From Bacillus sp. AFS059628 (lineage in GTDB: Bacteria; Bacillota; Bacilli; Bacillales; Bacillaceae_G), in NCBI RefSeq assembly GCF_002571225.1, contig NZ_NVEC01000029.1, forward strand, positions 1-55,865: DNA of 55,865 bases, in the 5' to 3' direction. The translations under genes and the position numbers were made by a program. Below are positions 1 to 55,865 of this stretch, piece by piece (the first letter of the stretch is position 1; the number at the start of each line of letters is the position of its first letter). The notes beneath the pieces are model-generated. The model was not told the DNA's origin, made no database searches, and worked only from the letters and a program-made list of their open reading frames with translations.

Positions 1-16
1 GCAGCAGTAGAATGAG

Positions 17-175
17 ATAAAGTGAAACTTTAATCAGTGGGGGTTTTCTTCATCCCCCACTGATTATCATCCCTCACCAATCGGACTTTTAGGGACAGCC
101 CGACCCCCACCTAAATTCTTTGCTTTTCCTGAATTTTGAGGGTGGGGGTCTTACTGCCCGTTAAAGCGGGATAAA
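17..175 (+). repeat. bcr-like repeat, full-length copy 1
   Basis: A 159-bp unit that starts and ends with ATAAA (17-21 and 171-175), which looks like a 5-bp target duplication. It contains two strong hairpins: CAGTGGGGG pairing with CCCCCACTG near the left end, and GACCCCCACC (about 101-110) pairing with GGTGGGGGTC (141-150), followed by CCCG/CGGG near the right end. The same sequence recurs at 55753 (cut by the window end) and, internally deleted, at 49966. It resembles the bcr1-type mobile repeats described in the B. cereus group; the family name is from memory, the repetition and the duplication are seen directly. Confidence 0.85.
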
Positions 176-306
176 ATGAATTTTCGCTCTATATAACATA
201 TATTAATATTTATGAGGTTGTATTATAAAAATTAAAAATATACTAATACTAGTTTGATTAAAGTTACCTAAAATTCTACTATCAAAATGAAACAATACTT
301 TTTATG
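176..306. other. AT-rich intergenic stretch
   Basis: About 130 bp of very AT-rich sequence between the repeat and the end of the membrane-protein gene. No reading frame with a ribosome binding site and no clear terminator was seen. Confidence 0.5.
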
Positions 307-798
307 CTACATAGTTATTGCAATTCCTGCCAAAAATAAACTTACGATTGCTAAAAATTTTGTGCCGACTATAGCCCCTCTTAAATGAAACTTATAATCT
401 TTATATCCCTTCATGCCTTCTGTAGTAGGAATAACAACAAATCTTGGGGTAATCCAGCAAAAGATTAGCCAATCCAGTATAAACAAATCTACTACATTAA
501 AAATCATTAAAATACCAAAAGCATGTATATAGGCATCAATATATAATAATTTTTCATGTTTATGTAATATATATGTAGAAACGAAAGGAGTACCGAAAAG
601 AATAGCATTATATGCAATGTTAAAGTAAATCGTTTGCTTTTTTTCATGAATCGATTTTGGAAACACTAACTTTTGAATATCTTTTGGATACTCAGTTAAC
701 GAAAGACGAGGATTATAATATAAAGATCCTAAAATCAATACAGATAATACAATAGACATAATGACACCAACGTATATCATTTGCTCAAATGGATTCAT
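307..798 (-). CDS. Four-helix membrane protein of unknown function
   Basis: This 163-residue protein has about four hydrophobic segments (roughly residues 6-28, 58-80, 92-115 and 143-162), with a charged stretch after the first (PRLSLTEYPKDIQK). It has no signal-peptide cleavage site and no catalytic motif that I recognise. The ATG at 798 follows a weak GGTG ribosome binding site. It stands alone beside the bcr-like repeat and is transcribed divergently from the VOC gene. I do not recognise the family; small integral membrane proteins of this sort are common in the B. cereus group. Function unknown. Confidence 0.7.
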   Translation of the reverse strand: MNPFEQMIYVGVIMSIVLSVLILGSLYYNPRLSLTEYPKDIQKLVFPKSIHEKKQTIYFNIAYNAILFGTPFVSTYILHKHEKLLYIDAYIHAFGILMIFNVVDLFILDWLIFCWITPRFVVIPTTEGMKGYKDYKFHLRGAIVGTKFLAIVSLFLAGIAITM

Positions 799-977
799 AT
801 GCTACATTCACCTTTTTCTTTAATTACTATGTTGCTCCTTTACTTAATTACACATTGTATGCTCATAAATAACCAAAAATTAATACCACCTTTAACGCCC
901 GATCAAAGTTCTTGCAATGCAAAAACAATTTTTATAAAGTGAAAGCCTAATTAGTTAAGTTAGGATTGGTGAAAACT

Positions 978-1358
978 ATGAAAATAGAACATATCGCAAT
1001 ATGGGTAAATGATTTAGAATTAATGTGTTCTTTTTATACGAAGTACTTTAATGGTAAAGCGAATTCTTTATATCATAATAAAGCAAAACAATTTGAATCT
1101 TATTTTATTACGTTCGAATCTGGTGCAAGACTTGAAATTATGCGTAAAAAAGGTATAGAAAAAGAGCCTAACCCCAACATAACTGGCTATGCTCATATGG
1201 CTTTCTCTGTCGGTAGTGAAGAACATGTAAATGAATTAACTACAAAATTAAAAAATGATGGTTATCCTTTATTAAATGGACCACGTTTCACTGGAGATGG
1301 CTATTACGAAAGTGTGATAAGCGATCCTGAAGGTAATCAAATTGAAATTACGATTTAA
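978..1358 (+). CDS. VOC family protein (glyoxalase/dioxygenase fold)
   Basis: A 126-residue single-domain protein beginning [14 protein letters not shown], the usual first beta strand of a vicinal-oxygen-chelate fold. It ends [10 protein letters not shown], the usual last strand with the metal-ligand Glu. The conserved His near the N-terminus (IEHIAIW), the central GYAHMAFSV and the C-terminal Glu fit a metal site like that of lactoylglutathione-lyase-like proteins. The ATG at 978 has GGTG six bases upstream; an in-frame TTG at 966 is possible but would place this site inside the gene. The substrate cannot be told: the superfamily includes glyoxalases, fosfomycin-resistance enzymes and dioxygenases. 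Confidence 0.85.
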
Positions 1359-1410
1359 TTTATCTTTTTTCTGAAGAACAAATGAAAATTAGTTTGGAGG
1401 AATATATTAC

Positions 1411-1560
1411 ATTAAGGAATGGCAAATTATTTTCATAAATGGTGTTCATGATGATTATGAATGTTGGCAAGCTGGTGTTCAATGTGAGAATTGGCTTGTT
1501 GTTACTGCACCTTGTAATGATATCTTCACTTGCATTCCCGATGAATTTAATAAAAAATAG
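1411..1560 (+). pseudogene. Small conserved-looking reading frame with no normal start codon
   Basis: A 49-codon frame (IKEWQIIFINGVHDDYECWQ onward) ends at 1560 directly in a terminator. It is preceded by a good GGAGG (1396-1400) at ten-base spacing, but the codon at the expected start is ATT. No ATG, GTG or TTG exists between the upstream in-frame stop (1390-1392) and the body. The sequence is rich in Trp and Cys and looks like real protein. Either ATT is used as a rare start, as in infC, or an ATG has mutated and the gene is dead. The overlapping ATG frame at 1382-1438 is only 18 codons. Confidence 0.45.
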
Positions 1561-1590
1561 CTAATGGCATATTCCCATTAGCTATTTTTT
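1552..1590. terminator. Bidirectional intrinsic terminator
   Basis: Near-perfect hairpin, AAAAAATAGCTAATGG pairing with CCATTAGCTATTTTTT around a short loop, with T runs on both strands. It serves the small rightward frame and the converging DUF2332 gene. Confidence 0.85.
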
Positions 1591-1604
1591 ATTTTGAAGA
1601 AATA

Positions 1605-2651
1605 TTAACAAAGCGTTTCCTTCCCAAGCTTCCACCTAAACCATCTCCCATGTCCTTCTGTTTCCCCAACCGTTTCACGATATTCGTTTCCGTTAATATA
1701 ATAATCAATATGAAGGTCACGATCCCACATGTTGTTATATAGGTGTAATACATCACGTTTTGCACCGATTTCTTGTATTTGTTTTTCTAATTTATGTTTT
1801 ACTTGTTCAGGTATTTGATTTGCGACGTGTGTATGGAAAATACAGATTATAGCATCTTCCCTTATTTGTTCAATAATAGATGGCAATAGCTCTACACCGT
1901 CGCCTTCTATTAATTGAACGGATTCATTTTTCACTAAAGATGCTGCTTGGTCAAACATTTCAAGTCTTTCTTTATGTTCTGGCCAAATGAGTGAACGTAG
2001 CCATAAATAATCTTCATCACTATGTAAATCATTCACATGTAAGTCCAGTCCAATTCTTTCTACGACAGATGGGCTTTCTTTTAGAAAATGTGGCACATTC
2101 TCCCCTCTTATTTCAGAAGTTACATGCACATTTGAATTTATATTTCCGTACATTTCATCCGTTCCGTACGAATAACGATATTGGTCCCAGAACAGTTGTA
2201 ATCCAGAGCTTGTCCCAATTTCAATTAACGCTAACGGCTTTTTCACTTTATTAAATATGTAACAAAAACTTGGGTATAAGTACGCACATCGCCTTACTTC
2301 ATTCGTTTGAACGAGTTTCGTTTGTAATAAAGTAATGATTTCTTCTCGGTACGTTTTACAGAAATCCTTAAAATGATCAAAAGCTTGGTCTAAATCGGTA
2401 TTAGCATTTTCAACTAAGCTACTATAATACGTTTTTACATGATGTTCTTTCCCTGTTAGTAATAAATAATGTACGGCTCCTAATAGTAAGTTTGGGACTG
2501 GTTGACCTGCTTGAGCATAGGAAGATAGTGTAAGTACTTCCTCATCTTCAGCAATTTGTATTGATAAGTATTCATATAAGTCACTTGACCCTTTACATTC
2601 CTTTATTGAAAAATTTCGAAATAAGTTTGCGATTTGTTCTTGTGTACGCAT
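1605..2651 (-). CDS. DUF2332 family protein
   Basis: A 348-residue cytoplasmic protein that fits the DUF2332 family. It has an N-terminal helical part with SSYAQAGQPVPNLLLGAVHY (about residues 43-62) and a central IEIGTSSGLQL (about 143-153), reminiscent of the glycine-rich SAM-binding loop of methyltransferases. It also has LRSLIWPEH (about 218-226) and a C-terminal WFRWKLG. The family is widespread in bacilli and actinobacteria but has no established activity; a methyltransferase-like fold is inference from the glycine loop. The start ATG at 2651 follows AGGAGGG. It is monocistronic and converges on a shared terminator. Confidence 0.85.
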   Translation of the reverse strand: MRTQEQIANLFRNFSIKECKGSSDLYEYLSIQIAEDEEVLTLSSYAQAGQPVPNLLLGAVHYLLLTGKEHHVKTYYSSLVENANTDLDQAFDHFKDFCKTYREEIITLLQTKLVQTNEVRRCAYLYPSFCYIFNKVKKPLALIEIGTSSGLQLFWDQYRYSYGTDEMYGNINSNVHVTSEIRGENVPHFLKESPSVVERIGLDLHVNDLHSDEDYLWLRSLIWPEHKERLEMFDQAASLVKNESVQLIEGDGVELLPSIIEQIREDAIICIFHTHVANQIPEQVKHKLEKQIQEIGAKRDVLHLYNNMWDRDLHIDYYINGNEYRETVGETEGHGRWFRWKLGKETLC

Positions 2652-2890
2652 TGGTATCCCTCCTTTTTAACATCACAGAATAATCTTACTATTTAAAGAA
2701 CAAAAATTCCATAAAAAGGTATCCATTCTACCCACTTTCGTATACGTAAGCTTTTTCGGGATAATTTCAAACTGTATTTTTTTTCTATTTATCAGCTTAA
2801 AAGAGCTTGTTAAATAAGATTTTTGGCGAATAAAACGTTAAATAGTTTAAAATTATCAGATAACACTAGATATTTTAGTCTATTAATTAT

Positions 2891-3032
2891 TATAATAGAG
2901 TATGAGATGGTTATATAATTGAGACAAAAAAGGTAAATACCTAGGTGGGGCCTAGGCGGTGTTTTCATTTTACGGCTTAGACATAGAAAACACCTACTCT
3001 TTTTTGCCAATATAGGGGATGGAGAGATTATC
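2891..3032 (+). promoter_or_regulatory. mqo promoter and leader with terminator-like hairpin
   Basis: TATAAT-like hexamers lie at 2891 and 2914. Downstream come two CCTAGG palindromes (2939-2956) separated by TGGGG, then GGTGTTTTC (2958-2966) pairing perfectly with GAAAACACC (2986-2994), followed by TACTCTTTTTT. The hairpin plus T run looks like an intrinsic terminator about 30 bases before the mqo ribosome binding site (GGAGAG), so it could attenuate mqo or end a short leader RNA. The upstream 2652-2890 is AT-rich with nothing else recognised. The leader class is unknown to me. Confidence 0.5.
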
Positions 3033-4535
3033 ATGAGCAACATGCAGCAAAAAACAGACGTTATCTTAATTGGTGCAGGAATTATGAGTGCAACGTTAGG
3101 CTCATTACTAAAAGAATTAGCACCTGAATGGGAAATTAAAGTTTTTGAAAAACTCGCAAGTGCCGGGGAAGAAAGCTCTAACGAATGGAACAATGCAGGT
3201 ACAGGGCATTCTGCGCTATGCGAACTGAACTATACTTCCGAAAAATCTGACGGATCTATAGATATTAGTAAGGCTGTAAAAGTGAATGAGCAATTCCAGC
3301 TTTCAAGACAATTTTGGGCATATCTTGTAAAAAGTAAATTAATTCGTAATCCACAAGATTTCATTATGCCTCTACCTCATATGAGTTTAGTACAAGGTGA
3401 AAAAAATGTTGAGTTTCTAAAAAACCGTTTTGAAGCGCTTTCAAAAAATCCGCTGTTTCAAGGTATGGAATTTTCCGATACTCCTGAAACATTAAAAAAA
3501 TGGCTTCCACTCATTATGGAAGGACGTACATCTAACGAACCAATGGCAGCAACGAAGATTGACTCTGGAACAGATGTTAACTTCGGTGCATTAACTCGTA
3601 TGTTGTTTGATTACTTACAAACAAAAAATGTCGAGCTAAACTACAAACATAGTGTCGAAAATATTAAACGCACGAAGAATGGTTTGTGGGAAGTAAAAGT
3701 ACACGATATGAATAGTGGTAAAATTGAGCATCATACTGCAAAATTCGTCTTTATCGGCGGCGGTGGCGGGAGTCTACCTCTGCTGCAAAAGACTGGTATC
3801 CCTGAATCAAAACATATTGGTGGATTCCCAGTAAGTGGACTATTTATGGTATGTAAAAACCAAAAAGTTATCGAGCAACATCATGCAAAAGTATATGGTA
3901 AAGCTAAAGTTGGCGCTCCGCCAATGTCTGTTCCTCACCTTGATACGAGATATATAGACAATAAAAAAGCTTTACTATTTGGACCGTTCGCAGGGTTCTC
4001 TCCTAAGTTCTTAAAAACTGGCTCAAACCTTGACTTAATTGGTTCTGTAAAACCGAATAACGTCTTAACGATGTTAGCTGCTGGTGTAAAAGAAATGGGA
4101 TTAACAAAATACTTAATTCAGCAAGTTATGTTATCACATGAAAAACGTATGGAAGAATTACGCGAATTCATTCCGAACGCGAAAAGCGAAGATTGGGATA
4201 TTGTAGTTGCTGGGCAACGTGTACAAGTAATTAAAGATACTGATGCTGGCGGTAAAGGTACACTTCAATTCGGTACTGAAGTTGTTAGTGCGGCTGATGG
4301 ATCAATTGCTGCATTACTTGGCGCATCACCAGGTGCTTCTACTGCTGTTCACGTCATGCTTGAAGTATTAGAAAAATGTTTCCCAAGCCGCATGGTAGAA
4401 TGGGAAGGAAAAATAAAAGAAATGATCCCTTCTTACGGCATTTCACTAACAGAAAACCCAAGATTATTCCAAGATCTTCACACTTCTACAGGTCGTACGC
4501 TTGGATTAAATGAAAAAGAAACAGTTCATAACTAA
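3033..4535 (+). CDS. mqo: Malate:quinone oxidoreductase
   Basis: A 500-residue FAD-dependent peripheral membrane enzyme that oxidises malate to oxaloacetate and passes electrons to quinone, an NAD-independent TCA/respiratory step. The N-terminal [20 protein letters not shown] (about 10-29) is the dinucleotide-binding motif, followed by [27 protein letters not shown], the hallmark MQO block. The C-terminal part has [11 protein letters not shown] and [10 protein letters not shown]. Length matches MQO proteins. ATG at 3033 follows GGAGAG. It is monocistronic, with an unusual leader upstream and a strong terminator downstream. Identification is firm. Confidence 0.97.
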
Positions 4536-4545
4536 TGAAGAAATG

Positions 4546-4576
4546 AAAAAACGTCCGATATATTCGGACGTTTTTT
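4546..4576. terminator. Bidirectional terminator between mqo and lsrB
   Basis: AAAAAACGTCCGA and TCGGACGTTTTTT form a perfect stem with a short loop and T runs on both strands. It ends mqo and the leftward lsr operon. Confidence 0.9.
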
Positions 4577-4581
4577 CGTTA

Positions 4582-5625
4582 CTAGAAATTATATTTATCA
4601 ATATTCTCTTTCGTAAATACAACCCGCTCTGGCAATACGATAATTCCATTTCCTTCTGCCTCATAATCATAACCTTGGATGGAGTTTGGCTCTACTTTCA
4701 CTTTTCCGATTCCTTTTACTTCAAAACTATCCCCTACTTTTAACTTCTTCCCTTTTACTACTATTTCATTTGCTACATACGTTGCGAGTGCACCTTGTTG
4801 TTTTACATCCCATAATCCAAATTGTTGTACTGTTCCTCGTTTTACGTAATCACGCATAACGTTTGGTGTAGAGAAGCCAGTTACAACAACTTTTTTATCC
4901 GTTTTCAAGTTTTCAGCTGCTTGTGCCATCGCTGGTAGTGCCGTTGCATCCGGGCAAATGACTGCATTAATATCTGGATACGTTTTTAATATGTTCTCCC
5001 CCACTGACAATGACTTTTGCGCATTATTTTCACCATACTGCGTCGTTACAATTTCCCAGTTTGGATATTTCTTTTTAATAATTTCTTTCGCTTTCGTTAC
5101 CCATTGGTTTTGATCCGTTACCGTTGGACTAGAATAAAAGAATGCTACTTTTCCTTTATCTCCAATTTGTTTGGAAGTCATTTCAATTAACAAATTAGCA
5201 AGTTGATCTGGCGTTCCTTGGCTTATATAAAATGAACGGTCTTTCGGATTGACATCAGAGTCCCATGTTAAAACAGTCATCCCTTTTTTCTTAGCACGTT
5301 GCAATGATTGTGATAGACCATCTACTGACGTAGAAGAGACCATAAGTGCATCATAGTTTTGATTGATAAAGTTGTTTATATATTTCACTTGACCTGATAC
5401 ACTTGCTTCAGACGGTCCATCATATTTCACTTGTACGCCTAACTTATCTCCCATCTCTTTTGCTCCTTCACCACCCGATGTAAAGAAGCCAACTCCAGTT
5501 AATTTTGGAATGAATGCAAATTTCATATCATCTGCCTTTTTCTTATCTGCCGTTTGACTAGAGCAAGCAATTAAACCGATTAAACAAATGCATACTATTA
5601 ATATAATCCCCAGTTTTCTCTTCAT
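4582..5625 (-). CDS. lsrB: AI-2 ABC transporter substrate-binding lipoprotein
   Basis: A 347-residue lipoprotein with a lipobox (LIGLIAC, Cys21) and a type-1 periplasmic-binding-protein fold. It binds autoinducer-2 outside the membrane for uptake. Residues that contact AI-2 in Salmonella LsrB are all represented: Lys in [11 protein letters not shown] (K41), Asp in TWDSD (about 122-124), Asp in TVTDQNQW (D171), and the PDATALPA loop with Pro225 and Ala227. This matches the LsrB rather than the RbsB pattern. It is the last gene of lsrACDB; its ATG overlaps the lsrD stop as ATGA, with GGGGG upstream. LsrB-type receptors are established in the B. cereus group. Confidence 0.95.
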
Positions 5626-6611
5626 AACATTTCCCCCTTATGCAAGTTCTTTCTTTTCCACGGTGTGAATTGATGTAATTTGAAATATCTCATAATAACT
5701 GAAAGAATAAGAATAATACCAATAACTACGTTAGATTGTTCATTTGTTAAACCCGTCATTTGTAAGCCATACTGCATGAGTCCTATAAAAACACTCGCCA
5801 GTACAGTACCGATAATACTGCCTTTTCCCCCTGTAATAAGTGTCCCTCCTAATACAACTGCTGTAATAATGGGTAAAATCGTTTCACTTCCCATATCAGC
5901 ACGGGCGGAACCGAAATATGCAGTTAAGAAAGCGCCACCTAATCCACCTCCTAACCCGGAAAGTATGTAAGCGATGATGACTACTTTTTTCGTTTTGATC
6001 CCAGTGTATTTTGCGGCATTTTCGTTCGCACCTGTTAATTTGACGTGGCGCCCATAAATAGTATGATGAAACAATACAGTGCATAAAATCGTTAATATAA
6101 TCAATAACCATAATAAATTCGGTATCCCTATAAAACTACCGTTTGCCAGTTGTACAAATGTGTCAGGTAAACCACTTATCCCTTCATATCCAGAAGCACC
6201 TGCCCCTCCTGAAATGACGAGTGCAATTCCGCCGTATAAAAACATCGTTCCAAGTGTGACGACAAGTGGCTCTACATCTGTCATTTTTATAATGATTCCG
6301 TTTAAAGCTCCTGCTAAACAACTAATTATAAGAGTTAATATGACCGCTAGCAAAATAGGTATTCCATTCATCCAAAGTACACCGATCAAGATCGAAGTGA
6401 GCCCCATTATGGAGCCAACCGATACATCAATTCCTCCTGTTACAATAACGAACGTCATTGGTATCGCCGCGATTGCGATAAAAAGGAAATCGTTTGTACT
6501 AAAAAGGAGATTACTAATATTTAAGAAATCACTATTTATACAACTAAAGAGAATGAATTCTAAAAGAAGTAATACGATTAGAACACCTTCCCATCTGTAT
6601 ACATACTTCAT
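5622..6611 (-). CDS. lsrD: AI-2 ABC transporter permease LsrD
   Basis: A 329-residue polytopic permease of the ribose/AI-2 class, with 8-10 hydrophobic segments and the conserved blocks [16 protein letters not shown] (N-terminal third) and [13 protein letters not shown] (EAA-like loop). Also conserved is [18 protein letters not shown] near the C-terminus. I place the start at 6611 (MKYVYRW) because it follows AGGAGG at seven bases and overlaps the lsrC stop as ATGA; an in-frame ATG at 6638 lies inside lsrC. It pairs with LsrC to form the channel. The lsrC/lsrD assignment follows gene order; the two are homologous. Confidence 0.9.
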
Positions 6612-7561
6612 AGATTCATCCTCCTTTCTGCCTTCCACTTTTTCATAACACTATCTAATATGACGATTAGTAATAATAAGAAACCTGAAATAGCATTATT
6701 CCAAAATGCTGGTATTTTTAAAAAGACGAGTGAACTGCTTATCACTTCTAAAAATATCGCTCCTAATGCAGCTCCAACTATAGAACCCGTTCCTCCTTTT
6801 AAATGAACTCCCCCTAATACAGCAGCTGCGATAACTTGTAGTTCTATCCCAGTTCCTGTTTGATTTGGAACGAATCCGATATTCATAACAAATATGCAAC
6901 CAGCGAGCGCAGCGCTTATGCCTGAAATGATAAATGCATATATCTTCACTTTATTAACAGGTATACCAATAAGCCTCGCACCATCTTCATTATCACCTAC
7001 CGCATAAAAGTATCTTCCGAATGGCACTTTCCTTAAAAAGAAGTATAGTAGTAATAAAATAATAAGAACAATCCATACAATTATCGGCAAACCAAATATG
7101 AAGCTTGATGACAGTTGCTTAAAATTGTTTGGTATGTCTTCAATCCACTTTCCGCCTGTGAAAATTAACATCGCACCTCTAATGATCCCTAACATACCTA
7201 ATGTCATAATAATAGCTGGTACCCGAAACTTCGCAACGCCAATCCCATTTATAAAACCGAGAATAGCGCCAAGTAAAATAACAGCAAGTATGGACAAAAA
7301 TGCATGATATCCATCCGTTAACAACATTCCGCAAACAGCTGCGCTTAATCCCATAATTGAACCGACTGATACGTCTATATTTTTCGTAAATAAGACAAAC
7401 GATTGGCCAATTGCTAGCACGACTAAAATCACGCTTGATTTTATCATTAAAGATAACGAGTTAAGCTGAACGAAACTTGGATTTATCATTCCGACAATGG
7501 CAATGTAAATGAGTAATAATAGTATGATAGATGTTTCGTGCATTTTATACATACGTTTCAT
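6608..7561 (-). CDS. lsrC: AI-2 ABC transporter permease LsrC
   Basis: A 317-residue inner-membrane permease, homologous to the next gene, with about nine membrane segments. It has the conserved [19 protein letters not shown] (about 58-76), VGDNEDGARLIGI and VLGGVHLKGGTGSIVGA. It forms a heterodimeric channel with LsrD, energised by LsrA. Its ATG overlaps the lsrA stop (ATGA) and its stop overlaps the lsrD start in the same way, so the operon is tightly coupled. It is slightly shorter than enterobacterial LsrC (about 340 residues). A ribose permease is the alternative, made unlikely by the lsrK, lsrF and lsrR neighbours. Confidence 0.9.
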   Translation of the reverse strand: MKRMYKMHETSIILLLLIYIAIVGMINPSFVQLNSLSLMIKSSVILVVLAIGQSFVLFTKNIDVSVGSIMGLSAAVCGMLLTDGYHAFLSILAVILLGAILGFINGIGVAKFRVPAIIMTLGMLGIIRGAMLIFTGGKWIEDIPNNFKQLSSSFIFGLPIIVWIVLIILLLLYFFLRKVPFGRYFYAVGDNEDGARLIGIPVNKVKIYAFIISGISAALAGCIFVMNIGFVPNQTGTGIELQVIAAAVLGGVHLKGGTGSIVGAALGAIFLEVISSSLVFLKIPAFWNNAISGFLLLLIVILDSVMKKWKAERRMNL

Positions 7562-9039
7562 TCCGTTACACCTCCGTATGCAAGACGTGTAACTTCATTT
7601 ACAGTCATATTTTGTTTCTCTAAATGAGAAACAAATTGTCCATTTCGCATTACATATACACGATTTACTAATTGAACGATTTCTTCAACATCGGAAGAGA
7701 TTAATAATATCGCGAGCCCTTCCCTTTTCATTTTTTCTATCGTCTCATATACTTCAATCCTTGCTTTCGCATCAATTCCTCGAGTCGGTTCATCAAGAAT
7801 AATCATTTTCGGATTACACGCAAGATATTTTGCCAGCACGACTTTTTGCTGATTACCTCCCGATAAAGATGCTAGAACTCCATCCATGCTTCGTACAACA
7901 ATTCGAAACTGTTCTATATACGACTTAACTAAAGCGCTTTCTTTTTCTTGATTAATGAAAAAACGACTCTTCTGGTGTAAACTTGCTGCAGTCATATTTT
8001 CTTTAACTGATGCAATTGAGAAAATACCATTTCTTACTCTATCCTCTGGCACATAAACTAATCCCTCACTAAGCCTTTTATGCAAAGAGCATGAATCAAT
8101 TGATTTTCCTTCTAATAAAATAGAACCTGATTTTATAGATTTCAATCCAAATATGGTTTCTGCTAATTCCGTTCTACCTGATCCAACAATGCCAGCAATA
8201 CCTACAATCTCCCCAGCATGTACAGTAAATGATATATTTTCGAATGCGTAACTCGTTATATCAGTTACTTCTAATATTTTTTTCGTTTCTTTTGTCTCTT
8301 GCACTACTTCTCTTTTCTCTTCTTGTTTATACCCTTTCGGTAATAACCCCTCCATTAGCATGTCATATGTATAGTCACATACATCACCTTGGCTTACAAT
8401 CATTCCGTCACGTAATATCGCTACTTTGTTCGCAATTTCAAAGATTTCTGGAAAGCGATGCGTAATAAATATCATTCCAATTCCTTTTTCTTGTAAACTT
8501 TTCATCAGCACAAAAAGACTCTTTATTTCATGAGTTGTTAATGTCGATGTTGGCTCATCTAAAATAAGAATCTCGGCTTCCCGTATTAATCCTCTAACGA
8601 TTTCTACTAACTGTTGCTGCGCAATGGATAGTGATCCTCCTAGTTCTTTAAGGTCAATATCCCACCCTAAACTGTCCATCAATTGCTGAATCTTTACTTT
8701 TAATTCCTTTTTCTTCCCTTTTAGTCCGATACATATATTTTCTTCAATGGTCATATGCGGAAAAATGAGTGGTTCTTGTGGTATTAAGTAAATCCCGTCT
8801 CGGTGTGCTTCTTTCGGATTTACAAACTGTTTCCTCATTCCTTTTACATACATTTCTCCACTATCATACGAATATAACCCCGTTAATATTTTCATTAATG
8901 TTGATTTTCCAGCACCATTTCCTCCAACTAAAGCGTATATATCGCCACGCTCTACTTGTAAGTTCACTTCTTTTAGCACAAGTTGATTTGAAAACGCCTT
9001 ACTCATTTTCTTTACTTGTAATAAGGGTACGCTCTCCAC
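7558..9039 (-). CDS. lsrA: AI-2 ABC transporter ATP-binding protein LsrA
   Basis: A 493-residue protein with two fused ABC ATPase domains. The first has Walker A GGNGAGKST (39-47), signature LSIAQQQ and Walker B ILILDEPTS. The second has a degenerate Walker A (GIVGSGRTE, about 290), signature LSGGNQQK and MIILDEPTRGID. This asymmetry is normal for sugar/AI-2 importers such as RbsA and LsrA. It energises uptake through LsrC and LsrD. The start is GTG at 9039, with AGGTGAC upstream. It is the first gene of lsrACDB, divergent from lsrR. Confidence 0.92.
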   Translation of the reverse strand: MESVPLLQVKKMSKAFSNQLVLKEVNLQVERGDIYALVGGNGAGKSTLMKILTGLYSYDSGEMYVKGMRKQFVNPKEAHRDGIYLIPQEPLIFPHMTIEENICIGLKGKKKELKVKIQQLMDSLGWDIDLKELGGSLSIAQQQLVEIVRGLIREAEILILDEPTSTLTTHEIKSLFVLMKSLQEKGIGMIFITHRFPEIFEIANKVAILRDGMIVSQGDVCDYTYDMLMEGLLPKGYKQEEKREVVQETKETKKILEVTDITSYAFENISFTVHAGEIVGIAGIVGSGRTELAETIFGLKSIKSGSILLEGKSIDSCSLHKRLSEGLVYVPEDRVRNGIFSIASVKENMTAASLHQKSRFFINQEKESALVKSYIEQFRIVVRSMDGVLASLSGGNQQKVVLAKYLACNPKMIILDEPTRGIDAKARIEVYETIEKMKREGLAILLISSDVEEIVQLVNRVYVMRNGQFVSHLEKQNMTVNEVTRLAYGGVTE

Positions 9040-9236
9040 ATGATGTCACCTACCTCTATTCAGAACATTTTTTGAGAAAATGATTATTTGTTCTACTTGT
9101 TTTGTAGCATTGTATATTCCTTTTTTCATATCTAGAACACTTTTTTCACCAGACAATTAATCGTTTCAACTGGAATAAACAAAATATATAGCACATATGT
9201 TTAAGCAGTGGTCAATTGTTGAAAGGGATGACGAGT
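9040..9236. promoter_or_regulatory. Divergent lsrA/lsrR promoter region
   Basis: About 200 bp between the two divergent lsr units. AGAACA (9062-9067) and TGTTCT (9089-9094) form an inverted pair with 21 bases between, and AGAACAC recurs at 9134-9140. These repeats are candidate LsrR contacts; no certain promoter hexamers were assigned. The lsrR ribosome binding site (AAAGGG) lies at the right end. Confidence 0.35.
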
Positions 9237-10169
9237 ATGACACAGCTGAACTTTGAACAGAATTTATTAACGAAAGTAGCTTGGTACTATTATAAAGATC
9301 AATTAACACAACAGGAGATCGCTTCACTCCTTCATATTTCAAGAAATAAAGTCGTCCGATTATTAGAAAAGGCGCGCAGTGAAGGGATCGTTACATTTCA
9401 CGTAAAAGGGACTGGTTTACACTGTTTAAGTATTGAGCGTGACCTGATGAAAAAATTCCACTTAAAAGATGCTTTCATTATCCCTACTCCAATAAACAAT
9501 TATCACACTTCTCTCGGAAAAGCTGCTGCACAATATTTAGAAACTCAGCTCCAGCAAGGCGATTTACTCGGCATTGGATGGGGCGAAACGATTAGCAAAA
9601 TGCTAGAAAACATTCATTTTGAAAGTTCTATTAATCTTTCAATCGTAACGCTAACTGGAGGAGTAAATCACTATCTCCCAAGAAAACAAAACTATTTACA
9701 CTGTATGCAAGGGGATCTTCACATCATCCCTACGCCGTTTCTAGCATCTACAACCGAAATGGCAAAAAGTATTCTATCAGAACCGAGTGTAAAAGATATG
9801 CTTCATGTCGCTTCACTTGCACATACAGCAGTTGTCGGTATTGGAGGATTATCTCAAGACGCTACGATTGTAAAGGAAGAAAAGTTAACGCTACGTGAGA
9901 TGACGTATATTCGTAGTCAAAACGGAGCTGGTGATATTTTAGGACAGTTTTACAATACGAATGGTGATTTATTAAAGCTCCCACATCATAATCGACTAAT
10001 TGGTACGCCGCTCACAATTCTGCGCAAAATGAAACATGTCGTTGGTGTTGCTGGAGGTACAGAAAAGATAGATGCAATTTATGGTGCCTTAAAAGGAAAG
10101 TTCATTCATACATTAATTACCGATGAGGAAACGGCCCTCTCCTTATTACGAAAGGATGGTGATTGTTAA
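9237..10169 (+). CDS. lsrR: SorC/DeoR-family regulator of the lsr locus
   Basis: A 310-residue transcription factor. Residues about 15-55 (TQQEIASLLHISRNKVVRLLEKAR) form a SorC-type helix-turn-helix; the remainder is the sugar-phosphate-binding domain, with GIGWGETISKML, TLTGGV, AVVGIGGLS and VVGVAGG. In enterobacteria LsrR represses the lsr genes until phospho-AI-2 binds. Its place next to lsrK and divergent from lsrA supports the same role here. I start it at the ATG at 9237, nine bases after AAAGGG; a TTG at 9216 and an ATG at 9228 are in frame but poorly placed. It overlaps lsrK by one base (TAATG). Confidence 0.92.
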   Translation: MTQLNFEQNLLTKVAWYYYKDQLTQQEIASLLHISRNKVVRLLEKARSEGIVTFHVKGTGLHCLSIERDLMKKFHLKDAFIIPTPINNYHTSLGKAAAQYLETQLQQGDLLGIGWGETISKMLENIHFESSINLSIVTLTGGVNHYLPRKQNYLHCMQGDLHIIPTPFLASTTEMAKSILSEPSVKDMLHVASLAHTAVVGIGGLSQDATIVKEEKLTLREMTYIRSQNGAGDILGQFYNTNGDLLKLPHHNRLIGTPLTILRKMKHVVGVAGGTEKIDAIYGALKGKFIHTLITDEETALSLLRKDGDC

Positions 10170-11731
10170 TGTCTCATTTATTAGCTTTTGATGCTGGTAC
10201 AGGAAGCATTCGAGCTGTTCTTTTTGATTTACTAGGTAATCAGATTGCAGTCAGTCAAAAAGAATGGGTCCATAACACAGATCCTCGTTACCCAGGTTCT
10301 ATGAATTTTGATGTAATAGAAAACTGGAAGCTAGTACAACAATGCACGAAAGAAGTTTTACAAAGAAGTAATGCCTCTCCCTCTTCTATTCAAGCAATTA
10401 GCGCTACCAGTATGCGAGAAGGTTTTGTTTTATATGATAAAAGTGGGCAAGAAATATGGGCTTGCGCAAATGTTGATGGGCGCGCATCCGCTGAAGTTAG
10501 TGAACTAAAAGAAATTCGGTCACATCTTGAAGAAGATTTATATACAAGATCTGGTCAAACTTTTTCATTAGGTGCTTTACCCCGCCTACTCTGGATTAAA
10601 AAACATGAACCAGACGTCTATAGCAATATTCATTCTTTTACGATGTTAAACGATTGGATTTTATATAAACTAAGTGGCGTACTACAAATCGATCCTTCAA
10701 ACGGATGTACATCCGGTATTTTTGACCTGCAAAATAGAGTATGGGATAACGATGTCGCTATCGAGTGCGGTTTAACGTTGCCATTTTCACCAATAGTAAA
10801 TGAAGCTGGTACAGTAATTGGTACCGTCACAAAAGAGTGTGCGACATTAACTGGATTATGTGAAGGAATTCCTGTCGTCGCCGGGGGCGGAGATGCTCAA
10901 ATGGCATCACTTGGAACAGGAGTAGTTAGACCTAATCAGACATTAATATGCGGCGGTAGTTTTTGGCAGCAAGAAGTGAATGTTACTGAGCCAATAACGG
11001 ATCCACATGCTTCCATTCGAGTAAATTGTCACGTCGTACCTAACCTATGGCAATATGAAACGATTGCCTTTTTCCCAGGCCTTGTTATGCGCTGGTTTCG
11101 AGACGCTTTTTGCCACGAGGAAAAGAAACTTGCTGACAAACTCGGTGTAGATGCTTATGCCTTATTAGAAGAACAAGCAAAAGACGTACCTGTCGGTTCA
11201 CATGGTATTATCCCTACTTTTTCAAACGTAATGAACTACATTTCTTGGCGTCATGCCGCACCTTCTTTTTTAAATTTAAGTTTAGATGCAGACAAATGCG
11301 GAAAAAAAGAACTGTTCCGTGCTATTGAGGAAAATGCTGCCTTCGTTACACTTGGCAATTTAAAATTAATAGAAAATCTCACAGGAACATTCCCTTCTGA
11401 AGTCATTTTTGCTGGCGGTGCTGCTAAAGGAAAACTATGGCCACAAATTTTATCGGACGTCCTTGGTATTCCTGTGAAAGTACCGATTGTGAAAGAAGCA
11501 GCTGCTTTAGGAACTGCGATTGCTGCTGGAGTTGGCGCAGGCATATATTCATCCATGGAAGAAACTGCTGAACAGTTTGTACAGTGGGAGCACACATTCA
11601 AACCAGTTACTGAAAATCATGAACTATATAAAGAATTCTATGAAACATGGAAAACTGTGTATGACAGTCAACTCTCTTTAGCTGATAAAGGGCTCACCTC
11701 ACATATGTGGATTGCGCCTGGTGCACTGTAA
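10169..11731 (+). CDS. lsrK: Autoinducer-2 kinase
   Basis: A 520-residue FGGY-family kinase that phosphorylates the linear form of AI-2 (DPD) in the cytoplasm, trapping it and creating the inducer for LsrR. The N-terminal LLAFDAGTGSIRAVLFD is the first phosphate loop. Central motifs include NDWILYKLSG, VVAGGGDAQMASLGTG and a C-terminal EVIFAGGAAKGKLWPQILSDVLGIPV. Length is close to E. coli LsrK (about 530). ATG at 10169 overlaps the lsrR stop. It is followed by the cupin and lsrF genes in one transcriptional unit. Other FGGY kinases (xylulose, glycerol) are less likely given the neighbours. Confidence 0.93.
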   Translation: MSHLLAFDAGTGSIRAVLFDLLGNQIAVSQKEWVHNTDPRYPGSMNFDVIENWKLVQQCTKEVLQRSNASPSSIQAISATSMREGFVLYDKSGQEIWACANVDGRASAEVSELKEIRSHLEEDLYTRSGQTFSLGALPRLLWIKKHEPDVYSNIHSFTMLNDWILYKLSGVLQIDPSNGCTSGIFDLQNRVWDNDVAIECGLTLPFSPIVNEAGTVIGTVTKECATLTGLCEGIPVVAGGGDAQMASLGTGVVRPNQTLICGGSFWQQEVNVTEPITDPHASIRVNCHVVPNLWQYETIAFFPGLVMRWFRDAFCHEEKKLADKLGVDAYALLEEQAKDVPVGSHGIIPTFSNVMNYISWRHAAPSFLNLSLDADKCGKKELFRAIEENAAFVTLGNLKLIENLTGTFPSEVIFAGGAAKGKLWPQILSDVLGIPVKVPIVKEAAALGTAIAAGVGAGIYSSMEETAEQFVQWEHTFKPVTENHELYKEFYETWKTVYDSQLSLADKGLTSHMWIAPGAL

Positions 11732-11756
11732 CACATTACATAAAGGAGTGAAATGT

Positions 11757-12119
11757 ATGTTAAAAGCGAATGAAAATGATTTCTCCTATCGCTTTGGTGA
11801 TAACGGGCCGAAATATTTAATACAAGGTCCGAATATTGATCTTGGCCTTGTTGTCATTCAGCCTGGGCAAGAGTTTCAAAATCACTACCATACGACGTGT
11901 GAGGAAGTCTTTTATGCATTAGAAGGTGAAATTGATTTCTATGTGAATAACGAAAGGGTTCCGATTAAACAAGGCGATGTATTGCAAGTCCGTCCTCATG
12001 AATCTCACTATCTTATTAACCATTCTGACAAACCTTTTAAAGCAGTTTTTATTAAATCACCACATTTACCAAATAAAGATACGGTACAAACGGAAAATCC
12101 AACATTAACGAAGGAGTGA
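11757..12119 (+). CDS. Small cupin protein inside the lsr operon
   Basis: A 120-residue single-domain cupin. Motif 1 (GQEFQNHYHTTCEEVFYALEG, His43, His45, Glu50) and motif 2 (GDVLQVRPHESHYLIN, His84) are complete, so a metal site of three His and one Glu is expected. ATG at 11757 follows AAAGGAGTG; the gene sits between lsrK and lsrF. Enterobacteria have LsrG, an ABM-fold enzyme that acts on phospho-AI-2 before LsrF, at this step, and no ABM gene is in this operon. My inference is that the cupin does the isomerisation by a different fold. Otherwise it could be a ligand-sensing or detoxifying cupin. Confidence 0.88.
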   Translation: MLKANENDFSYRFGDNGPKYLIQGPNIDLGLVVIQPGQEFQNHYHTTCEEVFYALEGEIDFYVNNERVPIKQGDVLQVRPHESHYLINHSDKPFKAVFIKSPHLPNKDTVQTENPTLTKE

Positions 12120-12125
12120 TTTCTA

Positions 12126-12908
12126 ATGACTTGGGGATTTAAAAATCGATTAAATACAATTTTACCTGATGGAAGAGCGGTTATGTTAGCGATAGATCAC
12201 GGCTACTTTTTAGGACCAATTCACGGGCTAGAACAACCACTTGAAACAGTTAAAAACTTACTTCCTTACACAGATTCCCTCTTTTTAACTCGAGGCGTAC
12301 TTAGCTCCTGTATTCCTGAAAACTGCAGCACACCGATGGTTATGCGTGTATCAGGCGGAGCTACTGTTGTCGGTAAAGATTTAGCGAATGAAACAATTGT
12401 TACACCTGTAAAAGAAGCAGTAAAACAAAACGCAATTGGCGTCGGTGTTTCTGTTTTCGTCGGATCGGACTATGAAACACAAACCGTATCAAATCTCGCA
12501 AATGTAGTTTCAGAAGCTCACGATTACGGCTTGCCAGTACTCGGTATTACTGCTGTTGCGAAAGAATTGCAAAAACGTGAAGCACGCTTTCTAGCACTCG
12601 CTTCCCGTGTATGCGTTGAAATGGGAGCTGACATTATCAAAACGTATTACTGCGAAGGATTCGAAAAAATAACGAGTACTTGCCCTGCCCCAGTAGTAAT
12701 CGCTGGTGGTCCAAAACTAGATTCAATTGAAGACGCATTAAACATTACGTACAATGCACTGCAAGAAGGCGCAATTGGCGTAGACATGGGCCGAAACATA
12801 TGGCAATCTGAACATCCTGCTGCGATGATTCAAGCGATTCATGGTATCGTGAAGAATGGATTGAATGTGAAAGAGGCACTCCAATTATTCGAAGATGTAA
12901 AAAATTAA
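12126..12908 (+). CDS. lsrF: Phospho-AI-2 thiolase LsrF
   Basis: A 260-residue class I aldolase-fold enzyme. In E. coli LsrF transfers an acetyl group from 3-hydroxy-2,4-pentanedione-5-phosphate to CoA, ending AI-2 catabolism. Seen here are MLAIDHGYFLGPIHGLE near the N-terminus, the Schiff-base lysine in DIIKTYY, PVVIAGGPKL and GVDMGRNIWQSEHP. These match LsrF closely, including the IIKTYY block. It is about 30 residues shorter than the E. coli protein, all missing from the N-terminus. ATG at 12126 with GGAGTG at seven bases. Last gene of lsrRK-cupin-lsrF, ended by a long hairpin. Confidence 0.94.
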   Translation: MTWGFKNRLNTILPDGRAVMLAIDHGYFLGPIHGLEQPLETVKNLLPYTDSLFLTRGVLSSCIPENCSTPMVMRVSGGATVVGKDLANETIVTPVKEAVKQNAIGVGVSVFVGSDYETQTVSNLANVVSEAHDYGLPVLGITAVAKELQKREARFLALASRVCVEMGADIIKTYYCEGFEKITSTCPAPVVIAGGPKLDSIEDALNITYNALQEGAIGVDMGRNIWQSEHPAAMIQAIHGIVKNGLNVKEALQLFEDVKN

Positions 12909-12942
12909 GCTAAAATATAAACAAAATCAATATTTACCATAA

Positions 12943-12992
12943 AGAAAAGCCCATATGTTAGATTATTTAGTAATCTAACATATGGGCTTTCT
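12943..12992. terminator. Long perfect terminator hairpin
   Basis: A stem of about 19 bp (AAGCCCATATGTTAGATTA with its exact complement) around TTTAG, with A and T runs outside, closes the lsrR operon and can serve the converging acetyltransferase gene. Confidence 0.92.
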
Positions 12993-13028
12993 TGTATATT
13001 TTTTATCGTTCCGAATTTGATCAGATTT

Positions 13029-13532
13029 CTACAGATCGCGCACATTCCAAACAATCTCACCACGTTCACCAAACGTACTGTGATGTCGCTTAAATCCTAT
13101 CTTTTCTAATACACGGAAAGACGCCGTATTCCAAGCACCTACAGTAGACCAAAGTCTATGACGACCCGTAGCAATCGCTGCCTTAAGCACTGCTGATGCT
13201 GCCTCTGTCGCATAACCTTTGCGATGAGCATGTTGAAACAACTCATATGCAATCTCTGGCTCTTCAAGCGTGGAACGACCAATGATTAAGCCACAGTATC
13301 CGATAAAATCCCCTTCTTCTCGCCTACGTATAGTAAGAAGAGAAATGCCATTTTCAGTTGCTTTCTTGCGCATTTCGATAAGAGAGCTACGAACAGATTC
13401 AATGGTTGGCATGTCCACCCCACGTTCACCAATTAATTTTCTCAGCCAGACTGCATCAGATTCCTCCCACATATTCAGATCGAGTCGTTCTGTTTTTAAC
13501 TGGAACGCCATATCTTTAAAAACAGCTGTCAT
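13029..13532 (-). CDS. GNAT acetyltransferase (RimJ/RimL-like)
   Basis: A 167-residue N-acetyltransferase of the RimJ/RimL-type GNAT branch. It opens with LKTERLDLNMWEESDA, has the acetyl-CoA loop region at HAHRKGYATEAASAVLKAA (about 104-122), and ends NTASFRVLEKIGFKRHHS. The substrate is not evident; relatives acetylate ribosomal proteins, antibiotics or small amines. ATG at 13532 follows AGGAGG. It is monocistronic, converging on the lsrF terminator. The next 290 bp (13533-13825) hold no recognisable gene. Confidence 0.88.
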   Translation of the reverse strand: MTAVFKDMAFQLKTERLDLNMWEESDAVWLRKLIGERGVDMPTIESVRSSLIEMRKKATENGISLLTIRRREEGDFIGYCGLIIGRSTLEEPEIAYELFQHAHRKGYATEAASAVLKAAIATGRHRLWSTVGAWNTASFRVLEKIGFKRHHSTFGERGEIVWNVRDL

Positions 13533-13825
13533 AGCGGTAACCTCCTATTTATATCACTGTACTACTTATAATAGTTTCGTACTTTACCATATGGGAAACC
13601 TGCTTGATTCATACATTATTATTATTTTATGCATAAGCAATTTCTTTGCAAAATAGAACTTGTTTTCAAACTTCATTTTAAGTCTATAACATTTGATTTA
13701 CACTTAATATTTAAAAATGTATTGCCCTTTCTTTTTTGCTAAAATTATGAAATTTATATCAACGATTTTTCCAATATATCGGATCTTAGAAACGAGATAT
13801 CGATTTACCAACAACATTAGCACTA

Positions 13826-14518
13826 TTATTTATGTAACACCCACTCCATTAACACGATTGCCGATTCAATACGTTCTTTCGTATCGCCTAAAAATAATTT
13901 ATGAAGTAATGCTTCCAAATGAATTGGCTTATTCGGCAACGTTTGAATATATCTTAAAACAGATCCAGCTGGCGGTGTAGGTTTGTTATTAATGGCCCAT
14001 ATCCCTTCTAACAATGTCCAAATTGACGTATAAACGATGTATGAAGCCTTTAACTCATCATTTGCTTTCAAAGCAGACTGAATTTTAATGAGCGAACTAT
14101 GTAACCAATGAGAAATACCTTTCACTTTGTCGCTAGAAACACGATAGTTTTCAAATTCATATGCAGCTATTTCCTTTAACTTTTTTAACTCACCGCTTTT
14201 ATCAAACAAAATTTCCCCTTCTAAAAATGAGTATAGTTCCATTGGATTATTTTTAAAGTTTACTAGTATTTGATTAACGTCTGCATACTTATATTCAACT
14301 AAAATATCTTCTCTCGTTTCAGAATGAAATTTCTTCTTTTGTCCGTCCTCTAACAGAAAATATAAGTCTAAATCCGAATCAGGATATGCATCACCTCTTG
14401 CGACAGAACCGATAAGCATACATCCAATTACCTTATCTATTGATAAGATTTCAGCTACTATTGTTTGCACTAATTTTTTATGTTGCTCATGTTTAATAGA
14501 TGTTTGTGCTTCTAACAT
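13826..14518 (-). CDS. Nucleotidyltransferase-domain protein
   Basis: A 230-residue protein with the polymerase-beta-type nucleotidyltransferase signature IGSVARGDAYPDSDLDLYF (about 37-55; GS motif then the Asp-x-Asp metal pair), and a helical C-terminal half. The layout is like aminoglycoside (kanamycin/streptomycin) nucleotidyltransferases, which transfer AMP to hydroxyls, but resistance cannot be claimed from sequence alone. ATG at 14518 is preceded by GGAGGTTACAA. Stand-alone leftward gene; no terminator obvious after it. Confidence 0.82.
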   Translation of the reverse strand: MLEAQTSIKHEQHKKLVQTIVAEILSIDKVIGCMLIGSVARGDAYPDSDLDLYFLLEDGQKKKFHSETREDILVEYKYADVNQILVNFKNNPMELYSFLEGEILFDKSGELKKLKEIAAYEFENYRVSSDKVKGISHWLHSSLIKIQSALKANDELKASYIVYTSIWTLLEGIWAINNKPTPPAGSVLRYIQTLPNKPIHLEALLHKLFLGDTKERIESAIVLMEWVLHK

Positions 14519-14610
14519 TTGTAACCTCCAAACATTTTTTTCACTTCATTTACCTCCATTTATTACGAAACAATAAACATATATATGCTATCCACATTTT
14601 ACCATACATT

Positions 14611-14650
14611 AAAAAAGAGGATATTCGTTTATTACTAAACAAATATCCTC
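14611..14650 (-). terminator. hmoA terminator
   Basis: GAGGATATT(T/C)GTTTA arms pair around TTAC, and on the minus strand the stem runs into six T residues. It sits just after the hmoA stop codon. Confidence 0.88.
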
Positions 14651-14666
14651 TACCTTTACATATATA

Positions 14667-14993
14667 TTACGATTGTTGATAAGCCGCTTTCGATGATTTC
14701 ACATAATAAACTGCGTGATCCACGTTAATGATATGATCTGGTTTTGGCTTACCACGACTCGCTCTATGACCTGCTAAATGTTCTTCGCTTGTTTCCCAGT
14801 TTTTCCATGCTTCTTCAGATTCCCAGCGAATCATAACGACAACTTCTTCATCGCCGCGTCTTACTTTTTTCACAAGAACACTTAAGTCAATGAAGCCTTC
14901 AAATTTTTCAATAATACCTTCGCCAGTGAAACGTTCTACAACTATATTTGATGTACCTTCTTTTACTGTAAATGTTTTCGTTTCGATAAACAT
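14667..14993 (-). CDS. hmoA: Heme-degrading monooxygenase (ABM fold, HmoA type)
   Basis: A 108-residue ABM-domain protein matching B. subtilis HmoA-type heme monooxygenases. It has EGIIEKFEGFIDLSVLVKKV, the conserved MIRWESEEAWKNW (about 56-68) and EEHLAGHRASRGKPKPD, which contains the likely axial histidine region. Such enzymes open the heme ring to release iron. ATG at 14993 follows GAGGGGG at eight bases; a GTG three codons upstream is less well spaced. A Fur-box-like site lies 60 bp upstream, in line with iron control. Its ABM fold is the one LsrG also uses, but its sequence is HmoA-like and it is outside the lsr operon. Confidence 0.88.
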   Translation of the reverse strand: MFIETKTFTVKEGTSNIVVERFTGEGIIEKFEGFIDLSVLVKKVRRGDEEVVVMIRWESEEAWKNWETSEEHLAGHRASRGKPKPDHIINVDHAVYYVKSSKAAYQQS

Positions 14994-15050
14994 ATATCCC
15001 ACCCCCTCTTTATAATACGAATACTACTATTCTTCTATTATAGTTGATTA

Positions 15051-15065
15051 TGATAATTATTTTCA
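15051..15065. promoter_or_regulatory. Fur box upstream of hmoA
   Basis: TGATAATTATTTTCA matches the 7-1-7 Fur core TGATAATnATTATCA with one mismatch and lies about 60 bp upstream of the hmoA start codon in a short AT-rich promoter region. Confidence 0.65.
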
Positions 15066-15089
15066 ATTATAAAGTTTTAATTATTTGCA

Positions 15090-16310
15090 TTATGCTGTTT
15101 TCTCTTCAACTGCCTCATCTAAAAATTTGAAATACGGAAGTAATAATCCTATTAAAGAAGTAACACATATAATCGCACCGATGATAAAGTAAAGTGATCT
15201 TACTCCCCACATTTCACTTAGTATGCCTCCTAATAACACACCTAACGGCATAGCGGATCGTATGAAAAATAAACGCACTGAAAATACTTGTCCTATCATA
15301 TTGTTTGGTACTGTTTGTTGGCAAATTGTTGTGTTATGAACATTGAAAAATGAAATACAAATGCCTGCAACTACTTCAATAAACACCGCAATTACTATAC
15401 TATGATTGAACGTTAGAGAAATGTATGTGAGTCCTCCTATAAACAATCCACCAAGCATGAGTATACGCCGGCTTTTATATGTTACTTTTCCGACTAGTAT
15501 AGATCCAATTACATAGCCAAACGGGAAACCAGCCATAAAATAACCAAACTCCGCATAACCTGCTGACAGTTCATCTTTTATATAAGGAAGATTTGTAACC
15601 AGCGTTACCCCGACCCCAAATTGTACGAAAGTAAGAAAGACACCGAGCCAAACGATAACTGGTTTTGTGAAAAAATATGTAAAACCATGAAGAAACTGTT
15701 CTAGCCACGTTTTCTGAATGGATTGTGTTGTTCTCTTTTCTTTTATATAAAGTAATAATGTACCACTAACAAATAGACAAATACATACGAAAGATAGTGT
15801 AAGTTCTACCCCAATCAAATGAATGACTACTCCGCCTAATATTGGCCCAAGAAACATCATAAGTCGAGCCATCCCATCAAAATACGCATTTGCATCTTGA
15901 AGTTGTTCTTTACTTACAATGCTCGGTGTAATTGCTTGACTTGCAGGTGTATATAGCGGCGTAATAAGTCCGATTATTATTTGTACGACATACACATGCC
16001 AAACTTCTATATTACTTGTAAGTATCATGACGAACGGCAATAAGAAAACGGCAGCTCGCACCCATTGTGAAAAAATCATAATCCACTTCCGGCTCCATTT
16101 ATCAATAAATGGACCACTTATTAGTTGCAGTATGAGCGATGGGATGAAATATAATAGCCACATACTACTTAAAGCTGTTTTTGACCCTGTTAATTCGTAA
16201 ACAAGAATCGAATTACATAACGTTCCGAAAGCCCCGCCCAATTCTGAAATCGCGCTACCTATCCACATGAAAAAGAACGAACGATTTTTCAATACATTTT
16301 TCAATTTCAT
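15090..16310 (-). CDS. MFS efflux transporter (DHA3-like)
   Basis: A 406-residue major-facilitator protein with about 12 membrane helices. The loop 2-3 signature SGPFIDKWSRKWIMIFSQWVRA (about 66-87) and the N-terminal LKNRSFFFMWIGSAISELGGAFG are typical of DHA3/enterobactin-exporter-like drug exporters. The substrate is not predictable. It lies 50 bp downstream of, and on the same strand as, an ArsR-type regulator, which is the usual regulator-exporter arrangement. The ribosome binding site is weak (AAAAGTTGG), compatible with translational coupling or low expression. No terminator seen before hmoA. Confidence 0.88.
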   Translation of the reverse strand: MKLKNVLKNRSFFFMWIGSAISELGGAFGTLCNSILVYELTGSKTALSSMWLLYFIPSLILQLISGPFIDKWSRKWIMIFSQWVRAAVFLLPFVMILTSNIEVWHVYVVQIIIGLITPLYTPASQAITPSIVSKEQLQDANAYFDGMARLMMFLGPILGGVVIHLIGVELTLSFVCICLFVSGTLLLYIKEKRTTQSIQKTWLEQFLHGFTYFFTKPVIVWLGVFLTFVQFGVGVTLVTNLPYIKDELSAGYAEFGYFMAGFPFGYVIGSILVGKVTYKSRRILMLGGLFIGGLTYISLTFNHSIVIAVFIEVVAGICISFFNVHNTTICQQTVPNNMIGQVFSVRLFFIRSAMPLGVLLGGILSEMWGVRSLYFIIGAIICVTSLIGLLLPYFKFLDEAVEEKTA

Positions 16311-16361
16311 ACACCAACTTTTCTTTTATATTCCTCCCTTTATGTACATTCTCGTTGTTAA

Positions 16362-17405
16362 TTATCTATTCAAAAACATATCTAATTCTTTCGCTAACGA
16401 CTGTAATGCTTTCTTTCTTAATACATATTTGCCGTCATGTATATCTACTAACTTCGCTGCCCGTAACAATTTCAAATGGTGGTGTACTGTCGATTTACCG
16501 AGTTGCAGTCTTTCTGTAATTTCCTGCAATGTTCTTTCTTTTTTAAACAACTTTTTTACAATGCGTAACCTCGCTTCATCCCCAAGTGCCTTATGTTTTT
16601 GGACTAAAAAATAATTCGGTTCATATAAATCTTCAGGATGAATACTTTCGTTTGCGACTGGGTAATGAAATACTTTCGTATCTTCAATATCCGCCTCAAT
16701 ATTCCACGGTCTGTACGTTATTTGCGGGATAAGAAGTACATTATGAACACTTGGTTCTGGCATATAGTTCACACCGCCAGTCGCCCACTCGACGAACTCT
16801 TCCGGTTTCATCTTTTTATTCATCTCATTTTTCGCTTCATAGTCTCTTTGTAATATAGAAAGTATTTTCTCTTCCTCTTTCTGAATAACACTCTCATACC
16901 AACCTGTCATAACGCCTACTAAATGATCCTTTAGTTTTTGTACATCGATATTACATATAAAACGAATATACGCGGAGAAAAACTGATGATCCTGTGTCAG
17001 CTCCTCTAGTTCATATATTGCAGTTACGTCACCACTTGCTGCTAAATGTCTTTTCTTTTCATACTTCTCGCCTAAAAACGGTAAGCATATATATTTCAAA
17101 TCTACTTCTGAAAGTGTATCGATTTTAGCATGAAACTGTGGTAAGTCCTGAAAATCCTCTTTATACAACAACTGAAGTAACGCTTTCCACGTATTATGTT
17201 CTTCTACAAACTGTAAGTGCTCTCTCATTTCTTCTGTTAATGATTCCTTAATTTCTTCCCATTCATTTTGACTCTTTTCAAGGGTATCGATTAACCTTTT
17301 ATGAGTAATTGCCGCAATGCCTAGTGCACATTCGAAAAGTATCGAATATTTCACTTGAACGTTATAAGTTTCCCTCTTTCTACTCGTTATGTGATAGACC
17401 TCCAT
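16362..17405 (-). CDS. ArsR-type regulator with large N-terminal domain
   Basis: A 347-residue protein. The C-terminal 80 residues are a winged helix: HKALGDEARLRIVKKLFKKE, then TLQEITERLQLGKSTVHHHLKLLRAAKLV, of ArsR type. No CxC metal site is visible. The roughly 260-residue N-terminal part is helical and probably senses a ligand or mediates dimerisation (DUF5937-like architecture, not certain). ATG at 17405 follows AAGGAGGGG. It likely controls the MFS gene downstream and perhaps the divergent nucleoside transporter; AT-rich inverted repeats occur in the shared promoter region. Confidence 0.85.
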   Translation of the reverse strand: MEVYHITSRKRETYNVQVKYSILFECALGIAAITHKRLIDTLEKSQNEWEEIKESLTEEMREHLQFVEEHNTWKALLQLLYKEDFQDLPQFHAKIDTLSEVDLKYICLPFLGEKYEKKRHLAASGDVTAIYELEELTQDHQFFSAYIRFICNIDVQKLKDHLVGVMTGWYESVIQKEEEKILSILQRDYEAKNEMNKKMKPEEFVEWATGGVNYMPEPSVHNVLLIPQITYRPWNIEADIEDTKVFHYPVANESIHPEDLYEPNYFLVQKHKALGDEARLRIVKKLFKKERTLQEITERLQLGKSTVHHHLKLLRAAKLVDIHDGKYVLRKKALQSLAKELDMFLNR

Positions 17406-17436
17406 TTTTATCCCCTCCTTGTTTGCTATATATTGA

Positions 17437-17523
17437 ATTCTATTTTTATCGAATTATCCCTTCTATATTTTTAGAATTAATGGAATTTAAGTTGAAATAC
17501 ATTCATTCTAAATTAAAAAGAAT
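17437..17523. promoter_or_regulatory. Candidate ArsR-type operators (three weak inverted repeats)
   Basis: ATTC-N10-GAAT at 17437-17454, TTC-N10-GAA at 17461-17476 and ATTC-N11-GAAT at 17505-17523 lie in the divergent promoter between the ArsR-type regulator and the nucleoside transporter. They are short and AT-rich, so chance is possible. Confidence 0.3.
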
Positions 17524-17569
17524 AGAAGCTTTTTTATATACAAATAATAACTTTCAAGGAGTTGTTGAC

Positions 17570-18763
17570 ATGTATTTTATATTAAATATGTTAGGAATTT
17601 TCGTTGTCATATTAATCGTTTTCCTCTGTTCGCCTAATAAAAAACAAATAAAATGGAGACCAATCGTTATTCTAATCATATTGGAGCTCTTTATTACATG
17701 GTTTATGTTAGGCACGAAGCTCGGCAGTATTATCATTAATAAAATTGCATCATTTTTCAGTTGGCTACTAGCATGTGCGAATGAAGGGATTCGGTTTGCA
17801 TTTCCTTCCGCTATGGAAAATCAAACAATTGATTTTTTCTTTAGCGCATTACTTCCTATCATTTTCGTTATCACCTTCTTTGATATTCTTTCTTATTTTG
17901 GAATCTTAACTTGGATTATTGACAAAGTAGGTGCAGTGATTTCAAAGATTTCTCGTTTACCAAAGTTAGAAAGTTTCTTTTCGATTCAAATGATGTTTTT
18001 AGGAAACACCGAAGCACTTGCTGTTGTTCGTGATCAACTATCTGTTTTAAAAGAAAATCGTTTATTAACTTTTGGAATTATGAGTATGAGTAGTGTCAGC
18101 GGATCCATTCTTGGCGCTTATTTATCAATGGTACCAGCTACATATATTTTCAGCGCAATCCCTTTAAACTGTATTAATGCATTAATTTTAGCCAATGTAT
18201 TAAATCCTGTGGAAGTTACGAAAGAAGATGATGTCATATATACACCTTCAAAACATGAGAAAAAAGATTTCTTTTCTACTATTTCAAACAGCATGTTAGT
18301 CGGGATGAATATGGTTATCGTTATTTTAGCTATGGTAATTGGTTACGTAGCATTAACTGCATGTTTAAACGGGATTTTAAGCTTTTTCGTAACAGGTTTA
18401 ACAATTCAAAAAATCTTCTCCATTATCTTTAGTCCCTTTGCTTTTTTACTCGGTTTATCGGGCAGCGATGCTATGTATGTAGCTGAATTAATGGGGATTA
18501 AAATAACAACGAATGAATTTGTTGCAATGATGGATTTAAAATCGAATTTAAAGTCGTTACAACCACATACGATTGCGGTTGCAACTACATTTCTAGCTTC
18601 TTTTGCTAACTTTAGTACAGTAGGTATGATTTACGGAACGTACAATTCATTATTCGGCGGAGAAAAATCGGCCATAATCGGTAAAAATGTGTGGAAGCTT
18701 CTCGTTAGCGGAATGGCAGTTTCCTTATTAAGCGCCATGCTTGTTGGGCTATTTGTATGGTAA
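17570..18763 (+). CDS. nupC: Concentrative nucleoside transporter (NupC/CNT family)
   Basis: A 397-residue sodium/proton-nucleoside symporter of the CNT family. The N-terminal membrane segments (MYFILNMLGIFVVILIVFLC) lead to IKWRPIVILIILELFITWF, then MMFLGNTEALAVVRDQL (the CNT substrate-binding Gly-x-Thr-Glu), MSSVSGSILGAYL and a C-terminal SFANFSTVGMIYGTYNSLFG. Length fits B. subtilis NupC (about 393). The start is the ATG at 17570 with AAGGAG eight bases upstream. A longer open frame back to 17309 runs through the regulator gene and is not coding. No purine-riboswitch pattern was seen upstream. Confidence 0.93.
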   Translation: MYFILNMLGIFVVILIVFLCSPNKKQIKWRPIVILIILELFITWFMLGTKLGSIIINKIASFFSWLLACANEGIRFAFPSAMENQTIDFFFSALLPIIFVITFFDILSYFGILTWIIDKVGAVISKISRLPKLESFFSIQMMFLGNTEALAVVRDQLSVLKENRLLTFGIMSMSSVSGSILGAYLSMVPATYIFSAIPLNCINALILANVLNPVEVTKEDDVIYTPSKHEKKDFFSTISNSMLVGMNMVIVILAMVIGYVALTACLNGILSFFVTGLTIQKIFSIIFSPFAFLLGLSGSDAMYVAELMGIKITTNEFVAMMDLKSNLKSLQPHTIAVATTFLASFANFSTVGMIYGTYNSLFGGEKSAIIGKNVWKLLVSGMAVSLLSAMLVGLFVW

Positions 18764-18772
18764 ATACTCTTT

Positions 18773-18814
18773 AAAATAAAAGACACCCAATCGAATTGAG
18801 TGTCTTTTATTTTC
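18773..18814. terminator. Bidirectional terminator nupC/proA
   Basis: AAAATAAAAGACAC and its near-exact complement GTGTCTTTTATTTT form a stem with A/T runs on both sides, and it overlaps the last bases of proA. Confidence 0.9.
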
Positions 18815-20060
18815 ATTTTCGAATCTGTCCATTTCCACGAATCACATATTTTGTAGAAGTTAATGCAGGTAGTCCCATTGGCCCCCTTACGTGTAGCTTT
18901 TGTGTACTGATGCCGATTTCTGCGCCGAATCCGAATTCAGATCCATCAGTAAAACGAGTGGATGCATTGTGGTACAGTGCAGCCGCATCTACAGCTGTGA
19001 AGAATTTGCTGACGTTTTCCTCGTTTTCTGAAATAATCGCTTCGGAATGCATAGAACCATACGTATTTATGTGATGAATCGCTTCTTCTATAGAAGAAAC
19101 TACTTTCACTGCCAGCGTGAGTGATAAAAATTCTGTACCCCAGTCTTCTTCTGAAGCAAGTACAATTGAAGAATCAATTTCCAATGCTCTCTGATCACCG
19201 CGTAGCTCCACACCTTTTTCCTTCAAAGCTGAAAACAGCTCGCTACCAAATTGTTGCGCCCACTTCTCATCAAGTACAATCGTTTCAATGGCATTACATA
19301 CAGATGGACGCTGCGTTTTTGCATTTATAATAATATCAATTGCCATTTGCTTATCCGCTGTTTCATCAATGAAAATATGACAATTCCCCGCACCTGTTTC
19401 AAGTACTGGAACAGACGCTTCTCTCACTACAGTATCAATTAATTGTTTGCCACCTCTTGGAATAAGAACGTCTAGGTAATCATTCATTGTAAACAACTGC
19501 TTTGCGCTATCTCTCGTTGTATCTTCTATAAGCTGTACACTTTCTGGAGGCAAACTTGTTTGTTTAAGCGCTCGGTGAATAACGTCAACAATAGCTTTGT
19601 TAGAATGGATAGCAGAAGAACTCCCACGTAATATAACTGCGTTTCCTGTTTTCAAGCAAATTGTAGCAGCATCTACCGTTACATTTGGCCTTGCCTCATA
19701 AATCATCCCAACAACACCAAGTGGTACACGCATCTCCTGAATAGATAGTCCATTTGGTCGCTCCCATTCACTTACACGTTCTCCAACTGGATCACGTAAT
19801 TCAATTAACTGCTTAATTCCCTCTGCCATATCAACAATTCGTTGTTCAGTTAGCATAAGTCGATCAAGGAGTGAATCAGAAAACCCTTTTGCCTTACCTT
19901 CTTCGATATCACGTTTGTTTTCCTCTAAAATATAATCTGTTTCTACTATTAGCCTTTCAGCAATTGCTGCAAGTGCCTCGTTTTTTTGACTTGTAGATTT
20001 AAGCACAAGATCCATTGCAACTTCTTTCGCTCTTTTCCCCTTTACCAACACTTCATTCAT
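18813..20060 (-). CDS. proA: Gamma-glutamyl phosphate reductase
   Basis: A 415-residue NADPH-dependent enzyme of the aldehyde-dehydrogenase superfamily that reduces glutamyl-5-phosphate to glutamate semialdehyde, the second step of proline synthesis. Seen are [35 protein letters not shown], the catalytic cysteine in [11 protein letters not shown] (about residue 255) and [29 protein letters not shown] near the end. I use the ATG at 20060, which follows AAGGAGG; the frame extends upstream to 20129 but that would overlap proB. It is the second gene of proBA, 31 bp after proB. Confidence 0.96.
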
Positions 20061-20091
20061 TTTTATTTCCTCCTTTTTAACATCACTATTC

Positions 20092-21195
20092 TTAGAGTGC
20101 AACCCAATAATCTCTATGAATGACTTCATAATTATTTCTTTCGCCTCTTGCTTGAATATGTTGGCTTTGCATACCTTTTATCTCTCTTAATTCCTCTGCG
20201 CTATAGGTGCATTGTCCTTTTCCAATTACGCGCCCTTGCTTTGTCATTACTTCTACGACATCGCCAACTTTGAAAAATCCTGATACATTCGTGACGCCAG
20301 CAGGAAGAAGACTCTTACCATGCTGAATGATAGCAGTAGCTGCACCAGCGTCTACTTCAATTTGTCCGCTAACGAGCGAATGCAACGCGATCCATTGCTT
20401 GTTCATCTTCATTTCTTTTTGAGGGGCATTTCCGACATACGTACCATCACCTTTGCCCTTCAAAACATCTACAAACTTCTCTTGTCCACATCCTGTTCCA
20501 ATAAATACACTCACGCCAAGAGAAAGTGCTGTCTTCGCAGCATCAATTTTTGATTTCATACCGCCAGTTCCAAGTTTTGAACCAGCATCTCCTGCAAGAG
20601 AAGCGATTTCTTCCGTAACTTCAGGAAGGAAATAATATTTTTTCGCATCCGCATTTTTCTGAGGATTTTTGTCATATAGACCGTTCACATCTGTAAAAAT
20701 CATAAGCATATCAGCTGAAACAAGTCCGCTTACTAAAGCTGACAGCATATCATTATCACCGAACGTGAGCTCCTCTAAAGAGATGGAATCATTTTCATTA
20801 ATGATTGGAAGAGCAGAACGGTTTAATAACTCTCCTAAAGTAGCGTAAGCGTTACTATATTGTTCTTTTCTAGAAAAGTCACTTCTCGTCAGCAATAATT
20901 GCGCAGTTACAATACCATATTTACGGAATTCCTCCGTGTACGCCTGCATTAACAAGCTTTGTCCGACAGCCGCAGCAGCCTGTTTTCCTTTAATTGTCAC
21001 AGGTCTACTAGGATACCCTAGTGCTGAAAAACCTGCAGCGACGGCCCCAGATGTAATTAACAACACTTCATGCCCTTCCTCTTTCAATCGAGCCAATGCG
21101 GCAACGTGATCTGACAGTTGTTCTTTAGAAATGCCTCCGTGACTATCTGCCAAAGAGCTGCTCCCAATCTTTACAACAATTCGTTGTTTTTTCAC
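20092..21195 (-). CDS. proB: Glutamate 5-kinase
   Basis: A 367-residue kinase that commits glutamate to proline synthesis. The amino-acid kinase domain shows [54 protein letters not shown] and [14 protein letters not shown]-terminal PUA domain (about 275-367) carries [22 protein letters not shown]. The GTG at 21195 ([10 protein letters not shown]), preceded by GGGGGAT, gives the usual length; nine extra in-frame codons upstream are not needed. The gene is controlled by the T-box leader just upstream. Confidence 0.96.
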
Positions 21196-21299
21196 TTTTG
21201 TATCCCCCAAGTCTAAAATCAAAGTTTTTTATACATTACACTTTTATTCATTCGGCTTGCAGCGACTACTATTCTCACCAATGCTTCACCTAGCCTATT

Positions 21300-21560
21300 A
21301 AAGAGCAAAATAAAAATGACCGCTTCGCCCTTAATAAAATAAAAAGGACGAAACGGTCATTGTTCCGCGGTACCACCTTAATTGATATACATAGATATCC
21401 ACTTGGTGCCTATAACGCAGGCGAACGCCTAAACTTTCATTTAAGACTCAGGGATAGGTTCGATATATTCTATACGAGGAATCTTTCAGCCGGTGAATTC
21501 CACTCTCTTTCGCAAGAAGACATATGTACTATTTCCCTTCAACGATTTTCGGTTTAATTT
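21300..21560 (-). promoter_or_regulatory. Proline T-box leader of proBA
   Basis: On the minus strand the region holds a Stem I with GAGAGTGGAATTCACCGG and GCTGAAAGATTCC elements. A specifier-loop candidate GAACCUAU places CCU (Pro, complement of 21456-21458). The T-box core GGTGGTACCGCGGAAC is the complement of 21361-21376. A terminator stem, AATGACCGTTTCGTCC against GGGCGAAGCGGTCATTTTTATTTT, lies at about 21308-21360. Uncharged tRNA-Pro would stabilise the antiterminator. T-box control of proBA is established in Bacillus; the codon assignment is my reading. Confidence 0.9.
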
Positions 21561-21566
21561 TTTTAT

Positions 21567-21596
21567 ATTATGCGATATAGTTTGATTTGGTGTCAA
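21567..21596 (-). promoter_or_regulatory. SigA-type promoter of the proBA T-box transcript
   Basis: On the minus strand TTGACA (21591-21596) is followed, 18 bases on, by CATAAT (21567-21572), just upstream of the T-box leader. Good consensus match and spacing. Confidence 0.75.
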
Positions 21597-21600
21597 GAGG

Positions 21601-21890
21601 TATTTTAAAAAATAAATAGAGCGGAAAGTAACTTGTATGAAATTAACCCCCTACTGAATGAAAATACAAATCGATATAAAGTTAAATCATATACATAAAT
21701 ATAAGCTCTTAAATGATAGTGTATATATTTACAAAATGTCGAATATAATTCATTTTTATCTTTTACTGTTGCAAAAAGGAATATATTCTCTTAGAATGTT
21801 TCTTTATATTGCATGGAGACGTTATTATTATTTTAAAATAACAATTTCAGAATAATATACTTTATTAAAAAGGAGCAAAATTGAATTATT
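21601..21890. other. Intergenic region upstream of proC
   Basis: About 290 bp of AT-rich DNA between the proBA promoter and proC. No second T-box or other leader was recognised. AGGAG (21871-21875) lies 15 bases before the proC ATG, unusually far. Confidence 0.5.
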
Positions 21891-22709
21891 ATGAATAAAC
21901 AAATTGGATTCATCGGATGCGGAAATATGGGAATGGCTATCATTGGCGGGATGCTAAACAAAAAGGTAGTGTCTGCAAATCATGTTATTTGTTCGGATTT
22001 AAACACTACGAATTTAAAACATGCTAACGAAAAATATGGGATAACTACAACTACTGACAATAATGAGGTAGCTAAAAATGCTGATATTTTAATTTTATCA
22101 ATTAAACCAGACCTATACGCAGCAATCATTAGCGAAATAAAAGAAGTCATCAAAAACGATGTTATCGTCATAACAATCGCTGCCGGCAAAAGTATTAAAA
22201 GTACTGAAGAAGCTTTTGATAAAAAATTAAAAGTTGTACGAGTAATGCCTAATACTCCTGCTCTTGTTGGAGAAGGAATGTCTGCATTATGCCCTAATGA
22301 AATGGTTACAGAAAAAGATTTAGAAGATGTGCTAAACATTTTTAATAGCTTTGGTCAAGCAGAGATCGTAAGCGAAAAATTAATGGATGTTGTTACTTCA
22401 GTAAGTGGTTCTTCGCCAGCATACGTATATATGATTATAGAGGCGATGGCAGATGCTGCTGTACTAGATGGTATGCCTAGAAATCAAGCATATAAATTCG
22501 CAGCTCAAGCTGTTTTAGGCTCTGCAAAAATGGTACTAGAAACAGGAATACATCCAGGTGAATTGAAAGATATGGTTTGTTCTCCTGGTGGTACAACGAT
22601 AGAAGCTGTAGCTACATTAGAGGAAAAAGGTCTGCGAACAGCTATCATTTCAGCTATGCAGCGCTGTACACAAAAGTCTATTGAACTGTCTAGTCAAGCA
22701 AAAAAATAA
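21891..22709 (+). CDS. proC: Pyrroline-5-carboxylate reductase
   Basis: A 272-residue enzyme that reduces pyrroline-5-carboxylate to proline, the last synthetic step. The N-terminal IGFIGCGNMGMAIIGGML is the Rossmann motif. KVVRVMPNTPALVGEGMSALC and the C-terminal SVSGSSPAYVYMIIEAMADAAV and LKDMVCSPGGTTIEAVATLE blocks are P5C-reductase signatures. Length is normal. The ATG at 21891 is kept although AGGAG is 15 bases away, since no other start fits the conserved N-terminus. It is divergent from proBA, so the whole pathway from glutamate is together. Bacilli often hold several paralogues (proG/H/I). Confidence 0.95.
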   Translation: MNKQIGFIGCGNMGMAIIGGMLNKKVVSANHVICSDLNTTNLKHANEKYGITTTTDNNEVAKNADILILSIKPDLYAAIISEIKEVIKNDVIVITIAAGKSIKSTEEAFDKKLKVVRVMPNTPALVGEGMSALCPNEMVTEKDLEDVLNIFNSFGQAEIVSEKLMDVVTSVSGSSPAYVYMIIEAMADAAVLDGMPRNQAYKFAAQAVLGSAKMVLETGIHPGELKDMVCSPGGTTIEAVATLEEKGLRTAIISAMQRCTQKSIELSSQAKK

Positions 22710-22790
22710 AACGATAAAAGAGATCACGTTAGCTATGAATTTAATTGAAAAATGGTGCATTACATACTCTCCCACTTTCACAACATAATA

Positions 22791-22832
22791 AACGGACAAA
22801 CTCATAAACACTTGAGTTTGTCCGTTCTTTTG
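22791..22832. terminator. Terminator between converging proC and rocB
   Basis: AACGGACAAACTCA and TGAGTTTGTCCGTT pair perfectly around eight bases, followed by CTTTTGG. Suitable for proC and, less strongly, for rocB. Confidence 0.8.
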
Positions 22833-22900
22833 GTTATACTGAGATAATTTTATTTATATCTTCTTTTGGAACTCTAGTTTTAACTCTTCTTTATTCACTA

Positions 22901-24541
22901 CTACGCTTGTGTAATTTTATTAGAAACTAATAATTTTTCAATGCATTTCGGCAACATATCTAATAGCGTTTCAAATGCGTAATTTACATCTAGACGTTCT
23001 GTCCATTGATGGGCATCTTTTCCTACCGGTCCCATGTTTAATACTGGAACGTCAAACTCTTCTAGTTCCTGAAGAGGGATGGAGTAACCTTTATCCCATA
23101 ATGGCATATTGTCTACAAGTGAACTCATTGAATGTAGTGGATTCTGTAAGCCCACATAGCTCAAATCTGAAATTCCTCCAAAATAGTTTTGGTTTTCAAA
23201 TGTAATGTTATGATTGTAATGTGCATACTTTTCCATTTCTGCAACTACTTCTTTAATTAATGGATTGTTGCGTGAACTTACAGCTGGATAATATGGTGGA
23301 GCAAAGAAAAGTACAATCATCGGCGCCTTTTCTTTACATAAAATAGCTAGTTTATCTACTAAATCAATTGTTACCGCACGATCATCTTTCTCTTCTCTAT
23401 TTTTTATTATACTAGATTGAATATTATCTATTTTCGCTTGACCATGCTGTTCTATTGCATAAGCGATAAGCTCTTCATACGTTAATACATTTACTTTCAT
23501 ATTAGGCGGTATAAACGGATTATATTTAGAAAAGCGATATGCTTGCTTTTCATATTTCTCTTCTATTTTCTCTGCTACTTTCGTTACTTTTTGACGTAAC
23601 AATGAAACGACATCTGTCATTGATTTTTCTAGTAAAAACAAATTAAATAATGTAACGGCACGATGCGGAATTTGGACAGAATAATCCTCCTTTAAGTCCC
23701 TTTGCAGTAAGTTAGTTGGCGGAGGACTCGCTTCCCCTTCTACAATATCACAAAGGTCTGTATTCAACTCTAATTCTGCTGTTATTAATGACGCCATATA
23801 ACTCCCATTTAAGCCCGCAAAAGGTTCACCTACATGTGTTTCTTTACCATAGCAAAGAAATCCAGGTAACACTTTACCAATAGAACCAGTGTAAATATAC
23901 TTATTTTGGTCACCAGGATGTCTTGCAAACATAGGCTCTGAATTTAGCACTGTTTTATAATTTAAATCATGTTCTCTTGCTAATTCTAGTAATCTTGGAA
24001 CAGCAGCCCTCATTCCCACCGAATTTACTTCTTCATCTGGAACGGCTAATAAAAGAACATTTCCATCAAATCTTCCTTCACAGGCCTGCTCAATCATTGC
24101 CATTTGTAACGTGAGGCCGCATTTCATGTCCATTGTTCCTCTACCAAATAGCCAATCTCCTTGTTCTATATCTTCACGTACATGGCCTGGTAGTTCATCT
24201 TTATGAGAATAAAACATAGACGTTAACTTTTTAGGGTTGAATGCATCCTCTTTCCATACTCCGTAATCTTGTACATCTACAACATCAAAGTGACTAACTA
24301 GAATTACTGTATTTTTTGTACAATCGCTTTTCTTTACGAGCGCTGTAACAAAATATCGTCCGTCCCCCGTCGGATTTTTTTGCAAATGATGCGGGTTGTC
24401 TTTGAAGTACTGTAAATCAGATAATTGTTCCACAACAAAGTCTGGCAATATTACTTCAGCTTCTGTACCTGTAATACTAGGAATTTCAACAAGACTGCTT
24501 AATAATTGAATCAATTGTTCTTTTGATTGCCACTTTGACAT
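22901..24541 (-). CDS. rocB: M20-family peptidase, RocB-like
   Basis: A 546-residue protein of the M20 zinc-peptidase family, close in length and layout to B. subtilis RocB (arginine utilisation; exact reaction not settled). Metal-site motifs are ILVSHFDVVDV, LFGRGTMDMKCG and AVPDEEVNSVGMRAAVP, which supply His, Asp and the Glu pair, and a late DAHQWTERLDV. The insert between the two catalytic halves is the RocB type. ATG at 24541 follows AGGAGG. It lies downstream of an IclR regulator on the same strand, opposite the permease gene. An operator-like sequence shared with rocE sits just before it. Confidence 0.9.
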   Translation of the reverse strand: MSKWQSKEQLIQLLSSLVEIPSITGTEAEVILPDFVVEQLSDLQYFKDNPHHLQKNPTGDGRYFVTALVKKSDCTKNTVILVSHFDVVDVQDYGVWKEDAFNPKKLTSMFYSHKDELPGHVREDIEQGDWLFGRGTMDMKCGLTLQMAMIEQACEGRFDGNVLLLAVPDEEVNSVGMRAAVPRLLELAREHDLNYKTVLNSEPMFARHPGDQNKYIYTGSIGKVLPGFLCYGKETHVGEPFAGLNGSYMASLITAELELNTDLCDIVEGEASPPPTNLLQRDLKEDYSVQIPHRAVTLFNLFLLEKSMTDVVSLLRQKVTKVAEKIEEKYEKQAYRFSKYNPFIPPNMKVNVLTYEELIAYAIEQHGQAKIDNIQSSIIKNREEKDDRAVTIDLVDKLAILCKEKAPMIVLFFAPPYYPAVSSRNNPLIKEVVAEMEKYAHYNHNITFENQNYFGGISDLSYVGLQNPLHSMSSLVDNMPLWDKGYSIPLQELEEFDVPVLNMGPVGKDAHQWTERLDVNYAFETLLDMLPKCIEKLLVSNKITQA

Positions 24542-24554
24542 ATAAATCCTCCTA

Positions 24555-24573
24555 TTTTTCCGTATTATGAAAA
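24555..24573. promoter_or_regulatory. Operator-like site upstream of rocB (shared with rocE)
   Basis: TTTTTCCGTATTATGAAAA lies 14 bases before the rocB start. It matches, in reverse orientation, the site TTCCACAATACGGAAAAA upstream of rocE (complement TTTTTCCGTATTGTGGAA) in 16 of 18 bases. The TTCC-N7-GGAA/GAAA dyad and the iclR gene between them suggest IclR binding. Confidence 0.55.
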
Positions 24574-24616
24574 TGAATTCCAGTATATGAATAAAAAATG
24601 ACGACAGTTATCAAAA

Positions 24617-25366
24617 TTATAGTTCTGATGTACTGCCGATTTTTATTGATATTTCATGAGCTGCTTGTTTTACCTTACTAATAAGAAAAGATAGTCGATC
24701 TTCATTAATGCGATGACTAATTAACCCAACACTTAATGCTCCTACTACTTTATGATTAAATCCGATAATTGGTGCAGCTACTGAAGCTGTCCCTTCTGTT
24801 TTTTCACCATAACTTACCGCATATCCTTCATTTCTTATATGCTTTATTTGCTCTAAAAGAATGCGCTTTTGTTCTGGTAAAGAAGAAAGCAAATGTTCTA
24901 CAATATGTTCCATTTCATTCGTTTTCATATTGGCAAGCATTGTTTTATTTGCAGCACCAATTGAAAGTGGAATTTGCTCCCCTAAGTTATCGATCACTCG
25001 AATTTTTAAAGGGCTATCAATTCTTTCAATGATAATAGAATGTGTTCCATTTGGAATGTTCAAATACACACTTTCTTCCACTTCAGAGGCTAATCGCTTC
25101 ATCACTTCTCTTGCCACAGATCTGTAGTCTACTTTCTCCAATTGACGTAATCCTATTTCCATCCACATGGGCCCGATTTTGTATTGTTTCGTTTCTGAAA
25201 TTTGTGTAACTAACCCATGCTCGATTAGAGAATTAAGTAATCTATGTACTGTACTAACTGGGAGATGTGTTCTGTCCGCTATATCAGAAATAGCCCAATA
25301 CTCTTTTTCATTAGTAGAATTTAATAATTTTATAATGCTTATCGCTCGATCAATGGACTGTACCAT
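24617..25366 (-). CDS. IclR-family transcriptional regulator
   Basis: A 249-residue regulator with an N-terminal winged helix (SIDRAISIIKLLNS, then ISDIADRTHLPVSTVHRLLNSLIEHGLV, about 24-51). An IclR effector domain follows, with ESVYLNIPNGTHSIIIERID, PLSIGAANKTMLANM, GYAVSYGEKTEGTASVAAPI and VGALSVGL. ATG at 25366 follows GAGGTGAG. It lies between rocB (same strand, 75 bp downstream) and rocE (divergent), so local control of an amino-acid uptake/catabolism unit is likely. In B. subtilis the roc genes are driven by RocR with SigL; no -24/-12 promoter is visible here. Confidence 0.93.
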   Translation of the reverse strand: MVQSIDRAISIIKLLNSTNEKEYWAISDIADRTHLPVSTVHRLLNSLIEHGLVTQISETKQYKIGPMWMEIGLRQLEKVDYRSVAREVMKRLASEVEESVYLNIPNGTHSIIIERIDSPLKIRVIDNLGEQIPLSIGAANKTMLANMKTNEMEHIVEHLLSSLPEQKRILLEQIKHIRNEGYAVSYGEKTEGTASVAAPIIGFNHKVVGALSVGLISHRINEDRLSFLISKVKQAAHEISIKIGSTSEL

Positions 25367-25494
25367 AACTCACCTCAACTTGACTTATAATATGTTAGTA
25401 CGCTCAATTATCTATCAATTTAACAAATATTCAAAATGAAATCAATAAATTTATTTAATTTTCTAAAAATAAAAATATACCGCCAATAATAATT

Positions 25495-25508
25495 TGAAAG
25501 CGTAAACA
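25495..25508 (+). promoter_or_regulatory. Possible cre (CcpA) site upstream of rocE
   Basis: TGAAAGCGTAAACA matches the cre consensus TGWNANCGNTNWCA with one mismatch and lies about 125 bp before the rocE start. A catabolite-repression site would make sense for an amino-acid permease. Confidence 0.4.
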
Positions 25509-25566
25509 AAAAAATATTGACTTTTCTTTTCAATTATCTGAAAATTATAACAAGATTTCACATCAC

Positions 25567-25592
25567 GGAATACATTCCACAATACGGAAAAA
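25567..25592. promoter_or_regulatory. Operator-like site upstream of rocE (shared with rocB)
   Basis: GGAATACATTCC (25567-25578) is a perfect dyad with a 2-bp centre and overlaps TTCCACAATACGGAA (25575-25589), a second dyad. The block is the reverse complement of the site before rocB. It lies 42 bp upstream of the rocE start codon. Confidence 0.55.
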
Positions 25593-25633
25593 CATCAAAC
25601 TTTATTCTATCAACTACGAAAGTGAGGAAAACA

Positions 25634-27058
25634 ATGACGCAAGTAAACAATACAAATAATGAATTAAAACGTACGATGAAAAGTAGACACTTATTCATGA
25701 TTGCACTCGGTGGTGTGATTGGAACGGGATTATTTAACGGATCTGGCTTTATTATAAGTCAAGCTGGACCTGGTGGATCCGTACTTGCCTTTATGGCTGG
25801 TGGGTTATTAATGTATTTCGTTATGCTATGTCTTGGTGAGCTTGCTGTAGCCATGCCTGTTTCAGGTTCGTTCCAGGAATATGCCACTAAGTTCATCAAT
25901 CCTGCAACTGGATTTACAATCGGATGGTTATATTGGTTAAGCTGGGCGAATACGACCGGTCTTGAATTTACAACTGCCGGCATTACAATGCAGCGATGGT
26001 TTCCTGATATTCCTGTTTGGGTTTGGTGTTTAATATTTGGCGTTACGATCTTCACGATTAACGCATTATCTGCTCGTAGTTATGCAGAAACAGAATTTTG
26101 GTTTTCAAGTATAAAAGTATCTGCTATTATAGCTTTTATTATTCTTGGCGGCGCCGCTATGTTCGGTTTTATTGATTTAAAAGGCGATGAACCAGCCCCA
26201 TTATTATCAAATTTCGTAAATCATGGCGGTTTATTCCCAAATGGACTAGCAGCTATTCTATTAACAATGGTTACAGTCAATTATTCCTTCCAAGGTACAG
26301 AACTTGTCGGAATCGCAGCAGGTGAAAGTGAAGATCCAGCAAAAACTTTACCTCGTTCTATTAGAAATATTATATGGCGCACAATGTTTTTCTTCGTCTT
26401 AGCAATCTTTGTTCTCGTTGCTTTAATTCCTTGGGAAGAAGCAGGATTAACAAAAAGCCCGTTCGTTGCTGTATTTGATAATATCGGTATTCCATATGCA
26501 GCGGATATTATGAACTTTGTTATCCTTACTGCTGTTCTTTCTGTCGCAAATTCTGGGCTGTACGCCGCAACTCGCATGCTTTGGTCATTATCAAAAAATG
26601 AAATGGCTCCAGCCTTTTTGAAGAAATTGTCATCACGCGGAATACCTTTAAACGCTTTAATTATGACAATCGCTATTTCTGCTTTTTCCCTTTTGACGAG
26701 CGTTGTAGCTGCTGAAACAGTTTACTTATGGTTAATTTCTATTTCTGGCGTCATAACAATCATTGTTTGGATGTCAATTTGTGTCTCTCAATTCTTTTTC
26801 CGTAAACATTATTTAGCAGACGGTGGAAGATTAGAAGACTTAAAATTTAAAACTCCACTTTATCCACTTGTACCAATTCTTGGTTTTGGATTGTATGGCA
26901 TTATATTAATTAGTCTTATCTTTATCCCTGAACAACGACTTGGAATCTATTGCACTGTACCATTTATTATCTTTTGCTACACGTACTATCACTTTAAAGT
27001 TAAGAAAAGAATTGCTACTAACACTCGTAGTGAAAGTAAAATTAGCGAAACTATGTAA
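25634..27058 (+). CDS. rocE: Amino-acid permease, RocE-like (APC family)
   Basis: A 474-residue permease with 12 hydrophobic segments. It has the APC hallmark KSRHLFMIALGGVIGTGLFNGSG (about 16-38), QGTELVGIAAGESEDPAKTLPRSI (about 225-248) and RMLWSLSKNEMAPAFLKK. Length and motifs fit B. subtilis RocE/RocC (arginine/ornithine uptake), though lysine permeases are close relatives. ATG at 25634 follows GTGAGG at six bases; the frame stays open back to a TTG at 25517, but those residues are not permease-like. It is divergent from the iclR gene and ended by a strong hairpin. Confidence 0.9.
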   Translation: MTQVNNTNNELKRTMKSRHLFMIALGGVIGTGLFNGSGFIISQAGPGGSVLAFMAGGLLMYFVMLCLGELAVAMPVSGSFQEYATKFINPATGFTIGWLYWLSWANTTGLEFTTAGITMQRWFPDIPVWVWCLIFGVTIFTINALSARSYAETEFWFSSIKVSAIIAFIILGGAAMFGFIDLKGDEPAPLLSNFVNHGGLFPNGLAAILLTMVTVNYSFQGTELVGIAAGESEDPAKTLPRSIRNIIWRTMFFFVLAIFVLVALIPWEEAGLTKSPFVAVFDNIGIPYAADIMNFVILTAVLSVANSGLYAATRMLWSLSKNEMAPAFLKKLSSRGIPLNALIMTIAISAFSLLTSVVAAETVYLWLISISGVITIIVWMSICVSQFFFRKHYLADGGRLEDLKFKTPLYPLVPILGFGLYGIILISLIFIPEQRLGIYCTVPFIIFCYTYYHFKVKKRIATNTRSESKISETM

Positions 27059-27074
27059 TACTATACTTATATAT

Positions 27075-27114
27075 AAAAGACCGCACATAGCTTTTACCTT
27101 ATGTGCGGTCTTTT
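27075..27114. terminator. Bidirectional terminator rocE/rtcB
   Basis: AAAAGACCGCACATA and TATGTGCGGTCTTTT form a perfect stem between the converging genes. Confidence 0.92.
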
Positions 27115-27120
27115 ATCATT

Positions 27121-28308
27121 CTAATTCGCTTTAAAATTATATAATGGCTTAATAATGTGCTTTATATCTATTGTTTCTTTCGTATTTTCGATAATTTCAT
27201 CCATTGGCTTATATACCATTGGTGCCTCATCAATCGTGCTTTCTACTACTGATGTAGTCCAAACCTCTGTCATCGTATTTTGAAATTCCTCTAGACTCAA
27301 TGATTCTTTAGCCTTCTTACGACTCATGATACGTCCTGCCCCATGCGGACCAGAAAAGTTCCAGTCTGGATTACCTTTACCAAATGCAATAATTGAACCA
27401 TCTCTCATGTTAATTGGAATAATGACTCGTTCATCTCTCTGAGCTGAAATAGCCCCTTTTCGTAGAATCATATTTCCCATGTCAATATAGTTATGTATTG
27501 TAGTAAATTGATCCGTAATTTTCCAGTCCATTCTCGTAACAATTTCATCAATCATTGCTTTACGATTTAACGCAGCATACTTTTGGGCAATATTCATGTC
27601 ATTCATATAATCTTTGAATCCTTGTCCTTCTAAATAAGCTAGTTCTTTACGAATCTTAGGCTTCTGAATTCCACGTAAAGTTTCTTGTATTTCTTTTGTT
27701 CTTCCCTCTTCAGTTAACCTCTTAATAATCTCATCTTTCATTGATGTAACATCAATGAGTTGTTCATATGCGAAGTTTTGGTAATACTCTGCTATTTGTT
27801 TACCTAAATTACGAGAACCACTATGAATGACAATATATACATTACCTTTTCCATCTTCATTTAATTCGACAAAATGATTTCCTCCCCCAAGTGTACCAAT
27901 ACTTTTTTGAGCGCGTTGTAATGTAAATGGAGCTCTCACACCATCAAAATCAATCATTTTTGAGAATCGATGTTCTTTATCTCGTATACGAAAACCACTT
28001 GGAACGAACTTACGAATTGTTTCGTCTAAGCAATCGAAATTAATTTCTTCTTTTTTCTTATCAATTACAACAACTTCCATCCCACACCCAATATCTACCC
28101 CTACAAGATTAGGAACAATTTTATCTTGTATTGTCATTGTTGTCCCAATCGTACAACCTGCTCCTGCATGTGTATCTGGCATAATACGAATTTGACTATC
28201 CTTTACGAATTCTTGGTTACAAAGATCAATAATCTGCCCAGTCGCAGTCTCATCAACGTTATTTGTAAAAACTTTCGCTTCATTGTATTTTCCTTGTAAT
28301 TTCAACAT
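27121..28308 (-). CDS. rtcB: RtcB-family RNA ligase
   Basis: A 395-residue GTP-dependent RNA ligase joining 2',3'-cyclic-phosphate (or 3'-phosphate) and 5'-OH RNA ends. The metal-site blocks are all present: MPDTHAGAGCTIG, GVDIGCGM (Asp and Cys ligands), GTLGGGNHFVEL and VIHSGSRNLG. The C-terminal GPHGAGRIMSR carries the histidine that takes GMP in E. coli RtcB. Length fits (E. coli about 408). No archease or RtcA/RtcR partner gene is beside it. ATG at 28308 follows GGAAGGGG. Monocistronic. Role inferred: repair of cleaved tRNA or other RNA after stress. Confidence 0.95.
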   Translation of the reverse strand: MLKLQGKYNEAKVFTNNVDETATGQIIDLCNQEFVKDSQIRIMPDTHAGAGCTIGTTMTIQDKIVPNLVGVDIGCGMEVVVIDKKKEEINFDCLDETIRKFVPSGFRIRDKEHRFSKMIDFDGVRAPFTLQRAQKSIGTLGGGNHFVELNEDGKGNVYIVIHSGSRNLGKQIAEYYQNFAYEQLIDVTSMKDEIIKRLTEEGRTKEIQETLRGIQKPKIRKELAYLEGQGFKDYMNDMNIAQKYAALNRKAMIDEIVTRMDWKITDQFTTIHNYIDMGNMILRKGAISAQRDERVIIPINMRDGSIIAFGKGNPDWNFSGPHGAGRIMSRKKAKESLSLEEFQNTMTEVWTTSVVESTIDEAPMVYKPMDEIIENTKETIDIKHIIKPLYNFKAN

Positions 28309-28530
28309 CTTTCATGTCCCCTTCCTTTTGAAAGAATTATTTTATTACGTTGTTTCTGTTCTTATCATTACTCTCATCCACCTTCTGCTTTCCATTATAT
28401 ATGCACGATATCCTTCACAGTAATAAAAAATTATGATGATTATTCTTATTTACATAATATAATTACCGTCTCTTTATGTTTATACCTACACATGTAGTTT
28501 TCCACATCCTCGATATCCGTTATGTATAAC

Positions 28531-28571
28531 AAAAACTCCCCTTACATCGTTAATGATTAAGGGGAGTTTTA
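28531..28571 (-). terminator. Desaturase terminator
   Basis: AAAACTCCCCTTA and TTAAGGGGAGTTTT pair around about 12 bases; on the minus strand it ends in a T run. The rest of 28309-28583 shows no gene. Confidence 0.85.
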
Positions 28572-28583
28572 TAGCCGATGAAA

Positions 28584-29615
28584 TTATAGTTCCGATTTCA
28601 CCCGGACAGAAACATTGTTTTTAATTATATTTTTGACTTCTTTAAAGCTAACAAAATTGTTACTTTTCTCATCCCAAAGACGGAAACGAAGTGAACGCAA
28701 GCTTGTAGCAAGTGTAATCGTTGGTACATTTTTTAACGGAAGCGTATTATTGTGTGCCTCTTCTAGTTTATAGTTAGGCACTCTTGGACTTAAATGGTGA
28801 ACATGATGAAATCCAATATTACCAGTTAAGAATTGCAAGATTTTTGGAAGTTTATAAAATGAACTTCCTTCCACAGCCGCTTTCACATATTCCCAATCTT
28901 TATCTTCTTCAAAATAAGAATCCTCAAATGTGTGCTGTACGTAAAACAGCCAAATCCCTACTGAACCTGCAATTAAGAATATCGTACCATGTACTAATAG
29001 GAACGATTGCCATCCTATTGCCCAGCAAAGTATAGCTACTACAGCAACGATAATAATATTCGTCAAATAAGTATTCATACGTTCTTTCTGTCTAGCACCT
29101 TTTCGGTTAAATCTATTTTTAAGCAAGAAAACATAAATCGGACCTAATCCAAACATAACGAATGGATTGCGATATAAACGATATGCTAAACGAAGTCTAA
29201 ATGGCGCAGCTACATATTCATCCACTGTAAGCGTCCAAATATCTCCTGTACCTCGCTTATCCAAATTACCACTTGTAGCGTGATGAATCGCATGCTCATG
29301 TCCCCATTGATCAAATGGGAATAATGTTAACACACCCATACATGTCCCTACTATTCTATTGGCACGTCGACTTTTAAAGAACGAATAATGGGTACAATCA
29401 TGAAAAATTATGAAAATTCGTGTCATAAAACCAGCAGCTAACAGAGATGGAACTAATGCTAACAAATAAGAAACAGACAAACTTTTATAAGCAAGGTACC
29501 ATAAAAGAATAAATGGCACGACTGTGTTAATAAGTTGCCACACACTTTTTTTAATCGTTGATTTTTCATATGGAGCAACTTGTTTTTTTAAATTTTTAGT
29601 ATTTTCTAATGTCAT
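28584..29615 (-). CDS. Membrane fatty-acid desaturase
   Basis: A 343-residue integral membrane acyl-lipid desaturase. The three histidine boxes that bind the di-iron centre are clear: HDCTH (about 73), HAIHH (about 107) and HHVHH (about 272), between paired hydrophobic hairpins. It introduces a cis double bond into membrane lipid acyl chains; the position cannot be told from sequence. Bacillus Des and the B. cereus DesA/DesB pair are relatives. No DesK/DesR gene is adjacent, so cold control, if any, is in trans. ATG at 29615 with AAGGAAAGGAAT upstream. Confidence 0.93.
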   Translation of the reverse strand: MTLENTKNLKKQVAPYEKSTIKKSVWQLINTVVPFILLWYLAYKSLSVSYLLALVPSLLAAGFMTRIFIIFHDCTHYSFFKSRRANRIVGTCMGVLTLFPFDQWGHEHAIHHATSGNLDKRGTGDIWTLTVDEYVAAPFRLRLAYRLYRNPFVMFGLGPIYVFLLKNRFNRKGARQKERMNTYLTNIIIVAVVAILCWAIGWQSFLLVHGTIFLIAGSVGIWLFYVQHTFEDSYFEEDKDWEYVKAAVEGSSFYKLPKILQFLTGNIGFHHVHHLSPRVPNYKLEEAHNNTLPLKNVPTITLATSLRSLRFRLWDEKSNNFVSFKEVKNIIKNNVSVRVKSEL

Positions 29616-29848
29616 TGTTCTAATTCCTTTCCTTTTTGTTGCTAATTCACATTATAGCATACTATTAGTATCAGGTGTTAAAAGTAGATGTAATAAATAT
29701 TATATACTATAAAAATTTCTTTTTTCTTACTCAGTACTTACAAATTACTTACGCCTAAAATAGGGCTATAATTGGACAGATTGAGCATTTTATTCATCGA
29801 ACGAATTCCCAGTATTTACAATTAAAACAGAGAATTTTTTTACAAGCA

Positions 29849-29893
29849 GAAAAGAGCTACCATAAGTTAGTTTCACCAGCTTATGGCAGCTCC
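29849..29893 (-). terminator. inhA terminator
   Basis: GAGCTGCCATAAGC pairs with an imperfect complement (CTTATGGTAGCTC), followed on the minus strand by TTTTC and a later T run. It lies just after the inhA stop. Confidence 0.75.
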
Positions 29894-29906
29894 TCTTCAT
29901 TTCATT

Positions 29907-32285
29907 TTATCGATGGATCCAAACTGCACCTGCAGATTTGTCTTCCGCTTGACCTACTACTTCAAACTTCAATCCCAGTTTCGGCAACTTACGTCCGGCA
30001 TCCGGAATTACGTTATTGATGTACTGCTTAGAATCATCAAATTTTGCAACGCCTGGTAATCCTTTGTAGTCAAAGATACCGCGAGTCGGTGAATTTACTT
30101 TCCATGCTGGCGTTTGATCGAATGAAAATGCCGCATCAGCAATTTGATAACGCGTACTGCTCTTCACAGTTGGTTGTCCGTTTAATGTCCCTACGATTGC
30201 CTCTGGATGAGAATCTACTACTCCAAGGAATCCTTCACCTGGATGGACACCTACCCAGTTATCTGTAAAGCTTTGATCCGCATACCATACAACCATTCCT
30301 GTATTAAATACTGGACCACGTGCATGTTGTAACGCTGTGTCAGAACCGGCGTAATTTCGCCATTCGATATAGTAGTTATGTTTTTTCTGTTCAAATCCGT
30401 TAGACACTGTAAATCCTTTTAGCGTCATTGCTGGCTGACCTTCTGCATCATCAGAGAAAACAACTTTTCCATCTACAGTTAATGCTGCATTGTCTAGCGC
30501 AAATCCTTTATATGCTACTGCAATATCTGTTACATACTCAAATTGCAGTTTTACTTTCTTTCCTTTAAATTGACTTAAATCGTATGATTTATCAACCCAC
30601 TTACCATCCGTTGTATCTACGCCGCCTTTTACATCTTTTTCGCCCATTCGATCAATACGTGTCTTCGTTCCATCTTCTGTAATCGCATTTACGTCAAGGA
30701 AATCATACTTCGCTTCCAGTTCATAAAAAGCCTTATAATCAAACTTAGCATCCGTTGCTTTCGTCAAGTCAAATACTGGTGTCTCAAGTGTTGTATGCAT
30801 GTCATTTCCTTTTGTGCTGTAATAAAACTTCTTACCAAATGCTGATTCAATATTTTTTATATCTTTGTCTGGCAAGTTCACACGAACGATTCCTGGTCGA
30901 TTTGATTTTGTCACACTTTGATCTAAATACGTTGCAGCACCAATTCCCGTACGAAGTTTCTCATAATCTACTTCAAGGATATTCGCCCAGTTCCCCTTCA
31001 TATTCTTTTGGAAAAACTCTTTATTTTGCGGTGAAAAACTTGTTGGCTCTGTTCCTGCAATTTTTCCAGCCCAGCTACCGCCACTCATAAGAGACCATGA
31101 TTCAACAGGTTCACCTTGTCCAGAGTACTTTGTGTCATATTCATCTGGTAAACCTAAATCATGACCATACTCATGCGCAAACACACCAACTGCTCCGTCT
31201 TCAGGCTCGATTGTATAATCATATGCAGCCATCTTTCCGCCCCAGTTTGATACATTAGATTTTGTACCATCAATCGCATAAGGCTTCGATCCTAGTTTTG
31301 AACGATGAGACCAAATCGCATCATCTTTTAATTTACCGCCGCCAGCTTCTTGCCCTACGCCAGCATGTACTACCATTAAGTGGTCAATAATTCCATCTGG
31401 TTCATTTTTATTTCCATCACCATCTTGATCATATTGATCAAATTGGTCATAATCTGCTAAATTAATACCTTTTGCTACTGCTGCTTTCAATGCTTCTTTC
31501 ACAAAATCCTTTGGACCTAAAGGACCTTTGTTGTCATGACCAGTTCCCGCATCAGCACCATAATCTGACGCTTTTCCTGGAACAGTAAGCCATTCCGTTA
31601 CAGTTCCATCAACTGTGTAGCTTCCGCCAGATTGTTCTTCATAATACTGTTTAAAAGTATTAATCTTCGATCCATCAAATAACGTAAATGGCTCATCACC
31701 AAATAACATTTTTTGATAATGTTCACGATTAAAGTCCTTAGAATACATATAACCCGGTTCTTGATCAATATTATTATGCTTAAAATCGCTAAATTCTACG
31801 AGTAAAACAAGTACTTTATCTTTTCGGACAGCTCCATTATACTCAGCTTGCTTTGCTGGTGTAGTAGGTACTTTTCCAGTTAATTTTCTAGCATTCAATC
31901 CTACATCTTGTCCAGCAACTGGTCCTACTTCGGGTTGCTGTGCCTTTTCATTCTCCTTCATTTTTGCATCTTTTACTTTTTTCATAAAATCTGAAGCTTC
32001 TTGCGTAAGGTTATCTCCCGTCAAGATTTCTTTTCCAGGGTTTTCCCCTTTCTTTTTCTCAACATATTTTTCGACAGCTTTTGACGTTTCAGCTTGTGAT
32101 GCAGATTGATCAATTATTCCCCGTTGTTTCAGTGCTTCTGCCAAACGCTCCTCAGGTATTAAATGCTCATCAATTGGTAGAGATGGTGGCGTATCAGCAT
32201 ACGCTGCATGACTTCCAAAAGCAAACGTACTACTTAGCACTGCCGCTGTCGTTAATACCGTTAAAGGCTTTAATTTCTTTTTCAA
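29907..32285 (-). CDS. inhA: Immune inhibitor A paralogue, M6 metalloprotease
   Basis: A 792-residue secreted zinc protease. A signal peptide (about 1-30, ending SHAAYA) precedes a propeptide and the M6 catalytic domain with [17 protein letters not shown] (HEYGH at 371-375) and the Met-turn SLMSGGSW. The C-terminal part holds a MAM/lectin-like region ([13 protein letters not shown]) and [27 protein letters not shown]. InhA proteases cleave host antimicrobial peptides and matrix proteins. The N-terminus differs from the InhA1 I remember; gene order beside mqo/lsr/pro suggests the paralogue called InhA3, not proven. Start is TTG at 32285 with GGGGAGG at seven bases. Confidence 0.93.
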
Positions 32286-32337
32286 TGTATTTCCTCCCCA
32301 GTGTCTGCAAATTATCGTTTTTTGCCGATAGCAACAT

Positions 32338-32361
32338 AATATTCGTTATAATACGAATATT
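32338..32361. promoter_or_regulatory. Perfect palindrome upstream of inhA
   Basis: AATATTCGT and ACGAATATT, exact 9-bp arms around TATAAT, lie about 55 bp upstream of the inhA TTG start in the promoter region. It looks like the operator of a dimeric regulator overlapping the promoter. It is not a PlcR box (TATGNAN4TNCATA). Confidence 0.55.
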
Positions 32362-32497
32362 CAATCTTTTTAAAGGGCTAAAATGTTGAGAAATATTTTT
32401 CGGAGTGTGAAAAATATAAAATAGATACATTTACAGGAAGTCCACTCTAGAAATTGTGACTCCCTTCCTTCTTTTTTTCGAGTGAATTCTCATCCAC

Positions 32498-32543
32498 AAA
32501 AAAAACCAATTCCTAAGTACTAGCTAAGGAATTGGCGTTTTTT
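32498..32543 (-). terminator. Alkaline phosphatase terminator
   Basis: ACCAATTCCTTAGC/GCTAAGGAATTGGC-type arms around AAGTACTA, flanked by a run of A on the left and T on the right, overlapping the stop codon. Works for the leftward gene. Confidence 0.85.
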
Positions 32544-34203
32544 AACGAGTATACTTTATGAATAAACGGATTGCTTCTTCTGGTACATAGAACTTGCCGT
32601 TGCTTTCTACAAAAACACTTCCTAATTCATAATCTTTATTCTGAACATGCATTATATTTTTGTTAACAAATAATTGAGCTGTTACATTATTACGTTTTAC
32701 TATGAGCACCGGGTTTGCTGCATTAGTATTATCTATAGTGACTGTTGCTCCGTTTTGTTTAAAAGCTGATTCACTCTCTACAAATAACTTGTTTGTTACT
32801 TCTTCTAAGTTAAAACCCATTGCTTTCGCCATCGTCTTCGCAATGTCTGTGTTTTGAATCAAACCGTATGGCTTTTGTGGACCGTAAGAATACAAAAATA
32901 CATCCTCACCTGTATGACCACCTGTTGTAAAGCCTATGTTCGCACGATTGGCCAATAATGTAGTGAATATCGGACCTACTTCCGATTTCTTTTTTACTGC
33001 TTTTACTCTTTCTTTTTCATCATAAGTTAAATTGTCCAAACCGTATAGCTTAGCTACATCCTCTACATTTGATAAATCCGATTTCAGTTTATTAGTAGTC
33101 CCTTCAAGTGTCATTTTCGCTTTTTTTAATGGATCAATATATGTAGAAATCGGCGTAGTATTATATCTTTTTGTCGTATTCATATTCCCGATAGAAATAC
33201 CGCTATTACCATGGTCAGCTACGGCTATTAGCATCGTATTACCATCTTTTTTTGCAAACTCTAATGCTTCTGCAACTGCATTATCAAATGCTAATACATC
33301 GCTAATCATCCCTATTGGATCATTCGTATGAGCTGCCCAGTCTGGTTTACTTCCTTCCACAAATAAAAAGAATCCATCTTTATCTTTTGATAGTGTTTGA
33401 ATTGCTTTTTCCGTCATTTGAGAAAGTGTCGGTTGCTCTGGATTTGTTGCTTCACGATCCATATCAAACGCTAAAGCATGATGTGAAAAAGAGCCCCAAA
33501 TTTTCCTAGATTTAGCATTCAATAATGCATCTTTCGTTTCAACAAAGTCATATCCTTTTTCTTGAATCACCTTTACTAAATCTTCACCATCTTTTCTTTT
33601 TAAAGGTAACAGTGCTGCTTTCCCACCGCCTAATACGACATCTATATGTTGATACACTTGTTGCTCCGCAATTACGTCAAAATGCTTGCGGTTTACATGG
33701 TGAGCGGAGAATCCAGCCGGAGTAGCATGCTGAATTTCAGCTGTAGCAACAATTCCAGTTGCGCGGCCAGTACGTTTGGCACCTTCTAAAACATTGGCAA
33801 CTGGCCGTAACTTGTCCTCTTCTTTTATTGGTTTTAAGCTAGGTGAACTTACAATAGAAGGTAATATACCTACATATCCAGAATTCGATTTATTCCCCGT
33901 CGCTAAAGCTGTAGCTGCTGGGGCTGAGTCTGTTATAGCTGATTCAGCCGAATATGTACGAACACCTCCTGTTACCATTTCGTCTAATGCAAGTGGTTTC
34001 CCTTTATACAAGCGAGCTAATGTAGTTGCTGAAGAACTCGTTCCGTCCATAACCATTATGATTACATTTTTCGGTTGACGTTCTACCTTTTTCACTTTAG
34101 CTTCCACTCTATGATCATTCTTCAAACTTTCAGTACATAACATACTTATTGTGATTGTTCCTAATAACAACAATCTCTTCATCTTTAAAGCTAATTCTGA
34201 CAT
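32542..34203 (-). CDS. Secreted alkaline phosphatase with C-terminal extension
   Basis: A 553-residue phosphomonoesterase of the classical alkaline-phosphatase family. The N-terminal basic/hydrophobic segment (LKMKRLLLLGTITISMLC) looks like a signal peptide, possibly lipidated at Cys. Active-site blocks are NVIIMVMDGTSSSATT, ITDSAPAATALATG (nucleophilic Ser), FVEGSKPDWAAHTNDP, VAVADHGNSG and TTGGHTGEDVFLYSYG (zinc ligands). The last 65 or so residues, beyond the catalytic fold, resemble a small beta stalk domain of the copper-amine-oxidase-N type (FVESNGKFYVPEEAIRLF). ATG at 34203 follows GGAGG; thirteen upstream codons are excluded. No clear Pho box seen. Confidence 0.92.
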   Translation of the reverse strand: MSELALKMKRLLLLGTITISMLCTESLKNDHRVEAKVKKVERQPKNVIIMVMDGTSSSATTLARLYKGKPLALDEMVTGGVRTYSAESAITDSAPAATALATGNKSNSGYVGILPSIVSSPSLKPIKEEDKLRPVANVLEGAKRTGRATGIVATAEIQHATPAGFSAHHVNRKHFDVIAEQQVYQHIDVVLGGGKAALLPLKRKDGEDLVKVIQEKGYDFVETKDALLNAKSRKIWGSFSHHALAFDMDREATNPEQPTLSQMTEKAIQTLSKDKDGFFLFVEGSKPDWAAHTNDPIGMISDVLAFDNAVAEALEFAKKDGNTMLIAVADHGNSGISIGNMNTTKRYNTTPISTYIDPLKKAKMTLEGTTNKLKSDLSNVEDVAKLYGLDNLTYDEKERVKAVKKKSEVGPIFTTLLANRANIGFTTGGHTGEDVFLYSYGPQKPYGLIQNTDIAKTMAKAMGFNLEEVTNKLFVESESAFKQNGATVTIDNTNAANPVLIVKRNNVTAQLFVNKNIMHVQNKDYELGSVFVESNGKFYVPEEAIRLFIKYTR

Positions 34204-34386
34204 TATTACGCCTCCATTTGTTTCACACTCATTTACATACAAAGGTCTGATTTCCCTTTACTTTTCACAACCTACACATGTTTTATTAGTCCCCAATTCT
34301 TATAAAGCTAACAATCGTAACTTTCTCATTCATTACATGTCGGTATAGTTTATCTATCTTAATAAAGAAGATTTTTCATTATTAAC

Positions 34387-34446
34387 TTGTTTAACAATAA
34401 ATCCCCAATTGAAATAAATAAAAATTTATTGTTAAACAATAAATTT
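34387..34446. promoter_or_regulatory. Operator of the DUF2975/Xre unit
   Basis: Exact 12-bp arms AAATTTATTGTT and AACAATAAATTT flank a single A (34422-34446), and a half-size variant TTGTTTAACAATAAAT occurs at 34387-34402. The site lies 42 bp before the DUF2975 start. The Xre protein of the operon is the likely ligand. Confidence 0.6.
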
Positions 34447-34488
34447 CATGGTAAATTAATAAGATATTAAATAAATGAGGTGCTTTTT

Positions 34489-34971
34489 ATGAAACAAGGG
34501 TCAACACTCTTCTTAAAGACAGCTGTGATTCTAATGGGTATCCCCGTTCTTGCTATGTGCATCTTTTTAGTCCCTAAAATAGGGAATTTCGCTGCAGAAC
34601 TATATCCTGATATTGCATATATTAAATATCTTGTATTTATCAACTTATACGCAACAGCAATACCTTATTATTTTGCGTTGTACCAAACATTCAAGCTGTT
34701 AAACTATATTGATAAGAACAACGCATTCTCAGAGTTATCTGTTAAAGCTTTAAAAAATATTAAGTACAGTGCATTAGCAATTAGTGTATTATATGTATTA
34801 GGTATGCCACTTTTCTATCTTGTGGCAGAGAGAGATGACGCCCCTGGCATTATTATTATTGGAATGATTATGATTTTTGCTTCAATGGTAATCGCGGTCT
34901 TTGCTGCCGTTCTCCAAAGACTATTAAAAGATGCGATAGATATAAAATCAGAAAATGATTTAACGGTCTGA
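34489..34971 (+). CDS. DUF2975 membrane protein
   Basis: A 160-residue integral membrane protein with four helices (about 10-32, 48-68, 95-115 and 120-145), typical of DUF2975 proteins that are found paired with a small YozG-like Xre regulator. The start is the ATG at 34489, six bases after GAGGTG; a GTG at 34480 is inside the binding site. The next gene begins ten bases on. Function unknown; the pairing suggests that the membrane protein may control or be controlled by the Xre protein. Confidence 0.85.
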   Translation: MKQGSTLFLKTAVILMGIPVLAMCIFLVPKIGNFAAELYPDIAYIKYLVFINLYATAIPYYFALYQTFKLLNYIDKNNAFSELSVKALKNIKYSALAISVLYVLGMPLFYLVAERDDAPGIIIIGMIMIFASMVIAVFAAVLQRLLKDAIDIKSENDLTV

Positions 34972-34981
34972 GGTGAATAAT

Positions 34982-35197
34982 ATGGCAATTATTATTAATA
35001 TTGATGTAATGTTAGCGAAAAGAAAAATGAGCGTAACAGAGCTTTCGGAGAAGGTTGGAATTACAATGGCTAACCTTTCTATTTTGAAAAACGGAAAAGC
35101 AAAAGCAGTTCGCTTTTCAACTTTAGAAGCCATTTGTAAAGCATTAGAATGCCAACCTGGGGATATTCTAGAATATCAACCGGAAGATACCGAATAA
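34982..35197 (+). CDS. Small Xre-family regulator (YozG-like)
   Basis: A 71-residue single-domain Cro/CI-type DNA-binding protein, MAIIINIDVMLAKRKMSVTE to DILEYQPEDTE. The helix-turn-helix is about residues 18-40 (ELSEKVGITMANLSILKNGKA). This is the short form common next to DUF2975 genes. ATG at 34982 follows GAGGTG at six bases; the GTG at 34973 is part of that site. It is ended by a terminator. The palindrome before the operon is its likely operator. Confidence 0.9.
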   Translation: MAIIINIDVMLAKRKMSVTELSEKVGITMANLSILKNGKAKAVRFSTLEAICKALECQPGDILEYQPEDTE

Positions 35198-35229
35198 AAA
35201 GAGTCCTTCATACGAGAAGGGCTCTTTTT
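35196..35229 (+). terminator. Terminator of the DUF2975/Xre unit
   Basis: AAAAAGAGtCCTTC and GAAGGgCTCTTTTT pair around a short loop, with a T run at the end. Confidence 0.85.
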
Positions 35230-35237
35230 ATTGCATA

Positions 35238-35548
35238 TTACGGCGCAAAACTAATTTGACCAGTAAACAATAGGATAATTGCGATTATCCAAAATATAAA
35301 AAATGATGAGGACAGTATGAATGAAAGAATTGCAATTCCCTTCTTCTCGTTTTTTTCATCATCGTAATGATAGAAAGTATGATTCCTGCAACTGTCAAGG
35401 CGACTGTAATATAATCTCCCACTATATTACCTGCATTCGCTATCCTTGTTGGTGTAATAAAAACGAATAGAAAACATAAAACGCCGATGAGTAAAGATAT
35501 ATAACTTATCATACTGTACCTCTTTTTAAGAACTATTTCAGTTTTCAT
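35238..35548 (-). pseudogene. Frameshifted small membrane protein
   Basis: As read, the frame opens at 35548 and stops at 35285 (87 residues) with an unlikely tail (TRRRELQFFHSYCPHHF). One extra A in the seven-A run (complement of 35350-35356) gives instead NEKKGIAILSFILSSSFF and a second hydrophobic helix, ending at 35238 (103 residues). The restored protein has three membrane segments, with the usual layout of small Bacillus membrane proteins. The in-frame continuation is coding-like, so a single-base loss in a homopolymer is the simplest reading. It could be a real mutation, a switchable tract or a sequencing error. Confidence 0.75.
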
Positions 35549-35613
35549 GCTAACCCACCCCTTCTCTATAGCTATGAGTTCATATTAGCACTAATAACCA
35601 TAATTTGGTTATA

Positions 35614-35657
35614 CAAAAAAAATAGATGCAGCGGAAATTTCCACTGCACCTGTTTTT
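35614..35657 (-). terminator. Terminator of the DUF3887 gene
   Basis: GCAGtGGAAA and TTTCCgCTGC arms pair and on the minus strand lead into a run of T. It overlaps the gene's stop codon. Confidence 0.8.
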
Positions 35658-36048
35658 ATTTAATAAATAAACCTGCTATTTCCTCTTTGTTATTATAAGT
35701 TATAATAAATGTCCGTTGCTCCTTACTATATTTCGCTACAAGAATAACAATGTATAAACCATCTTTTTCTTCAATCGATTTTTTCTCAATTTTTTCGAAC
35801 GTACCGGCTTTCTCTATTACAGGTGTAAGATCTTTCATTTTTTCTTCTGGTAATCCCGCTTTCATTTTACTATCAAATTTTTCATGCACTTCTTTATACT
35901 TCGCTTCATTTAATAATGATACGATTTCTTCCGCCTTTGGAATAAACTTTTTTGACGTACTTTCATCTACTTTATTACCGGTACATGCTGCGAGCGCGAA
36001 CGCCGCAATGACACTTATAATAATAAGTAACATTCTTCTCATTTTCAT
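35656..36048 (-). CDS. DUF3887 lipoprotein
   Basis: A 130-residue lipoprotein with the lipobox AFALAAC (Cys at about 21) and a roughly 105-residue domain (FIPKAEEIVSLLNEAKYKEV, FDSKMKAGLPEEKM, AKYSKEQRTFIITYN) that fits DUF3887, an NTF2-like family of unknown function. It overlaps the YhfC-type protease gene by four bases (ATGA), so the two are coupled. ATG at 36048 with AAGGGGTG inside the upstream gene. It may be an extracytoplasmic partner or substrate of the protease; that is inference. Confidence 0.85.
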   Translation of the reverse strand: MKMRRMLLIIISVIAAFALAACTGNKVDESTSKKFIPKAEEIVSLLNEAKYKEVHEKFDSKMKAGLPEEKMKDLTPVIEKAGTFEKIEKKSIEEKDGLYIVILVAKYSKEQRTFIITYNNKEEIAGLFIK

Positions 36049-36722
36049 ACACCCCTTCTTTTTAAAATGAAACTATAACTAAAAACAAGTAAAGCACAAA
36101 TTGCTAATGAAACTTCTGACATAATGATCCCGTTTTTCCCTTGTACATATAGCGATATAATGACAGCTAATGCATTTGCAGTCCCATGGATGAGAATTGC
36201 ATATACAACATAACGAAATTTCTTTTGGACGACAGCTTGCAATAAAATGAAGGAAAGCCCAATATGCAATACCATCGCGAAGATGCGCTCAATACCGGCG
36301 AAATAGTAACTGTCACCATTTTGAATGGCTGTTTGTGACAATAATAGAGATATTACCGGAATGCCAACTATCAACACTGCTTCAATACCACCATGCCCTG
36401 TTCCAAATAAAAAACCAGACTGCCAATCTCGTTGCTTCATAAAATAACGCATTGCGATAAAACGAGCTATCTCTTCAAATATTCCAGCTGATAAACTAAG
36501 CAAAAGTGCAAATAGTACAGGCTGCATAACAGAAAACATTTGAAAACCTGTGCTAGTTCCATTTACATAATTCAGTAATGGTATGCGAATCAATATTTGT
36601 GATACAACAAAAGCCAATATACCTAACATATATGGAATAGAGCGTTTCTTCCAGACAGCATATAAAAGTGCTACAAGCGGTAAACCAAAGCTAATCATTG
36701 TTGTAAAAATAAGACCATTCAT
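36045..36722 (-). CDS. YhfC-type intramembrane protease homologue
   Basis: A 225-residue integral membrane protein with about seven helices. FEEIARF (Glu83-Glu84, Arg87) and GTGHGGIEA (His110, Glu114) match the glutamic-type motifs of YhfC/CPBP (Abi-related) proteases. Such proteins cleave or bind substrates inside the membrane; the substrate is unknown. ATG at 36722 follows GAGGTGAAG. It lies 89 bp downstream of the AgrC-like kinase on the same strand and overlaps a DUF3887 lipoprotein gene. The context hints at a signalling unit with membrane proteolysis. Confidence 0.82.
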   Translation of the reverse strand: MNGLIFTTMISFGLPLVALLYAVWKKRSIPYMLGILAFVVSQILIRIPLLNYVNGTSTGFQMFSVMQPVLFALLLSLSAGIFEEIARFIAMRYFMKQRDWQSGFLFGTGHGGIEAVLIVGIPVISLLLSQTAIQNGDSYYFAGIERIFAMVLHIGLSFILLQAVVQKKFRYVVYAILIHGTANALAVIISLYVQGKNGIIMSEVSLAICALLVFSYSFILKRRGV

Positions 36723-36811
36723 CTCGCTTCACCTCTTACTTGAAGTGTATAAAAACGAGTGAAAAAAGTATGTAGTTCTTTCCTATTCGGTTACATTTTC
36801 ATCATAGATGG

Positions 36812-38128
36812 TCATTTTATCTCTTTTAATATAAATGTTTGCTTGAAATACGGACTTACATAAGTTGTTTCTAACGTCGCATTATTTGTTTTATTCATGA
36901 TCCGTTTTAACGAGAATAACCCGTATCCTCTAGCTGCTTTTTTACTTGAATAGTTTCTCTCATAAATTTTTTGCAAATCAATTGCTTCACCCTTTGAACT
37001 ATTGCGCACGATAAAATATTGTCGTGAATCCATTTCAAAAAATGCAATTTGCAATATCTTTTCCTCACTATGTACCGCTTCTTCAATTGCATTATCTACT
37101 AAAACTGAAATGATGCGAATAAATGAAATGATTTTCATTGAAACACTTTCAATGTTCTCTGGTATATCGAGCATTACTTTTATTTGTTGCTGCTGGGCAT
37201 TGCCGACTTTCGCCCTTAATACACTTCTCACTTCAGGAATATGTATGCGAGATAATTTCGCAATATCAAGTTCATGATCATTTATTGTTTTTAATGTAGG
37301 TGCTATAACGTCATAGTACACTTGCTCAATTTCTTTCACATTTTTTGTACGTATACCCTCTTCTAACGATAGTAATACGTTCATATAATCATGACGGAAA
37401 CTAGCGAGCTCATCGTGCATATCTTCTAATTTCTCTACATAATCTAATAACTCTTTATCTAAACGTTTTTCATGCTCTTCTCGTAACTTTTCTTTTGATA
37501 AGTGTGAGCTTATTAGCACAATGATTAGTAATAATAAAAATATAATAATCGCTGAAATATAACTTACTTCACTGTATTGTTGATTTAATTGTGCTAAAAA
37601 CTCAGTTGATGGCTGAGTTAAAATTAGTTCAATAATAAATCCGGCAATTAATAATATATAAGTTACATAGTATAGCGGACTACCGACTATATATTGAGCA
37701 ATTTTTTGGATTCTTTTACGGGCTACAAAAATACCGATAACAGTAAGTGTCGATACGATAAGATGAATTATGCTACCCGTCCATAAATATAAATTGAATG
37801 GCGTTAACATAAAGATTTTCATTCCTAAATCCAAAAGTAACATTTTTACTAACGTTATAATCACCATGCTCACTAGTGCAAAATATACATTATGCTTAAG
37901 TTTTAGTTCATTTTGCATTAGTCCTAAACTTATTAAAAATAACACAATCGTACTATTCAATTCTGGATATCTCGTTACTGTTACGACAATCGCAAGTAAA
38001 ATAATGAATACCGCACTTAAAGCTATTAACATTCTATATGACAATCTATTATACCGGATTAATTGAATGTACAAAAACGTATGGCTCATACTAGTAAGCA
38101 GTATTGCAAATAAATCATAAATATACAT
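36812..38128 (-). CDS. AgrC/ComD-like sensor histidine kinase (GHKL)
   Basis: A 438-residue kinase with six or seven N-terminal membrane helices (to about residue 210) and a coiled-coil linker. A phospho-acceptor FRHDYMN (His246), an N box LVDNAIEEA (Asn346) and the ATP-lid glycine block ARGYGLFSLKRI (about 399-410) follow. This is the architecture of AgrC-type peptide receptors. It is coupled to the response regulator by a one-base overlap (TAATG). No agrB or agrD gene was found nearby, so its ligand is not evident. Confidence 0.9.
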   Translation of the reverse strand: MYIYDLFAILLTSMSHTFLYIQLIRYNRLSYRMLIALSAVFIILLAIVVTVTRYPELNSTIVLFLISLGLMQNELKLKHNVYFALVSMVIITLVKMLLLDLGMKIFMLTPFNLYLWTGSIIHLIVSTLTVIGIFVARKRIQKIAQYIVGSPLYYVTYILLIAGFIIELILTQPSTEFLAQLNQQYSEVSYISAIIIFLLLLIIVLISSHLSKEKLREEHEKRLDKELLDYVEKLEDMHDELASFRHDYMNVLLSLEEGIRTKNVKEIEQVYYDVIAPTLKTINDHELDIAKLSRIHIPEVRSVLRAKVGNAQQQQIKVMLDIPENIESVSMKIISFIRIISVLVDNAIEEAVHSEEKILQIAFFEMDSRQYFIVRNSSKGEAIDLQKIYERNYSSKKAARGYGLFSLKRIMNKTNNATLETTYVSPYFKQTFILKEIK

Positions 38129-38862
38129 TACATCTCACCCTTTAATATGTTACGTACTTTACTCACTAAACGACGTGATACTGGAATGCGTTTCCCGCTT
38201 TTTAAAACTATCATTTTCTGCTTCGCATCATAAGAAGACATTTGCTTCGTATTCACGATATATGATTGATGACATCGAAATAAACGTTCATCTATTAATT
38301 CAATTTCTTTTAAAGTCCCGTAAAAATAAACAATTCGATCTAACGTCACTAATGCTACACGATGCGGTTCATCGGTCATAACATATTCAACTTCATGAAA
38401 AGGAACCCGTACAGTGGCATTACTATTTTCAACGATAAAGTCATCGGACGGAATAATATGCTTATTTCTCGCTTCATATTGGAGTAAACATTGTTCAAAA
38501 ACTTTACACCTCTCCTCGTATGGCAACCCTTTATCAATAAAAGTTAAAGCTGATACCATGTATTGATATGAAATAGGTGCAAATTCAGAATGCGTCGTTA
38601 CAAACACAATAATTCCTTGCGTATCATACTTTCGTATTTCTTGCGCCACTTGTAAACCTTTACGCTCTTCTCTTTTTATCTCTATATCTAAAAAATAGAT
38701 TGGGACATACTTCGCCTTTGGAATGTTAGTAATGATGTTTTCACTTTTACTAGTCACCTCTATGAAATCAAAAGGCAACATATATTTCTCACAAATCTCT
38801 TCAACTAACCGCTTCATTTGCTGCGCCTGTATGACATCGTCTTCTAAAATGAAAATACTCAT
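38128..38862 (-). CDS. LytTR-family response regulator (AgrA-like)
   Basis: A 244-residue regulator: receiver domain (SIFILEDDVIQAQQMKRLV, phospho-Asp in YFLDIEIK about residue 59, conserved T/S in VFVTTHSEFA) and a LytTR DNA-binding domain (about 140-240, with FYGTLKEIE, LFRCHQSYIVNTKQM and SGKRIPVSRRL). It pairs with the AgrC-like kinase and probably autoregulates and drives genes such as the protease downstream. ATG at 38862 has only a modest ribosome binding site (GAGTGATC). Confidence 0.93.
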   Translation of the reverse strand: MSIFILEDDVIQAQQMKRLVEEICEKYMLPFDFIEVTSKSENIITNIPKAKYVPIYFLDIEIKREERKGLQVAQEIRKYDTQGIIVFVTTHSEFAPISYQYMVSALTFIDKGLPYEERCKVFEQCLLQYEARNKHIIPSDDFIVENSNATVRVPFHEVEYVMTDEPHRVALVTLDRIVYFYGTLKEIELIDERLFRCHQSYIVNTKQMSSYDAKQKMIVLKSGKRIPVSRRLVSKVRNILKGEM

Positions 38863-38980
38863 GTGATCACTCGCTTTATTAAAATCTTTTTATCTATAAA
38901 TTTATCTATATCTATACAATTCAAATTGTTATACTAATCTCCTTCCTAAGAATTAAAATAATTAATTTGCTATTACATAG

Positions 38981-39019
38981 AGAAACCTCAACTATTCAAA
39001 CACAAAGTTGAGGTTTTCT
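38981..39019 (-). terminator. Terminator of the VOC-GNAT-kinase operon
   Basis: AACCTCAACT and AGTTGAGGTT pair around about 10 bases. The A-rich left flank gives a T run on the minus strand. Confidence 0.8.
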
Positions 39020-39024
39020 TCAAA

Positions 39025-39606
39025 TCATTCTATAACTAAATCCGCCCGATCCTTCGGTAATTCCGTTTCTAAGTAATAATCCTCTGCTTTCCAATACCTA
39101 TTTTGAAACTTCGAAAGTTTCTTTTGGGTCTCTTCGCTTTCTCGCAGAAACCGTGTCTCTCTTGGACAATCTAAATACACCATATAATGAAAGAAATCTC
39201 TCCATTCTTTTCGTTGTAAAAAAACACCTTCAATTACAATTACACCTACTATGGGGATCTGTACTTTTTTCATTTCGCATGAATCTGCCACATCATGATA
39301 GAACGGTAAATTCAGTTTTGTTTCAGTTTGTAACTTTTGAAAAAACTTCTGCCGAAGCCACTCGATATCCCATTGTAAATAATAATACTCATACCATTCT
39401 TCATATCCTGTATCATATCGTTTATTACGCTCTACTATATGATCATCAATATGAAAAATATGAAACGGAATACTTTCTTGTTTCATATTTTTCTTTAAGT
39501 TTGTTACAAATGTTGTTTTTCCTGATCGGCTTAAGCCATCTATACCTAAAATGAACCTATTTTCTTTATGCTTCTTCATAACATTTATAATTTCACTCGT
39601 ACTCAT
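39025..39606 (-). CDS. P-loop kinase, uridine-kinase-like
   Basis: A 193-residue P-loop protein with GIDGLSRSGKTTFV (Walker A, about 22-35), HIFHIDDHIVERNKRYDTG and IPIVGVIVIEGVFLQ, the pattern of uridine-kinase/phosphoribulokinase-like enzymes that phosphorylate nucleosides or other small alcohols. The exact substrate is unknown. Start at 39606 overlaps the stop of the preceding acetyltransferase (TAATG), after GGAAG. Third and last gene of a VOC-GNAT-kinase operon. Confidence 0.83.
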   Translation of the reverse strand: MSTSEIINVMKKHKENRFILGIDGLSRSGKTTFVTNLKKNMKQESIPFHIFHIDDHIVERNKRYDTGYEEWYEYYYLQWDIEWLRQKFFQKLQTETKLNLPFYHDVADSCEMKKVQIPIVGVIVIEGVFLQRKEWRDFFHYMVYLDCPRETRFLRESEETQKKLSKFQNRYWKAEDYYLETELPKDRADLVIE

Positions 39607-40148
39607 TATTTCTTCCACTCTTCTTTTAATAACGAATATAAAATCGTATCATGCGCAACTCCATTTTGAATCATATGTTTTCGAAGTAATCCTTCTTCTT
39701 GAAATCCTGCTTTATTTAATAATTTTTGAGAAGCTTTATTTTCTACATATACAACAGCAGCAATTCTCGTAAGTTGCAATGTTTCAAACCCGTAAGCTAA
39801 AATCGCCTGTAACGCTTCCGTTGCGTACCCTTGTCCCCAATATGTATCGTCTAATTCATAACCAATTTCAGCTCGCTTATGATGCTTGTTTATTAAATGA
39901 AATCCACAAGTTCCAATTAATTGGCCCGTGCCCTTTTTCTCAATTCCCCAGCGAAATACACTTCCCTCTTCATAACGATTTTTAAACGTTTGAATCGTTG
40001 TTTTCGCTTGCTCAATATTTTCAAAAGAATCCATTCCGAAATAACGTATAACAGATTCTTTTGAAAAATAACGGAACATCGTTTCTGCATCTAACAGTGT
40101 TAGTTCTCTTAATACTAAACGTTCTGTTTCTAGTTTCGGAAACCCCAT
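39606..40148 (-). CDS. GNAT acetyltransferase (RimJ-like)
   Basis: A 180-residue RimJ/RimL-type acetyltransferase: MGFPKLETERLVLRELTLLD, QLIGTCGFHLINKHHKRAEIGYELDDTYWGQGYATEAL (acetyl-CoA loop) and NKASQKLLNKAGFQEEGLLR. Start at 40148 follows AAGGAG at eight bases; an in-frame upstream start overlaps the VOC gene. Middle gene of the operon. The substrate is not evident; VOC plus GNAT plus kinase genes side by side resemble small resistance/detoxification clusters, but this is only context. Confidence 0.9.
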   Translation of the reverse strand: MGFPKLETERLVLRELTLLDAETMFRYFSKESVIRYFGMDSFENIEQAKTTIQTFKNRYEEGSVFRWGIEKKGTGQLIGTCGFHLINKHHKRAEIGYELDDTYWGQGYATEALQAILAYGFETLQLTRIAAVVYVENKASQKLLNKAGFQEEGLLRKHMIQNGVAHDTILYSLLKEEWKK

Positions 40149-40162
40149 AGCTTTTTCTCCTT

Positions 40163-40546
40163 CTATTCTAATGAACTGCAAATTTCAATATAATTCCCAT
40201 CTGGATCGGCAATGTATGCAATTGTTTGTCCCCACGGTTTCACAATTGGTTCAACTAAAACCTTAATACCTTGTCCTCTAAATTGCTCAATCGTTTCTTG
40301 TACATTTTCGACAACGAATCCTAATTCGAAATGAGAAGATTGTAACTCGCCTTCTGTAAGTGGTAGTCCTGTTAATTCTTTCACATCTTGCCTCGTGTTC
40401 ATCGCTAATATTGTATCTCCAGTATTAAATTCAATATATGTACCATGCTCTGCTTTTATAGGTAACTGTAAAATATCTTTATAAAACCTTACACATTCTT
40501 CAAACTTTTCTACATATAAAATTATGTACTTCATTTTTAAATTCAT
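40163..40546 (-). CDS. VOC family protein (glyoxalase/bleomycin-resistance-like)
   Basis: A 127-residue single VOC domain: YIILYVEKFEECVRFYKDIL, SSHFELGFVVENVQETIEQF and ending IAYIADPDGNYIEICSS. The His and Glu positions of the fold are present in part (HFELG, YIEI). ATG at 40546 follows AAGGGGGAT. First gene of a three-gene operon with GNAT and kinase. Its upstream region also holds the candidate small RNA on the same strand, whose terminator lies 80 bp before this gene. Confidence 0.88.
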   Translation of the reverse strand: MNLKMKYIILYVEKFEECVRFYKDILQLPIKAEHGTYIEFNTGDTILAMNTRQDVKELTGLPLTEGELQSSHFELGFVVENVQETIEQFRGQGIKVLVEPIVKPWGQTIAYIADPDGNYIEICSSLE

Positions 40547-40625
40547 TTTACATCCCCCTTTATATCCATCCCTAAAATTTCGACAAAAGTCTCATAAAAA
40601 CCTTGTTCCTTATAGTAACGAGCAC

Positions 40626-40704
40626 AAAAAAATGAGGCCGATTTCTCGGCCCCCCAGCTTATTGGCATAAAACAGGAGATTTGGTTTGGACATAACCAGT
40701 TCGT
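40626..40704 (-). ncRNA. Candidate small RNA with own promoter and terminator
   Basis: On the minus strand TATAAT (40711-40716) with TTTAAA 17 bases upstream could start a transcript near 40704. It carries GGTTATGTCCAAACC, a small hairpin, the single-stranded pyrimidine stretch AAATCTCCTG and then GGCCGAGAAATCGGCC followed by TCATTTTTTT, a classic terminator. About 79 nt in all. No protein gene on this strand ends here, so the terminator is otherwise unexplained. TCTCCT could pair with Shine-Dalgarno sequences. Not matched to a known RNA from memory. Confidence 0.45.
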
Positions 40705-40829
40705 ACCCTTATTATATTTTATTTTTTCTGAATTTTAAATACATTAAACACCTATTTATATTGAGAAAGTTTTTTTGCTTGCATAAAATTAATGAGTTTA
40801 AGAAATGCTACAAATGGAGGTGTATACAT

Positions 40830-41078
40830 ATGGAACCAATGCTATGTCCAAGCTGTAAAACGAACCGTACTCGCTTTAATATTCTTGAACAACAAGTAAA
40901 ACCAGTCAAGTTAAATCCACAAACTGGTCAAGTAGAAGAAGAATACACAAATGAAAATATGAATGCTTTTCATATGGCCTATCAAGGACCAACATATAGA
41001 GTCCAATGCGCTGTATGCGGACTTGTTGAAAACCCAGAGCAATTTATTAAACCTGCGCAAAATCAGTCTTTTTCTTAA
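40830..41078 (+). CDS. Small zinc-ribbon protein
   Basis: An 82-residue protein with CPSC near the N-terminus (residues 5-8) and CAVC later (about 66-69), a four-cysteine zinc-ribbon arrangement, and a mostly polar middle. It has no signal peptide or membrane segment. ATG at 40830 is preceded by GGAGG; a longer open frame to 40686 upstream is not needed. Monocistronic with a terminator. Function unknown. Confidence 0.8.
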   Translation: MEPMLCPSCKTNRTRFNILEQQVKPVKLNPQTGQVEEEYTNENMNAFHMAYQGPTYRVQCAVCGLVENPEQFIKPAQNQSFS

Positions 41079-41091
41079 ACATTTTTATTAC

Positions 41092-41120
41092 CCCCTACCG
41101 ATTTTTTGTAGGGGATTTTT
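41092..41120 (+). terminator. Terminator of the zinc-ribbon gene
   Basis: CCCCTAC pairs with GTAGGGG around CGATTTTTT, followed by ATTTTT. Confidence 0.8.
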
Positions 41121-41336
41121 CGATTTAATATGTTAATCAAAAAATGTTTTTCTTCCTTATTATAAGTTACACCTCACACCTTTTTATCCATCTTTTATTT
41201 TTTGATTTTTAATATAAATCGTTTTTTCTTCTTTTATTATTTCGGGGATGTGTGTTGGTAAATGTAAATTCCGCACCTTCATATAGAATTTTATTATGTA
41301 AAAAATAACGAGTAAAAATACAATTATTTAAAAACA

Positions 41337-41383
41337 AAAGAAGTTAATCCCGATATTTCCCTTACAAAATCAACTTCTTTTTA
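41337..41383 (-). terminator. Terminator of the padR-DUF2812 operon
   Basis: AAAGAAGTTGAT-type arms: AAAAGAAGTT on the left pairs with AACTTCTTTT on the right around a long loop, with a T run on the minus strand. The stretch 41121-41336 shows no gene. Confidence 0.7.
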
Positions 41384-41396
41384 TTTCTACTTCTTA

Positions 41397-41933
41397 TTAT
41401 AATATTTCACTTTTTAACTTCTTAATTTTCCAAGTGAGTCTTATAAAGAAGTATATCCACATACAACCTGTAAGACCCGTCATAGCTTTCGCCCACATTG
41501 GCACTCTTGATTCCATCGGGCTTATAAATAGATTGTACATTGATGGTAATATAGTTGCTAACATAATAACAAAGAATACTAATAACTGATTTAGTTTTTG
41601 TATCCTCGTCTCCTTTTCCGAGTAAATATCAGGCAATTCATTTACTTCTTCTACTTCTTTACAAAAATAATTCCAGCTTGTGAAACTTGTTACGCGTTTC
41701 CAACCTGACATTTCGTATATTTCGAAATACTCTTGTCGTTGTTCTTTCGAATCTCTATAAACCAATCTAAAATCAGCTTTGTATATTACATCTTTTGGCT
41801 CAGTTTTCTTAAACGTATACATTACATTATATTTTTGTAATGCCCAACCTTGTTGATGCATCTTTCGTAAAAAAGCTTCTTCTTTTTCTAAATTCCATGC
41901 CGTAAAAAACTTAAATACCCTTTTTGTCTCCAT
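41397..41933 (-). CDS. DUF2812 membrane protein
   Basis: A 178-residue protein with an N-terminal cytoplasmic DUF2812 domain (VFKFFTAWNLEKEEAFLRKMHQQGW, EYFEIYEMSGWKRV) and two C-terminal membrane helices (about 117-137 and 152-172). Genes of this family usually follow a PadR regulator, as here (seven bases apart). ATG at 41933 follows GGGGAGTG. Possible role in envelope stress or transport control; unproven. Confidence 0.85.
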   Translation of the reverse strand: METKRVFKFFTAWNLEKEEAFLRKMHQQGWALQKYNVMYTFKKTEPKDVIYKADFRLVYRDSKEQRQEYFEIYEMSGWKRVTSFTSWNYFCKEVEEVNELPDIYSEKETRIQKLNQLLVFFVIMLATILPSMYNLFISPMESRVPMWAKAMTGLTGCMWIYFFIRLTWKIKKLKSEIL

Positions 41934-41940
41934 CTTCCAT

Positions 41941-42258
41941 TCACTCCCCTAATATACTATTTCCATTCCTTACAGATCTCTGCAACCTGTTATACTCTAG
42001 CTCTAATACTTCTCTACCAAGTGACGTTAACTCATAGCATTTCTTTCTATCTGTAGAGGCAACTTCAACAATTAATTTCTCTTTTAATAACTTCGTCGTA
42101 TTGCCATATAAAGTACCAGGACCGAGTTTTACTTCCCCATTTGTCATCTCTTCTACCATTTGCATGATCCCATATCCATGCATTGGTTTCACTAGTGATA
42201 ACAATATGTAATATGTCGCCTCTGTTAATGGAATATATTTTTTCGCTTTCGTATTCAT
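41941..42258 (-). CDS. PadR-family transcriptional regulator
   Basis: A 105-residue PadR-type winged-helix protein: LTEATYYILLSLVKPMHGYGIMQMVEEMT, LGPGTLYGNTTKLLKEKLIV and CYELTSLGREVLELEYNRL, the PadR pattern with dimerisation helix. The start is the ATG at 42258, after GGAGGTG. The frame stays open 30 codons upstream, but those codons are the repeated operator itself (see 42271-42325). It probably represses itself and the DUF2812 gene. Confidence 0.92.
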   Translation of the reverse strand: MNTKAKKYIPLTEATYYILLSLVKPMHGYGIMQMVEEMTNGEVKLGPGTLYGNTTKLLKEKLIVEVASTDRKKCYELTSLGREVLELEYNRLQRSVRNGNSILGE

Positions 42259-42270
42259 TATAATCACCTC

Positions 42271-42325
42271 CGATACATCGCTTTCTGATATATCGTGTTG
42301 CGATATATCGTATACCGATATTATA
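42271..42325. promoter_or_regulatory. Four-unit, 15-bp periodic PadR operator
   Basis: CGATACATCG (42271), TGATATATCG (42286), CGATATATCG (42301) and CGATATTATA (42316) begin exactly 15 bp apart just upstream of padR. GATATATCG (42287-42295) and CGATATATC (42301-42309) are exact inverted repeats around TGTTG. Each unit is itself a near-palindrome. Confidence 0.65.
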
Positions 42326-42462
42326 TATTCACATTTCAAAATATGCAACTATAATTTAATAATCGGATATTTATTTCTTTGAATTGAAAAATCATATCAA
42401 TTTTCTGAATAATTCGTTAAAATATAGAAATATCCGTTTATATTTTGAAAGGAATGATACAT

Positions 42463-43392
42463 ATGATAAATAAATTAAAAGAAAATATAGGATCCGTTTT
42501 TGTCGGTAAAGAAAATGTTATTGATTTATTACTTGTTTCTTTGCTTGCTGACGGGCATGTACTGCTTGAGGATGTGCCTGGTACGGGGAAAACGTTACTA
42601 GCGAAAACACTTTCAAAAAGTATTGGTGGTAATTTTTCTCGCGTCCAATTGACACCGGATGTACTTCCGAGTGATATAACAGGTATTGAATATTTTAATC
42701 CGAAAACGAGCGAATTCGAGTTAAGACTTGGACCAGTCATGACCAATATTTTACTTGCGGATGAAATTAACCGCGCTATGCCTAGAACACAGTCTAGTTT
42801 ATTAGAATCGATGGAAGAACGACAAGTAACGCTTGAAAAGCAATCTACTCCTCTTCCGAAACCGTTCTTTGTTATTGCAACGCAAAATCCAATTGAATCA
42901 CAAGGAACGTTTCCTCTACCAGATGCACAGCTTGATCGTTTTTTTATGACAATTTCTATAGGTTATCCGGAACCTGAAGATGAGTTGAAAATGATGCGTC
43001 GTTTTCGTAACGATACACCGTCAGAAAGCGTCAAGTCTGTTATTTCTTTAGAAGACATTTTAGAAGCACAGAAACGAGTAAAAGAAATTTTCGTATCAGA
43101 ACCGTTAGAACATTACATTATTAAACTTGCTCACGCTACAAGAAATCATGATTACATCGCTAACGGTGTAAGTCCACGTGCCACACTTGCTTTAGTGCGT
43201 GCTGTTCAAGCACTTGCCTTTTTACGTGGGAGAGAGTATTGCACGCCTGAAGATATACAATTTTTAGTTCCTTCTGTTTGGAATCACCGCATTGTCTTAT
43301 CAATGGAAGGCGCATTACGTACGACAAAAAATGAAATTATGCAGAGGATTTTAAAAGAAGTTGACGTACCAGTGGAGATTGAGCAAGCATGA
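42463..43392 (+). CDS. MoxR-family AAA ATPase
   Basis: A 309-residue AAA+ ATPase: LLEDVPGTGKTLLAKTL (Walker A, about 36-52), LLADEINRAMPRTQSSLLESMEERQVTLE (Walker B with sensor region), IATQNPIESQGTFPLPDAQLDRF and the C-terminal GVSPRATLALVRAVQALAFLRG. MoxR proteins act as chaperones that mature complexes of VWA- or DUF58-type partner proteins, often at the membrane. ATG at 42463 follows AAAGGA; two upstream in-frame ATGs are less well placed. First gene of a moxR-DUF58-DUF4129 operon. Confidence 0.93.
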   Translation: MINKLKENIGSVFVGKENVIDLLLVSLLADGHVLLEDVPGTGKTLLAKTLSKSIGGNFSRVQLTPDVLPSDITGIEYFNPKTSEFELRLGPVMTNILLADEINRAMPRTQSSLLESMEERQVTLEKQSTPLPKPFFVIATQNPIESQGTFPLPDAQLDRFFMTISIGYPEPEDELKMMRRFRNDTPSESVKSVISLEDILEAQKRVKEIFVSEPLEHYIIKLAHATRNHDYIANGVSPRATLALVRAVQALAFLRGREYCTPEDIQFLVPSVWNHRIVLSMEGALRTTKNEIMQRILKEVDVPVEIEQA

Positions 43393-44552
43393 ATGGACAG
43401 CGCGTTGTAACTGTACCGTTATTTTTCCAACTCCATATTATTCAACTAACTGTCCCAGGCGCTATACTATTTACATTTTTCATGCCGCAACGAATTATTA
43501 TGTTTCTCTTTTTCATCTACTATTTATTTGCGATTTTCATTTATAAATATGTCGCTTACATAGAGAAAAAGTTTCAAGTGATAAACGAGAAACAAATAAC
43601 TCGGTTATTCCCTAATGAATCTGGACAGTTTTTCATTCATTTAAAAAATGGAGCAAATATACCACTCGTTAACGGTGTTTGTTATTTTCATTTAAATCCG
43701 TCCCTACTACCACAAAAAGATCAAGGGATTGAACAAATATCGAAAACGTTATTTTCTTTCCCGTTTTCACAACCTGCATGTTCAGCGCAAAAATGGGATT
43801 TAACATTAACCGCAACGAAACGTGGTGTGTTTCAAATTGAACAATTCGAATGTGTCTTAAAAGATCCTTTTCATCTTTTAACTGTACATTTACCCATTTA
43901 TGATAAATTACGAACTGAAATTATTGTGTACCCTTCTCCTAAGAAAGTAGCAGGTTTGCAAGAACTTCAGCAACTTCTAACAGGATCTTATCGAACGAAT
44001 TTTTCTTTTTACAATGATGAAACATCTATTATCGGTGTTAAACGATATGAGCGTGAATCTTTTCGTTCTATTCATTGGAAAGCATCTGCTAAAATGCAGA
44101 CATTACAGGCGAAGCAATATGAACCTGTTAAAAATTATAGTTGGACAATTTGTCTTTCATTAGCTGCTGATCGCGGATTTGGTTGGAAAGATAATATTGA
44201 AGACCTTATTTCATTTGCAACATACATCTGTCAATACGCAACAAAGCATCAAATACCGTTTGAATTATTTATTAGTGTATTAGCTGAAGGTGGTCCTCTG
44301 CATTTACCGCTAAATGAAGGGCAAACACATTACGGAATATCTTTAGAGGAATTAGCGCGTATTTCAGATGATAGTACGTTACTTCCGAAACAAGGGTTCC
44401 TTCATTATGTAGAGAGAAAAAGGGTACAATCATCCAAAATGATATACATTGGTTTACAGAGAAATGAACTCCCTCTTCTCTCACAACCTACGTTTCTCAT
44501 CACTAACGAAGGGATGGTGGAAAAGCTTGAAAACTTGGCTCTATCACGTTAA
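43389..44552 (+). CDS. DUF58 membrane protein
   Basis: A 387-residue protein with two N-terminal helices (about 12-55) and a DUF58 domain. The block VGVKRYERESFRSIHWKASAKMQTLQAKQYE (about 213-244) carries the conserved R-x-I-H-W-K-A-S motif that follows a VWA-like fold. It overlaps moxR by four bases (ATGA). It is the usual partner of MoxR ATPases in cell-envelope operons; the molecular function is not established. Confidence 0.92.
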   Translation: MNGQRVVTVPLFFQLHIIQLTVPGAILFTFFMPQRIIMFLFFIYYLFAIFIYKYVAYIEKKFQVINEKQITRLFPNESGQFFIHLKNGANIPLVNGVCYFHLNPSLLPQKDQGIEQISKTLFSFPFSQPACSAQKWDLTLTATKRGVFQIEQFECVLKDPFHLLTVHLPIYDKLRTEIIVYPSPKKVAGLQELQQLLTGSYRTNFSFYNDETSIIGVKRYERESFRSIHWKASAKMQTLQAKQYEPVKNYSWTICLSLAADRGFGWKDNIEDLISFATYICQYATKHQIPFELFISVLAEGGPLHLPLNEGQTHYGISLEELARISDDSTLLPKQGFLHYVERKRVQSSKMIYIGLQRNELPLLSQPTFLITNEGMVEKLENLALSR

Positions 44553-45636
44553 TGACTTTATTCTGCTGCTCCTCCTTTCGTTATTAACGGAAAGAGATGA
44601 ACTTGTTGCTATTACTATATTTTTAGCAACAGACTATATGGGAGTATTGCTTATCTATAAACTAATGAAGAAAAAAACACCAGGTTTTGTCATACTGTTA
44701 ATGACTCAAATAATCGGTTGTTCTATCTTTCTCCCTTTCTCGCTATTTAGCACAATTATGTTACCGCTTTTCTTCTTTATCGTACATGTAGTCGGGCCTG
44801 GATATCCAGTTCAAAAATCGTTAGGCGGCATCGTTTGGTTTGGTATTTCAGCTATATTTCATGCGCCCTTTCCACCTTTATGGAAACTGTCACTATTAGT
44901 TTTACACATTATGATTACATTTTGGTTAACCGGGGCAAATCGTAATCAACAGTTATTACGTTTCGCTTCTATTATTACAATTGTTGTAATGAGTACCATA
45001 CTTGTTCTAGTTTTCCCTTTTATTCGTCTTATTTTTAGTTTTATGACAGAAGTAGTCGCATTAGGGGTCGGTTATGTTATAAATCCATTTCTCATAGCAG
45101 CTGAATTGAAAGATACTGAAGGGGTTTGGGCAAGTAAAGGGCATCTCTTAAAACCACAAATTGCAGATGGGAAAACACCTCCTGATTTTGATCCACCCCT
45201 TATAAATAGCATGACCATAATAGCCTGTGCTGCCATTGCTATTTACGTCGTATGGAAAATATTAAAAAAACGAAAACAATTCAGTTTACCAAATATGCCT
45301 GTCTTCGAATCTACTATCATTACTGATAAAGAAGGAGTGAGCCAAAAACGTTTGAAGCGAAACAAACCGCCGCATAACGAAATTCGAAAAGAAATTTTCA
45401 AACTTGAAAGTAAGTTAGCTCCTCCTTTGAATAGAAAACGAGGAGAAACTGTTGAAGCATGGTTAGGACGAATAAATAGTGAAGAAAATGTAAATATTGA
45501 GAGTCGTATTGTTATAGATGCTTATAATATAGTGCGTTATTCAAATGAGGAAAACACCGTACTGTTACATGAATTTAAGGAAGAGATTCAAAAACTCTAT
45601 GCATATCAGAAGAGTTTGAAGAAAAGAAAGAAATAA
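44464..45636 (+). CDS. Polytopic membrane protein with DUF4129-like tail
   Basis: A 390-residue protein with about seven membrane helices in the first 250 residues and a cytoplasmic C-terminal part (FKLESKLAPPLNRKRGETVEAWLGRI, IDAYNIVRYSNEENTVLLHEFKEEI) like the DUF4129 domain of moxR-DUF58-transglutaminase operons. It overlaps the DUF58 gene. The start is uncertain: ATG at 44464 (chosen), or TTG at 44527 after GGTGG. No transglutaminase domain was found here or in the next gene. Confidence 0.75.
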   Translation: MNSLFSHNLRFSSLTKGWWKSLKTWLYHVNDFILLLLLSLLTERDELVAITIFLATDYMGVLLIYKLMKKKTPGFVILLMTQIIGCSIFLPFSLFSTIMLPLFFFIVHVVGPGYPVQKSLGGIVWFGISAIFHAPFPPLWKLSLLVLHIMITFWLTGANRNQQLLRFASIITIVVMSTILVLVFPFIRLIFSFMTEVVALGVGYVINPFLIAAELKDTEGVWASKGHLLKPQIADGKTPPDFDPPLINSMTIIACAAIAIYVVWKILKKRKQFSLPNMPVFESTIITDKEGVSQKRLKRNKPPHNEIRKEIFKLESKLAPPLNRKRGETVEAWLGRINSEENVNIESRIVIDAYNIVRYSNEENTVLLHEFKEEIQKLYAYQKSLKKRKK

Positions 45637-45642
45637 CACAAC

Positions 45643-45674
45643 AAAAAGACTCCTATTTTCATAGGAGTCTTTTT
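45643..45674. terminator. Bidirectional terminator
   Basis: AAAAAGACTCCTAT and ATAGGAGTCTTTTT form a perfect stem with loop TTTC, serving the moxR operon and the converging transporter gene. Confidence 0.93.
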
Positions 45675-45692
45675 CTACTTCTACGTTACTTT

Positions 45693-47150
45693 TTAAATTG
45701 AAGCATTCTTCCCTGCCTCGATTTCTAATGACTCTTCATGCCACCAAAGTGTTTCTTCAGGGTCTTCTTTCGCAATTTGATGTGCTTCTTTTTTCGTTTC
45801 TACTGTAGGATATGAACCTTTTAGCGCACGTCCTGATGTTGTAACGAATAATACACTAAATACGACTAATCCAATAATACTTACACCCGCTAAATAAAAT
45901 GCCGGTGCTAGCGGGTTACCAGTCGCATGAACTAAGTATGAACATACGAGCGGCGTTGTTCCACCGAATATAGATACAGAAATATTAAATGAGATCGAAA
46001 GTGCTCGATAACGTACATCGGTGAAAAAGAGTGATGGTAATAACGAAGGTAATGTTCCTTCATATACACTTAGGAAGAATCCTAATACGAAAATACCTGC
46101 AAATATAGCTGCAATATGCCCGTTACCTATTAGTAAAAATGCTGGGATTGCAAATATAGTTAAACCGAGTAAACCAATTTGCACGACGCGTTTATTACCA
46201 ATTTTATCACTTAATTTACCGAAATATAGTGCTAGTGGAATCATAAGTGCCATCGTAATAGAAATAATTAATAAGCCAGTTGTTTCTTCGACTTTAAGTA
46301 CTTGAGTTAGATAAGAAGGAATATACGAAAGAATCATATAATTCGTAATATTAAAGAAGGCGACAATTACTGTGCTTAATAAGAAGTCTTTTTTGTGATA
46401 TTTCATAATATCCATAAATGAAAATTGTTCATTGTCTTCAGATTCCTCTTGTGCTTTTTCCATCTCTTCAAAGATGGGAGATTCATCTAAATGACGGCGT
46501 AAATATAAACCGACCAAGCCAATTGGTGCAGCTACTAAGAAAGGAATACGCCAGCCCCAGCTGAGCATTTGTTCATCTGTTAACAATAACGTCAAAATGG
46601 TAACAATTACCGATGCAGCAATGTAACCTGAGAGTGTTCCAATTTCAAGACCACTACCGAGTATACCACGCTTTTTATCTGGAGAAGATTCTGCGATATA
46701 AACCATTGCACCTGAATATTCGCCGCCTGTAGAGAAGCCTTGAATCATTCGGGCAACTAAAAGTAGTATTGGTGCCCATACACCAATTTGTTCATAGGTT
46801 GGTAGTAATGCGATGAATAATGTAGAAAGTGCCATTAAAATAATAGTAGTACTTAACACGATTTTTCGGCCGTACTTATCTCCTATTCTACCAAAGAATA
46901 CACCTCCGATTGGTCGAACGAGAAAGGCTGCTGCAAATGTACCGAATGTAAGTACAAGTTGCAATCCACTATTATCAACACCTGAGAAGAATAATTGACT
47001 TAAGATAACCGCTAAATACGCGTATAATCCGAAGTCAAACCACTCCATTGCATTCCCTATACCAGTAGCAACTACTGCTTTCCTGGCTTGTTTAGGATTG
47101 ACAATATTAACGTCTTGAGGTTCAAAATTTAAATCATTATTTTGTTGCAT
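45693..47150 (-). CDS. proP: MHS-family MFS transporter, ProP-like
   Basis: A 485-residue metabolite:H+ symporter with 12 helices: VVATGIGNAMEWFDFGLYAYLAV (the MHS N-terminal signature), GGVFFGRIGDKYGRKIVL (A-like motif, about 90-107), GFSTGGEYSGAMVYIAESSPDKKRGILGS and a C-terminal hydrophilic tail. E. coli ProP imports proline and glycine betaine under osmotic stress; other MHS proteins carry alpha-ketoglutarate or citrate, so the name is provisional. I use the ATG at 47150 because the MHS block begins soon after; AAGGAG is 12 bases away, and the frame stays open to 47192. Confidence 0.85.
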   Translation of the reverse strand: MQQNNDLNFEPQDVNIVNPKQARKAVVATGIGNAMEWFDFGLYAYLAVILSQLFFSGVDNSGLQLVLTFGTFAAAFLVRPIGGVFFGRIGDKYGRKIVLSTTIILMALSTLFIALLPTYEQIGVWAPILLLVARMIQGFSTGGEYSGAMVYIAESSPDKKRGILGSGLEIGTLSGYIAASVIVTILTLLLTDEQMLSWGWRIPFLVAAPIGLVGLYLRRHLDESPIFEEMEKAQEESEDNEQFSFMDIMKYHKKDFLLSTVIVAFFNITNYMILSYIPSYLTQVLKVEETTGLLIISITMALMIPLALYFGKLSDKIGNKRVVQIGLLGLTIFAIPAFLLIGNGHIAAIFAGIFVLGFFLSVYEGTLPSLLPSLFFTDVRYRALSISFNISVSIFGGTTPLVCSYLVHATGNPLAPAFYLAGVSIIGLVVFSVLFVTTSGRALKGSYPTVETKKEAHQIAKEDPEETLWWHEESLEIEAGKNASI

Positions 47151-47553
47151 ATAATTAAACAGCTCCTTTTTTAATTTAACTTCTTTAAGCACACCTTCTC
47201 TTATTGAATAAAATTAATCCGAAGCACTTAAGGAAAAGCAACGTCTCCTTTTCTGTTATTATTATTTCACATAATTAATTATTTGTCCAATTAAATGCTC
47301 TTTTTGTATAAATTTACACCCTATTTAACTTTTCATAAAATGAAGTTAAGGCTATATAATATATACCTTTACACTAAAAATGAACCATTCATTTTTTTAT
47401 ATTTATAACGTTTCTATAATCGCTTCCTCTAACTTAGAAATCAGTAACTTTTACTTAAGATTTGCATATATTTAAAAAGTGAACTCATTAGCTCGCATTC
47501 TGTTTTATTACATTTAACTATAATATTATTATAGTTTTAAAGGAGGCTATTTT
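47151..47553. other. Intergenic region with palindrome before the GT2 genes
   Basis: About 400 bp of AT-rich DNA divergent between the ProP-like gene and the small membrane gene. ACTATAAT and ATTATAGT (47517-47535) are exact arms around ATT immediately before AAAGGAGG of the next gene. It could be an operator or part of a promoter. Nothing else was recognised. Confidence 0.45.
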
Positions 47554-47814
47554 ATGTTGGAAATAATACTTGTAGTTGCTACTGTTTCTTTTCTCTTAAT
47601 TATTTCTGGATTTTTCATTATCTTAAAACAATATAAAGAAATTAAAAATATAAAGACTATATTAACTACAAAAAAAGAAAATGAGAAAACTTCCCCCGAA
47701 AACTCCATCCCTTTGCAATTAGACCTTAGTGTTCTCAATAATTTACTCGCTTCTGGAATCAATAAAAACTCTAATTCAAGTAATGAAAATTGTGAGTCTG
47801 ATAAAAACAAATGA
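47554..47814 (+). CDS. Small single-helix membrane protein upstream of GT2 gene
   Basis: An 86-residue protein with one N-terminal hydrophobic helix (MLEIILVVATVSFLLIISGF), a basic linker (KQYKEIKNIKTILTTKKENE) and a polar, asparagine/serine-rich tail. AAAGGAGG precedes the ATG at good spacing, so it is likely expressed. The tandem GT2 gene begins 87 bp downstream on the same strand with its own strong ribosome binding site, so the two may form an operon. Family not recognised. A membrane anchor or scaffold for the glycosyltransferase is a guess. Confidence 0.65.
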   Translation: MLEIILVVATVSFLLIISGFFIILKQYKEIKNIKTILTTKKENEKTSPENSIPLQLDLSVLNNLLASGINKNSNSSNENCESDKNK

Positions 47815-47901
47815 TTGTTATGCTTATACCAAAAAGAAAATATATCTCCTATTTTATCAAATCTTATTAACAACTACCTCTGATTAAAAAGGAGGCTGCT
47901 T

Positions 47902-49398
47902 ATGTGTAAAAATTCAATTTCTATTATTATCCCCATACAACATAAAATAAAAAATTTACCTAGAATTTTGGAAGCATGTAAACAACTACAGCCTTTAGAA
48001 ATTATCCTTACTATTAACGGATATACTCAGGATTCAATTGAGAGTGCAGATTCCTACAATTGTGAAATTATTCCACTAGAAGAACCGATAGAATCTACTA
48101 ATCTTTATGTAATTGGCGCAAAAAAAGCAAAGGGGCAGTACCTCTTATTTTTAGATGAAAATTACATGATTGACTCCTTCTCACTTATACAATTTCTTCA
48201 ACCATTACGAAATGGATCGGCTGACGTCGTATTAAATAATTTAGATGAATTTTTTTATCAAAAACAACAGCCCCATTTAGCAATGATTTGGCAACAAGTT
48301 ACAAATCATTTTTTTCATCACCCGGATTTAAATATTAACTCCTTATTATTCCCTCCCTATGCAATGACAAAAGAAGTACTTGAGGTAATTAATCCAGATA
48401 ATTTATCAAATCCAATATTGGCCCAAATGAAAATTATTAAACATAAATTTCGAATTTGCGATCAATTCAACATTTCTATCCCTCAAGTTCCCTCTTTTCC
48501 TTCAACTCAACTCATTCATTATCATCTTGAAGCCATTGCAAATTGGCTCAATATAGAGCAAAATCCAAGAGGAAACTTTACCGACAATAATCGAAAGCGT
48601 GATATTATTTTAGGGCTTCAAAACGGGGAACAAAAATCCATTCCAAAAATAATTACAGGTAAAGAGTTTTATTCGAATACTTATGGAGAGCAACAATTAT
48701 CAGTTATCATCCCTGTTCAAAATGAAGAAAAAACGATAGAATCTGTCATTTTTGAGGTACAGAAATTAAAACCTTTTGAAATTATCGTTATTGTTAATGG
48801 ATCAACAGATAAAACAGAGGAATTGGCTAAGGGTTGCGGTGCAACAGTTATTAGTTACGAAGAAGCACTTGGAAATGATACAGGACGTGCTGTTGGTGCC
48901 TTTTTTGCCAAAGGTGACATATTATTATTTATAGATGGAGATTTCTTAATTTCTAGTTATGAATTATTACCATTTGTACAATCTATTCAAAATGGCACGG
49001 ACTTAGCTTTAAATAAACTAGAGTACTACTATAAGTATCGTCTCCCCTATTCTATCGTCACCGCATGTAAATATGCTGTCAACTTAGCATGTAATCGAAA
49101 AGATTTAGGTATGGGATCCACAATTGCTGTCCCTCATGCTTTTAGTCGAAAATGCATTCATACAATTGGATTTGATTCACTTCTTTCACCAACCTTAAGT
49201 CAAGTGAAAACAATTTTAGCAGGCTTTCATGTACAAAATATCCATTCTGTCGACGTTGATAAATTGAATCGTGTTCGACCAGAAAAACACTTCACTGAGA
49301 AAGGTTCCCTTTCATTAGCAACACAACAAATCATTGGTGATCATATAGAAGCAATTTCTTATCTCATCGAACATAAAAGAGGTAAAGAGTGCTTTTAA
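47902..49398 (+). CDS. Tandem GT2 glycosyltransferase (two domains)
   Basis: A 498-residue protein made of two homologous GT-A halves. Half 1 (about 4-235) has SIIIPIQHK and ILTINGYTQDS, but at the DxD position it reads LDENYM (85-87). Half 2 (about 264-498) has VIIPVQNEEKT, VIVNGSTDKT and an intact IDGDF (345-347). The linker RGNFTDNNRKRDII (about 223-236) is shared with the two paralogues further on. No membrane helix or signal peptide. Only half 2 looks catalytic. ATG at 47902 follows AAAGGAGG. Donor and acceptor unknown. Confidence 0.88.
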   Translation: MCKNSISIIIPIQHKIKNLPRILEACKQLQPLEIILTINGYTQDSIESADSYNCEIIPLEEPIESTNLYVIGAKKAKGQYLLFLDENYMIDSFSLIQFLQPLRNGSADVVLNNLDEFFYQKQQPHLAMIWQQVTNHFFHHPDLNINSLLFPPYAMTKEVLEVINPDNLSNPILAQMKIIKHKFRICDQFNISIPQVPSFPSTQLIHYHLEAIANWLNIEQNPRGNFTDNNRKRDIILGLQNGEQKSIPKIITGKEFYSNTYGEQQLSVIIPVQNEEKTIESVIFEVQKLKPFEIIVIVNGSTDKTEELAKGCGATVISYEEALGNDTGRAVGAFFAKGDILLFIDGDFLISSYELLPFVQSIQNGTDLALNKLEYYYKYRLPYSIVTACKYAVNLACNRKDLGMGSTIAVPHAFSRKCIHTIGFDSLLSPTLSQVKTILAGFHVQNIHSVDVDKLNRVRPEKHFTEKGSLSLATQQIIGDHIEAISYLIEHKRGKECF

Positions 49399-49454
49399 TT
49401 ATACATCCTGTCTACTAAATAATATATTATCTCATTTTTAATATATGACAGAAT

Positions 49455-49483
49455 AAAAAAGATGGGTTGTAACCATCTTTTTT
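49455..49483. terminator. Bidirectional terminator
   Basis: AAAAAAGATGG pairs with CCATCTTTTTT around seven bases, between the converging GT2 gene and the small Cys protein gene. Confidence 0.88.
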
Positions 49484-49541
49484 ATTTTTACATTAGATCA
49501 AAAGAAAAGTAGCAGGTAGGCTTTTCATTTCTGTATCTTTC

Positions 49542-49784
49542 TTAAGAAGTTTGAAAAGAGAGGCTTGTTAATGAAGAGTCAACACTTAAATCATCTTTTA
49601 GTACAATTGAGAAACATGCAACTAATGGTAAAGTAATAACAATTGATCCACTAGGACTAATTACAATAGTAGGACTTGTCCCACATGTGCCTCCACAATC
49701 GACTACTGCATCAATTCCACTACCAGGGGTAATTGTAATTTTAAGACACACATCTAAACAAACATTATTCGTAGTACATGCCAT
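49542..49784 (-). CDS. Small Cys-containing protein A
   Basis: An 80-residue protein (MACTTNNVCLDVCLKITITP onward) with Cys at 3, 9, 13, 30, 34 and 57, a Gly/Thr/Ser-rich beta-prone middle and an ending LKDDLSVDSSLTSLSFQTS. There is no signal peptide or membrane helix. ATG at 49784 follows AAAGGAGGGAGAG. A disrupted paralogue lies 130 bp upstream (50014-50151). I do not recognise the family for certain; assembled sporulation-surface proteins (Ena/DUF3992-like) and peptide substrates of the flanking glycosyltransferases are possibilities without proof. Confidence 0.75.
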   Translation of the reverse strand: MACTTNNVCLDVCLKITITPGSGIDAVVDCGGTCGTSPTIVISPSGSIVITLPLVACFSIVLKDDLSVDSSLTSLSFQTS

Positions 49785-49910
49785 AACTCTCCCTCCTTTC
49801 TTTTAACAATATATGCAATTTATTGAATTCGGACACGACTCTCCTACTAAATTTTATAAAATAGATGCTATTTTACTATTCGTTTTATAGGTAATTAACG
49901 TTTGATTAAA

Positions 49911-50151
49911 CTATCTAAATCCAAAAAAACTCATATCATCTTTTACTGAAATAGAAATACATGCGATAAAGTGAAACTTTAATCAGTGGGGGTTTTCTTC
50001 ATCCCCCATTGATTTAAAGTGGGATAAATGGTATTACATTAAAATCAGATGAAAATTCATCATCGCATCTTACAAATATTTCTGCCCCGCCATTTGGATA
50101 AACTTTAGTTTCTAAACAAATATTAAAACAACTTTTATTGATGCAAGACAA
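49911..50151 (-). pseudogene. Small Cys-containing protein B, disrupted by a bcr-like element
   Basis: From TTG at 50151 (GGAGG seven bases upstream) the frame codes MSCINKSCFNICLETKVYP onward, but stops at 50014 inside the inserted 63-bp repeat (45 residues). Deleting the insert with one ATAAA copy joins it in frame to codons continuing to TAG at 49911. The restored 60-residue protein has NVIPFIACISISVKDDMS, matching VITLPLVACFSIVLKDDLS of protein A. The Cys pattern is also shared. So this is a paralogue inactivated or truncated by insertion. Confidence 0.85.
49966..50028 (+). repeat. bcr-like repeat, internally deleted copy 2
   Basis: A 63-bp element bounded by ATAAA at both ends (49966-49970 and 50024-50028). 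It is identical to copy 1 in its first about 45 bases apart from one change, then jumps directly to the last about 15 bases; the middle hairpin region is missing. It interrupts the small gene on the minus strand. Confidence 0.88.
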
Positions 50152-50252
50152 GGCATTCCCTCCTTTCTTGTACCTAACATTAATTTATATAGACATAAAA
50201 ATATCGTTACTTCTTTATTTACTCTTCACCTTATATACTTAAAATAAAGTGA

Positions 50253-50298
50253 AATAAAAAAAGTAAAAACCTCTTCATGTATTTGAAGAAGTTTTCAC
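50253..50298 (-). terminator. Terminator after the hydrolase-GT2 gene
   Basis: GTGAAAACTTCTTCA and TGAAGAGGTTTTTAC pair on the minus strand, followed by TTTTTTTATT. It ends the long leftward transcript. Confidence 0.82.
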
Positions 50299-50408
50299 TT
50301 ACAGCTGAACCAAAAGAGTAACTTTTTTAGAATTTTGTTTTCATCCCAATATTCAACTTACACTCTATCCGTTGCTATTTCACCCTTATTAGTAAAGTAG
50401 CTTCCAAA

Positions 50409-52799
50409 TTAAAATAAATCTTTAAAATCCCTATTCTTCAGTAAATAAGAAAGCCCTTCTACATGATCGCCGGTAATTCTCAATACAGCTGGTGGATGTC
50501 CTACTGTTGCAAAGTGTTCATTTGGACGAATACGATTTGGTTTCATTACATCTACAAAATGGACACATTCGACTTTATACCCTTCTAATATTGCCTTTAC
50601 TTGTGCAACACACGCTGTGTGAAGAGTGTCCCACCCGATTCCCTCTAAACATTTTCTACTAATAGCATGGGGAACAGCAATTGTAGATCCTACCCCTAAA
50701 TCTTTACGGTTACAAGCAATATTCAACATATATTTATATAAATTTACAATATATAGAGGAAATCTAAGATTTAAATTTAAATCGTTTAAAACCATATCAA
50801 CACCATCCGCAACAGCCTGTGTTAACGGATGAAGATCTTTTGCTGGAATAGCAAAATCAGCATCAATAAAGAGAAGTATATCCCCTGTGGCTTCTTGTGC
50901 ACCAATTGCCCGTCCTACATCATGCCCTACTCTTTCTTCATAAACAATTACTGTTGCCCCTGATTGCTTAGCGATTACTTCTGTCTGATCTGTTGACCCA
51001 TTAATGACAACAATTATTTCTTTCGGTTCAATTTTTCTTGCCTCAAGGATAACTTCTTTAATTGTCGCTTCTTCATTTTGTGCTGGTATAACAATTGATA
51101 ACTGTTTTCCATTATAAATTGATGAATTCATACCCCATCCTTTATAGAAACGTGAATAACTCTTTTGTTTTTTTAGTTGCTCTATAATGTCTCTTTTTCT
51201 TCCTCCATCTGTATAGTTCCCTCTATTATCTTTTCGTTGTAACCAACTTTCCAAAGCTTTTACATTCTCTTTAATCTCACATACTTCTAATTTAGTTAAT
51301 TCATTTTTATAGAAAGAGGTTTTGTTTGCGGGTATATTATTCAAGGAGGTGTTAGTGATAGCTGACGAGGATTGTAGTCGCCACCCTTTCTCAATAAGAG
51401 TTATTTGAGATAGAACCGGGGTTTGCAAAGTGTCATATCCAATGTCTTCAATTGCTTTTTTTATAATGGCATATGGCATAGATAACATCGAATCATATTT
51501 TAAATCCATACGTCCCAATACATCGTTTACTATTTTTCTATACACCATAGCAATACTTGGCCATTCCACACTTATCTTTTCAAAACATACGGAGTCTATG
51601 TTATTTAAGATTACATCCTGTTCCTTTTTTAGTATCGGTTCTAAAAATCGTTCTAGTTCTACCGAAAAGATAACATCTTCTCCATCTAAAAATAAGACTA
51701 CATCTCCATTGGCGATTTTCGCCCCATGAACAGGTGCTTTCCGTTTATTTTTCTCTTCTATAACAATAACGTTACTTTCAACAAATGTAGGTATAGCTTG
51801 TATTGCACTCATTCTATCATCAGCCACAATAATAATTTCTAGTGGTTTTATATGCTGCACTTTGTTTAAAATTTGATTCAATTTCGATTTTTCTTCTCCT
51901 AAAACTATAACGACTGACAGCCCCACTTCTTTTTGTTCTTCTTTTATAATTTGGTTAGGCTTTACTTTTTTTATATATTCAATTGTTTCACTCTTACCTA
52001 CAGCTGCATGCCCTGCTTTTTTATCGAAATATAAGTCTATTACAATTTGATTTATTTCCGTATCTTTATCCAGTTGTTCTAATTCAGAAATGAATGGTAG
52101 TAAATGATTTTGCACATCAAATTCACATGTAAAATTTTGCAAAAAATAAATATTCGGTACATATTTAATGTTATTAAAAAATTTCACAACATTAATTCTT
52201 TCCCCAAATTTCTCCTCAACTTCTTCTCTTGATAAACCTGGATAAGACAAATCGAAAACTAGATTTATTGGTACAGGTATCCATTTTAATAAATTTGTTT
52301 GAGGATTATTAATTAAAGCTGTGGAGCCCTTAACGAATCCAGCTAAAATTAAAGACATAAACCCTCCCCCGGAACTACCATAAAACAACACATTTTTCGA
52401 ATCAATTTTTAACTTTGTAAATAATATTTTTAAAATATTTGCTATATCTTGCAAGTAAAATCTATCTAACTTCCCTTGTCCCCAACCTAAAGACAATTTT
52501 CCAAGATATAATGTAGGATCATTATAATATATAACAGTATCTTCAAATTCATCCATCCATGAATGCCGATGAAAAATAGGTGGACCAATTGGCTGTTCTT
52601 GAAATCCACCTGCTCCGGATCCAAAAACAATAGTATTAGAAGCATTAGGCTTAATACGAATTAAAAATTCATACGTTACTTTATCCCAATCAATCTTGAG
52701 TATAAACGGTTCTGTAGTTTGAAAATCCATTTGCCATAATTCTTCATATGAAATGTTAATTTTCTTGTACTGGTCTAACAGTTTAATCACCCTTTCCAT
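50409..52799 (-). CDS. Hydrolase-GT2-GT2 fusion protein
   Basis: A 796-residue protein in three parts. Residues 1-285 are an alpha/beta-hydrolase-like domain with a nucleophile elbow YGSSGGGF (Ser143) and a late KKAGHAAVGKSE (His264), reminiscent of Asp2-type accessory proteins. Then come two GT-A halves: the first (about 292-535) has LDGED at the DxD position (372-375), the second (about 566-796) has an intact IDADF (646-648). The linker RGNYTDGGRKRDII and FYKGWGMNSSIYNGKQLS are shared with the next gene. Its start overlaps the upstream gene by 17 bases, without a good ribosome binding site of its own. Confidence 0.85.
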   Translation of the reverse strand: MERVIKLLDQYKKINISYEELWQMDFQTTEPFILKIDWDKVTYEFLIRIKPNASNTIVFGSGAGGFQEQPIGPPIFHRHSWMDEFEDTVIYYNDPTLYLGKLSLGWGQGKLDRFYLQDIANILKILFTKLKIDSKNVLFYGSSGGGFMSLILAGFVKGSTALINNPQTNLLKWIPVPINLVFDLSYPGLSREEVEEKFGERINVVKFFNNIKYVPNIYFLQNFTCEFDVQNHLLPFISELEQLDKDTEINQIVIDLYFDKKAGHAAVGKSETIEYIKKVKPNQIIKEEQKEVGLSVVIVLGEEKSKLNQILNKVQHIKPLEIIIVADDRMSAIQAIPTFVESNVIVIEEKNKRKAPVHGAKIANGDVVLFLDGEDVIFSVELERFLEPILKKEQDVILNNIDSVCFEKISVEWPSIAMVYRKIVNDVLGRMDLKYDSMLSMPYAIIKKAIEDIGYDTLQTPVLSQITLIEKGWRLQSSSAITNTSLNNIPANKTSFYKNELTKLEVCEIKENVKALESWLQRKDNRGNYTDGGRKRDIIEQLKKQKSYSRFYKGWGMNSSIYNGKQLSIVIPAQNEEATIKEVILEARKIEPKEIIVVINGSTDQTEVIAKQSGATVIVYEERVGHDVGRAIGAQEATGDILLFIDADFAIPAKDLHPLTQAVADGVDMVLNDLNLNLRFPLYIVNLYKYMLNIACNRKDLGVGSTIAVPHAISRKCLEGIGWDTLHTACVAQVKAILEGYKVECVHFVDVMKPNRIRPNEHFATVGHPPAVLRITGDHVEGLSYLLKNRDFKDLF

Positions 52800-54300
52800 C
52801 TATTTTGAGATGTTCTATTAAGTAAGAGAGAGCTTCAACGTGATCTCCAATTATTCTTAATACTGCTGGAGGATGTCCATTGTGACTTACATTCTCCATT
52901 AAACGTATTCTATTCGGTTTTACAACATCAACGTAATGTACACATTCTACTCTATACCCTTGTAATATAGCTTTTACTTGTGCAAGACTAGGGCATAGTA
53001 AACTTTCCCACCCTATTGCATCTAAGCATGATCTACTCATAGCATGTGGAATGGCTACTAATGAGCCATTACTTAATTCTGGTCGATTATATGCTAAATT
53101 AAGCATATATTTTACGACGTCTACAACATAAAACGGAGGATGTAACATCGGATTCAAATCATTTAATGCGATGTCTACACCAGCTGAAACTGCTTTTGTA
53201 AAGTGATGCAAATTACTTCCTGAAACGCTAAAATCACCATCAATAAATAAAAGAATATCTCCTGTAGCTTCAAGCGCTCCAATAGCACGTCCAACATTAT
53301 GACCAAGTCGTTCGTTATATTCAATAATAGTAGCACCAAGTCTTTTAGCGATACTGGCCGTTTGATCTGTCGAACCATTTACAACGACAATTATTTCTAG
53401 CGGTTCTATTTTTCTTGTCTCAAGTATTACTTGTTCTATAGTCTCTTCTTCATTTTGCACTGGTATAATGACAGAAAGTTGTTTCCCGTCATAAATTGAA
53501 GAATGCATTCCCCAACCTCGGTGATAAAAAGGATATTGCTTGCTTTTACCTAATCTTTGAATAATATCTCTTCTTTTTCCTGCATCAGTAAACCCTACTC
53601 TTCTTCCCTTTTTCTCTATCCATTTAGAAATACCGATTAAATATTTTTCCACTTTCTCTTTTTCATTCTCTAACAATTCTTTTTTAACTAAATACCCTTC
53701 TTCTTGTAACGTCTCATCTCTAGATAACGTTTTTATTGCATATTGATCGTTAATCCGCCAGCCCTGATTCACTATGTTCATATGAGCTAGAACGATATTT
53801 TTCATATAATCTAAGCCGATATTTACCACTACTTCTTTCGTAAGTGCATATGGTAATGAAAGTATTGAATTACTTTTTAAATCTGGTCGACTTAAAATTT
53901 CATTTAATATTTTTCTCCAAACAATATCCATATTTGGACATTTACCAACTTCTACAAATTTATCTATTTTGTTTAATACTACATCAGCCTGATTTGTAAC
54001 AACTGGTTCAATAAATTTCTTCATCTCATTTGTAGATAATGAAAAATTACTATCTACAAATAACAAAACATCTCCTTTTGCTGCCTTTACAGAAGCTTCA
54101 TACCCATCATAATACGTACTATATTTATCCATCAAAACAATATGGCATTTATGTTTCTTTGCTATTTCATACAAATTACTTCTATCGTTAGGAACGAAAA
54201 TTATAATTTCAAGAGGATTTAGCTTCCATATAGATTGAATTGACTCTTCTAATATTTGCTCTCTTTCACTATACAAAATAATAACCGTTAACGATTTCAT
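52783..54300 (-). CDS. Tandem GT2 glycosyltransferase (two domains)
   Basis: A 505-residue protein with the same two-half design: half 1 (about 1-235) has VDSNF (83-85) where DxD is expected; half 2 (about 275-505) has VIIPVQNEEET, VVVNGSTDQT and IDGDF (354-356). Linker RRVGFTDAGKRRDII. No signal peptide or membrane helix. ATG at 54300 follows GGGGG. It is translationally coupled to the hydrolase fusion downstream. Likely cytoplasmic glycosyltransferase; the first half may have become a binding or structural domain. Confidence 0.88.
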   Translation of the reverse strand: MKSLTVIILYSEREQILEESIQSIWKLNPLEIIIFVPNDRSNLYEIAKKHKCHIVLMDKYSTYYDGYEASVKAAKGDVLLFVDSNFSLSTNEMKKFIEPVVTNQADVVLNKIDKFVEVGKCPNMDIVWRKILNEILSRPDLKSNSILSLPYALTKEVVVNIGLDYMKNIVLAHMNIVNQGWRINDQYAIKTLSRDETLQEEGYLVKKELLENEKEKVEKYLIGISKWIEKKGRRVGFTDAGKRRDIIQRLGKSKQYPFYHRGWGMHSSIYDGKQLSVIIPVQNEEETIEQVILETRKIEPLEIIVVVNGSTDQTASIAKRLGATIIEYNERLGHNVGRAIGALEATGDILLFIDGDFSVSGSNLHHFTKAVSAGVDIALNDLNPMLHPPFYVVDVVKYMLNLAYNRPELSNGSLVAIPHAMSRSCLDAIGWESLLCPSLAQVKAILQGYRVECVHYVDVVKPNRIRLMENVSHNGHPPAVLRIIGDHVEALSYLIEHLKIDGKGD

Positions 54301-54492
54301 TACACGCCCCCTTTACACATCATGTGACATAAAATATTAAGTATTACCATTTCCTATGAATTTGCTACTTTATTAACATATTCAAAAGTGAATTATACTG
54401 TGTAAAAACAACCGTCTATTTTTGAAAATATAAGTTCTGCACTTACCTCCTTCCTCTTATCATTGTTTGTTACAACTCTCACCATAAAAAGC

Positions 54493-54525
54493 AAAAAAAA
54501 GTCCTAATTTCTTTAGGACTCTTTT
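54493..54525 (-). terminator. Terminator of the propeller gene
   Basis: AAGTCCTAA and TTAGGACT arms around a five-base loop, with A and T runs outside, located right after the stop codon. Confidence 0.85.
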
Positions 54526-55546
54526 AAATAAATTTATCAATATTATTAATTTTATATACTACCTTTTTCCATGTTATACCGCGATCTTTTGTAGTAAATA
54601 TTTCTTTTTTATTACACGCCCAACCTTTACGCCGATTAAAAAAATGTAAACAAAATACATTTTTTAATAATGGATTACTTGATACTTTAATCCATTTTGC
54701 TCCTTTTTTTATTATTTGGTATACACTTCCATTTTCACTATTTATAACCCAGCCATAATAGGAACTAAAAAACGAAACAGCCACTTTACTCGTATTTATT
54801 GTTTTATTTGAAATATGCCATGAATTCCCTTTATCAAATGAGTAATTCATTAAAAATACATCATCATTCATTTTAGTTGGTATTACTAATAAGTTATTTT
54901 TATAGATTGCTTTATAAGCCATAGTAGTCTCATTATTAATTCCTTCAAGACTTGGAATATCTTTTATAGGATGCCAACTTTCCCCACCATTTATTGTTTT
55001 AAATACCGTTGATGTTTCATAATGTTTTTGTAGTGAAATAAACCCAATTAGATCATTTATAAATGTTATCCCTGAAATACTATCACGAATACTTATATTT
55101 TTTATTACTTTCCAATCTTTCCCTTTCGTTTTCAAATAGTATAAATTATGTTCAAATTTATTTGATGCAAGCTTTCTAGATAGTACAATCCATATACTAT
55201 CCATATTCGTGGCATGCAATTGCACTTGAACATCAGTCGATTTCTCCCACTCTTCTTCAATTGGTAATATAAACTCACTCCATTTCTCTCCTCTATTAAC
55301 TGTATAAAATATAGCTGGCAATAAATCGTCATTCGTTTTTGTTAAACCATATGCCCAAGAGCTTCGAGCGTTTATTGGATATGCAAATAATATAATTGAA
55401 TTAAGAGGATTGACAACATCCCATTCTACTCCTCCGTTTCGAGTATATAAGATGGCTTGCTTTTCATTTGTATATTGAATACCAGCCCAACCATATTTAT
55501 CCGTTCTCATTTGTAAAGAAGTAAATTGAATATCATTATTTTCCAA
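54524..55546 (-). CDS. Asp-box beta-propeller protein
   Basis: A 340-residue protein with at least five Asp-box-like repeats: TRNGGVEW (about 35), TVNRGEKW (about 82), TINGGESW (about 186), SFDKGNSW (about 240) and TKDRGITW (about 320), each followed by hydrophobic strands. This is typical of BNR/sialidase-like or YCF48-type propellers. The sialidase catalytic residues are not evident, so binding or scaffolding is more likely. No signal peptide. TTG start at 55546, five bases after GAGGTG. It precedes the GT2 genes on the same strand but has its own terminator. Confidence 0.8.
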   Translation of the reverse strand: MENNDIQFTSLQMRTDKYGWAGIQYTNEKQAILYTRNGGVEWDVVNPLNSIILFAYPINARSSWAYGLTKTNDDLLPAIFYTVNRGEKWSEFILPIEEEWEKSTDVQVQLHATNMDSIWIVLSRKLASNKFEHNLYYLKTKGKDWKVIKNISIRDSISGITFINDLIGFISLQKHYETSTVFKTINGGESWHPIKDIPSLEGINNETTMAYKAIYKNNLLVIPTKMNDDVFLMNYSFDKGNSWHISNKTINTSKVAVSFFSSYYGWVINSENGSVYQIIKKGAKWIKVSSNPLLKNVFCLHFFNRRKGWACNKKEIFTTKDRGITWKKVVYKINNIDKFI

Positions 55547-55752
55547 TATATCACCTCATTCTTATTATTTATATATTCGTATGCTATTATTTTCAAAACG
55601 TTCTATCATTAGTTATTAGTACCAATCGTTTATCTACTATCTTTATATTTACTTTCTCTTTTCTTCAAAAGTAAATATCATTCAATCATGTATCAAATCT
55701 AATAAAATCCATTCTAATTCTTGCTATTATTATTTAAAAACAACTGGATTTT

Positions 55753-55865
55753 ATAAAGTGAAACTTTAATCAGTGGGGATTTTCTTCATCCCCCACTGAT
55801 TATCATCCCTCACCAATCGGACTTTTAGGGGCAGCCCGACCCCCACCTAAATTCTTTGCTTTCGC
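55753..55865 (+). repeat. bcr-like repeat copy 3, cut by the window end
   Basis: It begins ATAAA (55753-55757), then matches copy 1 over more than 100 bases with a few changes and runs off the window within the central hairpin region. It lies beyond the propeller gene and marks the right side of the island. The stretch 55547-55752 is AT-rich with no gene. Confidence 0.88.

What the first reader, a model, noticed from the sequence alone, without database searches (positions are those of the whole stretch)
49911..50151. A gene-disrupting bcr-like insertion resolved to the base
Removing 49966-50028 while keeping one ATAAA rejoins two parts of a frame on the minus strand. It restores a 60-residue protein that matches the intact neighbour (IPFIACISISVKDD vs LPLVACFSIVLKDD), including cysteine positions. 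The target duplication is ATAAA/TTTAT. The insertion is a natural demonstration of element boundaries, and it probably killed or truncated a paralogue in this strain.
Basis: seen in the sequence. Interest (0 to 1): 0.8.

Follow-up and report, generated by a model that had tools for sequence, protein, structure and literature searches.

The report
Shrunken mobile repeat splits small gene
A 58-base, internally shortened copy of a known Bacillus mobile repeat (bcr1) lies inside a small gene of unknown function and cuts it in two; the event itself is ordinary, but tracing the repeat showed relatives of it outside the Bacillus cereus group and copies that have lost their middles.

Summary
Window 49966-50028 is a bcr1 repeat that matches the full copy at 17-175 except for two substitutions and one 96-base internal deletion. 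It interrupts a minus-strand ORF. The two pieces, tested apart, each match the intact neighbour 49542-49784 (scores 53 and 43; 0 of 5000 shuffles each; other frames at chance). The surviving ORF is 45 codons.

Corrections. "Target duplication" is doubtful: among 58 further copies 8 have unequal ends, none as a matching variant pair. The 63-base form is probably a remnant: one phage site holds 158-, 107-110- and 99-101-base forms. Bcr1-like repeats also occur elsewhere: 99 of 397 Bacillales genomes match, and Anoxybacillus calidus by name. The mobilising enzyme was not found.

The parts
49966..50028 (-). internally deleted bcr1 copy with an ATAAA at each end (58 bases plus one pentamer); one hairpin kept
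   Evidence: hairpin
50029..50151 (-). upstream piece of the interrupted small ORF (TTG start, GGAGG seven bases upstream); the ORF now runs on into the element and stops at 50014 (45 aa)
   Evidence: match to neighbour
49911..49964 (-). downstream piece, cut off from its start, still similar to the neighbour near its C-terminus
49542..49784 (-). intact neighbouring paralogue, 80 aa, several cysteines, no family above cut-off
17..175 (-). full-length bcr1 copy in the same window (reference for the deletion)
55753..55865 (-). third bcr1 copy, cut by the window end
50409..52799 (-). glycosyltransferase family 2 protein, 796 aa, upstream on the same strand
47902..49398 (+). glycosyltransferase family 2 protein, 498 aa, on the other side

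Best explanation
A bcr1 element entered an ATAAA (TTTAT on the coding strand) site inside the shorter of two tandem small paralogues. Shown: likeness to the window's full bcr1 copy, its ends, the single internal deletion, the two conserved ORF pieces, and, on other copies, the rule that empty sites keep one ATAAA. Inferred, likely: the gene is dead or makes a 45-residue product without the conserved ACISISVKDD stretch. Inferred, more likely than not: a full element of about 154 bases arrived and later lost 96 bases in place, leaving the first hairpin and the last 15 bases. Inferred, weaker: bcr1 moves by single-strand transfer as IS200/IS605 elements do (their mechanism is recalled), going in beside an NTTAT site and bringing its own ATAAA at the other end, so that the two pentamers are not a copied target.
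For: Identity and deletion. Paralogue. Ends: at a phage site 4 of 31 contigs are empty with exactly one ATAAA. A hairpin-keeping short copy of similar build (L280 in G190) is absent with one ATAAA left in G081 and, by overlapping matches, in G398. In-place shrinking: forms of 158, 107-110 and 99-101 bases at one phage site; short forms by pattern in 16 of 397 genomes, none for the reversed pattern. Against duplication: 0 matching variant pairs among the 8 unequal copies of 58; site 19 with its empty sister.
Against: No natural empty or intact version of this very site was found. The two short copies with usable sister sites (54-base site 5 of G081; 62-base L280 of G190) stand where sisters are empty, which equally fits arrival in short form. 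None of the Y1 transposase, TnpB or IscB loci scanned was seen to lie between bcr1 ends, and a genome with 37 matches of the element (G308) had no Y1 and no TnpB match. The 50 copies with ATAAA on both sides cannot tell the two models apart, and later mutation could explain the 8 unequal ones. Site 19 has two extra bases on the left that neither model predicts.
Confidence: 0.8

Rival explanations
1. The element arrived already short: the 58-base hairpin form is itself mobile, and no in-place deletion followed.
For: A hairpin-keeping short copy in G190 and a 54-base copy in G081 lie at sites empty in sister genomes; G081 has 13 and G251 has 8 short copies by pattern.
Against: A phage site shows in-place shrinking. 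The common short class (46 of the 51 listed places match 52-55 bases) looks as if two GTGGGGGT stretches of the full element had been joined, and in G081, G251 and G396 the short copies share spellings with the longer copies read from those genomes, as repeated local deletions would; in G172 the one longer copy read is spelled differently.
Confidence: 0.35
2. An ordinary MITE moved by a cut-and-paste transposase that duplicates the 5-base target ATAAA.
For: ATAAA on both sides here and in 50 of 58 copies; one pentamer in empty sites.
Against: None of the 8 unequal copies has the same variant on both sides; site 19 keeps ATAAC only on the right, as in its empty sister.
Confidence: 0.25
3. The interrupted ORF is not a gene; the similarity to the neighbour is chance.
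For: No relative of the neighbour with E below 0.001 in 397 genomes, none in plasmids or viral contigs; TTG start.
Against: Both pieces match the neighbour independently and in order, 0 of 5000 shuffles each; the same GGAGG spacing before both starts.
Confidence: 0.05

Closest known systems
bcr1 (Bacillus cereus repeat 1; group A with bcr2 and bcr3)
   Same: Both ends, the first hairpin and the TTTAT/ATAAA motif; described as MITE-like (passages of PMC6542083, PMC3446304 and PMC3733652).
   Different: This copy lacks 96 inner bases and lies in a reading frame. A published passage calls bcr elements specific to the B. cereus group (PMC8725734), which the matches found here contradict.
IS200/IS605-derived non-autonomous elements (PATE-like)
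   Same: Hairpins near the ends, a fixed pentamer at the target, no clear target duplication (family traits recalled).
   Different: No transposase gene lying between these ends was found, so this is likeness of behaviour, not membership.
REP repeats with RAYT genes
   Same: Short hairpin repeats that a tyrosine transposase may move (PMC3733652, passages and section 16).
   Different: bcr1 is a longer, two-ended element; by my reading of match ranges RAYT-like genes are not in every bcr1-rich genome, for example not in G081.

Membership tests
bcr1 | sequence identity with a full copy at both ends | tested here: met
bcr1 | TTTAT/ATAAA at both ends, one left at empty sites | tested here: met
   present here; the empty-site rule was shown on other copies, not at this site
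bcr1 | complete inner region (a trait of complete copies, not needed in a deleted one) | tested here: not met
   63 bases with both pentamers against 159; hence filed as a deleted copy
bcr1 | reported restriction to the B. cereus group (a claim about the family, not about this copy) | tested here: not met
   matches in 99 of 397 Bacillales genomes, Anoxybacillus calidus, one Pseudalkalibacillus plasmid at 75.3% over the whole query
IS200/IS605 non-autonomous element | an autonomous relative with the same ends and a Y1 transposase | tested here: inconclusive
   not seen in the loci scanned; not every match was fetched and some loci are cut by contig ends
IS200/IS605 non-autonomous element | no target duplication | tested here: inconclusive
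   0 of 8 matching variant pairs, one informative empty site
MITE with target duplication | same variant pentamer on both sides when the target is not ATAAA | tested here: inconclusive
   not seen in 8 unequal copies of 58, but later mutation is possible
HEARO / IscB-associated RNA | Rfam covariance match | tested here: not met
   no HEARO match in window 1-300 up to E 10 nor in ten loci up to E 1

The most novel reading that the evidence does not exclude
bcr1 is not a B. cereus speciality but one arm of a Bacillaceae-wide family of hairpin-ended elements that move by single-strand transfer beside TTTAT, repeatedly lose their middles by deletion between internal repeats, and in at least one genus have captured the segment catalogued as Bacillaceae-1 RNA, perhaps a piece of rRNA leader.
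Probability: 0.4. Interest if true: 0.6.

Novelty: new member of a known kind. Interest (0 to 1): 0.35.

Why it matters
The locus is a clean case of a bcr1 element breaking a coding sequence and gives its ends to the base. More generally, the natural occupied and empty sites collected here offer a test of how bcr1 moves, and its wider distribution opens other hosts in which its mover could be sought.

Tried and rejected
Own genome: none held. Homologues of the locus in plasmids and phages: none. The glycosyltransferase in genome contigs gave one locus, Anoxybacillus calidus. Hypotheses dropped or left open: that the right end belongs to TnpB elements (48 loci at TnpB matches: 30 and 18; bcr1 ends absent, fragmentary, or part of separate bcr1-like copies; an AAGTTTCACTTTAA about 1 kb beyond one TnpB gene of G172 was not followed up); that it is an IscB-type element (one IscB locus in 17 genomes, other ends); HEARO by Rfam. 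Some matches over all 63 query bases first looked like the same short form; the three read (L022, L038, L024) have other sequence at the far end, and the two from G081 lie in elements of the 222-base kind. The empty state of the ATAAT copy (L348) could not be judged because its flanks did not align. In one search, loci L345 and L346 gave no copy under the end patterns, and the extra row of L329 shared its right end; these are outside the count of 58. At least two pairs among the 58 are the same site in sister genomes (L291 and L297, L295 and L298). The 58 were chosen because they matched a longer copy or the element's start well. Paper searches that gave nothing for the question.

Full report
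What is there. Window 49966-50028 carries ATAAA at both ends and, between them, the start and first hairpin of a bcr1 element followed by its last bases. A gapped alignment with the full copy at 17-175 of the same window needs one 96-base deletion and two substitutions. A third copy at 55753 is cut by the window end. The 23-base start pattern is found three times, against a mean of 0.00 in 100 shuffles. The remaining hairpin folds better than 198 of 200 shuffles as DNA (z -3.1) and better than 195 of 200 as RNA (z -2.4). That the host belongs to the B. cereus group is inferred from bcr1 and recalled gene content; no call proves it.

The broken ORF. On the minus strand a TTG-started ORF at 50151 runs into the element and stops at 50014 after 45 residues. 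The piece beyond the element, 49911-49964, was tested on its own. Both pieces match the intact 80-residue neighbour: local BLOSUM62 scores 53 and 43, 0 of 5000 residue shuffles each, and 0 of 3000 DNA shuffles for the downstream flank; the other five frames of that flank were reached by 691 to 4476 of 5000 shuffles. Both ORFs have GGAGG seven bases before the start codon. Element plus one pentamer is 58 bases, not a multiple of three. The neighbour and the upstream piece have no Pfam match, and no NCBIfam match over cut-off; the neighbour has none in plasmids or viral contigs. In 397 Bacillales genomes it has six weak matches, E 0.001 to 0.008, five of them with stops inside.

Could the site be checked in relatives? 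Not directly. No genome is held for the window. A 7.1-kb stretch of the locus finds in 397 Bacillales genomes, the repeat itself and stretches under about 130 bases apart, nothing above 74% identity, and the scan of genome contigs returned one Anoxybacillus locus.

Boundary rule from natural sites. (a) A bcr1 site in contigs of IMG/VR: 31 contigs share the left flank; 4 are empty with exactly one ATAAA, 2 carry 158 bases, 17 carry 107-110 and 8 carry 99-101, counted from the first base of the left ATAAA to the right flank. Of 24 comparisons of 10 copies with sisters, 6 leave exactly five bases (site 3 in G081; site 5 in G398, G041 and G190; site 22 in G081; site 23 in G398); 9 leave between -1 and 6 (sites 0, 19, 20, 23, 24; site 20 with 141 unaligned bases on one side); 9 give 24, 24, 62, -25, 543, -153, -153, 881 and 881 and say nothing clear (sites 0, 12, 13, 19, 20, 22). 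(c) The G190 copy L280, 62 bases with its hairpin and built like the window's copy, is missing in G081 with one ATAAA left and in G398 by matches that overlap in five bases; G041 has other sequence there.

Duplication or own end? In 58 further copies, chosen for good matches and including at least two pairs of the same site in sisters, 50 have ATAAA on both sides and 8 differ; in none of the 8 do both sides share a variant. At site 19 of G041 the right pentamer is ATAAC, as in the empty site of G398, while the left is ATAAA with two extra bases before it. This fits an element that brings its own ATAAA and goes in beside an NTTAT site (coding strand of the window gene), as IS200/IS605 elements are known to do (recalled). 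It is one site and a small table, and later mutation could explain part of it.

Shortened forms. By pattern, short copies occur in 16 of 397 genomes, 54 in all, none for the reversed pattern. Of 51 listed, 46 match 52-55 bases and look as if two GTGGGGGT stretches of the full element had been joined; three keep the first hairpin like the window's copy (G190:C95, G229:C23, G357:C1); two are other forms. The phage site shows that shrinking happens in place. The two short copies with usable sister sites stand where sisters are empty, so arrival in short form is not excluded. I rate in-place loss about 0.6.

What moves it? Unknown. Loci at matches of Y1 transposase (PF01797, 13 of 14 genomes), TnpB (PF07282, 14 of 17) and IscB (PF14239, 1 of 17) were scanned for bcr1 ends; ends turned up only as fragments or as parts of separate bcr1-like copies. 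G308, with 37 matches of the element, had no Y1 and no TnpB match. Not every match was fetched, and loci near contig ends are cut.

Distribution. 99 of 397 genomes of the order match the full bcr1 at E up to 0.001 (two candidates scored per genome). By name: Anoxybacillus calidus, 14 matches, 13 of them within the first 48 bases, and a Pseudalkalibacillus hwajinpoensis plasmid, 75.3% over the whole query. The same plasmid search found no B. cereus-group record, although a published passage reports bcr1 on plasmids of that group, which again suggests that the group is missing from the collections.

Literature. Seen as passages only: PMC6542083 (TTTAT motif, 'site-specific recombination-like', 11 to 130 copies), PMC3446304 (bcr1-3 MITE-like, often transcribed), PMC4227781 (IStrons), PMC8725734 ('specific to B. 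cereus group'), PMC2267715 (Bcr1 as a stem-loop family), PMC3733652 (Bcr1 among MITEs; also its section 16). The bcr1 paper of 2004 is not held; those of 2007 and 2011 were not looked up. So I cannot say whether shortened copies, copies in genes or relatives elsewhere are already described there. Searches for bcr1 with repeat element, TTTAT, IS605, and MITE or internal deletion listed no paper whose title, abstract start or passages read named a mover of bcr1.

Verdict. The finding is right as an observation and mostly right as an interpretation; as biology it is an ordinary gene interruption by a known repeat. What it led to, a wider family with shrinking copies and doubtful target duplication, is of moderate interest.

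Noticed in passing
A second 16S gene there (L225) has no such match. The RNA family may be an rRNA-leader segment carried by the repeat.
   Followed up: partly
L001/G001 and plasmid NZ_CP156675.1: bcr1-like repeats outside the B. cereus group: 14 matches in Anoxybacillus calidus, 13 of them within the first 48 bases, and a 160-base match at 75.3% on a Pseudalkalibacillus hwajinpoensis plasmid.
   Followed up: partly
window 47902-54300: Two small cysteine-bearing ORFs sit among three long genes; two are glycosyltransferase family 2 by Pfam and the third (52783-54300) looks alike by eye. A similar gene cluster is in Anoxybacillus calidus (43% identity), where I saw no such small ORF by eye.
   Followed up: partly
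window 21341-21551: T-box leader (RF00230) on the minus strand upstream of genes that look like proB and proA (gene names recalled).
   Followed up: no
L061 499-553: A short bcr1-like copy lies about 1 kb from a RAYT-like transposase gene in G190 (the label RAYT is recalled); single case.
   Followed up: no
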